NCBI RefSeq assembly: GCF_964204645.1
Contig: NC_134032.1
Coordinates: forward strand, 8,488,275-8,552,274
Length of the DNA stretch: 64,000 nucleotides
Source of the DNA: Tubulanus polymorphus
Taxonomy: Eukaryota; Nemertea; Palaeonemertea; Tubulaniformes; Tubulanidae
Direction of reading: 5' to 3'
The notes beneath the pieces were generated by a model. The model was not told the origin of the DNA and did not search any database. It saw only the letters and a list, made by a program, of their open reading frames with translations. Below, piece after piece: positions 1 to 64,000 of the stretch (position 1 is its first letter; the number at the start of each line of letters is the position of its first letter). Both the position numbers and the translations under genes were made by a program.

Positions 1-3000
1 TCTGTTCGCTCGACACGTCCGTTTTATAACGCTGCACGAACGTCAGAAAACTCTGATGCCATAAAACGGGCAGTTCTCGTTTATCGTGAAGAAATCTGCG
101 AAATAAAGAAGAAAAATAAAATTCAGCGACGAAACATTAGAATCAAAGACGCCTATTTAGAGGAGATTGCTTGAATCCCCCTATGACATCATCAAATAAC
201 TGCTTATAGACACTTTCATGAAGGATGACTGCATCCATATGATGAGAGCTGCCAACTGTTTTTCTTGACGAGAAATACTGATTTGATTTGTTCGATGCAT
301 ACGGAAATGATGTTGCCGAGGGTCTAACTGTTGATTACTGATTAATTGGACACATTTTCTTTCATGTTTCAATGAAATGTTACTGAAAAAATTCAATTTG
401 TTACTGATAGCACTTTTCAGAGGTAGGCAGCCTTGTATGATTGGTAACATCATCCAATTACCCTTACACAGAACAAATTACTTCCCTGGTAATCTCCCAA
501 TGACATCATCAAATTACCACCGGATACTTTAATCTCTGCCTGCCAATAAACCTTTTTGGCATTATCAAATTACATGTACTCCGGCAGACCCTTCGTTCCA
601 GAAAAGATGGCTACCTCGGTCAAAACAAATGAAGGTATTCTGGATAAGTGCTCTGCAACGTCATCAGACCATCAATGGTTTACAAAAAATGGCTTTTATC
701 TAGATGTTTAACGGAGATGAGGGGAGGAGAGGGTAGAGAGTAGGGGACGACGATGAGGGGGCGAACTTACTTGTAGAAGTGGTAAACGACGGCGTCGACC
801 ACACGGAACGGTAACGCGTATTTTTTATCGAGCAGTACTCTCAGGAATATACTGTTTGCGCCGTTGTAGTCCATCTCGGCTACTTTCAAGATGGCCGCCG
901 CTGAGTGCAACATCGGTATCGAACACTTGCCGAGCACGCTCGACAGAATAACCGCCTCTCGCAGCGTACACGTACCCGACTGAAATATACGAAATATTTG
1001 ACCGTTAAATCCGCTTATGACATATCGAGAATTGCTCCAAAAATATGGCTGGGAGTCCAGAAATGATCATACTACAGATACTTCAAGCAAAGATGGCGGG
1101 AACATGATAGAATTGATAAATAGATGGTGATTATCGAATTAACTCAACGTATATTTCCAGAAAGATGGCTCCCTCAATAAATTCCCTCTATGACATCATC
1201 TAACTAACACGATATATTCTAGGAAAGATGGCTGCATCCTTAAATCTCCCCCCCCCCCCCCCCCCGATGACATCATTGACACTTCATACACCTACCTCAC
1301 AGATCGGCAAGAGAATTCCTTTGAAAAATGCGGCAGGTTTGAAAAGCGCTTTCTTCAAGGCCTAAAAATAGCAATAACACATTGAGAAAATATTTTTGAT
1401 GTGCTTTATATTAGGTTCAGATTTGAGTGGAGTTTTATTCAGACTCCGTGGAGTCCGCCTAACAGTAGTAAATAGAAGCACCTATTGACTCTGCGAAGTC
1501 TTGGCCGCCGTACATACCATGTATAAATGAAAGTTGAGTCGCTTATATTCGACTATGTCGTCTCTGATTCGCGGTAGTAAAACCAGATTAAAAAACCGTT
1601 GCGCCATTTTGGCGTTGAGGTTTGATGTGAATATTCTGGTCGCCTGGTAGACCGCGGCGGCTGACCACGTGTCTGGTTCCGTAAGGTATAATATCTAAAA
1701 TAGAGAGGAATTTGTTTAGTAAGCGGCAGCCTGAAATCGGCACACCCTTCAGACATTCAGCACTGAAGTGCGAACAAACTGTTTTTGATAAGTAGTACAT
1801 TTTCTATCAATGGTGAATTCCTGAACACAAAAGTGACATGCGCGCGTTCAGTTTTTGAAAGTGTGCTGATAAAATGTCTAATGCCTGGTGTTTGTAGTTC
1901 ATTTCCGATTAGAAATTTCCTGGTATTTGTAGATCTGAACACCTGAGGTGAATGGTCAATTATTAGTTGAAATTGTCCCGACGAGAAATGCCTGCCTGGT
2001 GTTCGTAGTTCATTTTCAATTGAAGGAGACTCAGTTTAAGCGCTATTATACACATGTTAAGTCTGGATGATCACTATGAAAGAGTGCCGATTAAATGTCC
2101 GATGTTTGTAGTTCATTTTTAATTGAAAATGTCTGTATTGTCGGTATATTATTAATTTCGATTAAAAGATCATCGTGTTTACGTTGAAATGCTGGAAGTT
2201 AATTCAATCTTGAAAATTTAATTTGAGTCTTAACCCTTTCAGTGCGTCTACAGCGCAGTGCGGTGTACAAATCAGTGATGGATTTTGCTAGTACACTGCA
2301 CTGCGGTGTATCGATTTAATTAGTAATTACTAATTAGTTCTCTTGAAAGATGGCAGCACCTGTCAAACATAGTGAAATATTAATAACTAACGATACACCG
2401 CGCCAGGGTGTAGACGCTCTGAAGTGGTGTTATTCAACACACTAGGGTGGAATTTTTCAGAATTTTCAAATTATCTTCAGCACTATAGGGTATTAATTAG
2501 TCAGCACTGAAAGGGTTAATAACACTTCGTGAAACCAGCCATGCACCCGCCGTCAATGTAGTTCGTACCTGTTCCCAGTTGCGTAGGGCCGGTATTATTT
2601 TGAACGCTTTCGGTAGTTTTCCGCTGCGATATTTCTGTAATATCTGTTTGATGCTGCGGTAGATATTGACGACGCGGTCGTCCAACTGTTGCATTTGTAA
2701 ACTGTCCTGATCTAGAAATAAGAATTGAAATTCGATTAATCAAGGAGATATAGGAAATGAGATTCCTTAAATAGTAGAAAATGTGTTTTGTAAAAATACG
2801 ACTTTATCTAGGGTGGATCTAGGATTCTTCGAATGAAGTGGACCTGTGAATTGGGGCACTCAATTTGAAAAGGGCAGATTTGGTAGACTGCAAGCGAAAC
2901 ATCCGTCGTGGTTTTTGTTGGCCCTCCCACAGAAGATACAGGACAAAAAGGGACTTTTTCTGGTCCTTAACGGAGCATATATGAATTTATTTTTTGTCTT

Positions 3001-5086
3001 TTTAAGATTTTCTTTGCAAAAAATTTTTCTAAGATTTTTTTAAGAGCCCATTCCAATTTTGAAACGGTTGGACTAGTCGACCTGGTCTAAAATTTGCCCT
3101 TGCTACTCTTGGCAGTTGGTTTGCGTTCGACGCTTCGTACCTGTCATGACGGTTTGAATTTCCGTCTGTTTTTCAGTGATTTTTTCCATGATAATATCGG
3201 CGAGCGTTCGGCCCTGCGGAGCTTCTTTAGACATAAACATCTCCATCGCGCGTTCGTCGTCCTCGTCGATTTCCTACAAACATTTTTTTTGCAAGACATT
3301 TACAAATTTGATTTAGCGAAATCTTTCCTTTTTTGAACAAAATCTCACGCTAATGTTTGTTTTTGTTTAAGGCAAAATTTCAATTGTTGATTTTTCACAT
3401 ATAATTCTAAATACTATCAGGATCTGTCTTTATTCAATATGAAAGTGCCCCTTTCAAGGTCAAACATGCCATTTTTTCTTGAAATGGAACTGTCCCTCAA
3501 AAAGTTCCGAACATTCCTCAATAGTAGAATTAAACTAAATTTGGCTGTCTCAAAAAAATAAATTTTATGAATTAACTAAACATTATGAATAATTAAGGAC
3601 ACATAGGAACCCTGATAGAACTGAAAATAGTTGAAGTTATGAATTTTCGAACTCACGATCGCCTCATACTCATACTGCTCCTCATTTTCTGACAGATCAT
3701 CATCGTCGTCATCAGAATCTCTTCGCGTACTTCCGGTCGTGCCGCCTAGTGTCACCGTCTTCTGCTGCTTAGGTTTCTGTTTACTGCCGCTATGAAATCC
3801 ATAATGAAAACAGTTTACATTTCTAGAAATTGTGACCCCGAGCTGGAGGGCTGCACACAGTGTAATAAGCAATAGTTTTTATCCATTGATTTCAATTAGG
3901 ATCTGACTAATGATTAGAATTCGGTTCCAAGAGTTTCCTTTATAGAATTTCGAGGTTTAATTAGTGTGCTAATTTTGAACCTGTACATAAAGTTTACCAA
4001 TACGGCATATTTTAGTTAAAACTATATCGCCCATCTCTGGATCGAAAACGATTAGGCTTAGAAAATAGGGTCCTGTGAGATTTTAGTTTATATAGGTTTG
4101 GATTAGGGAAACAGCTGGGTTGGGAAAAGAATTAGATCGCGGGCTTTAATTCATTATAACTCTCAAGTTCAAGCTAGACCCGATGGTCTAGATTAATATC
4201 AGCATGGGTTCGAATCGTTCCTCCGAGGATGCTGACCTCTTGTCGATGCCATATTCCTCTTCTAGTTGTTGCTGTTGTTTTCGAGCTTGTTCCAGAATTC
4301 GCTTCGATAATTTATCGTCGACAAACTGAAATGAAACAACAATTCACCACTGAACAGAAAATTCACCTCTTGTTCAAACTGCAGCAATACAGAATGGTTT
4401 AGGGTCCATATTGTAAAGGGCAGCGAATTTTAGGGGTCTTAAGCCTGGGTGTAGTGTCAGTAACCTGTCTGTGGTTTAGAATCAAAATCGGGTATTTCTG
4501 CTGACTAGGTCTTAACTAGTTAGTAACCTATTCGTTGGTGGGAAGCTTTTTATGATCGGATGGGCTTATACCAACGTGAAAACATCCGATCTTGAATCTT
4601 AACCACAGACAGGTTACTGACTAGAGATTTAAACAAGGTCGAGTCCCAAATTTCGTGGTTATTATAGCGCTATTGCACTTTCGTACCCCCCTCCCAAAAA
4701 TTTTTATTTCTGCATATTATTTATCAGGGAGGTCTAGACAATCAAAATAAATTACTTTTCATGTCGAAATTCCAAATCTTTTTGGGACCGATTTTGAGGG
4801 CCAGATTTTTTAAAACCCTGGCCTGCCTCGAATGAACATTTTTGGGAGGGGGTACGAAAGTGCAATAGACCCGTTATTATTCTAATCTCGGTCATAATCA
4901 ATCCTTTTAATTAATTACCTGATCATCCGTATCAGTTTTTCTGACTCGATCCGTTTTCGCTCGACCCCCGGGAGTTCTCACTGATTTATCCTCCAACATC
5001 TGCTCTGATAGCGGCACACTACTATTATTCCCCGTAGTAGTTTCGACCCCTCCTCCTCCTCGGCGAGATTTCTTCGTTTTTCCCAT
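1..5086 (-). CDS. BYSL: Bystin, 40S ribosome biogenesis factor (partial, 3' end outside window)
   Basis: Bystin (yeast Enp1) binds pre-40S particles and is needed for 18S rRNA maturation in nucleolus and cytoplasm. Nine minus-strand exons, all with GT-AG borders and agreeing phases: 4919-5086, 4237-4325, 3657-3789, 3141-3273, 2569-2711, 1518-1694, 1296-1361, 771-979, and 1-95 running off the edge. They give 404 codons; human bystin is about 437 residues, so roughly 30-40 are missing. Conserved blocks include [91 protein letters not shown] and [10 protein letters not shown]. The N-terminus ([13 protein letters not shown]) is basic and variable, as in other bystins, and is followed by an acidic Asp/Glu run. 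The start is the ATG at 5086. Introns 7 and 8 carry TATGACATCATC repeats and intron 4 a piggyBac-like element just beside exon 5. Identity is seen directly; only the last exon boundary lies out of view. Confidence 0.97.
170..700 (+). repeat. TATGACATCATC dispersed repeat, forward copies (BYSL intron 8)
   Basis: Irregular copies of a 45-75 base unit: an 'AAGATGGCTGC' block, then 'TCCCCCTATGACATCATCAA', then 'TTATAGACACTTCCAG'. More copies lie at 1070-1290 in intron 7, where a poly-C run at 1250-1265 interrupts the unit. The unit recurs on both strands across the window. Confidence 0.8.
2230..2519 (+). mobile_element. piggyBac-like MITE, copy 1 (BYSL intron 4)
   Basis: A 282-bp element between two TTAA sites (2230-2233 and 2516-2519). 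Its ends are inverted, CCCTTTCAGTGC and GCACTGAAAGGG. TTAA target sites and CCC-starting ends are hallmarks of piggyBac-type transposons. There is no transposase, so it is non-autonomous. Inside are shorter palindromes of the ACACCGCACTGCGGTGTA type. Confidence 0.85.
2806..2950 (+). repeat. Dispersed repeat, copy 1 (pair with 26122-26262)
   Basis: About 140 bp resembling 26122-26262, sharing 'GCACTCAATTTGAAAAGGGC' and a GGTTxTxxTGGCCCTC block. No coding meaning seen; it sits in BYSL intron 4. Confidence 0.6.
4457..4620 (+). mobile_element. Short inverted-repeat element (TCAGTAACCTG family), copy 1
   Basis: 164 bp with inverted ends TCAGTAACCTGTCTGTGGTT and AACCACAGACAGGTTACTGA, within BYSL intron 1. 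Too short to encode a transposase. Related copies: 5574-5697 and 12383-12498. Confidence 0.75.
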
Positions 5087-5573
5087 CGTTTCAAGTCAGA
5101 AAATGTGTTTTTGACGGCGAAATTGCGTGAAAATTAAAAACACGACTTTCTGATAATCGACCGGTGCACCACCTATGATCGGGATTACTCGCTTGCCGCT
5201 TGACTAAGGAGCAACTAAAACGAGGACCCGGCTAATTTTAAAACGAACCCCACTGCAACCGGTGGCGGCTTGGTCGCGACCAAAGTTGCCGATCCCAGTT
5301 TCAGTTTTTGACGTAATTAGATTAATGCTGATGATCATGCTGAAGTTTGCATGAAAACTAGTATCATCTTGCCTTGAATTTTGTCCCAATGTAAGGAGAT
5401 TTGTCGTTCCCGGCTCTCCACACCAGAGTGTCCAACGCATCTCGGTGCCTCCTAGTGGTTTTAAACCACTTCAGAAGTATATTCAAAAAGTGGACTCCCA
5501 GATCTCCTACAAGATCTTCGCACCTTGGGCATTCGCAGGTACATCCTCCGAAGCAGAAGTGACTGGACCGTAG
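5087..5573. other. Upstream region of BYSL, no gene seen
   Basis: The 5' flank of BYSL. I see no clear TATA box and no supported coding sequence; the promoter must lie here. Confidence 0.4.
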
Positions 5574-5697
5574 TCAGTAACCTGTCTGTGGTTTAGTTTC
5601 ACGATCGGATATTTTCACAAACCACGTTGGTAAAAGCCCATACGATTATAAAAAGCTTACCACCAACGATTCGGGTAACTAACTAAACGGACCAATG
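5574..5697 (+). mobile_element. TCAGTAACCTG element, copy 2 (3' end lost)
   Basis: Shares the left end and the CCACGTTGGTAAAAGCCCAT-type interior with copy 1 but lacks a clean right inverted end. Confidence 0.6.
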
Positions 5698-5961
5698 TGT
5701 TCTTCCAAAGGGTTCGTATATGAGGGTATTAATAAAACTATAATCCTGTGTCTTTGATATGTGGTAGACATATCACTAACAGATTATCGTTTTTACAGCA
5801 ACTTTGATGCCACATGTGAGTTTGGTCAAAAACGGATTGATCGGGCATTGAGAAATTCGCCATGAACTACTGGAATCCGGTTAATTTGGGACATACAAAA
5901 TTCACCCGGTTTACGGGAAATCCGGCTAAAAGTCATTTTCTTGTATGAACAAAATGGACTG

Positions 5962-6188
5962 GTTAGGCTAAAAAAAATTTATACCTTGTTTCTCCGCTCT
6001 GCTGAGCTTAAATGTTGACCCGGCCGGCCGCCTATCTACCCTATACATTACTTTTTTTTAAATCGTGATCAATTTTACCATAACAGACCCGGCCGCTATA
6101 GAAATGAACTGTTTATAAATTTTATCATATTTTACAAAAATGACCCGGCCGCTGCGGAGAAACAAGGTATCATTTTTGTTTAGCCTTA
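5962..6188. mobile_element. Foldback element with GACCCGGCCG repeats
   Basis: Inverted ends of about 35 bp: TAGGCTAA... then ATACCTTGTTTCTCCGC on the left, and GCGGAGAAACAAGGTAT ... TTAGCCT on the right. The interior holds three GACCCGGCCG copies. Related fragments are at 13210-13330 and 48535-48640. Confidence 0.65.
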
Positions 6189-7023
6189 ATACTGGTCGAA
6201 TTAAACCAAAATCCGGATTATGCTGATACGGATTAAGCGGGTTTGACTGTATCTGCATTCAATTTGATTTCATCTCCGTTCATTGAAACTGTCCAGCCGT
6301 GAATTCCACCATCAGTATTAAAGTTATTTTTGAGTTGTTAGGGAGAATAAGAAATCTTTTACGTTAGGCCTATGCTAATAGCACAGTTGCGGATCTCCCC
6401 TTTTTCGAAAATCCCAATTTCACACTCTGATCCGGAGTGTGACCTTGGAATTTTCTCCCGGAGGCATTTCGTTTAGAAAATGGTAATTGTGCGCATATAT
6501 CATTCCCAAGGGCAGATCCAGGGGCAGAATTTGACAGCCGTCTTTAATTGAAAAGGGCAACACTTGACGATCCATGTCGTCAAACCAGCGTCGAAGAAGG
6601 GGGCCGTTGGTCCTCTTCCAATACAATTTGAAAAATTGAAGCGTTGAGATGCAGATCTGAGAGGTCCAGAGCTATTTATGCTAAAAAAAAATTAGAATTA
6701 TTTTCAGTTCTATTCTTCAACATAAAATACAACAAATTCCCACAACATATACAGTAATACTTATGAAAATTGTTGCCGTTTAGTAAAATATAAGTCGCAC
6801 AATCACGAAATCGAAAAACGTTTAATATATCATACAATCTATACTATAAGCGGCAAGGCGTCTTAACTTTGTAACGCGTAATCTCCGTTCGTGTGGCTCC
6901 GATTACCCGTTGAGTGGTATGGATTGAAAGAGGATGGTCTGATCTGTGTTTTAGAATCGATTTCGTGCCGATACGATAAAGTTTAGGTAGACTTTTGTAT
7001 CATTTAAGTTTGGACGCTCCGCG

Positions 7024-7031
7024 TGACGTCA
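7024..7031. promoter_or_regulatory. Perfect CRE palindrome TGACGTCA
   Basis: TGACGTCA is the full-site consensus for CREB/ATF proteins. It is followed by the CpG-rich stretch CTGCGCGCGCTG. No gene start nearby could be supported, so function is unproven. Confidence 0.3.
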
Positions 7032-7085
7032 CTGCGCGCGCTGATCAAAACAAACATTTGAGCGTCGGTTTTTGTAAAGTGTGCT

Positions 7086-7280
7086 TGACTACAGAGACGC
7101 GGGTGACCTCAATTCTGGGGATCTAATACATGTAGTGGAGATTACTGCGATGCGGTGAGCATCAGCTGTTGCTTGGCTTTTGACTACCGAGACGCCGGTG
7201 ACCTCCTCTCTCTGCCTGGAATCTAGTAGTGGAGACTGTATGTATTCGAGCTCACCACAGCGCCACTTCCCAAAGAAATG
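7086..7280. repeat. Direct duplication, 96-bp period
   Basis: TGACTACAGAGACGCGGGTG at 7086 recurs as a near copy at 7182, followed in both by GACCTC and, further on, TAGTGGAGA. A divergent two-copy tandem repeat. Confidence 0.6.
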
Positions 7281-7474
7281 CATGCCAATCCATTCTTCTA
7301 AGAATCACCGAGATTTAATAGCCTGATCTATTATTGTTTTCGGATTGAAAGGTATGAAAGAGTAATTCCAGATACGTCCCTGTTTTGCCATTACATTTCC
7401 TCTTCTTCGATATTTTTTCTAATTCCAGACTTATAGTGTATATTTCATATCGATAAATAAATATATATATATAT

Positions 7475-7972
7475 ATATGATATTATATTACATATTATTA
7501 TATATTTTATTATTTTTATCCGCACCTTAGTGATTTATTATAATCCGTCCGCCAGGACGGGTAGTTTGCTAGTCTATCCTATTATATTACATACTATTAT
7601 ATATTATATTATTTTTATCCGCACCTTAGTGATTTATTATAATCCGTCCGCCAGGACGGGTAGTTTGCTAGTCTATCCTATTGTATTACATATTATCATA
7701 TATTATATTATTTTTATCCGCACCTTAGTGATTTATTATAATCCGTCCGCCAGGACGGGTAGTTTGCTAGTCTATCCTATTGTATTACATATTATCATAT
7801 ATTATATTATTTTTATCCGCACCTTAGTGATTTATTATAATCCGTCCGCCAGGACGGGTAGTTTGCTAGTCTATACTATTTATATTATATATTTTATTAT
7901 TTTTATCCGCACCTTAGTGATTCATTATAATAATCTACCCGTCCGCCAGACGGGTGGTTTGCTAGTAAATAT
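7475..7972 (+). repeat. 99-bp minisatellite with internal hairpin
   Basis: Nearly five tandem copies. The word CGCACC starts at 7521, 7620, 7719, 7818 and 7908, so three periods are exactly 99 and the last is 90. Each unit has an AT-rich half and a GC-rich half with the hairpin CCGTCCGCCAGGACGG. Because 99 is a multiple of three, a 148-codon reading frame runs through it. It lacks any protein signature and is best seen as a by-product. An (AT)n run precedes it. Confidence 0.9.
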
Positions 7973-8399
7973 ATAAGCTTTAATGCGAATATAATATAGT
8001 ATTATAAAATATGTCAGAGTCGAAACAATTGGTGAAGCGCAAAGCCGAAAAATCCCATTTTCGCCAAGATTCAAGTAAACGAATTGATAATATATGGCTG
8101 CGTGAGTGTCCCTTCAACCCGACGATTTAATTTTAGACGTACAAGATACATATATATCCGTTGTTAGTTTCCTCTAACATGTGAATTACGATGTTGTAAT
8201 CCTTCGATGAAAAATAAATACTTCATTCGATCCCCTTTCATAATTCGTGAGAATTTTTATCTAGTCTTCTGATTTTGATAATGAAAAATGGTTATTCTTT
8301 ATCCGTAGATCGCGTCGTTTAGTTTCTAATGATCCGATTTTCCTTAAGATGGCGAATGGGTGTAAAGACACATTTTACCGCAATGATTTTGTGGATGCC

Positions 8400-8762
8400 C
8401 GACATTTCGCCGCATAAACATCCTCGCCGGCAGGGATTCGAACCTGATGGCATTGAGGCTCGCCGCGGTACGAAACCCTGCCACACTAGACCCAGCGCGC
8501 AGTTACACGCGCAACTTAGATAATGAGATTTGGGTCATTTATTAGCCAATAAGAGATCCCATTTTATTTTAGCTCTGGTTTTTCCAAATTATCCGTGAAA
8601 TTTGCCTCAGCGATTATGCAACGAGCCTGATTGTGGTGCGAATAGTTTTCGCGCGGCAAACCTGCGCGTGTTCCTGCGCACCCTGTCTAGTGTGGCAGGG
8701 GTTCGTCCCGTGTCGAGCCTAGCGATGCCAGCAGGTTCGAATCCCTGCCGAGGGAGAATGCT
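8400..8762. mobile_element. Foldback element with tRNA-like arms, copy 1
   Basis: Two arms of about 80 bp in inverted orientation (about 8419-8495 and 8670-8755). The right arm begins GGCAGGG and ends CCCTGCC, like a tRNA acceptor stem. Between these lies GGTTCGAATCC, a match to the pol III B box. The arm spans only about 56 nt, so a full tRNA cannot form. Relatives lie at about 16400-16710 and 54455-54605. Confidence 0.65.
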
Positions 8763-8852
8763 ATCAACTGAATTTATGACGGTATCAAATCGACCCAAGA
8801 GTTAACAGGGTCTTAAGACCCACGAATCGGTGTTTTCTCGTCTTTAAGTTCT

Positions 8853-9749
8853 TCAGGCGTTTCTGGCCAGTAAGACGTTTTCCAGTGTCGCAGGCAACAT
8901 CGGGAACCCATAACTATATACGACATGTTTACGGATGATATCCTGAATTTGTGCGCGCGACTTTTCCAGTAAAGTATCTATGTCTCGACCTGCGATGAAC
9001 GTCACTATCGCGTCGCCCATCTTACGAATGGCTGCGTCATGTGCGCTGATGCACGATCGGGCTGGTTGCAGAGCTAGGTGCATCATAAGTGCGCCCTCGT
9101 CGATAGAGCGCGAAACCGCCGTCATCTTAGCAGCTTTCGTGCGTAGGAGTTCATCTAGGTCAACTAGGTTTTGGGGCATGAATGGACCGTCGCCGGCAAG
9201 GGCTCGTAGTCCTCGTAGTACGTTCCAAAACGCCGTGTTGTTCGTTGCAGTCACGAACACTCGCCCACGCGCGTTAGCTAACTTGTAGAGCGAGACTTCC
9301 AAAACATCCCCCGGATCGTCGAAGTAATAGAGCACGTGCGAGAAAACGATCAAATCGTAGAAGTCGTTCGGTAAGAAAGAAGGCGCCGCCTCGCTAGAGA
9401 ACTCACGTTTATAGACCTCGGATTCGAAGTTGTACTTGCTGGCGAGTGTATTCATTCGAGTCTCCAGCTCCCGTGCCATAGCGTCGTTTGGTTCAATACA
9501 GTCCATGCGTTCGAAACTCACTTCATCGCCGAGTTCGGTCACCACGTCTTCCAACAAATATCCGTGAGCCGAACCGACTGATAGCAGCCTCAAACCTCTC
9601 CGCCTGTCGTTGTCTGTTGTCTCCAGTACGTCGCTAGCAGTCTGACGGACGGCACGAACGGCTTCACATAATCTCTTCTCCGCGAAAGTAGCTTCGCTGT
9701 GATGCAAACGGAGTGACCGGAAAGCGTCGCTGTATTTTAGACCATTCAT
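8853..9749 (-). CDS. Histamine N-methyltransferase-like SAM-dependent methyltransferase, single exon
   Basis: A 298-residue class I methyltransferase, close to the 292 residues of human histamine N-methyltransferase. From the ATG: an N-terminal KYSDAFRSLRLHHSE block like the HNMT start, a glycine-rich SAM motif LRLLSVGSAHGYLLEDV near residues 53-69, the acidic turn MDCIEPN near 82-88 that would hold the SAM ribose, and YDLIVFSHVLYYFDDP near 131-146, matching the HNMT 'LYYV.D' region. Known HNMT transfers a methyl group to the imidazole of histamine; substrate here is inferred only. The start is the ATG at 9749; the upstream TTG at 9758 is in frame but not a normal start. There is no intron, unlike the vertebrate gene, which may mean a retrocopy or an expanded intronless family. 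The C-terminal third is divergent. Confidence 0.85.
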   Translation of the reverse strand: MNGLKYSDAFRSLRLHHSEATFAEKRLCEAVRAVRQTASDVLETTDNDRRRGLRLLSVGSAHGYLLEDVVTELGDEVSFERMDCIEPNDAMARELETRMNTLASKYNFESEVYKREFSSEAAPSFLPNDFYDLIVFSHVLYYFDDPGDVLEVSLYKLANARGRVFVTATNNTAFWNVLRGLRALAGDGPFMPQNLVDLDELLRTKAAKMTAVSRSIDEGALMMHLALQPARSCISAHDAAIRKMGDAIVTFIAGRDIDTLLEKSRAQIQDIIRKHVVYSYGFPMLPATLENVLLARNA

Positions 9750-10493
9750 CTCGTGCAACGAGATAGAATTAACAGTTCTACAATAGTATATGAATTGCGG
9801 GCGCGGTGCGCTTTCTTAGACTGGTTTTGCTCTAACACGTATCCGGATTACGTATATAGCATCTCAGACCGACTCGGAGTTTCTCGGTTTGTAACGAAAC
9901 GAGTACCAATTTTCTGTCCTTAAGTACTGAAAAAAATTATATAACTTTTCAGCTTAAATTCAGACCTGGTCAACTGCGCCACAAACTACTTAATTTACGC
10001 GTTGTGTGGCCTATAGAGCGCCATATACGCCTGTGATCTCGACTTTTACGTAAGCTACATGTATTCGTGCACAAAACGTGGTAGGCGCACAATAGAAATT
10101 ACTTGATCAAGCATATGACAGACGATATACAGACATTAAGAGAGAAAAAAAAACAAATAAACAGCAATTCTTCAGCCGTAGTCATCTTATGATGATTTAA
10201 TAAATTTTTAATTACTACGTATGTGTAATTTCGGTATCGCCGACGAACGGCGGACCAAGATTTTGCAAAGGTCAAACGGCAAAAAACTTCGTGGCAATTA
10301 TTCGGAAAGCCGATCAATATCAATTCTAGTCGAACTTTACCTCGATATTCAGCCTGATTACTCCAAGTTTGAACTAATGATGGTGATCATGACGCGTTGC
10401 TGTCTGCAAGTTGTGCGGACGCCAACACAGCTGCACACACATTTCGCAATATGCGACACATGTTAGTGGCATATTCATAGAAAACTCTACCCC
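9750..10493. other. Divergent intergenic region between methyltransferase and sHSP genes
   Basis: About 740 bp separating two genes pointing away from each other. It must hold the methyltransferase promoter. I see no further coding sequence. Confidence 0.5.
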
Positions 10494-10507
10494 AGAAAAT
10501 TCTAGAT
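10494..10507 (+). promoter_or_regulatory. Heat shock element, distal
   Basis: AGAAAATTCTAGATT gives GAA, TTC and GA(T) at exact 5-bp spacing: two perfect HSF pentamers and one with a mismatch. It is about 85 bp upstream of the proximal element. Confidence 0.6.
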
Positions 10508-10578
10508 TAAACCCGATCCAATGAATTTACATAAATAACGAATAAATAATCGATAAAAATCTCTACAAATCGAATAAT

Positions 10579-10591
10579 TTCTCGAAGGTTC
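10579..10591 (+). promoter_or_regulatory. Heat shock element, proximal, perfect
   Basis: TTCTCGAAGGTTC is a perfect TTCnnGAAnnTTC trimer, the binding site of HSF. It lies five bases before the TATA box and about 110 bp before the sHSP start codon. Confidence 0.85.
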
Positions 10592-10595
10592 GCAG

Positions 10596-10602
10596 TATAT
10601 AG
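10596..10602 (+). promoter_or_regulatory. TATA box of the sHSP gene
   Basis: TATATAG directly after the proximal heat shock element. A transcription start near 10625-10630 would leave a 5' leader of about 75 nt. Confidence 0.75.
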
Positions 10603-10702
10603 ATATTTAAAATGCACCGGGTGTCCAGTCAGTGATTTGAAGACGATTGTTTGGAGCGACAGACGTTTTAAAGCGATTGTTGGATTTAGTGAATAGCAGA
10701 CG

Positions 10703-11581
10703 ATGTTTCCACGTTTCCCCGTTTATGAATTTGAAGAAGGGGGCGCATCGGCGATGCCCCCCATATTCGACTCGATGATGCGCGAATCTTGGAATAACTG
10801 GGACGACATGATGGCAGAAATGCAGCAACATTTCGGGCCAGAAAATCATTGCCAGTGGCAGCGCCGTCGCCCAAGAGACGAGCGAGGCTCACCGAGACAT
10901 CCCAGGGGTAACAGGAGAGGCAATTATGAAGGATGTCAAAGGGGACGGTACAACGCGCCTCCTAGCGGCGATCCGTCTGAGCAAACGACATCGGCGATGT
11001 GGTCGATGAAGATTCGCTTGCCCGGGTTTCGGGCGGCGGATATTGAAGTGAGAATCGCAACCGAAGATCCGCGCAGATTAGTGATCAGAGCGGCGCGCAG
11101 ATTCTCCGACCAAGACGACCGCGAAGTGATCAGGCGAATTCAAATACCGGACGATGTCAATAAAGAAACGATTAGAACCGTTTTCAACGTGGGCGAGGCG
11201 ATTTTGAGGATAATCGGCGTTCGAACGACGGTCTCGGCACCGCCGCGAGGTGCCGAGCAGAAAGCTGGTCCCGAACCTGAGTCGAGGATGCGAAACCGAT
11301 CTGAGCGGAGGCGTGAGCAAAGATCTTCAGGAGAACCTGTTATTATCCCAATTACACGCGGCCCGAGCGCTCCACCGTTTGACACAGACACCCAGACGCG
11401 CGAAGAATCGGCGCCTGGTTTCCCCGCTAGTGATGGCGATGATGGTAACTCTACAACCACACTCGCCACAGTGGCCATTGATGACGGCTTCAATCCTGAC
11501 GACATCAAAATCGACGTCATGAACGGTACGCTGTCACTGCACGGTCGACACGACGATAGACAGGGGGTTCTCCTCATATGA
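10703..11581 (+). CDS. Small heat shock protein with two alpha-crystallin domains, the second truncated
   Basis: A 292-residue intronless protein. Residues 1-90 are a Met/Trp-rich then Arg/Gly-rich N-terminal region. Residues 98-173 form a complete alpha-crystallin domain: WSMKIRLPGFRAADIEVRI, then EDPRRLVIRA, then REVIRRIQIPDDVNKETIRT, then AILRIIGVR. A tail follows with PVIIPI near 212-216, the I-x-I motif that docks between subunits. Residues 252-286 start a second domain (FNPDDIKIDVMNGTLSLHGR), but a stop cuts it after the third or fourth strand. Small heat shock proteins are ATP-independent chaperones that form oligomers and hold unfolding proteins. The upstream heat shock elements and TATA box predict stress induction. 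Two-domain sHSPs are known from flatworms and some other invertebrates. The short end could be a frameshift, a missed splice or a real variant; no remainder of domain two is visible downstream. Confidence 0.88.
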   Translation: MFPRFPVYEFEEGGASAMPPIFDSMMRESWNNWDDMMAEMQQHFGPENHCQWQRRRPRDERGSPRHPRGNRRGNYEGCQRGRYNAPPSGDPSEQTTSAMWSMKIRLPGFRAADIEVRIATEDPRRLVIRAARRFSDQDDREVIRRIQIPDDVNKETIRTVFNVGEAILRIIGVRTTVSAPPRGAEQKAGPEPESRMRNRSERRREQRSSGEPVIIPITRGPSAPPFDTDTQTREESAPGFPASDGDDGNSTTTLATVAIDDGFNPDDIKIDVMNGTLSLHGRHDDRQGVLLI

Positions 11582-12382
11582 CAAGGGCACTTTATTGCTC
11601 GTTGAAAGCATCCCGGCGAGCGCCGGAGGCGCGATGCTCATGCAGGGGGTCCTCCAGAAAATTCTGAAAAATAAGGCACACTTCTATGCAATTTTAGTGC
11701 ATATTACTGCTTTAAGAAGTAATGTGGACTTTCGTCATAGATGAATGTCGGGTGGAATTTTTCATGTGATTTTCAAAAGGGCATTTGGTCACAAAAGGGG
11801 GCTCGGAACGCCCCCAACTCCTCTGGATACGCCCCTCCGGTGCCTGCGCGATTCTTCATCCGGCTAAATTTGGCTTTATCGTTAAATGCCAATTAGCAGG
11901 TACGAAGCCATGCCCCGAAGTTCGGATTATAGGTATCATAATGCTTGCTTGCAGTCTCATGCGTCAATATTTTCATGCTTCCAGCGTCGTGTTACAGACA
12001 GTTAATCGGGAAATTAAAAATGAACCTTTGAATTGTCACTACGTCAACTATGCACTGAGCGACTGCCCCCTAGACTCCACTAGAGTTAACTCTTTGTAAC
12101 GATTAACTATCTTTAACCTAACTCACGACTGTAAAACTGGATCCAGGATTTCACTCGGTCTTCTACTATTCATTTATACACATGCTTCACTCATGATGAC
12201 GTCGTATGATGCTAGATTTATAGGCGGCATAAGTGCGAATCAGTGGCACTGAAAAAAACGACCGCTAGACAGACGACCAGCGAGGACTCGTTTCACCAGC
12301 TATCCCGCGAGCATATCAATTGAGAGATTCATTTTGAATGAATTTTCATCTAGATTTATAGCTTCCCACTTAAAAATAGTTT
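11582..12382. other. Region 3' of the sHSP gene, no gene seen
   Basis: Short open frames without recognisable domains. No fragment completing the second alpha-crystallin domain was found. Confidence 0.4.
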
Positions 12383-12498
12383 CCTGGTCGTTTGTGGCAA
12401 GCTTTTGTACATCATGGGATGGGCTTACACTAATGTGGTTAATGAAAATATCCGATCGTGAAACAAAAAACCACATACCGGGTACAGGTTACTGACTA
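12383..12498 (-). mobile_element. TCAGTAACCTG element, copy 3 (one end lost)
   Basis: Keeps the ATCCGATC...AACCACA...AGGTTACTGACTAG end and the GGGATGGGCTTACACTAATG interior of copy 1; the other terminal repeat is degraded. Confidence 0.55.
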
Positions 12499-14636
12499 GC
12501 TTTCCCATACGCGAGATTAGGCAAATCATGTCTCTTTGTAATCAGATTGGTCTTCAGGGTTCAATGTGTATTCATCGAATTCGTAGAATCTCGGAAATCA
12601 TGAATAGATTTTAATCGAATCTGAGAAGATTCTGGCAGTCCGAATGCACACTAGCAAACATGAGTGATGGATCTTCACTTTTGCCACAAGTGAAAACCTC
12701 GATTGCCACAGTTGAACGAGTCCTCATAAGAATCCGACAGACAAGAACACAGATTATCGATTTCTTTTTTATACAGCGTTAAACAATTTTAATTTTTAAC
12801 AAAAACCAAAAAATATGGCAACATTTTTTTTTCAAATATTGAATCATTTTAAACACATATTAAGAGACACATTCTTAAACGAATAGAATAAATAAATGTT
12901 CTAGGAATGAAGCGAGGATGAAATGAGAATATATCAACTTATTCTAGAATGGCCCTCCACCCCGCCCAACGGAGCCCCATTTTGCGTGATTAAAGCTTAA
13001 AACGAAGGTTTAATCATTTCCATGGTTTGTAGCAGTAAGTAAGGCTGAAGCAAAAGTGGGGAACTTTTCAGCGCATTTGATGCCAAAAAAGTAGCACGTT
13101 GATTTTCGTTGAATCGCACCCCAATGCTGTACATCCTCTGCGCATCATGATTTGTCGAACTACAACAAAACGCTTTGCACAAAACCTTTACTTACTACAT
13201 GTAAAAAGAAATGATACCTTGTTTCTACTTGAATTGGCAGGTTTGGTAAACTGCGATCAAGTTCATAATCATTTCTTTAGCTGCTGGGTCACAGCTAGCT
13301 TGATCATGATTTTAAAGAAGTTATAGAGCACTGGGTGGTGCGGCTGTCAACCTGCTGTCCGTGCCCAACCCCCTCAGACCATCACCTTACCAATGGCGAA
13401 GTCCGGACGAACACTTTTTTCACAAATGGTGAATGACTGCCTAAAATCGATGGTTAACCCATGACACCTCGATTCATTTTGAAAGAAAAATGTCGGGGTA
13501 CTGCCAGCCACAGGGCGTGGCAACGCTTTGACAAGCATTTTGGAAGAAAATGGCAAATGTCAGCGGGTGTGTGTGTACAGACAATAGGTTGATAGCTGCA
13601 TTAGACAGGCGGCAGGCCGGGTCACCAGTGATTTTGGTCATTGGTGATTTTTCAATTTTCCCAAATCGAAAATGAGGCCTTCATAAAAACGAACAGATAC
13701 GATCATGCTGAAGTCAACATTTCAATGGTAACTTGTTGATGAAGGTGATTCTCAAGGGAAATCGCTAAAGAAAGTTGCCCCTATCAAATGCAATTCGAGA
13801 AATGTAGATGAATTTCCCAAATATTTCCCCAAAGATTTGACGAAAATTTCTCCTATTCCCAAATATTTCCAAACTGGCAATTATTATTTCAAAATTTCCA
13901 AGTTTTTCCTTATTTCCCTGTTCTGTGGGAGCCATGTTAAATTTTCGAAAAAGTAAAATAAGGGCATTGAAAATTTCTTGAAAAGTGGACTCTCTACGAA
14001 CCATGTCAATGAATGAGAAAACCAGGGTATCATTTTCTCTGAGTAAACCAGGTAGGGTCGACCAAATTGAGAAAATCTAGACAATCGCAATGTTGAAAAT
14101 TTCAGATTTAAAAAATTCGCCCGACATACTGGTAACGGATACTAAGGGTTCGTAAACTTTTTCAAAATTAACTACTTTTACGTAAATTACATACGTTGTA
14201 AATGTACCCAATTTTCCGAAATCGAGGACTGCCATCGAAAAAAGTACACGCAAAATCCTACACCCCAAACACACTCATTTTGATGATCGTTAAATCACAG
14301 GGTCCCTACAGATCAGTCATTCTTGGATATAAGGAGTATTAAGGTGAAAATTTCAAGTTTCAAGTTTCGAAAAAGTGTCCCCAACACCCAATCAATCACT
14401 GTAGACTCCTTCCAAATCGGTACCATTTATCACAGTGAACCATTAATTCACTGGTTTTGTAAGAAAATGTCTATCGTTAAGACTACCTAAACTCGTTTTG
14501 TAATTTGGTAACCGCCTGATTCGGTAAAAACAAATCCCAACTGTCCCGATTTAGGTGTAGGCTAGTCTACTGAACAACTACAAACTAGAAGTCATCTAAA
14601 TGCCTTTTTTAAAAATTGAAGGAGTCTTAAATGAGT
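12499..14636. other. Intergenic, AT-rich, no gene seen
   Basis: No open frame with protein character. It holds one foldback fragment (13210-13330: ATACCTTGTTTCT, GTAAACTGCGATCAA, TAGCTTGATCATGAT) related to 5962-6188 and 48535-48640. Confidence 0.4.
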
Positions 14637-14932
14637 TTAACCCTTTCAGTGCTGGCTAATTAATACCCTATAGTGCTGAAGATTATTTCATAATTCTGAA
14701 AAATTCCACCCTAGTGTGTTGAATAACGGGAATACAGCTATAGTGCGTCTACACCGCGGCGCGGTGTATCATTGGTTACTAGTATTTCACTATGTTTGAC
14801 AGGTGCTGCCATCTTTCAAGGGAGATAATTAGTAATTACTAATAAAATCAATACACCGCAGTGCGGTGTTCTAGCAATATCCATCACTGATTCGTACACC
14901 GCACTGCGGTGTAGACGCACTGAAAGGGTTAA
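14637..14932 (-). mobile_element. piggyBac-like MITE, copy 2 (reverse orientation)
   Basis: 288 bp between TTAA sites at 14637-14640 and 14929-14932, with the same CCCTTTCAGTGC ends. The palindromic half lies on the right, so it is inverted relative to copy 1. Confidence 0.88.
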
Positions 14933-15134
14933 GGCATTTCGCTCAAATTAACAGAGTTTAGAGCACCATTAAAAATATTTACCATTTAGAAGGAGTTTTT
15001 AAGGAATCAAGGAGTCGACAGGGGGCTCCGCTATTTGCGGGAGGTGAAGGGGCTTTTCACCGGATGATCGACACAATCTATACAAGCGCGTTTGAGTATA
15101 TATCGACTGGCAGTGATATGAGAACAGGGTTTAC

Positions 15135-15420
15135 ATAATATATACTAAGTGACCCTTCCAGAAAATATGGCGTTTCCCCCGAAAATCCCAGTGTTCAAAA
15201 TCAGCCACCCCTCATGAAATAACTGCTGCCCCTACCAGAGAGTGGATGTCAATATTCTATCAATGCCGATGATTGCTTTGAAATATATTGAGCGAATATG
15301 AAAAATAGAATCTAATTACAACCAAATTTAGCTAAATTTCTATTTCCAGAGGTATCGAAAGCCTTGATACTTCAGCGATGTCGAACTCGTAACAATGAAT
15401 GCAGTCCTTCTCTAATTCCA
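15135..15420 (-). repeat. Dispersed repeat family E, copy 1
   Basis: Shares CCCTACCAGAG, GGATGTCAATATTC, TTTGAAATATAT and a 'TATCGAAAGCCTTGATACTTC' block (read in parts) with 16970-17230. Reverse-strand relatives are at 44755-44935 and 51915-52110. Confidence 0.6.
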
Positions 15421-15439
15421 GCAAATGGAAAACACTGAA

Positions 15440-15960
15440 TCCCCCTGTGACATCATCACACGGTATATCTGAGGAAGCCAGATAAATAGACATTACACAA
15501 TGATATGTCATAGGAAGCAGCCATTTTCAGGAAAATTCTGTTGATTTTAGAGAAGTGATCGCCTCCATAAATCCCCCTATGACAGCCGTAATTGATAATG
15601 TCATAGGAGGATTTATGGAGTCATAGGAGGATTTATGGCGGCAGCACTCTTTGGGGAAAGGACTGTAATTGAAGAAAGTATATTGATGATACGATGTATA
15701 GGGGATTTATGCAGCATCCACTTTTTCTGAGAACAGCCAAAAGGGCAATTTGATGATGTCATAAGGGGATTTTTGGAGGCAGCCACCTTTTACAAAATGA
15801 ATATCGGACCGTTTAATGACGTAATAATGGGCTAATGAAGGCAGCTATGTTACCGTAATGATAAGAGTTGTAATCATATGATGATGTCATAGGGAGATTT
15901 ATGGAATCGAGCCATCTTTACTGGAAGTGTCTATGGGATCGTCCATTGATTACGGAAGCG
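15440..15960 (-). repeat. TATGACATCATC dispersed repeat, mostly reverse copies
   Basis: Several copies reading 'GATGATGTCATAGGGGGATT' type sequence with AGCCATCTTT blocks, preceded by two forward copies. Confidence 0.7.
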
Positions 15961-16399
15961 ATTTACGCACCTGATGCGCGTACTACACGTAATAAATCGA
16001 CGAGCCCTGTAACAACACAGAGGTTTGAAACATTCAACACCACAAAACACACACTTCAAATATCAAACCAATATAAATAATCTTTGGTCAGTTAGAAAAA
16101 AAAAATAAAGAATGGGCCAAGAAAATACAGCTAATTTGATGATTCGAAATATTCAGAAGTTCCCCTCCCCCGCCATAACGACCCGTCTAATCATAACACT
16201 TACTTTCATCTCAATTTTTAGTACGAATAAAACTTTTTCTAAAACTTTTCTAACAACACATTCAATGACACTACGATGATATTTATAATAGGTTCGTAAC
16301 GCGGTCTCCGGTCCGGTTTCGAAAAACTGATTACCGATCATTTATACCGGCGCAGCATGTCAGCCGGCACGACCCGAAGAAGTCCGTCGTCCGAAATCA

Positions 16400-16710
16400 T
16401 TTCAATTTCAATTTTCAACCTTAGAACCATCTTCCCCGACAGAGATTCGAACCCGATGGCATCAAAGCAGTACGACACCCTACCCGATGTGATTGTAGTC
16501 AATCGGAAATCCCGTTTTATTTTGGCCCGCGTTTTTCCATTTATAGTTTATTCGCAAAATTCGCCTCAGCGATTACACAACGGTCAATCAGATTGGCGCC
16601 ACAAGTTTTCTTGCGGCGCATCTGCACACTCGGTCTAGCGTAGCAGGAGTTCGCGATGTAGCCGAGTGTAATGACGCCATCAGGTTCGAATCCCTGCCGG
16701 GGAGGATACC
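16400..16710. mobile_element. Foldback element with tRNA-like arms, copy 2
   Basis: Left arm AGAGATTCGAACCCGATGGC and right arm GCCATCAGGTTCGAATCCCT are inverted copies. The interior matches copy 1 around GATTxCGTTTTATTTT and TTCGCCTCAGCGATTA. Confidence 0.65.
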
Positions 16711-16969
16711 TCCGAACTATTTTTAAACAACCAAATAGAAATGTTATGAAACGAGCCTTGAAAAAAGATATACGGTAGAATACGCTTAGGTTCGATACAC
16801 CTAACTCTCGGTTCGTACCGGCCCATTTGGGAATAAGAAAATACTTAGGGCCTAAACATATACGGAAGTACATAAGTCGGATTTCATTTGTTGCGCTCGG
16901 ATAAAATCGCTTGGTCCAATTGAGAAAGCCAAGCGCATTTTGTTGCATGTCAGTGTTCTCCACAACAGG

Positions 16970-17230
16970 TTTCAGAGGGGTGGCCACCCTTCATTTTTAC
17001 ATCCACTGAGAATCTGCCACCCCTTATAAAATATCCGCTACCCCTACCAGAGCGGATGTCAATATTCCATCGTTGTTGATTTAAACGCTTTGAAATATAT
17101 CGCGCTCGTGTGAACAATAGACGATTACACCAAAATTAAGCATGGATTTTCAGTATTTTTTTGGGGGGGAATTGAAAGCCTCGCTACTCGGCCGCGATGT
17201 CATAATGAAGCCCGTTTAAAATTCCCGCAT
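16970..17230 (-). repeat. Dispersed repeat family E, copy 2
   Basis: Matches 15135-15420 in order: a GCCACCCCT block, CCCTACCAGAG, GGATGTCAATATTCxATC, TTTGAAATATAT, GAAAGCCTxGxTACT. Confidence 0.6.
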
Positions 17231-17430
17231 ATGGAGAACACCGCATGTCTAACTCAAATGAAAATTTGAAGTAAAGCTACGACCCCGAGGTGCCCCGTCA
17301 ATCTGTTGAAAATTAGGTAATTGAAAATCATTCAGGCCTGAAATGAGGTCATCAAAATTCTTCTGTCACTAAACCGGCCTTTAGCCCGACGCGCATTACG
17401 AGTCTAAGTAGTAATGTTCAACGTTTGTCA

Positions 17431-18312
17431 CTAGATAGCAGCGCTCATCGCTGTTTGATCGTTGACGTTCAGATCGCGCAGGTGATCACTCATCGTCTCG
17501 ATCTCCTGTCGTTCTTGACGATCGGTCAACTGCAACTTCGCGACGTCCAAATCGTCCATCGACTTCGACCGATGAAACAGCGCGGTCAGCCCGCCGGGTT
17601 TCGACACGGCGGGCGACACCACCTGTGCGACGGACGACGCGGCAGCGCCACCGTTCAACGTCGTCTGCTCCTCGACCGATCGACTCAAACGCCCTCTAGG
17701 AAGTTCGTACGGTTTCTTTTTAGTCCACGACGAACGCTTGGCGCGACTGGAACGCGCCGCGCGCTGGCACCGGCGCCGGGGCGTGACCGTCACCCGCAAA
17801 TGCGGCGGCGACATCACCTGCATCGGTTTCGAGCTGTCGTCCATTTCGACGACGACGTCGCTGCGCGAATATTCCTGAGCCTTCGGATCCGGTACGACGG
17901 GGGTAAACCCGCAATCGGCGATGAACGATAATCTACCGAGTTCGCGATTCGAACCCGGCGGCGGCACAGGACTCGATGGAAATCGCACGTCGGTCGATAC
18001 CCCGATAACGTACTTCGGGTCCATTTGAACTATTTGAACGCCGGCGTCGACATCGTAAGACACCCCCGGCGAGTGAGGTAGAGCAGCAGATAAACCGGTC
18101 GCGGTGGTACTATTCATACGTATTTCTTTATCGGACTCGCTTTTGGCGCGGGCTCGGTCGGCGCGCTCGCGCAGGTATTGCCGTCGACTTTCCGTCACCG
18201 TGCTCAGCATGCCGAGTTCGTGTAACGCGTTGTCCAAATCGACGCCACCTGCTGGCGGCGACGCGCAACAATAACAGTTGTTTCGTCGGGATATCTCCAT
18301 CGCCGGGAACAT
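17431..18312 (-). CDS. Uncharacterised 293-residue protein
   Basis: I do not recognise this protein. The start is ATG 18312; an in-frame TGA lies eight codons upstream. It opens with a Cys-containing NCYCC segment, then an acidic-basic stretch near 25-65 (LDNALHELGMLSTVTESRR, RERADRARAKSE) likely to be helical. The middle is rich in Pro and Val. Residues 178-200 are strongly basic (PRRRCQRAARSSRAKR..KKK), a possible nuclear localisation signal. The end has LFHRSKSMDDLDVAKLQ, a phosphosite-like RSKSMDDL followed by a predicted helix. No signal peptide or membrane segment. The whole frame is GC-rich and unbroken, and a splice acceptor (TTTCTATTTCAG) sits just before it at 18337-18348, so the first exon is probably untranslated and lies towards TUBGCP5. 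That it is a real gene is inferred from length, composition and the acceptor. Confidence 0.7.
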   Translation of the reverse strand: MFPAMEISRRNNCYCCASPPAGGVDLDNALHELGMLSTVTESRRQYLRERADRARAKSESDKEIRMNSTTATGLSAALPHSPGVSYDVDAGVQIVQMDPKYVIGVSTDVRFPSSPVPPPGSNRELGRLSFIADCGFTPVVPDPKAQEYSRSDVVVEMDDSSKPMQVMSPPHLRVTVTPRRRCQRAARSSRAKRSSWTKKKPYELPRGRLSRSVEEQTTLNGGAAASSVAQVVSPAVSKPGGLTALFHRSKSMDDLDVAKLQLTDRQERQEIETMSDHLRDLNVNDQTAMSAAI

Positions 18313-18419
18313 CGCGCGACCTGATCAACATGAACTCTGAAATAGAAAATTGCAGAAGATCAGCATAAATATTAGATTTTTGGGAAAATTGGAAATTCCA
18401 TTAAATTCACCGGACTCCC

Positions 18420-19060
18420 CGTCATTACAATGCCCAAGACAATGCAGAAGATTTCTTGGGTGGACAGGTTGCCGCCGAGCGGTCACCTGTCTTTGTATTA
18501 AGCCAATCAGCTCAGCAGCAACCGGTCCGCCCTAGAGATTTTGGGCAATGCCATCGGCCAATGAAGGATTTGTGGCCAGGGTTTGTGTTCCTGTGAGCTT
18601 CGGTGGGAGGCACTCAAACAGTGGCAAGCGAGGATGGGCCTAGGGTGGCCTGTACTTGCTATAATAAACGTCCACAGTTGGGCTTGTGTTTGAAGTTTGG
18701 GGATGAATAGTAAATCAGATCATCCTGTATGTAACTGGGACATTGGATGATTTGAGGCTACTATTCATTCATCATCGCTTGCCAGGGTTTGATTGCCTCT
18801 CCCCGGAGCACATGTCAACACAAACCCTGGCTGCAGACCATTCATTGGTTTATTACAATGCCCAAGATTTCTTGGGCGGACAGGATGTCCACGAACGGCA
18901 ACCGTTCTACGTATTAAGCAAATCGGATGCACCGAATTTCACCAACAGATTTTCTCTATCGATATCACGCATGTGATTGGCTAATACTGGTGGCTACTGA
19001 GCAGACGGCACCCTGTTCACTCTTGCGTTGGCTTGAGCAATCAAACCCTGGCAAAGCTAG
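18420..19060. mobile_element. Duplicated foldback element (CCAGGGTTTG family)
   Basis: ATTACAATGCCCAAGA followed by GATTTCTTGGGxGGACAGG occurs twice, about 430 bp apart. Interleaved inverted pairs are present: GCCAGGGTTTGTGTT with AACACAAACCCTGGC, and TTGCCAGGGTTTGATTGC with GCAATCAAACCCTGGCAA. A small relative is at 57935-58012. Confidence 0.6.
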
Positions 19061-19508
19061 GATGCCATTCACCTCAACAGACTTCAAACACGAGTAGGCC
19101 TACCGGTTGTGTGTGCCGCAGCCAACGCTACAACAGCGGTGAGGTTGTCCAATGAATAGGCCTAACGGTATGGTTAGTTTTTATCCTAAAAGCTTAATTA
19201 ACTAATATTTGGAAATTCCTTATGAAGACATAGCCATAAATAGTCGAGATGCAAATATACGGTACACATAAAGACGAACGAAATACGAACAGACTAACTC
19301 GATAACACGCAAAATACGAGCTAAAAAGCTTCGAAAAACGGCGACGATCCGAGAAAATCAGGTCGAAATATCGATGAAAAAGTCGATAATTACTATCTTT
19401 TACTGGTGAAGTGGTCAAATATTCGCGTCGAGCTTCTGATCGCCGTAAAACGCTACATTTCATCGGTAACACAATCAGAGAAAACAGCCATCAAAACAAA
19501 CTGGGAAA

Positions 19509-19518
19509 TCTCGCGAGA
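19509..19518. promoter_or_regulatory. TCTCGCGAGA promoter palindrome, upstream of TUBGCP5
   Basis: TCTCGCGAGA is a known core promoter element of many housekeeping and bidirectional vertebrate promoters. It lies 149 bp before the TUBGCP5 start codon, between two divergent genes. Confidence 0.5.
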
Positions 19519-19666
19519 TTAAGGCTACCCGAAAACGTAAACAAACCCTTTTCGGGGCGATTTTAACGAATCGAAGCCCGGATACGAGTAGAATATGCGC
19601 ACAGCGGTATTCTCTGCGATTCAGGAATGGTTTCTAGGGTTTAAACGGGTCGTTATCGTATGAATA

Positions 19667-21193
19667 ATGGATTTAGACGACGGGTCGGAACTGGCCATTC
19701 TCGCGAGATGTCGGGTATCGACAAACACAGTAATGGCGGCGCTTCGGCCAGAATTCGAACGAAGTGTAAAGAAATTAATCAGAAATATCACCGGATTCCG
19801 GGTAAGACAGGCTTTAGTTACTTCCCCGATGAGTGAACTTATTAATTAGAACATATATAGACTTTTGTACGTTATTGAAATGTTTTGAATCGCTAAAAGT
19901 AACAAATAAAACGCTGGATTCGCCGAAATTTTCCTACAGCGCCATCTATCTGTCATAAGTGAAACTACTGTACCCCGAAGTCATGAATTAGAAGATATTT
20001 ACACAAATTTCTGTTTGTTAATGTTAGATTGAATAGAGAAATATGAATTTCTAAGATTGTTTGCTCTGGGTGTGCGGAAAAATGTTCCCGGAAAATGTCA
20101 TTCTTGCGTTGACTATTTTAGACCAGGTCCAGATTCAATGAATGATTTAAGATTGGTGATTGTTTATTTTGTAGGACCGCGACGAGAATTTTCAAATATG
20201 TCTGAATTTCGTGCTGTCGAATTTTAAATACCACAGATTTTTGGAAGTGGATTCGCATAAGGTGCGACGAAATCTTGATGGGTAAGTTGATGATTGTTCA
20301 CAGACTAGGATACACTGAACACTAACGACCCTCCCAACCTCAATTACTGGCTGGTAGGTCTGCAGTGGGCCTAAAAATACCTGAAACGGCATGCTGACTA
20401 AGAAAAATTTTGCCCAGCCTTATTTGAGTTGCCAAAAACATACAGGATGAAAGTGGTTTTTCGTAGTTAGGCCTAGTCCCATCGTGCTTCCGGAGAAAGT
20501 TCGGATTTTACTTTCCGGTGTCAGGCCTGAGGATGATCTAATGACCATGCGTAAAGTAAGAATTCTGCTAAAGTAAGAATTGTATGTTTAAGACTTCATC
20601 TGTCACAGATGAAGCAAAAAACCCTAATGAAATTAGTCATGATATAATTCCTTAGAGAAAATATTAAGTGTTGAATTAGTTATAGGCCTAGAATTATACA
20701 TAGTTTTTCCATTTGTATTGGTACATAGGCCTATACGTATTTTGTAACATAATTAATTGCAAAGTGGCAGCAAAACATTTCTTATGATTGTGGTCAGTTT
20801 TCAGGTCACAGCTTTCTGTATACATCCACTAGGGGGCGTTGTATTGTGTAATGATCAGGTATTTCCATATATAGGCCTAGAAATACCTAGGTATATTTCA
20901 CAGGGGCGGATATAAGGAGGGGAAGCAAATTTCCAGGGGCCCTAAAAATTTTTTTCTATTTCAGTAAAATTTTTCTTAAAACTAAACCATCCGTAATTGG
21001 GTGTTTCAAAAATATAGTTGTTGTTTTCTGGTGACTTACATGGGTGGGGCCTAGACCACTCACAGGATTTGCAAAGACTCCCAGGTACCACCAGAAAAGC
21101 CCAGATAGCTTTAAAATTGCATCAAATTTAGAAATGGGGTGCGAAGTGTGCGTATTGATTATTGAAATTGTTGAGCATTTGCCCAAGTGGGCA

Positions 21194-21230
<37 letters not shown>

Positions 21231-22757
21231 GCATCATCATCATCAGTATCACGGATGGATGTAGGCCTGGTAGAGGATGTAGGCCTGGTAGGTAGAGGCC
21301 TATTAGTGTCCGGCTCGTTTGGTGATTGATATCGGTTTAGGTTTCCTTGCGTCCTTGGACCCCTAGTTTGAAAAAAATCTGTTATCCCGGCAATTAGAAA
21401 TAAAAGGCCTTTAACGCTTGTTTTTCAGGGTGCATGAGAAATTTCAAATTTACTCCCAACACGAGAAAGCCTTTGAGTATAAACGCTTAGTTCAACTATT
21501 TCTGTCGACCCCGGCCTTCGCTGAAAATAAACCACAGGTAAGGTGATGGCTGCCTTCATCAAATCTCGGTATGGCATCATCAATTAACCTCCTTTTAAAA
21601 AGATCCAGAAATGATGGCTGCCGTGATCCTTTGACATCATCAAATTACGCCCCTTCATAGACACTTCTAGAAAAGATGACTGCTCCATAGATCCTCCTAT
21701 GACATCATCATTAATTATCCCCTTATATTGACACTTCCTTAAAAGGTGGCTGCCTCCATATATCCGTTTATGACATCATCAAATAACGTACCGGGTTGCT
21801 CCATGAATCCTCCTATGACATCATCAAACTACCTCCTTATATAGACGCTACTCGAAAGATGACTGCTCCACAAATCTTCCTATGACATCATCGGAATACC
21901 TTATAGACACTTCTAGAAATGATGAATGCCTCCATATATCCCCTTATGACATCATCAAATAATGGTACCGGGTTGCTCTATGAATCCTCCTATGACATCA
22001 CCGGTGGCTGCCACCATATAACCGTTTATGACATCATCAAACTACCTCCTTTATAGATCTTCCTATGAATCCCCTTATGACATCATCAAATAACTGCACT
22101 GGGTTGCTCCATAAATCCTCCTATGACATCATCAAATAACTGTACTGGGTTGCTCAATGAATCCTCCTATGATATCATCAAATAACTGTACTGAGTTGCT
22201 CCATGAATTCTCCTATGACATCATCAAACTACCTCTGTATAGACAGTTCCAGTAAAGATGGCTGCCATGGATGATATCATTATCGTTTGTATTTTCAGAC
22301 TGATACACACTATGCGTTGTTGCAGATTCTATTGAGTTTAGCGGAGACACCGACTCTAGTCGACTACCATCCACCAATCGTCGACAAACCATTAGGTATG
22401 TATAATGTTTCATGAGCTCAGACCACTATTCCGAAATCTTGTATATCCTACAGTAAAAAATCAGAAATTCAAGCATTAAGTATATATATAAGCTTGTAAA
22501 CTCAAGGGAAGTCCAGTCTATGGCTGCTAGGCCAGCACAATTTAGCTACGCATTGAAGTGGTTTTCGCCCCACATACCCAACCAAATTTTGATATAATCA
22601 AACCCTTTAGAAAGGAGGGTATCCGAGTACAGGTACACCAGAAAATCCGAACCGAATATTGAAGGGAATCCCCACCGTTTTTCGTACCCTTATTCCAGAC
22701 AAAAACAAACCAGGGAATTCCCTACTTCATCATCAATCTGTCTCTCAGGACCCACGG

Positions 22758-22826
<69 letters not shown>

Positions 22827-25800
22827 CCATATCCTATTTGTAGAAATATGGCAACATTTATGGGGGGACCTATTTTTCATTCTAGCTACTATATCTGGGT
22901 CCTACCCTACGTATCTGGAAGTTACTCGCCTAATGATTGTCGTCTTATGCTGTATATTTTTCACCTTAAAAAATGTACGTCATCATGATGAAAGTGAAAG
23001 GTTTTGCCAGCCAAAAATTTGTGAACAGCTAACGGCAAGTTACACGGATGAATAACCCTTTCGGGTCTTGCGCGAGAAGGTCGCTTTTTTTTTTCATCGA
23101 TTCGTTTGTAAATCTGTTTCGCAGATGAAGTTGACGAGTTCGATTGGAAGGCTTATCTACTGGAAGGTGAAGATACAACGCGTCTGATCTACCCCGATAC
23201 ATCTTCTGTAAGTTTCAGGGTTCGCACAGATCTAGGGAAAATCAGCAAACTCAGTGTCATTTTTTCCTGCAGGGAAAATCAGGGAAGATAATGACCAAAA
23301 AAGTCAGTGCAAACTGAATTTCAAGATGACTGTAAAATTAAAAGCACCGTCCCTATTATATTCCATTAACCCTTTCAGTGCGTCTACACCGCAGTGGGGT
23401 GTAAGAATCAGTGATGGATTTTGCTAGTACACCGCACTGCGGTGTATTGATTTAATTAGTAATAACTAATTATCTCTCTTGAAAGATGGCAGCACCTGTC
23501 AAACATAGTGAAATATCAGTAACTAACGATATACCGTGCCAGGTTGTAGACGCACTATAGTGCTATTCCCGTTATTCAACACACTAGGGTGGAATTTTTC
23601 AGAATTTTCAAATTATCTTCAGCACTATAGGGTATTAATTAGCCAGCGCTGAAAGGGTTAAAAGTATATAATTTCTGATGCTCATCACTTAATGCCCAAT
23701 GCACTCAATGCAGGGAAACGCAAAATCACGGAAACAAACATGTTTGACTATGTTTCTCATAAATGTGCACAATGCAGTGAAAAATGCTCAGAAACGTGTT
23801 TTTCTATTGCCTGATTCCGTGTTTACCCTTGTGTGCGGTTGTCTTAACAAACGCCACGTGCATGATATCTGTAGTGCACATTGGATTCTTGACCCTCGTA
23901 TCTGGTAAAGAATCAGGGCTCGGTTTTTTAGGCTGGTTTTAACTTTAACGCAGGGGCTAACTCAATTTACGTATTCAATTGAGTTAACCCCCGCGTTAAA
24001 GATAATACCAGCCTATAAGACCAGCCCCGTATGTCGTCGGTAATGTAATCCTTGAGGTCGATGTTATGGAAACATGTCCTCGGTGGTGCTTGATGTTTGA
24101 TAGCTGCATCAGTCAAGAATGTTTGACAGATTTAAGAATTTCTCTCGAGAATGATTTTATTTACGCTCTCAGGACGAGGAAGATTGGAGGCTCGATGACG
24201 ACGACAACGATGACGCTGCGGCCGTGGTATCCACGGCGATTCCGTTCGACTCGGGAGTTCGAGTCGAAACCGATCGCGACGATGATGACGATGATGAGGA
24301 AGAGGAGATGACGTTAACGGGGGCGGAGTTTACGACTAAATCGCATTACGATTGGCTCACGAGAAACGTCGTCGTTCAATACTGGAAATCGGACAATGCG
24401 CTTTCGATTTCGAGTCCTCGTGTTAACGGAATTTCCGATATCTGGTAAAAAAAAAGTGTTGATACCTTTCAGCTACCTAAGCCTGCTTTCTTACAAATTT
24501 TTTGGCATGAATTTCAATTTAAACCTCGGTTTCTTAGAAATTAAATGTTCATGAATTCGATGGCAAAAGTTTACGCGAAAATCGTTCTTGAATTAGAAAA
24601 TTTGAATTGATAATTTCAAGTAAAAACTAATCTAAATTGAAAATAAATTGAAATTAAAGTCGACCTTTTTTCGAAATTTTGACGTTTTTGTCTTCAAATT
24701 TTTAGGGAGAAATATTTGTTTGATTCGAATCCGCTTTACGTCCTCGCAAAGCGCCACCTACTGACAGAGACGCAAATTATACGCGAAACGCTCTGGTAAG
24801 CGCATAGCTACTCTCATTCCAGTGCTAATGTATGGGCATTTTCATATCGTCCAATAAAATTTGAATTTTATCTTCTTTTTGCTTCTTGAGCTTCCATTAG
24901 ACTTGTATTGTTGTACTCCCTCTCCCTCTCCCTCTCCCTCTCCCTCTCCCTCTCCCTCTCCCTCTCCCTCTCCCTCTCCCTCTCCCTCTCCCTCTCCCTC
25001 TCCCTCTCGTTATTTCATGTACCCTTCAAGATAACGTCAGGAGTAGGGCGAAAATTCAGAAAGTTGTCTCAAAAAAATATTTTAGCTATTGGCCTTAGAT
25101 CCAAAATTCAATTGGAACTAAAACCTTGTAACTTCGGAGTTTGAGCCTGAGCCAAAGAAATGTTGTTGCCTTATTGACTTATTGTTTCTGCATTTCTTGA
25201 AAACAAATATCTTTTAGGATGTTATTTGGTGCCGGTGATAGAGGTCTGTTCGTTTATGATTTTACGGACAGCGGCAATGAATTAGGGGGTAGATTCACAG
25301 TATCCGACGAACTGAAAGTGTCGCATCTCACCACGGTAAATATACCCGCGCTCTGTAGAAAACTTTTCGATTGGTAAGGTTTGATGATCCTGAAATACCT
25401 GGCTCCGGTATGCTAAATATCTTCTGTTTCAAGTCGGACTTAAATGCAACCCGTATGTTCACTTTAACTGCCAAATATTGAATGTATACACCCTTCAAGA
25501 AAAGCTGTCTCGCCCTTCCAGAAGATATGTCTTGTGTCCAAAAATTTCACGATGACGCCATCAAATTCCTCCTTATTGAGATCTTTCCCGAAAACATGGC
25601 TACATCCTTAAATTCGTGTGACATCGATCAAATTATGCCTAAAGCCTCACAGAAAAGATGGCTGGAAACGCAAATCGCTCGATACCATTCATCAAATTGC
25701 TCTTTATTGAGAGACCCTTATGGAAAAGATGGTTTCATGTATAAATCCTCTATGACATCATCTAATGGTCCCTTTGAACTCTTCCATAAAAAAGTAATCC

Positions 25801-28800
25801 CCTTTAGTGGACTTCATCATAGTCTGTATTACATTGTAGCAAGCTCTGGTCAGTGTATTGGAATCGTTTTGTCACTACGGCAACATCGTACACAAATTGG
25901 AAACATTTGTCACGGTGACGACTGAATTGAGCGTGTCGTCTGCCGGTGGAACGTGTCAGACGTATCAGGCATTCGCGAAGTCAATCGCAAGGTTTCTGAA
26001 CAGATTTAAAAGCGAACTCGTTAAACTTGAGGAAGAAACTATCGAACAAGGTAAGCCACGAGATTCACCTGTGGCAAGCCAGGATCCACTTAGTGTGATA
26101 GTGCACAGTAGAACATCAACCTAAGGCGGGTCTAGGATTCTTTAGAGTGTACCTGAAAATTGGAATGAGCACTCAATTTGAAAAGGGCCTATTTGACAAT
26201 GTGAGGGCAGCAAGGGTGAAATATAGGTCGTGGTTCTGGTGGCCCTCGCACAGAAAATTTAGGCGTTGTTACGTAACAGACTTGCTGCTAAGTAGTGTAT
26301 TGATATATTCACTACTGCTAGCTACGTACATTTATATGAAAAACGTCCCGTGCGTGTGGCCAAGTTTAAATTTTCCAAGAAACTGCAAACGATTCTAGCA
26401 ACTGCCGCGCCGCCGTGGTAAATACTAACAGCAAGCGCATGTATTCTAAATCTTCTAAATAATGAGTAGGCCTATAATGAAATCTTTTTGAATTATAAAG
26501 GCTTGAACTCTAGCAGGGGCCTTAAGGTCCATTCAATGAACAGCTTCAAAACAATTGTATTGACATCTGGATGCAAAGCTTGTGCACCCATAGACTGCAT
26601 CATGGTCACCTTAATTGGCCTATATATCTATGTCATGGGCTTTTGGCGATTAGCCGATAGCAGACTGTATCCAGTGGTTTGATTTTTGAATTTCGTTTCT
26701 TGTTCCTATCTACAGTGATTTCAATCGCCAAACCAAGAAATTGCGAAGTTTCATATTTAGCGCATTCCTATCTGATCCCTCAAAAGTTCTTCTTAAAATT
26801 GACTTCCATCCCTATCAGCACAATGACCAGGTTGGCAGCCCTGAGTTACTCGGAATTGATTTTTGATTCGTGTTTAAATTTGAATTGATATAATTTCATC
26901 GCTAACAAGCGATGAATAGGCCTAGCTGTTTTCATTGAACAAACTTTATTAGTATTGATGTGTGTTTTATAGTACATGTATTCGTGTGAATAGACGACAT
27001 TTGGTCCGAACACGCAGAATCGAATCAATCATGAATTCTACTCCGATGCGGATCGCGAGACCTTACAACAGCTACGTCGCTCTATTGTCGGTGCAAAACA
27101 AGTTTGGTATCTACCGTACCGTGTCATTGGTTGTTTTGCCGACCTTTTTCCTGTTAGGAGCCTTCGGAAATTCGGCGACTACCCTCGTGATGATAAGTCG
27201 CAGATTTCGCGGTTTATCGTATGCGAACTATCTTATCGTTTTGTCGATGAGCGACTTCGCGGCGGTCGTCGCGTTCAGTCTGATGCCCGTTTTACAGTTT
27301 CTTCACGGGCATCTCGGCGCCGGCGCGAGCAGGCTCTTGGTGAATTCACCGATCGGTTGTCGAGTCTACGAATTCGTTATGTCGTCTATGATAGCTTGCA
27401 GCTCCTGGTTGATAGTAGCGATATCTTTAGAACGCGCGGCAGTCGTTCTCTTCCCGTTAACGTCTCGTCTGATATGTACACCGAGTTTCGCCCGATCCGT
27501 GATTCTCGTGATTATCATAATGAACGTATCGGTAGTCGGTATTCCCCTAGCCGTATTGATGCAGTTTTCGCATGGAATAACCGGATGCTACTTAAGATTA
27601 TCAGACCGAGCAGCGCTTTTTATAACGTTTGTCATTCATGTTTTTTTTGCGCCGTTAACAGTGATTATCATATCTAATTCGATTATAATAGTTCAGTTAT
27701 TCAGAGGTTCAGAAATGGTTTCGTCCGATCAGAAAACGACAAAAGTGAAACGCACGACAATAATGCTCGTCACTGTTTCACTCGCGTTTGCGATGTTTAC
27801 GCTTCCGACCTCTATTACGGCGTTCCTACCGATTCGCGTAGAACAGAAACAATTATTGTACGATATAGGTATCAAGATCCAAGTTTGTAACTATGTCGTT
27901 AATTTCTATATATATCTTTTGATGGGACGCGAAATTCGTGATTATTTCTGTACGAATTTCTGCTGTGGAAATTCATCGAAATGATCATGACCGGCTAGTT
28001 TGATTTTCACTGCTATGACTTATTTCTATTTCTGAGAATGTTGTTAGGATGATGCGTCCGAGTCGGCCAACAAGTCGATCCGTGCCGTCGAGTATCTTCC
28101 CTGCCAGGTCACGGCAATTGGACCAATCGTAACAAGCAGGTCAACCCTTCAACAGCAGCTATTGGCCTCTGTGTTTCAATGCTTAATTCAAGAAGAAAAA
28201 TGTTTAAAAAAATTACATGCATCTTACAATCATCATACAAACATAACAAGACATAAAAATACATGTTGGCGACCGGATTGAACACCGGATTAGCGTCCGT
28301 ATTACGACATTGACCAATCGCGAGATAGTATAAAAACTGGCAGCGACAGTTGCGTCGTAGATTGGCTCAGTAATGCAAGCTTTTTGGCCAACTGCATTTT
28401 CATGACTTATTCAATGCAGTAGGCCTATGCCAGGCATACGTATAAAAGGTGTCTAAAAGCCATGTGGTGAAAAAATACCTGCCTTTGGGCATTATGAGAT
28501 TTCATTATTGCAGAATATTGCGTAGTGGTGAAAACCATGCGGGTCTGGAACTATGCCTATCCACTGATGTTGTCCTCTTTAGGCATCTAAAACCTGCAAA
28601 TTTGAATCCTCTCGTAAATTGTGCATTCTCGTACGTATTTGTTCAGGCATTTCGAACACCAAGTGGAAACCCCACAAGTTGCGGCCTTGGGCGTGGCCAC
28701 TTCATCCAAGATCCATCCTCTCTTTTCTTTTTGATTCCAATTTCCCAAGATCGTCCTCTGCGTTGATAGAGGTTGATAAAATCAGTACGGTATTCTAATT

Positions 28801-31800
28801 GATCGAATCTAGAATTCCCCAGGAAGCATGTCTATGTGTAATTGAGCTAATAATAGCCTCTGGTTGTAATTGTTCGTGGTGGCTCCCATTTTAAAAGTTT
28901 GAATGGTCCAATAAACTAACGCCTAATTGACTCAATCAGATTCATGAAAGGTTTTGAATTCAATCTATAACTGCTCGAAGTAAAGAAACAAACTAATTTG
29001 AAATGCGATTCGAATTTGTTTGTGATATTCATAACGCATTGATTTTTGATTAAAGAACCAAACTTTGCGTAGAGAATATAGATCTGTGACTTCTGGAAAA
29101 TTTGTTTCGAAATGAGGTGCCGGCACTGGTACTGTGGCAAGGCATGTGAGTATTCTGCGAGGACCTGCCAGGTGTCACTTTTGGCTACCTCTGATTTTCA
29201 ACCCCATAAAAAACCATTACAATAACGTTTTGATAACTACAACGTATGCATTATGTATAAGGGGGGTAGTGTGTACCGGTATTTATTGGCAAAGTTATAA
29301 ACTTTTATGACAAAAATTCATATACAAGCATATATGGCGGGAAACAATATAACATAGAACAAAAATTGATATGTAGATTTAGGCCTATATTAAGAAGATT
29401 CGTAGAGTAGCCGTGTTAACTGGGTTTTTGATTGATTGATTTTATTTTCATAGAACATAGTTTAGTATAATAATTTATCTTACAAAATACCAGTATGAAC
29501 TATGAAGGACTCGTCCAGGTTTAGAATAAATAGCGAGACGAGTAGTACTATATAATAGGTTAACCATTTATTTGATGCACGAGCTTTCACTACCAGTGTA
29601 AATAAGTAGCGAAAGCTCGTGCGTAAAATAAGTAGTTAACCTATATATAACTCATCTTGTTATTTACATATTATGTTAAGGTTGCTTGAATATATAAACT
29701 TTCTTAAGAAATTTTGAAAAGTTTGAAAGATCGTTGTTATTACGTGGAAAAATCGAGAATTTCACTGTAATGATATTTCAATGATACATAGGTCTATTTG
29801 AATTTGCACCCCAGGACCCAGTTCCACAGTTGTGAGTTAGAGTTAACTCTGAGTTAAAATTAGTTCATTTTGAATGATTTAACTCAGGGTCAAATTTTAA
29901 CTCCGAACTGTGGAACTGGACCCTGAACTTTAAAAATTGAAAAATTTAAAATTCGAAAAAATGGACTAATTTTGGCTAACGTTGTAGGGATTGTCCGTCA
30001 CTCCATCTGGTGGTGAGAATTTAAAACACAAGTCCGTCTGCTTTTTCAGAAGGAACGCTGACGATCGCGACGATGTTGAGTCGTCTGTCCGCGTCATTCG
30101 ATCAGTTAGCCCTGATCGGCGAAATCTACGACGAATGTTTAACGGATCGTCTTCACGACGGCTGTCATTCCGAGGCGGACGGAATGCGTTCGAAGGCGTA
30201 TCGTCTGATATCGAGGCTCTACGCGGTTCTGATGACCGTCAGTTTGTACTCGACCGAAAATATGAAAAAGGTTGGTGAAGATTGTAACTTTTTCGGGGTC
30301 GGACCTGGTCCAAATCTAAAATAATGTGAAAAATCGAACAAATCTGTGAATATAATGTGAATAATCTTGAAAATGTTCAGAAAGCATCGGTTCATTTTGG
30401 TTCCCTTATTGCGCCGTATACTGTGCAGGTGAGAATTTGTGCACTGTAAGCTGTGTTATAAAGTTAAGGAAGTTTTCAATATGAAAATGATTTGAACATA
30501 TTTCGAGGCCAGGTAGGAATTCCAGAAAATGGGTACTCGAATATGGGGATAGGGTATTTGGAGAGATCGCTAGTATGAAATTGGATGCATGTATACGGAC
30601 AAAATAACGAAATGGGATGCATGCGTACGGTCAATGTAACCAAAAGTGACCATCACAAGTCTTTGCTCATTTTGGTCGTCAACTAACTTCGAACGTTGTA
30701 GTCGTTTTCGATTTCAGTTTCGATTGTTGATGCTGATTTGGTTGGATACGATTCGGCCGTATTTGAATATAATCGGCGAGTGGTTGACAAGCGGTCGCCT
30801 GAATGATGTTTATGGAGAATTCGTCATACGCAGGTACGAAAATTCGGCGCAAGATCTTCGGTCGTAGTCTGGAGTTCGATTTGACGCGAAACTTGAAACA
30901 TCGTAGATGGAAAAGAATGGCCACTAAGAAATGTGAAATAAGTCTGGGAAGGTTGATCCTTAAGATAAGGCCGGGCTTAGTTCAATTAGGGCCAGTTACG
31001 CAGTTTAGACTAAACCTGTTTCTTAACATTAGTGATCAAAATTTCCCAGCTTTTCCAATCTTCCAAACTTTTCAAATTTTCTCTAGCGATATATGTTGAC
31101 AAACTGTCAGCGGTGAAATAGGGTTAACGAGACGGCCATTCTAAGCCTCGAAATGATTTTTAAAAAACCTAAAAATGTACGAAACTTCAGAAATCCTTTT
31201 TAACTTAAGACGTCTTAAAATATCAAATTTTATTACCCGTTTGAAATTTTGTTTATGTTGCAGAAACGAAAGCGTAAAAAATGATGACGCGGATTTCTGG
31301 CGAAAATCGTTTGTTCTGCACTGCGAGGAGCCGCAGGACGAGCAGACGCACTTCTTCGATGAAGACCGTCGATTGCCGTCGTTTCTTCAACCGGTTTTAC
31401 GCGAACTATTGCTCTGCGGCAAATCGATGGAAGTGCTCAATTCGCTCGGCAAATTGCAGAAAGTTATACCGGGAAGAGGTTCGTCGAAAAAGATTTTTGA
31501 TTTCTTTTCTTTCATGAAAGCGGGTGCCTGCGACCGAGCAAAACTTTTCAACTTCGAAAGTTTGAAAGTTTTGAAAATGTGAAATAACAAATGGCAACGA
31601 ATCCAAATACATTTTTCCTCATTGCGTTAGAAAGTAACGAGAAGTGACAAATAGGAGCTGAACCAGAGTTAAAAGGTTTTAATTTTATTGTGAAAACATG
31701 AATTAGTCAATGACATATAAACCAAATTAGTAGGGTACCGGCGGCACACACCAGATGGCACAACAATACACTGAGTTATTAATAGTGAAAATTAGTTCAT

Positions 31801-34800
31801 TTACTATGAAGCTTGAACTAGATTTGTAGGCTTCTGAATCCGAATATTATCAAACAAGTCATCGGATAGATACCAGATTCACTTAACCTAGTTTATTCTA
31901 TAGGTTTTACTGAAAATTGGTTTTGCGATTGGAAAAGTTGATTCAAATTTAATCGAAATGTTATTAGAAATTGAAAGCGAATCCTGCAGATCTTCACCGA
32001 AGCCTTGGTTGCCAAATTAGTGATGCTGGTTACCGGTGGTACCCCATCGCATACTTAAGGTTTACTTTTAAGACCAGTTGGAGATCATCTTTCATAGCTG
32101 ATCCAACGACTTGGGACCAGTTAAGATAACTCTTTCGGTGCTGACTAATTGATACCGTAAAGTGCTGGAGATAATTTGATAATTTTTGAAAAAAATTCCA
32201 GCCCAATGCATCATAACATAGGCATCAGCTATAATGTATCTACACCGCCGCGCGGTGTGTCGTTAATAATATCTGTGTTTGACAGGTGCCATCTTTCATT
32301 AGAGATAAAAACGTTAACGAATTGCATCAATATAACACAGTGCGGTGTACTAGCAAAGTCCATTGCCGATTATACACCGCACTGCGGTGTAGACATACTG
32401 AAAGTGTTAAGGCCAAGATTGAAAAAATCACAACACTGCATCTGGCTCTGGGTCGTGGAAGATCGAATACAAGTCACCGATTGCGACATCAAACGTTTCG
32501 CAAATTCGAATTTATTATGAATTTTCTATTTCGTAGAGCATCGGTTCAAATTGTACGAAAAATTCATCGAAAACTTGCTAAAACTGTCGGAACAGCAGAC
32601 GGTGAATAAGACGGCTGTCGTTGATCATAACCGCGGTAATCGATCGATCATCACCCGCAGCGATCACCAATATGACGCCTTGTTGGGAATCAATTTCGGG
32701 GACATTTTCAACGGCGAAAGATTTCTAGTCGATGACTACAACGAAGAAGAGCAACGACTTCAGGGGTAGGTACTGGGTCCGAGCTAAGGAATAAAAGCCA
32801 TTTGCCCGCGGGGCAAGCATATCTGAAATTTCATTCGACCCCCTTAAAAATCAACTTGCCCTTCGCTAGCAGTCCAAACGGTGACACAATCATCTGTTGT
32901 AATGAGTGAGAAAAAAGCTTTGAGACATAAATTGCTCTAGCCCTGAGGACAAGTGATAATGGTAACCTACTCCTAATAAAATATACTTCTTGGCCCGGGT
33001 GATCGAACAACTGCTTAGATCGGGGCCCTGTGAGTATTTCGAATGTATCAATTCAATGATGTTATGAGAGGAGAAATGGAGGCTTCTTTTCGGGAAAGGT
33101 CTATAGAAGGTTTTAAAATTTAACCAATTTTAAAATCATGTCATTGAGGGATTTACGTATGAATGCAGCAATCTATGCTCTATTCAGTGGGGAAAAACGA
33201 ATGATGTCATAGGGAAATTCCTGAATACTGCCATCTTTTCTTGAATGATCCGTAGGGCTGAATTAATAATGATAATAATTGATAATTGATTGCCATAATT
33301 CCATATAAAATATGCTCTTTGGCTTACATATGAGATGCATGATTTTAAAATTGGTAAAACAACAAATATAAGGGAATAGTTAAGAATAAGCTATGGTAAA
33401 AAGGTGAGTCTTCATTCGAGAAGCATCTAAGGATGGACTAAAATGTCATTGATGGTGTCCTAAAATTTTTCCAATGTACTGATGATGTCATAGGGTGATT
33501 TATGGAGGCAATCTATTTGGGACGGGTTTATACAGAGGTAATTGGATGGTTCCATTACAGATTTGTTCCGGGAGGGATAATTTGACAATTCTCAAATGAT
33601 TTAAAAATGTATTGACAATGCCGTAGGGTGTGTTATGCAGGCAGCCATCTTTTTGGGAAGTGTCTATGGAAGTAATCTAATGAGTTCATAGGGGGATTCA
33701 TGAAGGCAACCATCTTTTCCATGATAGCTGTAATGCATGGATTTTCTGTTACGTTTGTTTGTAGTAAGATTGACGGTTTGACGTCTGCCAACAGTCGACG
33801 GCCATTTTATCGTCTGATGAGTCAATGTTTATATCCGTTCATACGAGACAGATATCGTCTGATCAGCGAGCAATTTCTTTCCATCCTGAAAAACGAATAT
33901 AACCTCAAACAACACCTATCGACGATGAAGGTAAAGAATTTGACGAATATGTCGATTTTTAAAATGAAATTTAACATTCTTAATAACCTTTTTTCGGACA
34001 AATTTTTGTGCAAAAACGTTAAATTCAAAATAATTGTCGAAGAGTTTGTTTTCATAGCGAAATGAAATTTGTGCAAATTTTGTGGTTTTACTGAATTTAA
34101 GAGCAATTATATTTTCGAGCAATTACTTGCAGGCGTTTTATCTAATGGAGGCCGGAGACACGATGTACGACTTTTACACCGCATTATTTGATAAGGTAAA
34201 TTTCCCGAATTCCTAATTCGAAAGATCTAATGTCTGTCAGTGCGTCTACACCCCAATGCCGTGTATAAATCCAGTGATTTACTGCAAGTTCACTGCATCG
34301 AGTTGTAGTAATGCAATGTAGTAATTAGTTTTAATCTCGATTGAAAGATTGCAGCACATGCCAAACATAGTCAAATATTAGTAACTAACGATACACCGTG
34401 CTACAGAGAAAGGCACCAAAATGGTCGCCGCGCGTGGCTCTAGCTTCCGACTTTTTCATACTATGGTTTTCGTTACGTTTTCAGTTGCGTCACGGCGAAG
34501 ATTGCAAGGACTCTCCGTTGCTGAATGGATTGTTGGAGGATGCCCTCTACGCACGATTTCCCGAACACAAGTCGAGAATGTTCGTCGAAGTCGTCGACGT
34601 TCCAGCGACGACAAAAACTCAACAACCGATCAATGCTTTAAACTGCCTGAAGTTGCATTATAAAGTACGTAGGTTTGAAAATGTTTAGATTTTGCATATT
34701 TTAGTCTTGCTATGGAGCTGCATCGACTGTATCTAGAAAAATTCGAATTCAGGCTCCAATTCCACTGCTCCAAACCAAGTTCCACACTTCTGGACCCAGT

Positions 34801-37800
34801 AACTTAGCTCTGAACCCGGTAACCCTGTTTTGTCTCAGTTCCACAGCTCTGTCCCTAGTTCCACTGTTCTGGGCTCGGTTGCACAGTTTCGAACCTAGAA
34901 ATACATTTATGGACTCGGTTCCGCAGATGCTTTGAATCTAGTTTTCCTGGTCTGATCACAGTTCTGGGCCAGTAAAACAGGTTATTGTCCACAATTATGA
35001 GCCCAGTTCCTAGTTCTGATCCCAGTTGCACTGCTCTGGGCCCAGTAACATACACCTCTACCCACAAAGGTGAGCCCAGTTCCATCCACAGTTCAGGACC
35101 CGGTTTCACTGTTGTGAGTTAAGATTAGAAATGTTAGACTCAAGGGTTAAAGCAACAGAAACTTACTCGGGATCTGTTTCCATGAGTTCATTTCCAGTTT
35201 TTTAACCCTAGTGTCATTTAAAAATGCCAGCTTAAGAACTGCAGCAAGATGCCCAATTTTATGAAACAAGCTCTTCCAACTACTGGTACTCAGTTCCTCT
35301 TAAGTTATTTGTTTAGATTTCACTAAAAACTGGTAGTTGAAATTGATTTATTGCTGATAATTTACCTTGACCTGTGAGTTGGATATAAACTCAGATTTTC
35401 CTCTCTGTTATCATCATGTTATCATCTCTGTTTCTAGTTGCCATGGGCGATAAGTCTAGTCGTCAACACGGACGCGCAAGAAATATACGGTCAAATATTA
35501 ACGGAACTTCTTCAAATCAAACGAGCGAAATTCTCCCTCGATTCGCTTCATCATTCCGGTACGTGTGACCTTCGATATGCGTCTGCTCGCTGTATTTACC
35601 ATCGGGGGAAATAGGGAAATTTTGTTAGGCTAATATTTGGGGAAAAGTTGGGGATATTTGATGAGATTGCTAGATCGTGCGTTTAATCAATCCATATATG
35701 TCTTATGTATTTGACTGTGTTAATCGATTGGATTCTTAGCAGATCAAGTCAGGGAAAACAACGTGCATGTCAGGGAAAGAGCCAGTCCAATAAAAGTGAT
35801 CGCCCTGTTTAACTCCTTACTCTCATGCAACTCATTGCTATGTTTTTCGTCGTCTCGATTTAATGGTTAAATTCTTGTCTCGTGTTTTATTTGGCGCAGA
35901 TTTATCGCGAGATTCTGACGAGGAGAAGCAGACGGCGGTCGACGAAACGTTTCTCAGTTTATACCAGACGGAGGATGCGTATCGCTTCAGCGTTAAACAT
36001 CGTATGCTGTTACTGCGTCAAAAACTACTGCATTTCGTCAACAGTTTTCATAACTACATCATGACGCGGGTAAGAATCCGATGGAAAATTGTCGGTAAAA
36101 GATTTGATGTCAAGGGCTAAGGGCTATTCCTTACGAATGTCTAGTTTAGTTTTGTTTTCATCGGCATGATGCAATAGTTTTTTGCTACCTTCTTGTAGCT
36201 AGGGCCTTAGTTTTCATTATCTGCCGACAATTTTTTTTCAGATTTTACATAGTTCTGGTTTAGAATTCGAGGCCGAGTTTGTGAAATGCGGCGATTTCGA
36301 TCAAGTAATCGAAGCTCACAGTAAATACATTGTTAAACTACAAGAGCAGTGTTTACTGACTAAACCATTAGCTGTACTGAAAGAGGCTGTCAATAGGGTA
36401 AGTATTGCCCCCGCTCTTTAAAACAGCCCCCACAACACCCCCTCCTACTTCTTTTAACATTGCCCCCTCGAAGCATATGCCCCTCTCACGATAGAGGGCT
36501 GCCCCATAAATCCTGATTCATCGTTAAATTTAGCATCTGCCTGAATTTAGATATCTGCCTACAAAAACTATATGACATCATCAATGACCCCTGCAGACAC
36601 TTCCAGAAAAGATGGCTGCCTGCATTAATCTCCTTATGACATCATCAAATAGAGACTTCTAAAAAAGGAGTCTGTCTGTATAATAATCTTGTGACTTCAT
36701 CAAAATGCTCTTCAAAGTAAAATATTCACCTTCATGATTTCACCTATCATCAATGTCCGTATGTCGATAGACTCTGCATCCTCTGATGGCTGTCTCCATG
36801 AATATCTCTATGATGTCATCGAATTACCCCTGAAGACACTTCTAGAAAGGATGTCTGCTTACACATAAATTACCCTAAGACATCGTCCAAAGTGCTTCAA
36901 AAGGATGGTCGCGTTCTTTCGTGGTTCCCCCTATGACATCATTATCATCATTATCCATATGCCAATAGACTCTGCCTCTTTTGATGACGGTCCCTCCATG
37001 AGTCTCCCCATGAAATGATCAAGTTATACAGCGTATCCCGACACAGGGCCCAGTTTTACAAGAAGGTTTTAACTCTTAAATCGATTTAATTTCCTCTTAA
37101 TTTCTTCATTAATTCAGTTTATCTTAAATCGATTTAGGCCTTAATCCTTTTTGTGAAACTAGGCCCAGATCCTAATATAAATCTGAAACTTAAAAGAACT
37201 TGTAGAAAATCAGTTGAATGACTGAATATTTAATGTTTTTGTTGGCTAAAAACGAAATCAATCTTTTCGTTCGAATATTTTTTAGGTGTTTAATTTAGCG
37301 TTGCGGTTCGCGGCGATGTGGGACGAGGGGCACGTGGCGACCTCTATGAGCGATTTGATCGTTATCGAAACGGATTTATCGCGATGCATCAACTTCCTGT
37401 CGGTGTTTCTCAACAACATCATCAAACGAGGCTCGACTCCTCATCGTAAGTTTTCCATCGTATCGGCTTTCCCTTCCCCGGAACTGGCCCCTCGGTCATT
37501 CGTCACTTGGTGAATTGAGAAATTTTCATCGCGGGCTTCCTTACGAAACCATTGTTTTCATGCCTGTGTGTCTGTCTTCCAGCTGCTTAGCTTCGTTAAT
37601 AGTGGTCGATCTTGATGAAACTTGGGTACGATGTTAGTAACGGGGTCTAGTTGGGGAGTGCTAAAAATGGGCCCAGTGCACCACCTAGCACCAGTTACTA
37701 GACACTAAAAACTCTGTTTTTCAGCGACATGACCTCGAAGATGACCTCATGATTGAGGAAATTCAAAAAGGTTCTTGACAAAATTTAGCTACTGACCCTA

Positions 37801-37979
37801 GATACAACATATCCAAAATAAAATGGGAACTAATGCATGGGATTTTTGGAGTTCGATTCTAAGCCGGAGAACCATTGTCGCCTGCAGTGGCTTGTTTTTT
37901 TGAAAAATGATTTTCTTGAATTTCAGTCGAAACTCTCGCATTTTATTTGAGTACAGCTGAAAATCTGAAGCCACAGTGA
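19667..37979 (+). CDS. TUBGCP5: Gamma-tubulin complex component 5, complete, 21 exons
   Basis: GCP5 is a subunit of the gamma-tubulin ring complex that nucleates microtubules at centrosomes. Exons: 19667-19801, 20175-20281, 21429-21537, 22326-22395, 23125-23207, 24173-24444, 24706-24795, 25218-25335, 25840-26050, 30050-30270, 30718-30833, 31264-31478, 32537-32765, 33765-33930, 34133-34195, 34485-34664, 35438-35558, 35900-36069, 36242-36397, 37286-37445, 37927-37979. All borders are GT-AG, phases agree throughout, and they sum to 3045 nt (1014 residues; human about 1024). Landmarks: LSNFKYHRFLEVDSHK (N-terminus), TETQIIRETLW near 290, LDTIRPYLNIIGEWL in the N-terminal GCP fold, AFYLMEAGDTMYDFYTALFD and KLLHFVNSFHNYIMTRILHS in the C-terminal GCP fold that contacts gamma-tubulin. 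Residues 190-215 include an Asp/Glu run. Met23 (19733) is an alternative start. Intron 9 (26051-30049) hosts a GPCR gene. The last exon encodes only 17 residues and was found by phase and similarity to human LESLA. Confidence 0.97.
19699..19708. promoter_or_regulatory. Second TCTCGCGAGA palindrome, inside TUBGCP5 exon 1
   Basis: A second exact TCTCGCGAGA, 190 bp after the first. It falls within codons if Met1 is used, but in the leader or promoter if translation starts at Met23. Confidence 0.45.
20790..21378 (+). mobile_element. Degenerate copy of the 1.29-kb element of 45896-47182
   Basis: Contains CACTAGGGGGCGTTG, GGTATTTCCATAT and CCCAAGTGGGCAT, and ends CTTGGACCCCTAGTTTG, as the larger copy does. 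A (CAT)n microsatellite occupies about 21196-21245. It lies in TUBGCP5 intron 2. Confidence 0.6.
21540..22280 (+). repeat. TATGACATCATC repeat array (TUBGCP5 intron 3)
   Basis: The densest array in the window: at least a dozen copies of CCTATGACATCATCAAA spaced 33-75 bp, with GGTTGCTCCATGAATCCTCC between many of them. It fills almost all of intron 3. Confidence 0.85.
22763..22825. repeat. (AT)n microsatellite
   Basis: About 31 uninterrupted AT units in TUBGCP5 intron 4. Confidence 0.95.
23217..23345 (+). repeat. Dispersed repeat family F, short copy
   Basis: AGGGTTCGCACAGATCTAGG followed by repeated 'AGGGAAAATCAG' words, as in 35590-35815, 43825-44130 and 48700-49010. Confidence 0.45.
23366..23661 (+). 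mobile_element. piggyBac-like MITE, copy 3 (TUBGCP5 intron 5)
   Basis: 288 bp between TTAA sites at 23366-23369 and 23658-23661, with ends CCCTTTCAGTGC and GCGCTGAAAGGG. Same orientation as copy 1. Confidence 0.88.
23915..24028. mobile_element. GGCCC-ended hairpin, copy a (TUBGCP5 intron 5)
   Basis: Near-palindrome: GGGCTCGGTTTTTTAGGCTG pairs with CAGCCTATAAGACCAGCCCC, and the centre has AACTCAATT facing AATTGAGTT. Confidence 0.75.
24909..25008. repeat. (CCCTCT)n hexamer microsatellite
   Basis: About 15 perfect CCCTCT units in TUBGCP5 intron 7. The Leu-Ser reading frame across it is not a gene. Confidence 0.95.
25480..25800 (+). repeat. TATGACATCATC dispersed repeat (TUBGCP5 intron 8)
   Basis: Four diverged copies with AAAGATGG blocks. 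A 147-codon frame crosses them into exon 9 in a different frame and is not coding. Confidence 0.65.
26122..26262 (+). repeat. Dispersed repeat, copy 2 (pair with 2806-2950)
   Basis: GGxTCTAGGATTCTTxxAxTG, GCACTCAATTTGAAAAGGGC and GGTGGCCCTCxCACAGAA-type blocks match the BYSL intron copy in order. Confidence 0.6.
27031..27984 (+). CDS. Rhodopsin-like (class A) neuropeptide-receptor-type GPCR, nested in TUBGCP5 intron 9
   Basis: A 317-residue single-exon seven-helix receptor. From ATG 27031 the membrane segments are roughly 28-54 (GAFGNSATTLVM, the TM1 GN motif), 67-91 (LSMSDFAAVV, the TM2 Asp), 112-139, 156-177, 195-224 (a Pro in TM5), 241-266 (MFTLP in TM6) and 276-297. C110 before TM3 and C186 in loop 2 would form the conserved disulfide. 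An N-glycosylation site NST is at residue 2. Departures from consensus: the DRY motif is LERAA, NPxxY is NFYIY, and the TM6 CWxP Trp is missing. The overall look is that of orphan peptide receptors (FMRFamide, TRH or secretagogue-like) expanded in marine invertebrates; the ligand is unknown. A GTG at 26962 extends the frame but is not a normal start. It lies on the same strand as its host, so it needs its own promoter. AATAAA at 28910 is a candidate polyadenylation signal. Confidence 0.87.
   Translation: MNSTPMRIARPYNSYVALLSVQNKFGIYRTVSLVVLPTFFLLGAFGNSATTLVMISRRFRGLSYANYLIVLSMSDFAAVVAFSLMPVLQFLHGHLGAGASRLLVNSPIGCRVYEFVMSSMIACSSWLIVAISLERAAVVLFPLTSRLICTPSFARSVILVIIIMNVSVVGIPLAVLMQFSHGITGCYLRLSDRAALFITFVIHVFFAPLTVIIISNSIIIVQLFRGSEMVSSDQKTTKVKRTTIMLVTVSLAFAMFTLPTSITAFLPIRVEQKQLLYDIGIKIQVCNYVVNFYIYLLMGREIRDYFCTNFCCGNSSK
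29535..29660. mobile_element. Hairpin element (TUBGCP5 intron 9)
   Basis: Arms around ATAGGTTAACCATTTATTT / AAATAAGTAGTTAACCTAT and GCACGAGCTTTC / GAAAGCTCGTGC, with a loop of about 23 bases. Outer flanks GACGAGT and ACTCATC extend it imperfectly. Confidence 0.75.
29811..29925. mobile_element. GGACCC-ended hairpin, copy b (TUBGCP5 intron 9)
   Basis: CCAGGACCCAGTTCCACAGT pairs with ACTGTGGAACTGGACCCTG, and the inner AACTCTGAGTTAAA faces TTTAACTCAGGGT. Confidence 0.75.
32126..32410 (-). mobile_element. piggyBac-like MITE, copy 4, decayed (TUBGCP5 intron 12)
   Basis: One end is ATAAC-TCTTTCGGTGC (TTAA mutated) and the other ACTGAAAGTG-TTAA. The interior matches copies 1-3 with many changes, so it is older. 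Confidence 0.75.
33050..33725 (-). repeat. TATGACATCATC dispersed repeat, reverse (TUBGCP5 intron 13)
   Basis: Several copies of GATGATGTCATAGGGTGATT type with GGAGGCAGCCATCTTTT blocks ending just before exon 14. Confidence 0.7.
34228..34404 (+). mobile_element. piggyBac-like MITE fragment (TUBGCP5 intron 15)
   Basis: The left 175 bp of the element (GTCAGTGCGTCTACACC to CTAACGATACACCGTGC) without its right half or a clear TTAA, ending 80 bp before exon 16. Confidence 0.7.
34770..35110. repeat. Degenerate tandem repeat of CCCAGTTCCAC
   Basis: More than ten diverged units of about 25-30 bp built on 'GGACCCAGTTCCACAGTTCT' in TUBGCP5 intron 16. The unit resembles the end of the hairpin at 29811-29925. 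Confidence 0.65.
35590..35815 (+). repeat. Dispersed repeat family F (TUBGCP5 intron 17)
   Basis: Shares GATTGCTAGATxGTGCGT, ATGTATTTGACTGTGTTAAT and GGATTCTTAGCAGATC with 43825-44130, followed in both by GTCAGGGAxAACAAC. Confidence 0.7.
36500..37030 (+). repeat. TATGACATCATC dispersed repeat (TUBGCP5 intron 19)
   Basis: Forward copies with AAAGATGGCTGCCTGC and CTTATGACATCATCAAAT words, decaying towards the 3' end. Confidence 0.7.
37044..37167. mobile_element. GGGCCC-ended hairpin, copy c (TUBGCP5 intron 19)
   Basis: AGGGCCCAGTTTTACAAGAAGG faces TTTTTGTGAAACTAGGCCC, with CTTAAATCGATTTA present in both arms. Confidence 0.7.
37600..37875 (+). repeat. Dispersed repeat family H, copy 1 (TUBGCP5 intron 20)
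   Basis: About 275 bp colinear with 61640-61935: GAAACTTGGG, GGGCCCAGTGC, CACCTAGCA, CACTAAAAACT, CAGCGACATGACCT, AATTTAGCTA, TGGGAACT. It ends some 50 bp before the last TUBGCP5 exon. Confidence 0.75.
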
Positions 37980-38034
37980 CAGAATGGAGACTGATGTTAC
38001 TACAGGGATGTCTAATAACCGTATTTATTTGAAA

Positions 38035-38345
38035 GCTGTGTTAAAACAGTCTAGGAGCCGTTCATACCGTCTTGGATCTGTCTAAACCCATTTTAGAGCT
38101 TTCTAATGTCGTTAGAGATGTCAAGTGCTGTCTGAACCTTACGAGCACTGTCTAAACTGTTCAGAAACTGTTTAAAACTGTGTAAGAACTGTTTTCAATT
38201 GTATAAAGAGAGTAAAAACTGTACATGTCTAAACTGTCTTGAGAGCTTATCGAAACTGTCTTAAAATGTGTAAGAGCTGTCCAAAATTCTGTAAGGGCTG
38301 TCTAAGACTCACTGTCTTGAATGCTGTCTGACTAAAATGTCTATA
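38035..38345. repeat. Degenerate tandem repeat of CTGTCTAAACTGT just after the TUBGCP5 stop
   Basis: About fifteen imperfect units of roughly 20 bp (GAGCTGTCTAAAACTGTCT type), starting 55 bp after the stop codon, so likely in the 3' UTR. Confidence 0.7.
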
Positions 38346-38451
38346 GTCCTTTTTGGTTGTTAAGAATTTAGATTTGTGTCACTTTTTGGCTGGGACAAAA
38401 AGTCATTCTAAAACTGAATTTTTTATTCAAATATTTGAAACATATTTTTCT

Positions 38452-38457
38452 AATAAA
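38452..38457 (+). terminator. Candidate TUBGCP5 polyadenylation signal AATAAA
   Basis: AATAAA seen about 470 bp after the stop codon. It would make the 3' UTR carry the preceding tandem repeat. Confidence 0.35.
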
Positions 38458-38861
38458 AACAATTGAAATTTTGAACAAAAAATATTTTCATCAATGTCTT
38501 CGTGTTTCTTGATTTTTTGGTCGACTGGCAGGGTCTAAAGTTTCTTCAAAGGGGATTGGAATGGATAAGTATATGGCATCCAACTTTTTAACTGAATCAT
38601 TTTCCACTAAGATCTTTCGGAAAAATCGAACTGTTTGGTAATGTAATTTACAGAGAATAACGAGGTTTATGTAATAATTCAATGTCAGGTGAAGACCGTC
38701 ATGACGACTTTCTGGCCCATGCCGAGAGGGGTTTGAAGAATCTCTCAAATTTTAATTGGATAATCCGAAGGTGAATAACGATTGATGACAAATTTAATTT
38801 CGACCCTTTTTTCCTTCAACTAGGCCCAGTGATGATTAAAAGATTGAAAGCAGACATGCAT

Positions 38862-38945
38862 GTGTCCCCGGACAGGATTCGAGCCCGCCTCGTTAATTCG
38901 AATTTTGTACCGTACCGTGCTGCCATCTCTCGGTAACAATCCTCT
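38862..38945 (-). mobile_element. tRNA-derived SINE-like head
   Basis: On the minus strand, GATGGCAGCACGG resembles a pol III A box (TGGCnnAGTGG) and GGCTCGAATCC a B box, about 35 nt apart. The mixed spacing and lack of a clean acceptor stem argue for a SINE or decayed tRNA rather than a working tRNA gene. Confidence 0.45.
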
Positions 38946-40453
38946 AATTGATGTCAATTAAGTTTATGTGTATTACGTCACTGGTAACGGGTTGCTGGTG
39001 TGGGCGCGTACCCGTATATTGTGGATTAATTAAAAACGGCGTTTAATTAAAAACCGGGTGAGTGTTTTACTGTTAAATCACAGATGTGGCATTGGTGTCA
39101 AAATTCTGTGATAGAATTTGGGAGTTTTTGGGGCCGGTGACGCGTCTTTTAAGCCTTAAAACCGCGTCAAAATCAGCTTTTGAGAATTTATTTCCGGGTC
39201 AAGTCAAATTTAAATTAAGAACAACGGAATGGTTATTTGAATTTTTGTATGGGATGTACGCTGGTGTGTGGCTGTCTGATGCTGGTGAGTTTGGATAATT
39301 TCATATAATGCAAAGTCATGAGTCTCGAGTAACTAAAGTATATTTGTTTTCGTTGCGGATTAATTTTGTTGGGGTATTTTCCACTTAATCTTGTGAAAAT
39401 GGCCAACCTCCTCAGCTGAATTGGTCTTAATACGACCACTTAAACTGAGCAACCATGCCTACGGTTAGATATCATTTTCAAATCATCAAAAATCATGGTT
39501 TGTTGGCTAGGAATCATCGGAAAAATATTGTTGTAATATCAAAAAATGACTGACATTTTCTCTTCAACACGATAAAAAGACGTATTTTTAGCAATCGTTC
39601 ATTTCAGTTTAAAATGGATATAAATGGATTTCAGACTGCTCAGTTTCACTGGACGTATTGACATCAAATTGTTCAAAGGAATCTAGGCAAAATATCCCCA
39701 AAAATCTATCCCATACAAAAAAATAAATAGACTTTGTTTTGCGGATGCCTGGCCATAGAGAATACATAAAATTTAGAGGAGGACCACTGACCTCTATTGG
39801 AGAGTAAACGAAGAAACAGAAGTGAATACTTCTTTTATGTATAGAATCTATTTTATCAATTAGGAATTGATTTGCAGATCTTTACAAAGCCTACGAAAGT
39901 ATAGCAAAAAATCTCAAACAAAATAGGACCTTAGCTGGAACGGGCTTAATTTTGTTATACTGCTGCGCCCACCGCAATGCCAGTTTCATATCTACTCAAT
40001 TACAATCCCAACTGACCCCCTAAGTAGGTGCAGTGCAGATTAGTCTTCGACACATCATTAAATACTTTAGATTCGATTCAACTTTATGATGCCGGGGTTA
40101 AGGAGTTGAGGTATCCGCTGTTAATCTCTGAAGCGTGAGGACTATTTTATAGATCTGCTGAAATTAGTCCCAGGAAACAGGATCCAGACGTGTCGAACAG
40201 TTTACAGAAATGTGTGGAAGTATATAGGAGTATGTGGAACTCCGTCCTGAGAACTATCTGGGTCCAGAAATGTGGAACTTGGTCGAGAAGTGTGGCGCTG
40301 CATTGCGCTAGAGAAATGTTGATCTCTGTGTAGAATAGTAGTTGCGGAATAAATGACTCAGATGTTTTTTTTTCTGAGGAATAAAAAATCTTTTCATTCA
40401 GCAGCATTCGATAGACATAAAGATATGATATGATAACTGATATATATTGTTCT
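38946..40453. other. Intergenic, no gene seen
   Basis: Short open frames only, none with recognisable domains or convincing splice partners. Confidence 0.35.
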
Positions 40454-40478
40454 CCTCTCTCTCTCTCTCTCTCTCTCT
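40454..40478. repeat. (CT)n microsatellite
   Basis: About 12 CT units. Confidence 0.9.
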
Positions 40479-40832
40479 GCTATCGGTATGACTCATTCAC
40501 GTAGAAAATTTGTTTCTTCAATCATCGGAGTCGGCGTTCCTGTTTCCTCTACCCCTCTTATCATCCATCCGTGAATTGCTGATTTCTTCGTGCTACATGA
40601 ATTGCTCATTCTTCTTGCTATATGTATGAACGTTCGCGAGCTATTTGTCTGGCCGTTGGAATTCCCACTCGACTCCGTACCTCAGATACTCACTTAACGG
40701 TAAAGTAATTAGACTAATCCTCCCCGTGAACTTGTTTCAGCGGATATATTCGATAATTCCATAATTGTCAGTCCTTTTTTTTTCGATTCAGCCATTTTCG
40801 AGCTAAACAATCGTATTTGTCATCACTCGTTC

Positions 40833-41250
40833 ACAGTTTGTATCAATACTAAATATCGTCCAGACCGAGTTTCGTAGATAGCTAAAATCAGTTGCGCTCG
40901 AAGAAGAAAGTTACGCAGCAGTATCGTGGGTTCACTTGTTGATTCATTGTAGCATGAAGCCACGTTTTAAGTGAAACTGATAAGCGTTTGAAAATCGCCA
41001 CTGATTTCGTATGGATGAAAATAATCTTCGGACTGAGTTCATTGTAGATTGTTATAATCGGTTGCACTTGAAGAACGAAGTTTAACTCGAGTGTCATCGG
41101 TCCGAGCGTTGAATATCAATCATAGCATGAAACCATGTTTAAAGTGAAATAACAGTGTCACTTAGTCACAGTTTGCATCCCTGTTTTTCGGACCAAGTTC
41201 GTAGTGATATCTGTGAAAATCAGTTTCTAAAAGTTACACGGAAACATCTG
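40833..41250. repeat. Degenerate tandem repeat, about 170-bp unit
   Basis: Two to three diverged copies sharing TCACAGTTTG, CGGACTGAGTTC/CAGACCGAGTTTC, AATCGGTTGCACTTGAAGAA and TAGCATGAAxCCA. Confidence 0.55.
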
Positions 41251-43234
41251 TATTCAATTGTTTTCAACATGAATCGTAGAGTGGGGATGTTGATATAAAC
41301 ATTTGGCCTTTATAGGTTCAGGCCTTTTGTTGTTTTGACTTCAAATAATCAAAAATGAACGAGTTGACTCTAATAAAAGTCAGGAGTCAGGAATGTGGTT
41401 CGAATAATAGTATGGTTTAATGCGAGCAGCTGTCTCCTGGCTGACTACCCCCACAGCCTATTTAGGTAATTTATAATAGAGATAGAAGAAGTTATCGATT
41501 AGGCCTACGTAACGTCCCCTATACGTGTCTGTTGTATGCATACATATACTGAACTCAGTGAAACAATTAATAATTATGGTCTCATTAATACGTGAGTAAT
41601 TATGAATAATGATATTAGGTCAGCGCTCTGTTTATCTCTTACTACTCACGGTTTGCTCAATAGTCATGGTAGTAATTATGGATTTCTGGTATTGAGCTTA
41701 AAATATATATATTGTCCATTCGGTCATATAGGCCTATAGGCCTAGCTAGGTCAGAGACGAGTACCCGAATCCACAGTTGGGCTGGTTATAGGTTAAGTAA
41801 GCTTACCCAAATACTTAATTAGGCAGATTTTGGGTAAAGTACCCAGATATCCAGGAAGATTTTAGGTTAAGTACCCAATTTCAAAGTTGAGTTGAATTTA
41901 GGCAAAAAATTCGGACCAGTTCCGCCGATGGGTTGGTTTTAGATAAGCACCTCCAGTTCACGGTTAGGCTAGTTCCATCGTTTCGTTGGACCAAATAATA
42001 CATAGGCCTTCATATAGGCCTAGGACCAATGTTGGGCAGATTTTGCTCTACTTGCATAGGATATAAGACTTATTTAGTACTATTGATTTGAAGTGAATTT
42101 TACCTTAAAACGAATCTTTCATTCATTTCGAGGCCATCGCTTAATTAGCTGACTGAACGATTACCTTCGCCGGAATTGTATTTGAAGCTTGAAACAAATT
42201 GGTTCGAATCGTAAAGAACGTGTTGGAAAATATATTCCGTTTTTTTTCTTTTTTGGTTTAGGCCTACTTAATAAGACGAAGTTTACAAAGATTGGCTCCG
42301 AAGCCCGAAATACACGTATCTAAAAGAATCTAGCGGAATTTACGTGCTTTTATTTCGTTCAATTAATGTTTTTCGTTATTGGGATATCATCGGATGCCGG
42401 CCTGTAGCGTCTGTTTCGCCGACTGGCCTAAAAACAGTTAAGGATTCCGCGTATTCAGTCCTTTGTTCGGAGAGCGTCCTGATTGTAGTTTAAAGTGTCT
42501 GCCGGCGAAACTCTAGACTTATGTTACACCTGTTTAAAGCGGGCTAAGCAGATATACCTGTCACTCTCCTACCCGTTCTGTCTACCCCCTTGCGTTCTCC
42601 TCTCCCCTCAATTTGTTACGATTTAGCCGATGAACTACGTTAAATTTTTTTTGAGTGAGGTACTTTACTTAATGAAACCCGCGTAAACCATCTATATTCA
42701 AATACTTTTGGTTACCTTGATAGTTGTAGAAAATCCAACAGCCCAATTAGGCTAGCTAAATTCATCGAAATAGCCATACACAACCCTCCAATACGCAACG
42801 TAGTTAAAAGTTGGATTAAAATGGTGTGCGCTTCGTTAATGACTTAGAACTTACAACATTTTATTAAGGAAAGTTTTTATTTTCTGTTGTTTCATGAATA
42901 TTTGTACAGCGGAACCTCGTTACAACGAACTCGGATACAACCAATCATCAGATATAACGAATATATGGAATTTTTTTCCGGCGTGAGATAATTTGATTAA
43001 TTTCATACCGGATAATAACGAACTATCGGTTAGGCCTATAACGAACTGATTATCTGGTCCCGTGAAGTCGCTGTAACGACTGAGGTTCAAACTATATTTT
43101 ATGGTCTCCCTCCATACACTACGGAAAGGTTGGAGTTTAAATGAATTCCTAATCCTAATGTCCTATCTCTTCTCTTTTCTCCTCTGTTCGATCTGGCCCT
43201 TATTTTTTCCTTCTTCTCCCTCACCGGCCGTGTC
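41251..43234. other. Noncoding stretch rich in TAGGCCTA
   Basis: No supported gene. TAGGCCTA occurs at least six times (about 41503-43034). Around 41780-41960 there is a loose repeat of GGTTAAGTACCCAA. Confidence 0.45.
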
Positions 43235-43399
43235 CTAGTAAGGCCAATTATTATCGGTTATTGAATAATGACTCAGCTGTGAATGTACACACACACACAA
43301 GCGCGCACACGCCCCTCGACCTGAAGCGTACACACAGAAGATAATAATACGCATATACTGTTGCATTATGGGAGACGTCTGCTCTCTCTCTGGTGACAG

Positions 43400-43664
43400 A
43401 CGGACGAGCGTATAGTGTGTAATGGCCGCCGACGCTGTCACCGATAACAACACAACAGACTGTGCACATTTCACCTACGTTCGAATTGTCAACGGATTAA
43501 CGATTGTCCCGATGATATCTTTAATAATCGTACTGAATATTCGATAAAGCTACGTTTGAACATCGCGGTCGGGATTTATAGAGATCGGCGGTTATTAAAC
43601 ATTTATATCGGAGTGTACTAAGATAGATAGATAGATATGTTTGTTTTTTCTTAGTTTGATTCTG
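43400..43664 (+). other. Candidate untranslated first exon (speculative)
   Basis: A unique-looking stretch ending in a strong donor, TCTG|GTGAGT, at 43664, after a short GATA-type microsatellite. It could splice to 49674-49734 or 63573. No start site can be fixed. Confidence 0.2.
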
Positions 43665-43824
43665 GTGAGTGCTTTATTTTATGTGATTGTCCGGAGGTTG
43701 TGAAAATGTTGTCTTGGCAAAAAATGGGGGGGGGGGTGGTGGACTGCTTAAATGCCAGGTTGGATGCGCTCCTGGAAAGAGAACTGATTCTAACTCCCCA
43801 CGATAACTTGAATCTCGGTGCTTG

Positions 43825-44130
43825 TACATAGGGTGGCCACTTACCTGCAAATCAGGGCATTTATGCGAAGGTCAGGGAAAATTCCTTTACAAAAGTCGGG
43901 GAATTTTGTTTGAAAAAAAGAGGTTAAACTCAGGGAAAGTCGTGGAAATTTGTTAAGATCGCTAGACTGTGCGTAAAATAAAACAGTTTCTTTCTATGTC
44001 ACATGTATTTGAATGTGTTAATTGATCGGATTCTTAGCAGATCCAGTCAGGGATAACAACTGGGGGGGGGGCATGTTGGGTATGTCGGGGGGGGGGGCGG
44101 CAGGTCAAAAAAGGTGACCATCCTGTAAAC
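43825..44130 (+). repeat. Dispersed repeat family F, with G-runs
   Basis: Starts AGGGTGGCCACTTACCTGCA, matches 35590-35815 in the middle, and carries two runs of nine or more G near its end. A further G-run at about 43727-43738 lies just before it. Confidence 0.65.
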
Positions 44131-44754
44131 TTTCACGTATTTGAAATCTTCACTTTTTATAGACAATGAAGGCGTTTTAATTCTTTGTTTCCCATTCCCA
44201 GCCATCTAACCGAACCTACGTATTATCAATATCGCCGAAAATCTGAATTTTTTTCGTTATCGTGTTTCGAGCAAATAGAACGCGCAAATAAAATTCCTAG
44301 CCAGCCAGCATATATAATCAAAGCATATGAACTAAAGTAAATACGCGAATACGGGACAGATAAAGATTACATGAATTGACTTTCGTGAAATGGCTTTTTT
44401 GTGGTCGGACTTTGATGCGGAAAAAAGCCGTGTTTAGAGGACGGGACGATGTTTGCCTATAACGTATGTGAAAGCAACATTGAACACCGTGAAACACGCT
44501 GAACCTAGACAGGAAATAACTGACATTCCGAAGCGTCTACATACGATATTATTGCTATCCGTGTCGATAATATCCTGAATGGTTTGCCGTATGTTTCGAT
44601 AATATAGTTTTATATATCCGAGTATACTAGCGTTTTTTTTTTTTTTAACGGAGGAAAAAATTATTCGACTGTATAGATCTGGGCAGAGACAGGGGCAGTA
44701 GACTAAGGCGTGTGGTCAGTGTTCTACGTATGTTGGAACGGCAGCATTCATTGT

Positions 44755-44935
44755 GTTATACCGGTAATGTATGACATCGTAGCTTCTGAAGTATCAAGGC
44801 TTTCGATCCCCCCAAAAATACAGAACCAAAAATACAGAAATTTAAGCTTAATTTTGGCGTTTTTGTATCTTTTATATCTGATATTTTATAGGTACATTTT
44901 AGGTAATTTTTTAGGGGTGGCTGTAATATAAGGAG
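44755..44935 (+). repeat. Dispersed repeat family E, copy 3
   Basis: TATGACATCGTAGCTTCTGA, TCAAGGCTTTCGATCCCCCC and AAAATACAGAA match 51915-52110. Confidence 0.65.
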
Positions 44936-45599
44936 AATCCCAAAGATAACAAAAAAATGTCATTCCAAAAATGTTTCCTCTTTAGCTAGTATATAGTCTA
45001 TTTGACATTTCAACTATATTGTTATTCTAATAGTCATCTTCAACAATACTGAGTTACAACAGTGATTATGAAATATGAATAAAAGCGGTGGCTGATTTTC
45101 GGAGGGGTTGATACTGCAATTTGCGCCCGGAGTGATATCCGTGCGTCGATGATGTACATTAGACTCTGCTCGAGTCGAGTCTTTTTAGAATTATTGGAAA
45201 TGTGTGCGATTTTAAAGTGGTGTCTGTGGGTTGGGTGATACAATAAGTCAAATTTATCTGAGTAGAGACGTGATATCTGAGTTGGATGGTACTGCGCGGG
45301 TAGATCCGAATTGGATCGTACAGTAGGGCCTAATAGACTCTCTGAAATCAGATCTGGACGGTACACTTATAGACAACTCCCAACTTGGATCTTTTGACCT
45401 AAGGTATCGCGATGATTGATATGGTGTGTAGATGGTACAACAGACTCAATGCTGATCTTTTGACTTCGAATTGATATCTGAGTTGGGTTTGGTTGTAGAG
45501 TATGTACTTCCCCGAAATTTAAGGTCTTATCTTTTGTATATTCAAATCTATAGCCGAACTCATGTTCCTGACATCAGTTGCGACTGTATTTCTGGGCTA

Positions 45600-45895
45600 G
45601 ACAACATTATGCCTGATTCTCGCGAATTAAAAGTGAACCTGGTTCGAAATTTTGCCTGATTCATGTGAGTTAAAGGTGAGCCCATTTTTTTGCCTGATTC
45701 ATGTGAGTTAAAGGTGAGCCCATTTTTTTGCCTGATTGGTGTGAGTTAAAGGTGAACCCAGTTAGAAATTTTGCCTGATTCATGCGAGTTAAAGGTGAAC
45801 CCAGTAAGAAATTTTGCCTGATTCATGCGAGTTAAAGGTGAACCCAGTTAGTAATTTTGCCTGATTCACGCGATGTTTAAGATGAACCCAGTTTT
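45600..45895 (+). repeat. 40-bp minisatellite, left part
   Basis: Seven copies of TTTTGCCTGATTCATGCGAG TTAAAGGTGAACCCAGTTAG, period about 38-43. It continues at 47183-47345 on the other side of an inserted element. Confidence 0.85.
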
Positions 45896-47182
45896 TAGCC
45901 CACTTGGGACTTAAGTCCCAGCGGGCTATTGCGTTCACTTTTCGTCCGTCGTCCGTCCGTTCGTACGTCCGTCCGTCCGTCCGTCCGTAGACGGAATCCA
46001 GTTATTTTGGGAAGTTTTGAAGATGCTTCAAGGTAACGTCTTGATATTTGGGTTACACATGTATCTACCCTAGACACATCTTCAGCCCAAAAACTGGCCC
46101 TGTCAGAATCAAGATGGCCGACTGGCAGCCATTGTTGTTCGCCAAAATCAGCACTTTTTACACATTTTTGAAGTTTTTGAGGGAAATTTTGAAGACGCTT
46201 TGATCAATTACCTTGATCTTTCGGATATATGTGAATCCCCCAGGGCCCATCAACATAACAAAAATTGGGTCGGTCGGACTCAAGATGGCCGTCCTATGAC
46301 CTTTTTAGTGCCCAAAAATGTTAATTTTGGCCCGAATTCTGAGTCCTGTAGCTTCCTACTGGTTTGCCATTTCTCATTACAATTTGTGATGGGTGTTCTT
46401 TGGAAAGGGATATTTTATACCTGAGACAGGTATTTTTCATCAGCCAATTATGACGCAATTGGCGGCCATCTTGGTGTCACCAGTACTCATTCGTAAGTGG
46501 GAAAAAGTTTTTCCACATTATATTGATACCTAAGCGTATTTTGCTACCACAATCAATTAGAAAGTTGTAGCTCATAACGTGTTCTATGATTGTGGTGAGT
46601 TTCAAGGTAATTGGAATTCGTATATGGCCACCAGGGGGCGTTGAATAATACAATATCTTAGCATTTCTTTATTATATTCGTACCTATGAATATTTTGTAA
46701 CCACAATCAATTGGAAAGTTGTAGCTCATGACATCATATATGATTGTTGCGAGTTTTAAGGACATAAGTTTTTCTATATGGTCACCAGGGGGCGTTGAAT
46801 AGTAGAATAACTTAGTATTTCCTTATTATATTGGTACCTAGGCATATTTTGTTACCATGATCAATTGCAAAGTTGTGGTTCATGACATGTTCTATGATTG
46901 TGGTGAGTTTCGAGGTCATTGGGTTTTGAATATGGTCACCAGGGGGCGTTGAATAGTAGAATGACTTAGTATTTCCATATTAAATTGGTAACGAGGCATA
47001 TTTTGTTATCACAATCAATTACAAAATCGTAGCTGCTGACATGTTCTATGATTGTGGTGAGTTTTAAGGTCATTGGTTTTTGTAAATGGTCACCAGGGGG
47101 CTTTGAATATTGAAATTGTTAGATTGTTGAGCATTTGAAACCACTTCCCAAGTGGGCATGGTGTCCCTGGACCCCTAGTTTG
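45896..47182 (+). mobile_element. 1.29-kb non-autonomous element inserted in the minisatellite
   Basis: Starts with the near-palindrome AGCCCACTTGGGACTTAAGT CCCAGCGGGCT and ends ...CCCAAGTGGGCAT...GGACCCCTAGTTTG. Near the left it holds a (CCGT)n run at 45944-45988, and on the right four tandem 154-bp units. No transposase. A shortened relative is at 20790-21378. Confidence 0.75.
46520..47120 (+). repeat. Four tandem 154-bp units inside the element
   Basis: CCAGGGGGC starts at 46631, 46785, 46939 and 47093, three spacings of exactly 154. Each unit also has CACAATCAATT, AAAGTTGTAGCTCATGAC and TATGATTGTGGTGAGTTT-type words. Confidence 0.88.
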
Positions 47183-47345
47183 TCTGATTCGTGCGAGTTA
47201 AAGGTGAACCCAGTAAGAAATTTTGCCTGATTCACGCGAGTTAAAGGTGAACCCGGTTCAAAATTTTCCCAGATTCACGCGATGTTAAAGGTGAACCCAG
47301 TTTTGAAATTCTGCTTGATTCATACGAGTTAAAAAATGAACGCGG
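47183..47345 (+). repeat. 40-bp minisatellite, right part
   Basis: Four more copies of the unit at 45600-45895, resuming directly after the inserted element. Confidence 0.85.
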
Positions 47346-48534
47346 TCGCCACTCGAGGCGTCTGTCTCACTTCCTTCGTCGTACGGGCGTGTGTGTGTGT
47401 GTGTTCAAACATACGTAGAACCACTATTCAATACGGTTTAAATAGGAATTGTATTCGGCAGAAATTTTCTAGGTTTGCCTATAAAATATTCATAACCGGT
47501 CTGCTCGGTACTGTATGCTCTCCTAGTCTGATGATATATAAACCTGTCTGAAAATACTTATTCGGAAGAAAAAAAATCTACATGCTTTAACTATCAGTGA
47601 ATTCATTGAGCGCTTATGTTCTTCTCGGAGAAAAAACAAAGTCTTTTTTACTGAAATTTCAGAAGTCAGTTTGATTTTATGATGAGGCAAATACTGCTCC
47701 TGAAATTTAACATTTCGGCGTGAATGCTTTATTGATGTTGCAAAAGCCGTTACAATAATGTTTATATGCATTGATACCTAGAAGTATTTAAGGGGTTCTG
47801 CATTGGAGTCCATGTGCACTACCTCATCAATATTGGCGTTTCGAAAATAATAATTACGAATTTCGGCATTTATTTTGTTATTAAACATACTTCATGACTC
47901 TAAATTTCATTTGGATAAATTTTGATAATTAGTTTTTGAGGGGAATGTGTACTACATCATCAATATATCGGGGCTAGACTGGTTGCTAGTAAATTCAATT
48001 CAATAATCGATATATTCAAATCCAAATTAAATTTATTGATCCGAGATGGTTCATATATCGTGAATCGAGCCTCTTCCATCTCTGCTGCAGAGATAAGCCT
48101 GTTGATCATCCAGCATCATCCATGGCTGCAGCTGTACATATAGCCTGTCATCATGTCATCATCTCCCCGGCGAGAATTGATGCCTGACGGGGCGATTTAT
48201 AGCTTCTGCTCGCTAGTTATCGTCAGGGTCAAGGTCGCTGGGACATTCACCACTGTTTTTACGTAGTTTATGTATGTATAGCATCGAGAGTTTTGGCCGT
48301 CAGTTTTTACGGGCTGTGTGGCTGCGGTAATTACCAATGTTGTTGCTTGGCAACGTGTTAATTGTGCTTGATGTCGGTAGGGTTGACTTAAATATATATA
48401 TATTTACGCGGTTTCAACGCTTGGGTGTCGTATGTGAATTTCGAATGAACCGGGTCTTTTTAAAAAGAGAAAGCTAAGGCGAAAATTAATTGATAAACGT
48501 TTTGCCAAACATTAAGCGATAAGGATAAGCCTCC
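47346..48534. other. Noncoding stretch, no gene seen
   Basis: A (GT)n run near 47390 and AT-rich sequence; no supported coding region. Confidence 0.35.
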
Positions 48535-48699
48535 TAATCGGCCGGGTCACTTTTGTAAACTGCGATCAAATTTGTTTATCTGTTTATTTCTATAACTGCC
48601 AGGTCTGTTATTGTTAGCTTGATCATGATCTTTTGATTTATAAGAAGTAATGCACAGTGTAGAGTTGATTTTTGAGCTCAACAGAAATGATAAACGAGG

Positions 48700-49010
48700 C
48701 ATCAATTTTTAGCCTAGCTTTGGAATTTTTTTTGACGGTGTGATAGATAGGATATTTCTGAAAACCTAGAGAAAAAATCGGGGAAAAACTCACGGAGTTT
48801 GACAAATTTTGCAAAAAGAAAAACCCTGAAAACCACATGGAATTAAGATATGTGTTCATAAAAAATGAATGAATTCTAACATTTCGACCTAGATCGTTCT
48901 CTGATTCATGGAATTTTTTGTCTTATATAACATATGTAGAAATCAGGGAAAACTCAGGGAGTTTGTAAATCGGCGTAAAGTTGCCAGCAGCCACCCTGTG
49001 ATATAGCACG
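48700..49010 (+). repeat. Dispersed repeat family F, copy 4
   Basis: Repeated 'CAGGGAAAACTCAGGGAGTT' words and a CAGCCACCCTGTG end matching the other copies. A foldback fragment related to 5962-6188 precedes it at 48535-48640. Confidence 0.5.
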
Positions 49011-49318
49011 GGTATGATATGGTATTAATATTCGCTTTGCTACGGTTATTTTGAATTTGAATATACATGTAAATCGGCAATTCAATTGAATTAACTGGCA
49101 ATGCACCTAGCCCCTACATCGACGAAGCATAGGACATGTTCACTCAGGGAATATGCTAATTGCCATTGAAATTCATTATTAAAAACCGATGAAAATTCAT
49201 GGAATAGAAAATACGAGTCATGAATTTTATTTAATTACGAAATAATCGCTGATGTAACACAAAATTGATGACGAAACAGTGTACATCGACTAACACGGTA
49301 CCCCTTTGAATTATGACA

Positions 49319-49566
49319 TTAACCCTTTTAGTGCGGCGTATAAATCGATGATGGACATTGCTAATACACCGCATCACGGTGTATTGATATAATCAATTAG
49401 TTTTCACAGTGAAATATTTGTAACTTACTATACACCGTACAGTGGTGTAGATGCACCAAAGGGTTACGTGCCAGTTAGCCAACGCATTGCGTTGGAATTT
49501 TAGAGAAAAAAAAAATTCAAATTATCTCCAGCACTTCGGTTATCGATTAGCGCTGTAAAGGGTTAA
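49319..49566 (+). mobile_element. piggyBac-like MITE, copy 6
   Basis: Between TTAA at 49319-49322 and 49563-49566, ends CCCTTTTAGTGC and GCTGTAAAGGG, with internal deletions relative to the 288-bp form. Confidence 0.8.
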
Positions 49567-49673
49567 GTTATCTGTATATGAAGTACTGATTTATACTAAA
49601 AACAATCCTCAGATTCATCCTATCATTCTTTTATTATAGATGTGCTAATATTTGTCTTCATTATATTTTTCAG

Positions 49674-49734
49674 TGTGGATTATTTGTCAATTACGAGGGA
49701 TATAGAATCAAATAGGATTCAGTAATAAAAAGAG
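49674..49734 (+). other. Candidate untranslated exon (speculative)
   Basis: 61 bp with a good acceptor (TATATTTTTCAG) and a consensus donor (AGAG|GTAAGA). All frames hold stops, so it could only be untranslated. It may belong to the gene whose coding starts at 63669. Confidence 0.25.
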
Positions 49735-50429
49735 GTAAGACATAGATATTTGTTTGTTGTGATAGATTGATCCGGGGCCCATCCAGTGGCCAATTTTAAA
49801 GGACTTGTCACAGCATAAAAGGGCCGATGTCCGAAGAAGCAATGTTGTATGTGTACTCCACACTGAGGGGCATTCTTGAATTGAAATGTGCTAGTTGTCT
49901 TCGTTCAAAAAATGAAAAAGGGCACCCAAAAACATTAGAAGGACCTGTACAAGTCTCACAATTGCCCTGGATGCTGAAGTCTCCCGGCCTTGCACCTTAA
50001 GAACACACTCATGGCCCGAGTCCGGACCCAGTACCAACCATCACCACGGCCAGAGTTCGAAGTCTGAAAATGTTTTATTAAATAAGATTTCGATCTTGTG
50101 GGCTCAATAGCTCTATTCATCCTGCAGTTTGTTATAAACACAGGGGGCAGGGGGCTGAAAGCAGCTCAGCTAACCTGCCCGTTTCTGCGTTGTTGCTGAA
50201 ATTGCGGTTTGATACCAGTTGTGCACGCGTGTGTGTATGTGTGTGTAACCTGTTGACACACTTCACAATGAAAAAGTCAACCAAAACGCAATAAGAGTTG
50301 TGAAATAATGGTCGCTCGTTAGGTTGTTGTTTGTGACCTCACCCGTATATGTTCTGGGTTTAATGTCGGGTGCGTTTAACTTGTCACTGGTTAATCGATC
50401 ATCGCCTGAAATTGTACGTCTATGCGGAA

Positions 50430-51640
50430 AAAAGACTCTCTCGGTATCGGTTTCTCTATGTAACTATGAATGTCGCCTCACTCTACCTCTCCCTCAACAT
50501 ATCCCCCCTCACTATCGCGCTCCCCTCACTCTCTCGGTATCGGTTTCTCTATGTAGCTGTATGTGAATGTCGCCTCACTCTACCTCTCCCTCCCCTCACC
50601 ATACCTCCCTCACTATTTCGTTCCCCTCACTCTCTCGGTATCAGTTTCTCTATGTAGCTGTATATGAATGTCGCCTCACTCTACCTCTCCCTCCCCTCAC
50701 TGTATCTCCCCTCACTCTCTCGGTATCGGTTTCCCTATGTAACTATATGAATGTCGCCTCACTCTACGTCTCCCTCCCCTCACCATATCCCCCCTCACTA
50801 TTTCGTTCCCCTCACTCTCTCGGTATCAGTTTCTCTATGTAGCTGTATATGAATGTCGCCTCACTCTACCTCTCCCTCCACTCACCATATCTCCCCCCGC
50901 TATTGCGTTCCCCTCACTCTCGGTATCGGTTTCTCTACGTAACTGTATATGAATGTCGCCTCACTCTACCTCTCCCTCCCCTCACTGTATCTCCCCTCAC
51001 TCTCTCGGTATCGGTTTCCCTATGTAACTATATGAATGTCGCCTCACTCTACGTCTCCCTCCCCTCACCATATCCCCCCTCACTATTGCGTTCCCATCAC
51101 TCTCTCGGTATCAGTTTCTCTATGTAGCTGTATGTGTCGCCTCACTCTACGTCTCTCCCCTCACCATATCCCCCTCACTATTGCGTTCCCCTCACTCTCT
51201 CGGTATCAGTTTCTCTATGTAGCTGTAGGCTATGTGAATGTCGCCTCACTCTTCCTCTCCCTCCCCTCACCATATCTCCCCTCACTATTGCATTCCCCTC
51301 ACTCTCTCGGTATCAGTTTCTCTATGTAGCTGTATGTGTCGCCTCACTCTACCTCTCCCTCCCCTCACCATATCTCCCCTCACTATTGCGTTCCCCTCAC
51401 TCTCTCGGTATCGGTTTCTCTATGTAGCTGTATATGAATGTCGCCTCACTCTACCTCTCCCTACCCTCACTCTGATGTTCCCCTTAATCTCTCCGAATCA
51501 GTTTCTCTATGTAGCTGTATATGAATATCGCCTCACTCTACCTCTCCCTCCCCTCACCGTATCTCCCCTCACTATTGCGTTCCCCGCACTTTCTCGGTAT
51601 CGGTTTCTCTATGTAGCTGTATATGAATGTCGCCCGTTGA
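50430..51640 (+). repeat. Pyrimidine-rich minisatellite, 80-105 bp unit, about 13 copies
   Basis: Units consist of CTCTCGGTATCGGTTTCTCT, ATGTAGCTGTATATGAATGT, CGCCTCACTCTACCTCTCCC and CTCACTATTGCGTTCCCCTC. Length varies because the CTCAC blocks expand and shrink. All three frames are open for long stretches owing to composition, not coding. Confidence 0.9.
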
Positions 51641-51914
51641 TCTGAATAATTAATGGTTTTACTGATTGTATATAAACCTGCTCGGAATACGAGAGATGAC
51701 CATTTTCTGTGCAGGTAAAATTCCCGCCGGGTTTTCACCTCAGATTTGATATAGACGTACGTATATATAAATATATGAGCTACATTTTCATCGGATCGGG
51801 TCCTGCTTTCTCTCAGATTAGTTGATATCAATGGCAATACCGGTCTTAAGCCAATTTTAGTCGAGTTCCACAGGCGAGACCTAGGATATGACCAGGCTTA
51901 GATCATTTGCAGTG

Positions 51915-52110
51915 TTTTCCATATGCTGATATTTTTCAAGGGGCTGCAATCATTGTTAAACGTATGACATCGTCGCTGCTGAAGAAGCAAGGCTTTCGAT
52001 CCCCCCCCCCCAAAATACAGAAAATTAGGCTTTCTTTTTGGGTAATGTTCCATTTCTGGTAGGGACAGTATGTATTTTATAAGGAGTGGCTGATTCTGGG
52101 GAAGGTGGAT
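51915..52110 (+). repeat. Dispersed repeat family E, copy 4
   Basis: GTATGACATCGTCGCTGCTG, CAAGGCTTTCGATCCCCCCC, then CTGGTAGGGACAGTATG and GGAGTGGCTGATTCTGG match 15135-15420 read in reverse. Confidence 0.65.
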
Positions 52111-54430
52111 ATAGATATGAAAGGGTCGACCGCCCTTCTTAAACCTGTTGTGGAGCCGCTGGCTTCAGTCTCGTTAAGGTAGAGTTAGGATAAATACATG
52201 GAGCAGATCCGCTGTTAAGACCTAACTTTAAGACCAGCCTAAGGTGATTTTTCTGAAGTCGTGTCGTAGAAATATATAAGCTTTGATCTGTAACTAGTAC
52301 AGCCAATCTTACAATTCAATTAGATCAATGCAGGTACGAAAATCTTCCGACCATAGACGGATTTCCGACCTTTTCTTTCATTTTCTTCATTCTTGAGATC
52401 AATGTAAATCGCCTCAATCGCGCGCGTCATGTCGGAGCGCTCCGTAGTTAGGAGTGCTCCTTAAGGCGGTTCTCGGCGGTAAAACCAATATGGCATCTCA
52501 TTCGACAAGCGGCTCTAATTCAGGCCCAAACTATTAACATTTTGACGTAAGGAACGTATTCCCCAAAAAATTCTTTAAAAACAAAAACATTTTCCGACTT
52601 TTTCAATACATGGGCTGTTTTCATCCCTGTCAATGTACATATAAGCTCAATCCTGTGATAAATCTGGATATTTTAAGATCAGTCATTGATAAAACAAGTC
52701 TTTTTGACTTGTCACATACGGGTTGGGAGTCCTGTAGACTTCTCTTTATGCGGCGTATAATAGTTTATGGTCACGGTTTGATGGTTGTAAAGGATATGAC
52801 CTCGGATAATTGTCCTGTTTAGATCCCTTGTATTTTCGGGACTAGACTTGTTTTTTTTTCTGGTTGACAACCATTTTGATTACGGCCATTGAAAGGCATT
52901 CTACCGTTTTGTGCGATTAGAGGCTTCATACACATTCAGCGAATTTTGAAATTTAGGAAAAATATATCCCTATCGTTTTGGCAAAATCGAATATTTGTAG
53001 AAAAATTGGCCTGGTTGGGAAATTTTTCGAAAGAAAATGGTCCCAAAGTAGAATTTCAGAATTGATTGTGACGAAGAAATGGCGAATTTTTATTATTATC
53101 GAAGGACTGAAATATGCGAAAATTGTTGAGAATTTTCTTGTTTTGAAATATGTATTAGTGGATTTATACGGCGTTTAGCGTGGGTAGAAACGTGACAAAC
53201 GTTTGGAAAAGGAAACTTGAAATGTCGAAAGAAATGAAAAGGAAAGTATTTTTTTTCGGAATAACTAAATTCTTAGTTTCTATGTTCGCATTGCCCTACT
53301 CCGACCGTTTTTGCTGACATTCTTCGTATTCGTCTTTGTTAAAATCGTGTTAGCCTTTTCTTCCAACTTGAAACGAATATCTGACGAAAATAGAAAACTT
53401 CTCCGAGTGGGCTGCTATGTATAGGCCCTATATGCACAGTATATAGCTCGAAATATGTTTAGTGGACGAGTAATGAATGGGCCAGGTATTTCTTAATCGA
53501 ATCAGGCTTTTTTTTCCGACGGTCGGGAGTGTATTGTATTTTCGTTCGAAAAGGAAAACCGGTTTTCCAATCCCGTGAATGGAATTGTTTTCGTTTTTGT
53601 TCTTATCAGGTGTCGACTGTATTGAATATAGGAAAAGCATATTTTAGAAAAAATGTAAGAGACCTCGGTGTGCGAGGGCAAGAGTAGGGGTAGGGGCGTC
53701 GTGTCAAAAACCTTTGCGCATCGACGACGAAGTAATTCCAGACAGATGGGCGTAGGGCGACACGAATGACCGAGCTGACCAATTTAGAGGTCATCATTTC
53801 CTGACCACCTGAACTATTGGACCAACGTTTCACCCGAAGACCTGCTACCCCTATACCCTAGCTGGCGATGCTTGGCGTTGGTAGCTGTTTTATATCGAGG
53901 CGGTATCACGTTTGCGTTCGGTTTCTATTATTTGATTATTCTCAAGGGGGCTACGCGCACACATTCTGCGATACAAGAGGTTCTATACGGGCACTTGGTG
54001 TATTCACTACTGGCGCTGCTATGGGAATGTATGGAATCTTTGTACAGGCTATACAGATTTAGACCGCGTGTACGTGGTATAGTGTACATGTAGGAAGTTT
54101 CTGTTTGGGCAATGTATGCTATCGAGGCTCGATTTATGCTATTGATAGAGAATATCTTCTTCTAAATTGTCGATGTATCGAAGTTAGGTATCCCGGTTTG
54201 CTTTCGTTTCGAGGTTCCAATCGCCAGAAAAAAACGCAGAAACTTACGATGATTCTATGATTGTGAAATCGCGAATTGTTTGGTATCCAGTCGGGATAGT
54301 TTCGACAAATACACAGTTCCGTCATATACCGCGATACTGTCAAAATCTTCATCATTATTCGTCTAACAGATCCTTGACATCAAACCGCTCTACCGCCACC
54401 CTTTTAAATGCCAACGCTGCTCTTTTAACG
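52111..54430. other. Noncoding stretch, no gene seen
   Basis: No supported gene and no clear repeat of high copy number. Confidence 0.35.
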
Positions 54431-54454
54431 CCCACATTTGAATTTCGGCGCTAC

Positions 54455-54605
54455 ACTCGGCCCCGGGACGAAACCCTGCCACACACTAGACCGGTTGCGC
54501 AGAGTTGCTGCAAGAAAACTGCGCACCCTGTCTAATGTGGCAGGGGTTCGTGCCGTGGCTGACTTAGAGAGATGCCATCAGGTTTTAATCCCTACCGCGG
54601 GAGGA
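54455..54605. mobile_element. Foldback element with tRNA-like arms, copy 3 (arms nearly adjacent)
   Basis: GGGACGAAACCCTGCCACAC on the left faces GTGGCAGGGGTTCGTGCC on the right; GCCATCAGGTTTTAATCCCT is a mutated B-box segment. The interior seen in copies 1 and 2 is missing. Confidence 0.6.
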
Positions 54606-54650
54606 TGGAAAAAATACAGCGTGTTTCGAAAGCCTATTTTCGTGACTAGC

Positions 54651-54803
54651 GTTAGGAGACTGAGATATATTGTTATTAGGAATTTGGGGTAAAAAGCTGA
54701 AACTTGGTACTACTTGGGTCATTTGATTATCATATAAATTTACACACCAAATTTCAGCTTTTTACCCCAAATTCCTAATAACAATATATCTCAGTCTCTT
54801 AAC
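54651..54803. mobile_element. Near-perfect long hairpin
   Basis: A 46-bp perfect inverted repeat: 54657-54702 against 54752-54797, with 49 bases between. The arms continue on both sides with single mismatches. Arm landmarks: AGACTGAGATATATTGTTAT and GGGGTAAAAAGCTGAAA. A young MITE or a source of double-stranded RNA. Confidence 0.9.
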
Positions 54804-55688
54804 ACTTGGTCGGCCCTGTGGCAGAATCTGCTATCATTTGACTATCATTTAATTTTTGTTTCAACTCGGATTTCATCGGGAATTATTGCCGCCCTGCTCG
54901 GCGATATTCTACACCCACCCTGGTTGGGTTTTATCTATCGACCGATCGGGGAGTTCGAGTATATTTATATAGGTTTCATACTAGTAGTAAATACGCTCGG
55001 TTCCAGGAAATATCCGCGGACAGCTGTGAGCATAAAACACAATATGGCAGGTCTTAATAATATACTGCGCTACTCAAATCCTCGAATGTACATGTATATG
55101 CATGTATTTAAAAAATCTAGCTTACTACAAGCGGAAATGATTGGGGTTCAAGAGTTTGAAGGGTTTGATAATTTGAATGTGTACCCATCTGCGACCCAGA
55201 TGCTGCGGTTGATGAAGTAGATGAAATTGGTTCTGATCAATTCATAAAAGAGACCCCTAAAAATCTAGAATCTTCCAAATTACTGACATTGAAGTTAAAG
55301 AGATCCGTTTTGGAATTCTGAACGCTACAACGGCCAGAGACTGATAGTAAAATCCCACGATAAATGAAGAAATGTCTACAAAGTTAACCAAAATATTAGA
55401 AATATTTCGGGTGGTTACTACCACCGTTCTCGGACCCTTTAATGGACCATTTTAGACTGATGAATAATGGTGAAATATTTCAAATATTTTTGATAAACTT
55501 TTTAGACATTCATTTATTGTGGAATTTTATTATCATCATCTCATCACGGACATTGTGAGCTACAGCTGATTCAGCCAGAGACTAGTTCGCACGGTAATTG
55601 CGTAAATTTTACGGCCGTCTTAGTCCCATATTCTATGACATTTAAGACCACGTTTGGACTTAATTCGTGAGTGCGCAATTGAGACCAA

Positions 55689-55903
55689 GGGCTGGCTCCA
55701 TAGTAAATTCATACTTAGTCCAAAACTGGTCTCAAATCTGATGACTGCATTGCGATAAGAAAGAGACAGCGAACTTTCACCTAACTGGCCTTAAAACTAA
55801 GATTCGTTTTATATCATTAAGACTGAAGCAATTAGATTGGCTATAGAACTAAGATGGTCTTAAACTGGTCTTAAGTCTTAAGCCATGACTATGGAACCGG
55901 CCC
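55689..55903. mobile_element. GGGC-ended hairpin, copy d
   Basis: GGGCTGGCTCCATAG faces CTATGGAACCGGCCC; inside, TTAGTCCAAAACTGGTCTC and GTCTTAAACTGGTCTTAAG words repeat in both arms. Confidence 0.65.
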
Positions 55904-56299
55904 ATGGTCGAAGCCTTATTTTTGTTCGATAGATTTTTGTGTGATAGCCTTTTCAAAAAAAAGTATGTTAAAAGAATGGGCACTTTGAAGTTCCGATTTG
56001 GCGGAAGTCTTTTACTGAAGACCCCCTGGATTGGTGCCCCCTCCTACCACGGATGTGTAACTGGGTCCCTCGTAATCGGAATTCTGACCGCGTGTTCTCA
56101 ACAGGAAACAATCAGTCGAGACGAATAATGACTTCGGCTCACGATTCGTGGAGTCTAAATCAAACAAACCGGAAATTCGCAGTCATAACGCATTTCGTTG
56201 AATGATAACTGATCAAATATTCAACAGCCGCCAACACACACTTACAGCCGATACACGGGTTGTACGAGAACCCAGGGCCGGATCTAGCCTAGGGTTTCG

Positions 56300-56475
56300 A
56301 GTACTGCTCAGCTGTGAGGCAGGCGCGTTGGAAGCAATGTTTTATTGCCGCGGCCAAATGCCGATTTTGGACTGATTCTTAATATTGCTGCGACGAATTG
56401 ACTAAGTAAAAAAAAACGTCGTTCAGTAAATTATTGCCGCTGCGGTCGCTGCACTTCCAACGCCGCTGTGAGGCA
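56300..56475. mobile_element. Short foldback element
   Basis: GCGCGTTGGAAG with CTTCCAACGCCG, plus TTATTGCCGCGG with ATTATTGCCGCTGC, and GCTGTGAGGCA at both ends. Confidence 0.45.
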
Positions 56476-56479
56476 TCTG

Positions 56480-57296
56480 TATCGTTGAAAATTTTGAATT
56501 TTCAGGGCTTTGAGATGCAGTCCGAGTTAATTCGGGGTATCAAATCGTTCTGTGCATCCTCAAAATATGACATTTTGACCCGTTAAAGAAAAAGTCATTT
56601 ATAAAAAAAGAAAGTTTAAAACCCATTTTTCGATTATTCAAATTGACCATTTTGATAACCTGAACTTGAAAAATAGATCTGGGCACTTCTACAATATCGT
56701 GAGTACTGTTCAAGTGGTTAGAAGCAAGGAGCAGTAGTAGCGGTAGGCTAGTATCGCAATGTAGACTCGGTTTTACAGGCCTGGTTTTAATCCGACTCGT
56801 ATAAATAACCTAGCCTGATAACATTATCTAAACATGTAAAACCTGCCCGATGATGTACTGCGTGAAACCCGATTTCATTATTTTGTCATAAGAGATAAAC
56901 GCTGCGTTTATGTATATAGGTTTATTATCTAATTATAAAACGTATATGTGCGCACATTCCCTTAACCTGGTTATCAATGAAAATAACTGTCGGAGGCCTC
57001 ACAGGGGCGACCGACGTGGGCAGGGCTTCGTAAGCCGCGCGAGCCACATTCGTCCCGTGCCTAATTAACGAGTGCGCTCACATGTGAACCACTCAGTCAA
57101 AATCAAACAACGCTCAAGTGAAGTGATGTGAATGACTTCCGGAACCGGTTGCAATTCAAACGCAACAATTTGACACATGCTAAAATTTGGCTCGGGCCTG
57201 GTCCGACGTTATTGGTCGGGTCAAACAGGCACGGGCCCATTTGGCACCCGTGGGAACAGTTGTTCCGAGCCTAATTTGGCATGGGGCAAAAATGCT
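56480..57296. other. Noncoding stretch, no gene seen
   Basis: No supported coding sequence or named repeat. Confidence 0.35.
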
Positions 57297-57777
57297 TAAG
57301 CCTGGCGCACACGAGGCAATTTTTAGTCGCCTGTTGCTGCGACCGATTTGCAAGCAACCGTTGAGCAATCGATCGCTTGGTGTCGCCGGTGTGCTACCAC
57401 TGGAGACGGACAAGCGATTATCTTTCCTGGCAAACATCTGTATCATGTGACTTGTCAACATGGCCACGCTACAGCCTCCACTGGTGCCGTATTCGGTTGA
57501 ATCACATGATAATTGTTCTCCCTCTCATTGGCTAGTTGATGAGTCGCTTGGTGTCTAACTACCGCACACGGGCAACTCCCGAGCGATCGCCGAGCAATTT
57601 CTCGGTGACGAGCAATTTTTCGTCACCCAATATCAAACATGTTTGATATTGGGCGACACGGAGCAATTCCTGTCGCCCCTTGCCGCAGACGAGCGATTTT
57701 TTTGTTCGACGCCGAGCAATTCGGGCGGTTGCTCGAGAATTGCTCGAAAACTGTCGCCCGTGTGCGCCGGGCTTTAT
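57297..57777. mobile_element. Inverted-repeat element rich in GAGCAATT
   Basis: Ends AAGCCTGGCGCACACGAGGC and GCCCGTGTGCGCCGGGCTTT are inverted. The interior has many CGAGCAATT and TCGC words, including CAAACATGTTTG palindromes. It encodes nothing recognisable. Confidence 0.65.
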
Positions 57778-57934
57778 GTCACTGTGGTCGTGGCTATACG
57801 TTATTTCAGTGTCTGGACCTCTGCGTCCCCCTACTTAGATTGCCTAATACCTGGACTGATGACTCGCTATGCCAGGCTCGGATCGGTTTCTGAAAATACC
57901 TCGCCAGACGCACCGCTATCTTCAGTCGCCAGGG

Positions 57935-58012
57935 TTTGAGTGTCTCGCGCTGAAGCTCTCGCCTTGTGTTGCTGTGAGCTTCAACACATCGCGATCAAAC
58001 CCTGGCTAGCGA
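57935..58012. mobile_element. CCAGGGTTTGA hairpin
   Basis: TCGCCAGGGTTTGAGTG faces CGATCAAACCCTGGCTAGCGA, with GAAGCTC / GAGCTTC inside. Related to 18420-19060. Confidence 0.6.
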
Positions 58013-58229
58013 TGATGGACCATGCATGGTTTTACGGGGGAACTTGCTAATTTCAAATGATCAGGGCACCTTGGGGATGAGGGGGTCATGACCCCCCTTT
58101 TGAGCGCCACTCAAAAATGGCTCAGAAAATTTTCTTAACCAAGCTGTCTCGTGAAAGATGTATTAGACTAATCTTTCAACTCAGTTATCGGAAATACCTT
58201 CGCTACTATGTCCTTGATCGGTGGTTCCA

Positions 58230-58400
58230 AAGATGCAGCCATCTTTTCTGGAAGTGTCTGATGATGAGGTATTTGATGATCTTTTCAGTCAGCTGATGAC
58301 TGTGATAATGCGATGATGTCATTTTGAGGAGATTTATAATGGTAATGATAATGTTATATAACGTGAGGATGTCATAGAGGATTTATTGAGCTGGCAATCT
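58230..58400 (-). repeat. TATGACATCATC dispersed repeat, reverse
   Basis: GCAGCCATCTTTTCTGGAAG and GATGATGTCAT words. Confidence 0.6.
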
Positions 58401-59759
58401 CATCTGAAGGGAAGAATTTGACGCGGTGGTAGGTGCATTCATGTAATGTCGAAGGTAGCCACATTGGATTCTCTGTGCGTAGGCAGCTGTGCGTAGATTG
58501 GTTTGTTACACATTCCTCGATACACACTCCTACAGTTCCAGCACCCTGGATTTATGCAATCCAGCTTCTCTCTCCGCCTGCCCGTCTCTCAGTGCGTCTG
58601 CCGTTATATTAGTTCCGTAAAATTACTATACACGATCAATAGTTTAATCTTTACGTTGACTACATAGAGAGAGTGAGAGAGGGTGGGGGTGGGGGTAGAG
58701 TGAGAGCGCAACACTGCACGATAGGTTGACGGAACAGACCTGACTACGACTAACTTATTACATGCTCTGCAACTTCCATGAATATCGAAATGCTCTCAGA
58801 ATCAGAATATTTTCCGAGTTCATTTGTTTTATGAAAGGGAACTGTGTGGGGAACTCTTCTGTAGAACCTTTATAGGTTTCCTCGGTTTGCCAAAATATGT
58901 TTACATGGAAACAAAGATTTTGGAGATATCGGGTATTTTTTGTGCGAGCGGGAAAGGAGGAAGGTAGACAGGAGTAGATGGCCGGACATTGGCAGATCCA
59001 GGGGTCAAATCTGAGTACTGACCGAGGGCTCGATGCCCTGGCTCCCAGAGGCAGAGATAGAAATAGAGCCAAGGGGTGAAGACGTAGTTGTAGACAAGAT
59101 AGAGAAGGAGTTTATGGACATAATAGGAGGGAAGGATGATGATGTTTGGTGCAAGACTATTAACCAGATCGACTCCAATTTGAGAATCAGGTCACCAGAT
59201 TATCTATCGAATGAATGCAACCTCGAGACGAGCATCGATTCGTTCACTCAATAAATCTGATTCATGAAGAAATCATTATTCGAATCAGCGAGTCTGACTG
59301 GTACAGTGACCCGATAACCCATATATCTCGTGAGTACGATATAATACGCTTAGAAACCAGTTTCCTTTTGAGGTCGGTGAATTCCTCGTTTCTTTTCGTC
59401 GAAAAAAAGCGATATTTGATGAAGCGCTCTCCAACTCGAGGTAGAAACGCTTACGAGTAGGTACACTCCCTAGTCCCCCCCATCGCCTCGTTAAACAAAG
59501 CTACTAAAGTAAATAGTCGCTTTTGATATGAATCCGTTTCGATAGAATTTATAATTCGCCTCGTATACACGACCTGTCTTTGATTGCAGATAGTTTTTTT
59601 TAAGCCGATAAAGTAGTGTACAGCAGCTCTCCCCCTCCCCATTCCCCTCTCCTCCCATGCCGATATCTAGATATTTTATCTATAGTTTGAAAAGGAATGC
59701 CGCAGTCAACCTTCTATCTGCATTTTTCCTTTCCTTTGTTTAAATGATTGGGGAATTTC
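58401..59759. other. Noncoding stretch, no gene seen
   Basis: A GAGA/GGGGT-rich patch at about 58665-58705. A 73-codon frame at 59033-59254 is hydrophilic but has no recognisable domain or clear splice sites. Confidence 0.35.
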
Positions 59760-60900
59760 TGATATCCATAGACACTCTCTAGAAAAGTGGCTTCGGTGTT
59801 GTTACCGCCCCTCCCCTATCCCCCCCTCCCCTACTAGAGGCTCTTCCAGAAAATACTTCTAACATGAATCGGCCTATTAATGTCGTCAAATTGCCCTGCA
59901 AACCACCCATAGAAGAGATGGATGGCCTGATAAATACGTATGACATCAGACTGACAAAAAAGGTGGCTGCCTCCATAAATCCCCACATGACAACACAAAT
60001 AACCCCCTACAGATGCTTTCGGTAGGGCCTAAAGAAAGCCACCTGTAAGTCTCCCTATGACATCATCAGATTAGGTTCTCTCATCTCGAGTTATTCAAGG
60101 AATGACAGTCATCATGTCTTGGCTATGAGTAGCTGTGTGCTTCTCATCGGGCAAACGCAGTCAGTGTTTATGGTCAGTTCTAGGAATCTAATCAACCGCC
60201 GGGTGTCACTCAGAATCTACTCTCAGTTTTTCCGAGAATTTATTTCGATAAGCACCACCGCCAAGCACCACCGCCGCCGCCATCGATCTCCCCTGTAAAA
60301 CTAATACACATTATACACTGCATATGGTGCATTGGCCTCAAAACCTGGATTTAAAAAGCGTCAAATACATCTGCGGATAACTACGATTGAACTATTTTCC
60401 AAGGACACGATATGTGTATTTCTGAACTCTATAGTATTTACAGAGTTTCATGATTAATGAAGCCAGCCATTTTTTCCCGAAACTGTCTATAGGGTTATTC
60501 GGCGATGTCATATGGGGATTTCTCAGGCAGCCATCTTTTCGGAAAGTGTCTATTTAAGGGTAAGCCACCTTTTTGTGGCAGCCACCTTTTCTAGGAATGC
60601 AATCTGCAATGGGCAATTTGATGATATCATATGGATGATGTCATTTATGGAGGAAGCCATAGGGTAATCTGATACCGATTTGATGTGATGTCATAGGGGG
60701 ATTGATAGAGGCAACCGTGCTTTCAGCAAGGATCTAAGCGTGTAGGGGACTATTTTATGGTCTTGCCAGAGCCTATGTTAGGGGTTTTTTTATTTTCTGG
60801 GGGCAGCGACTTTATCTCTGGAAAGGTTTGTGGTTATATCTCATCGAATAGATGGCCGCCTTGGGGAATCCACCTATGACATCATCTAATTTTTCCCCTC
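59760..60900. repeat. TATGACATCATC dispersed repeats, both orientations
   Basis: Forward copies at 59760-60090 and 60845-60890, reverse copies at 60430-60720, separated by unique sequence with a short CACCGC run near 60255-60280. Confidence 0.65.
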
Positions 60901-61120
60901 AATTGTTGGCATTGCGTATATAGTAGTGGGATAGGAAATGTTTAATGGCATAACCGGAAATTTCAGTAATCAGCATCGAAAAATTCGTGACCTAGATATT
61001 GTGTACACAACAAACTTTCGGTCGAGTTTTTCTAAATAAGGTGAATGACACTGAACATTGTGTGTGCAGCGAGTGGGTGTTTTAGTGAGTGAGTGAGGTG
61101 TATTCATTAGTATCAGTCTG

Positions 61121-61349
61121 TATATAGAGGCGTGCGTGAGTCATTGAACCGTCTTATTAGTGTAATCTAAGTACAAACGACTACCTAACGACTTTAATAC
61201 AGTATAGGATATAATCGCGCGGATATATAGACAGTGATATAGTGTTCTAAAGTGTATAATACTGTTTACTAGCGTTATAAACGCCTTAACTCGGGATTTA
61301 CTAATATCAACGTAGGACAACGTTTCCTGTCTCGCCCGAGCTATGTACA
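61121..61349 (+). promoter_or_regulatory. Candidate TATA promoter and untranslated first exon
   Basis: TATATAGA at 61121-61128 followed about 220 bp later by a donor, ACA|GTGAGT, at 61349. The gap is unique sequence. It would place a 5' UTR exon at about 61150-61349 upstream of the coding exon at 63573. Inference from spacing and splice signals only. Confidence 0.4.
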
Positions 61350-61639
61350 GTGAGTAGATGATGGTAATTCGATCATAACAAATAGTTAGATAGTAAGCTT
61401 TTATTCACGGTGTCCTATTTCGTGAGATATTTTTAATCTTACGGACAGTTAGGTTATTAAAGATGGTTGCCTATGTTTAAATTCCTATATGATAGGCCTA
61501 TCGTCTACAGGTTGCCCTCTTGACGACTGAAGCTGGCATTTCTACTAGGCTGGGGCTGGAACCGCAAATCATTCAAAATGAATAAATCAATGAATTGTAT
61601 TGCTGTTCGGGCTTCAGTGAGACCCTTATTCTTGAATCA

Positions 61640-61935
61640 TCAATCTGTATGTGTGTATGTCGTTGACGAAACTTGGGCACAATATTAGTACGGGGATCTA
61701 GTTGTGCAGTGCCCAGAATGGGCCCAGTGCGCCACCTAGCAGCAGAACTAGGCACTAAAAACTTTTTCAGCGACATGACCTTGAAGAATACTGCATAACT
61801 GAAACAAGGTCAAAATTCAATAAGTTGTCTTGAGAAAATTTAGCTATTGACCCTAGGTAGGCCTACCAACATATCTGAAATTCTATGGGAACTGACGCAT
61901 GGATTCGGTAAATTCGGAGTTCGAGTCTGAGTCCG
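61640..61935 (+). repeat. Dispersed repeat family H, copy 2
   Basis: Colinear with 37600-37875, here with a few short insertions (a TAGGCCTA lies within it). Confidence 0.7.
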
Positions 61936-62262
61936 AGAACCGTTGTCGGCTATGGCCATTACCCAATGAATATCCTAACGATGTACCTAAATTACAATTC
62001 GGTACATCGTAGTAATTCATTGAGGTCATTGCCCGATTTGATATCACTTGTAAATTTTGTTTGTTTTTTACTCGATAGGTATCGCCGAGAGTTGAACAGA
62101 GTTGAACGCAGAGTTGTGGACACCACACGCAAACAACGCACAAGAGATTTTTAACAGTACGTACTTCCGAGTGGCAATCCGCCCGCAACTCTTATCCATG
62201 TTTTCCTAAAAGTTCCAATCGAACGGGATACCAGCGCTCACTAGATGGCGCAACAAAACACA

Positions 62263-62376
62263 GGGGCCCGGTTTTAGAGACTGGCATTACCTTTTACCCG
62301 GGGGTTAACTCAATTGATAATGAATTGAGTTAACCCCCCCGGTTAAAGGTAATGCCAGTCTATAAAACCGGGCCCG
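62263..62376. mobile_element. GGGCCC-ended hairpin, copy e
   Basis: GGGGCCCGGTTTTAGAGACT, GGCATTACCTTTTACC and GGGGTTAACTCAATT on the left pair almost perfectly with the right arm. About 50 bp per arm with a loop of few bases. Confidence 0.85.
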
Positions 62377-63572
62377 GGTTGATATTCGTAGTGAAAAGCA
62401 GTTCATTTTCAATGAAATTTGAAGTCAATTTTTAGGCTTCCGAATCCGTCGATGCCATCGGATATCTATGAGATGGTATAGACTTCGCTGAGAATTGATT
62501 CAACGATGAGAAAAGTTTATTCGAATTTCATTGAAATGTTGAAGAGATTGAAGCGCGGTAACCGGGTTCAACTAGCGATCCCGGCGGATTATCACCCGAG
62601 TCCTCACTCGCCACTATAGCGTTATCGGTATCCGGTTGGAAAAAAATAACTTTCCTTGAAATTCAAATTTCTATGGATAGAGATTTGAGGGAAATTTGCA
62701 GATGGATCAATACAAAAAAAAAAGAGATGGAAATATGTTAACGACTTCCACTTTGCCCGCCATCATCCTCATTGTTTCCTACTATGGACAAAGTTACTGC
62801 GCAAAGGTCCTCTTTGCTTGGTAATAGGTCTATTTTTAGTCAAAGGTTTGGAAATTCCAGCGCGATCAATCTACATCTAGCCTTATTTGGTAAAGCCACT
62901 CATCTCGCACAAACTCTCATTTGACGCCGGTATCTATATCCGCATTCTGGAACCTGTTCCACTTGCTGCCGGGGACCGTCCTTCGGGCGTAGGGCATTTT
63001 ATCAGTTTGGTTTCAAAAACGGATCATCCACGCTTCGCATGTGTTCAGGACCTTACTAATTTTGATTGAAAATGAACTACTAACACTAGATACATAGATA
63101 ATAGATATTTATATATAGGCCTAATGTATATTTAGATATAAGATATTTAGATATATTGTATGTTTAGGTATATAGATAGGCCTATTTAGACATTAGATAT
63201 TTTATAATCAGCACATTTTTATAAGGTGATTGTCCTTACCTCACGTTTTTGTTCGGGATTTCACCTGAGACATTTTTAATTGATAGTGAACTAAAAACGC
63301 TGGACAGACATTTTGTACGCATGCTTTCGTAAAGTGATCGTGCACCCTTCACATAGCGATCATACCAGTTTACACCTACGATTGAATATGAACTACGAAC
63401 ACCAGCCAGACTCAAGACATTTCATAAGCGCGCTTTCAGTAAATGATTGTTCACGTACATACGTTACGTTCAAATGTTAAATGTTTAAAGCAATGGTTCT
63501 CGGCCAGGCTGCGGATACTTATTCGTGTTAAGAAGATTGCTATGATAATTAGTTCTTTTCTATCGTTTTCAG

Positions 63573-63759
63573 GTATTTGTCAACGGAGTCTTCACATTCC
63601 ACATACAGATTCGGTGTCATTTTTATTTGAAATTCGAAGAAAAAAAAAACAACGAATAAACGCAGAAAATGTCGCCGATCGTTAGATTTTTAACGCTGTT
63701 GTCGGTCGCGGCCGTCGCCGTGTCGGCGCAGAATACGTTTCCAGTACCGAAGGACGATG
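63573..63759 (+). CDS. First coding exon of a secreted protein (partial, continues beyond window)
   Basis: An exon with acceptor TCTATCGTTTTCAG and donor GATG|GTAGGT. Coding starts at ATG 63669; an in-frame TAA lies four codons upstream, so the start is firm. The first 30 residues are MSPIVRFLTLLSVAAVAVSA then QNTFPVPKDD. Residues 1-20 are a textbook signal peptide, with cleavage expected after VSA, so the product enters the secretory pathway. The exon ends in phase 1 and the next exon is outside the window, so the family cannot be told. The preceding 96 bp of the exon are 5' UTR, so at least one untranslated exon must lie upstream; candidates are at about 61150-61349 and 49674-49734. Confidence 0.7.
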
Positions 63760-64000
63760 GTAGGTCTTAATAATCCCCACAACCCCCGTGCGCCTCCTCG
63801 CTCTAGCTCCTCGTCGGACCCAGTTCCACGTACCACGTACAGGCGGGTTCAAATTCGAACCTAGCGTTCGATGTAAACGTGACTCATAATCGTGGAACCG
63901 AGTCCCGGGGCACGAGCTATTCGATATCGTTAACTCGAGCCGATTCTAAAAAATTATAAATCAATCTTTCATGAAACGTGATTATTTTCTAATTCGCGTA

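Follow-up and report, generated by a model that had tools for sequence, protein, structure and literature searches.

Lineage-specific expansions of rhodopsin-class receptors are known from echinoderms. Two papers describe the surreal-GPCRs and the odorant receptor (OR)-like receptors of starfish and sea cucumber; they cite 538 surreal-GPCRs for the sea urchin and report that the sea-cucumber OR-like receptors are mostly single-exon and lie in tandem arrays (PMC7042368, PMC5442662). For genes nested within other genes, figures cited in another paper (PMC3192792) indicate that approximately 41% of human nested genes have a single exon and approximately 63% lie on the opposite strand, which makes same-strand nesting a minority, although not a rare one.

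Here we describe a receptor gene nested in an intron of TUBGCP5 in the nemertean Tubulanus polymorphus, within a window of 64,000 nucleotides (the whole stretch of DNA analyzed; NC_134032.1, positions 8,488,275 to 8,552,274). Like the echinoderm receptors, its family is an expansion of rhodopsin-class genes, and, as with most of the sea-cucumber receptors, these are one-exon genes. Unlike the tandem arrays described for the sea cucumber, many of its copies are dispersed over C1-C12, with others clustered. The family is also set apart from the echinoderm and vertebrate odorant receptors by its motifs: the OR signatures given in PMC7042368 (LxxPxYxxxxxLxxxDxxxxxxxxP, MAxDRY and PxxNPxxY) are each found in 0 of 58 aligned copies. 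By its closest solved structures the family resembles the galanin, cholecystokinin, bradykinin and ghrelin receptor group, from which it differs in comprising hundreds of one-exon copies, in lacking the TM6 Trp and in having NF..Y in place of NP..Y. Compared with the human nested genes of PMC3192792, a single receptor family is here nested repeatedly, in three different hosts. Searches of titles and abstract beginnings in the open-access literature turned up no account of such a family or of chemoreceptors nested in introns.

Results

The features of the locus, in window positions, are as follows.

25858..26050, + strand: TUBGCP5 coding exon 5' of the intron (phmmer, GT donor at 26051; coordinates of the coding part used in the match)
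26051..30049, + strand: TUBGCP5 intron housing the receptor, GT-AG, phase 1 (sequence, ungapped alignment over the junction)
26853..27030, + strand: upstream region homologous to paralogues L003-L006 (blastn; approximately 75% identity, aligned together with the coding sequence)
26853..26870, + strand: family upstream element GAATTGATTTTYNATTYG, a putative promoter element at -178 from the ATG (exact genome matches)
26965..26974, + strand: TATA-like TTTTATAGTA, -66 to -57 (by eye, weak)
27031..27984, + strand: single-exon rhodopsin-class GPCR (P0001), 317 aa and stop (ORF, Pfam match, family alignments)
28910..28915, + strand: AATAAA, poly(A)-signal-like hexamer, the first 3' of the receptor stop (sequence)
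29049 and 29525, + strand: later poly(A)-signal-like hexamers, ATTAAA and AATAAA respectively (sequence)
29812..29925, + strand: fold-back repeat with 33-nt arms, a dispersed MITE-like element and intron passenger
30050..30270, + strand: TUBGCP5 exon 3' of the intron (phmmer match; 3' border taken from sequence)

The intron runs from GTAAG at 26051 to TTTTTCAG at 30049, and a codon split as g and aa across the junction places it in phase 1. When the two flanking exons are joined over 26050/30050, they match Gamma-tubulin complex component 5 chains (phmmer, E=1.3e-4), and with further downstream exons the match reaches 9.7e-20 for a frog-type Gamma-tubulin complex component chain and 6.9e-19 for component 5. 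The alignment to component 5 crosses the exon-exon junction colinearly, in phase and without a gap. The initial annotation had placed the receptor on the same strand between phase-matched TUBGCP5 exons, and these observations bear it out. The MITE-like element is present in L007, L079, L080, L083 and L087 as well, and no insertion borders of the receptor unit are visible in the intron sequence.

Translation of the window yields 317 codons and a stop at 27031-27984 with zero internal stops. The product matches Pfam 7tm_1 with E=4.6e-17 over profile positions 8-253 of 260, covering most of the 7TM domain, in agreement with the complete, intact and intron-free frame first proposed. The hydropathy profile has eight peaks, the seven expected and one within ICL2, and AlphaFold2 with one sequence as input gives a model too poor to use (mean pLDDT of 41.3). 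The core residues D2.50, C3.25, the ECL2 Cys, R3.50, P5.50, P6.50, N7.49 and Y7.53 (rhodopsin-class numbering) are all kept. Searched with the profile of the family, the nearest solved structures are those of galanin receptor 2 (E=6.6e-13), CCK-A (1.6e-12) and the B1 bradykinin receptor (1.2e-11), which supports the assignment to the peptide-receptor type.

Similar genes are scattered through the genome, roughly 300 to 480 of them including this receptor, as counted with a degenerate DNA pattern of the TM3/ICL2 motif: 304 exact matches against 0 for the reversed control, and 488 against 13 when up to 3 mismatches are allowed. This membership in a family of hundreds had been overlooked in the initial annotation. 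Of 1751 first-look candidates, the 125 ranked highest, among them the nested copy, match with E<=1.1e-109 and 57-100% identity, and 122 of these 125 have stop-free frames. Paralogues retrieved with full frames are one-exon genes; a list of the best 125 favours full-length one-frame copies, and intron-bearing copies could therefore be missed. We aligned 58 copies, which remain from 61 after removal of L027, L044 and L062 with broken or truncated frames; L001 and L002, which duplicate other loci, were left out. E3.49, R3.50, D2.50, both Cys, P5.50, P6.50, N7.49, F7.50 and Y7.53 are invariant in 58/58 copies, and the motifs that appear to be missing from the nested receptor are family-wide replacements. 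The initial description of the motifs (LERAA, NFYIY, no CWxP) is thus literally correct, but its conclusion that the receptor lacks the usual motifs and may signal unusually reads too much into them, since the whole family shares these variants with little or no exception and retains the core microswitch residues. The cytoplasmic face is conserved and the ligand-facing parts vary over hundreds of one-exon genes, which is the pattern of a repertoire, and on this structure the family members probably act, by analogy, as chemoreceptors; the lack of the published OR signature speaks against such a role.

Homology of the nested copy to L003-L006 starts at -178 (-182 for L004; blastn). The 18-bp element at this position has 38 exact matches genome-wide and 0 for the reversed control; receptor sequence follows downstream on the same strand at 34 of the 38 sites, and at the other 4 there is none. 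The independent promoter that the initial annotation called for inside the intron is probably there, as the shared upstream element suggests. It is probable, judging from these sequence features, that the nested gene, an active-looking copy from a very large one-exon family, was copied as DNA with its promoter, makes its own transcript and couples to G proteins. A segmental or ectopic duplication, without reverse transcription, would have placed the unit of promoter and coding exon in the TUBGCP5 intron; the receptor would be transcribed from its own start there, and the TUBGCP5 transcript would splice it out.

The initial annotation had instead taken the absence of introns as a sign of retroposition, which would make the nested copy a processed retrogene inserted into the TUBGCP5 intron. 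The coding exon is indeed single, and the 3' homology to the closest copies ends just past the stop codon (+957; blastn), which leaves the 3' side with no visible shared flank of any length. Further downstream there are also short stretches rich in A, e.g. A7 at 28206-28212; however, no clear poly(A) tract lies within 120 nt 3' of the stop. Since the retrieved full-frame paralogues are single-exon too, the lack of introns is inherited rather than diagnostic. The upstream DNA, which came along with its shared element, runs contrary to the loss of promoter DNA in reverse transcription, although the -178 element would be compatible with this route if it belonged to a long 5' UTR. Another nested copy, in the NUBPL host, shares sequence with other copies up to about -450, and recent family copies duplicate as multi-kb DNA blocks: among L003-L006, blastn reveals blocks that are 93-99% identical and span from 2.8 kb to at least 4.8 kb. 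Age could erase both a poly(A) scar and a target-site duplication. On balance we reject retroposition as the best reading and regard it as unlikely.

The nested copy is under purifying selection. Against L003 it shows dN 0.183 and dS 0.570 (dN/dS approximately 0.32), and at family-conserved columns its second-position distance to the other copies is 0.036, compared with a fourfold-site distance of 0.435. That it is a decaying relic, open by chance, is very unlikely: it departs from the family at 5 of the 129 columns conserved at >=90%, but eleven other copies depart at 6-9 such columns, the frame is intact despite the large synonymous divergence, and the core residues are all kept. A degenerate receptor is likewise rejected on the family-wide motif variants and the purifying selection. 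It is scarcely credible that the ORF is an alternative TUBGCP5 exon rather than a separate gene, as its strand and location within the intron might suggest, given that it has a start, a stop and an upstream element of its own, its hundreds of paralogous matches elsewhere, and flanking exons that join in frame without it.

Across the family, omega is 0.151 for conserved columns and 0.444 for variable ones; the latter value is below 1 and does not show positive selection. At fourfold sites, heterozygosity drops next to conserved positions (Spearman -0.38, p=3e-4, 84 columns). Gene conversion may lie behind the low synonymous variation in cytoplasmic blocks, for which shared ancestry or DNA-level constraint would equally account.

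Same-strand nesting occurs three times, in TUBGCP5, a carboxypeptidase-like gene and a NUBPL-like gene, among the 18 loci with surroundings inspected, a set outside which L003-L006 fall. The TUBGCP5-nested copy is the richest of 58 in CpG and GC3 codons, and resembles the host exons, unlike the intron; two TUBGCP5 pieces read in the wrong frame are left out of the host values. Synonymous changes on its branch comprise 26 AT-to-GC versus 6 GC-to-AT, with 22 CpG gained and 2 lost; the sister branch has 5 versus 5, with 1 CpG gained and 3 lost. The carboxypeptidase-nested copy leans likewise (34 versus 4 when set against the majority codon of the family, in 53 copies after exclusion of the near-duplicates L004, L005, L006, L010 and L058). 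The NUBPL-nested copy has no GC lean (31 CpG, GC3 rank 14 of 58), which weakens CpG richness as a rule for nested copies. L007 is GC-rich though unnested, approximately 1.9 kb past an EF-1alpha gene, and L039, L055 and L013 are GC-leaning with no recognized host. In further searches, a COX1 profile had no match, with its control positive in 8 of 14 genomes. A bindin search was also empty, but so was its control everywhere, and it therefore does not demonstrate absence. A pattern for the FMRFamide repeat, a clade marker, had 2 scattered matches against 3 for the reversed control.

Discussion

One idea suggested by the codon composition is that same-strand copies in the introns of constantly transcribed genes are re-coded synonymously toward the composition of host exons, CpG-rich and with A/T-poor third bases. 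The cause might be, for example, removal of cryptic RNA-processing signals from the host pre-mRNA or a gain of broad expression. We consider this idea unlikely: it fits the NUBPL-nested copy only if that copy is younger, and otherwise is wrong, and the GC-rich L007 and the GC-leaning L039, L055 and L013 imply that proximity to active genes or something else, instead of nesting, may be the cause.

Under the preferred reading of a DNA-copied, active-looking receptor gene, the residues still present at E3.49-R3.50, P6.50 and N7.49-Y7.53 would allow the product to couple to a G protein. The family would represent a lineage-specific expansion that carries many ligand-facing variants on a nearly fixed G-protein-facing part.

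What appeared to be a curious single nested gene thus becomes part of a one-exon receptor repertoire several hundred strong, apparently spreading by DNA copying, which carries a recognizable upstream element and has entered introns in at least three other genes. Should the nested copies be silent, the non-model animal simply has a chemoreceptor-like expansion of the ordinary sort. If they are transcribed, they would form a natural set for studying how receptors share a strand with widely used host genes, and whether codon choice is influenced by transcription of the host.

The receptor frame and its host intron

The receptor ORF runs unbroken on the + strand from the ATG at 27031 to the end of the stop codon at 27984 (317 residues) and matches Pfam 7tm_1 at E=4.6e-17, in agreement with the complete frame claimed in the initial annotation. 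Its top phmmer matches among solved structures are cholecystokinin-A (1.3e-7) and ghrelin receptors (2.6e-7); for a profile of 22 family members, the leading solved structures are galanin receptor 2 (6.6e-13) and CCK-A (1.6e-12). The host intron reads with canonical ends (gtaag at 26051, tttttcag at 30049) and is in phase 1, since a codon is split at its borders. Joining the peptides of the two flanking exons gives a match to Gamma-tubulin complex component 5 chains (1.3e-4). Adding downstream exons improves this to 6.9e-19 for component 5 itself and to 9.7e-20 for the top-scoring chain. Judged by these matches, the exons on either side can be assigned to TUBGCP5, and the proposed nesting in a phase-matched intron holds, the host alignment crossing the exon junction without a gap.

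Other features of the window
7481–7931: tandem array, 99-bp unit, 4.6 copies
8856–9815, - strand: long CpG-rich ORF, Methyltransf_23 protein
10697–11578, + strand: long CpG-rich ORF, HSP20/alpha-crystallin-like protein
29812–29925: MITE-like fold-back repeat of about 110–125 bp, dispersed (also at loci L007, L079, L080, L083, L087)
46506–47109: tandem array, 154-bp unit, 3.9 copies
50435–51634: minisatellite-like array of about 1.2 kb, periods about 83–101, combined 185–285, within a stretch of strong GC and AT skew

A large receptor family with shared motifs

The window copy is one of hundreds of family copies. Searching the genome (267.8 Mb, 77 contigs) with the window receptor gave 1751 first-look candidates, the best 125 of which, the window copy among them, were scored and listed. 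All 125 have E<=1.1e-109 and 57–100% identity and are spread over all of contigs C1–C12; 122 are stop-free, in a listing biased toward intact one-frame copies. In a genome search for the ERAAVVLFPF stretch with a degenerate DNA pattern, 304 sites match exactly (reversed control 0) and 488 match with up to three mismatches (reversed control 13). Among the matches listed, at least 59 of the 304 exact ones lie at 6.62–8.18 Mb of C2. A fragment of a different 7TM receptor lies upstream of a family copy on C12 (L088:2–391, from G000:C12:5872000–5879400) and matches 7tm_1 at E=1e-6, under the curated cut-off.

We aligned 61 loci (the window copy and L003–L062), using 58 full frames and setting three aside; residue numbers (3.49, 6.48, 7.53 etc.) follow the usual receptor numbering. 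E3.49, R3.50, D2.50, both disulphide cysteines, P5.50, P6.50, N7.49, F7.50 and Y7.53 are invariant in all 58; at 3.51, 51 copies have Ala and seven have Val, and at 6.48, 54 have Thr. None of the 58 aligned copies contains DRY, NPxxY, CWxP or the published OR signature. The absence of the DRY, NPxxY and TM6 Trp motifs, noticed in the window copy, is thus real and family-wide, but the unusual signalling suspected from it is not supported, as the core residues are kept throughout. The same alignment rules out LERAA and NFYIY as damage in the window copy, and the retained residues make an ordinary G-protein mechanism plausible.

The alignments show nearly fixed cytoplasmic ends and variation in TM4–TM5 and the extracellular parts. 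One-ratio codon models run on the protein tree give omega of 0.151, 0.336 and 0.444 in conserved, intermediate and variable columns. The window copy shows dN of 0.18–0.19 and dS of about 0.57 (YN00) when compared with L003 and L006, two of the four relatives nearest to it. It differs from other copies at 3.6% of second positions and 43.5% of fourfold sites in family-conserved columns. Among 129 well-conserved columns it deviates from the family at five, fewer than eleven other copies, which deviate at 6–9. The window copy is maintained.

By description, the family probably works like the large one-exon chemoreceptor-like expansions known from echinoderms, for example the sea-urchin surreal-GPCRs and the starfish and sea-cucumber OR-like genes (PMC7042368 and PMC5442662); the echinoderm OR-like signatures given there are absent from it.

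Nesting in other host genes

Flanking DNA, about 3 kb or more per side for most, was examined at 18 loci: the window, L007, L079–L086 (selected for high or low synonymous GC lean) and L087–L094 (dispersed copies). Apart from the window copy, two copies are flanked on both sides by exons of a single gene and share the strand of that host.

Further nested copies, from joined exons
L079:2740–4863 (G000:C8:2044700–2052700), same strand as host: host intron of a cytosolic-carboxypeptidase-like gene, with copy L051
L089:2348–6626 (G000:C7:6751200–6758600), minus, same strand as host: NUBPL-like gene, with copy L019

The joined exons of the L051 host match cytosolic carboxypeptidase-like protein 5 (E=3.6e-26), one of them matching Peptidase_M14; an AATAAA lies about 80 nt past the stop of the receptor copy. 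The joined exons of the L019 host hit iron-sulfur cluster carrier proteins (8.6e-59), and one of its exons hits a Pfam model whose description is NUBPL P-loop NTPase (2.3e-25). The L019 frame does not end at the usual stop; it continues to 353 residues, and its C-terminus is altered. A crude exon screen by eye (frames of at least 50–55 codons, mostly CpG-rich ones) found no single gene flanking both sides at the other 15 loci. Three intron insertions are no surprise, given hundreds of copies in 268 Mb, and a shared strand in all three is not significant (chance 1 in 8). Single-exon nested genes are also common: figures cited in PMC3192792 put human nested genes at 41% single-exon and 63% opposite-strand.

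Upstream element and origin of the copy

The initial annotation took the lack of introns as a sign of retroposition. The full-frame paralogues retrieved are also single-exon, so the absence of introns is uninformative about this insertion, and the copies have an upstream element in common; retroposition is not borne out.

Family element
26853–26870, + strand: GAATTGATTTTTGATTCG, at -178 from the window-copy ATG, shared upstream DNA

Homology between the window copy and its closest paralogues L003–L006 extends from -178 (-182 for L004) to just past the stop, and among themselves these paralogues are 93–99% identical over blocks measuring from 2.8 to at least 4.8 kb. The L051 copy has the element at -179 with one mismatch, and the NUBPL-nested copy has sequence up to about -450 in common with other copies. 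The pattern GAATTGATTTTYNATTYG, picked after inspection of the copies' upstream sequences, has 38 exact genome matches (reversed control 0). Twenty-two lie 104–447 bp upstream of known family copies on the same strand, some ATG positions being estimated from the motif match. When the remaining 16 sites were fetched, 12 were followed by same-strand receptor sequence (eight frames and, at L068, L070, L072 and L074, partial frames only) and four by none (L064, L065, L077, L078), bringing the total to 34 of 38. Within the 134–450 bp scanned per copy, the 11-base core with at most one mismatch lies upstream of 26 of 58 copies (expected 1.09; maximum 4 in 100 shuffles) and is absent from 32, many with a short upstream stretch. 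A travelling upstream element is a prediction of DNA-level copying; the element could in principle itself be transcribed. The intron past the receptor stop has short A-runs (by sequence reading, A7 at 28206–28212) and no clear poly(A) tract. By eye, a repeated CAGTCAGTACACTCTCAGA-like motif occurs just upstream of the ATG in several copies, within about 200 bp in L019, L060 and L050; none was seen upstream of the TUBGCP5 copy.

Codon composition of the nested copy

GC3 is 0.511 in the TUBGCP5 copy versus 0.377 in 57 other copies (SD 0.032, maximum 0.475), and its CpG count is 89 versus 39 (SD 8, maximum 66). Its third bases in fourfold boxes (A 0.18, C 0.24, G 0.33, T 0.24; 157 codons) resemble those of two TUBGCP5 exons (0.15, 0.21, 0.44, 0.20; only 61 codons), unlike those of the receptor family (0.31, 0.15, 0.19, 0.35). 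Regional mutation bias is an unlikely source of these GC-rich codons, because the surrounding intron is AT-rich, with CpG o/e of 0.78 and 0.91. When changes are polarised with the sister L003 and the family majority, the TUBGCP5-copy branch carries 26 AT-to-GC and six GC-to-AT synonymous changes (CpG +22/-2), and the L003 branch five of each (CpG +1/-3). Against the family majority codon alone the counts are 38 and 7; the next strongest leans among 53 copies are those of the nested L051 (34 and 4) and of L007 (23 and 3). At L007:1169–4450, an EF-1alpha 3' exon is followed about 1.9 kb further on by the GC-rich copy, on the same strand.

A simple rule that nested copies are GC-rich is opposed by the NUBPL-nested copy, which is ordinary in composition (31 CpG, GC3 rank 14 of 58), and by a GC lean in L055, L039 and L013, where no host was recognised. 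Other window ORFs, the Methyltransf_23 and HSP20 ORFs included, are likewise GC3- and CpG-rich; the composition of the TUBGCP5 copy is therefore shifted toward the local coding-sequence norm. This shift may reflect selection on codons once the copy had long been resident or was more broadly expressed, and is the part that specialists might want to follow. The main object here is the receptor repertoire, to which the nested position is secondary.
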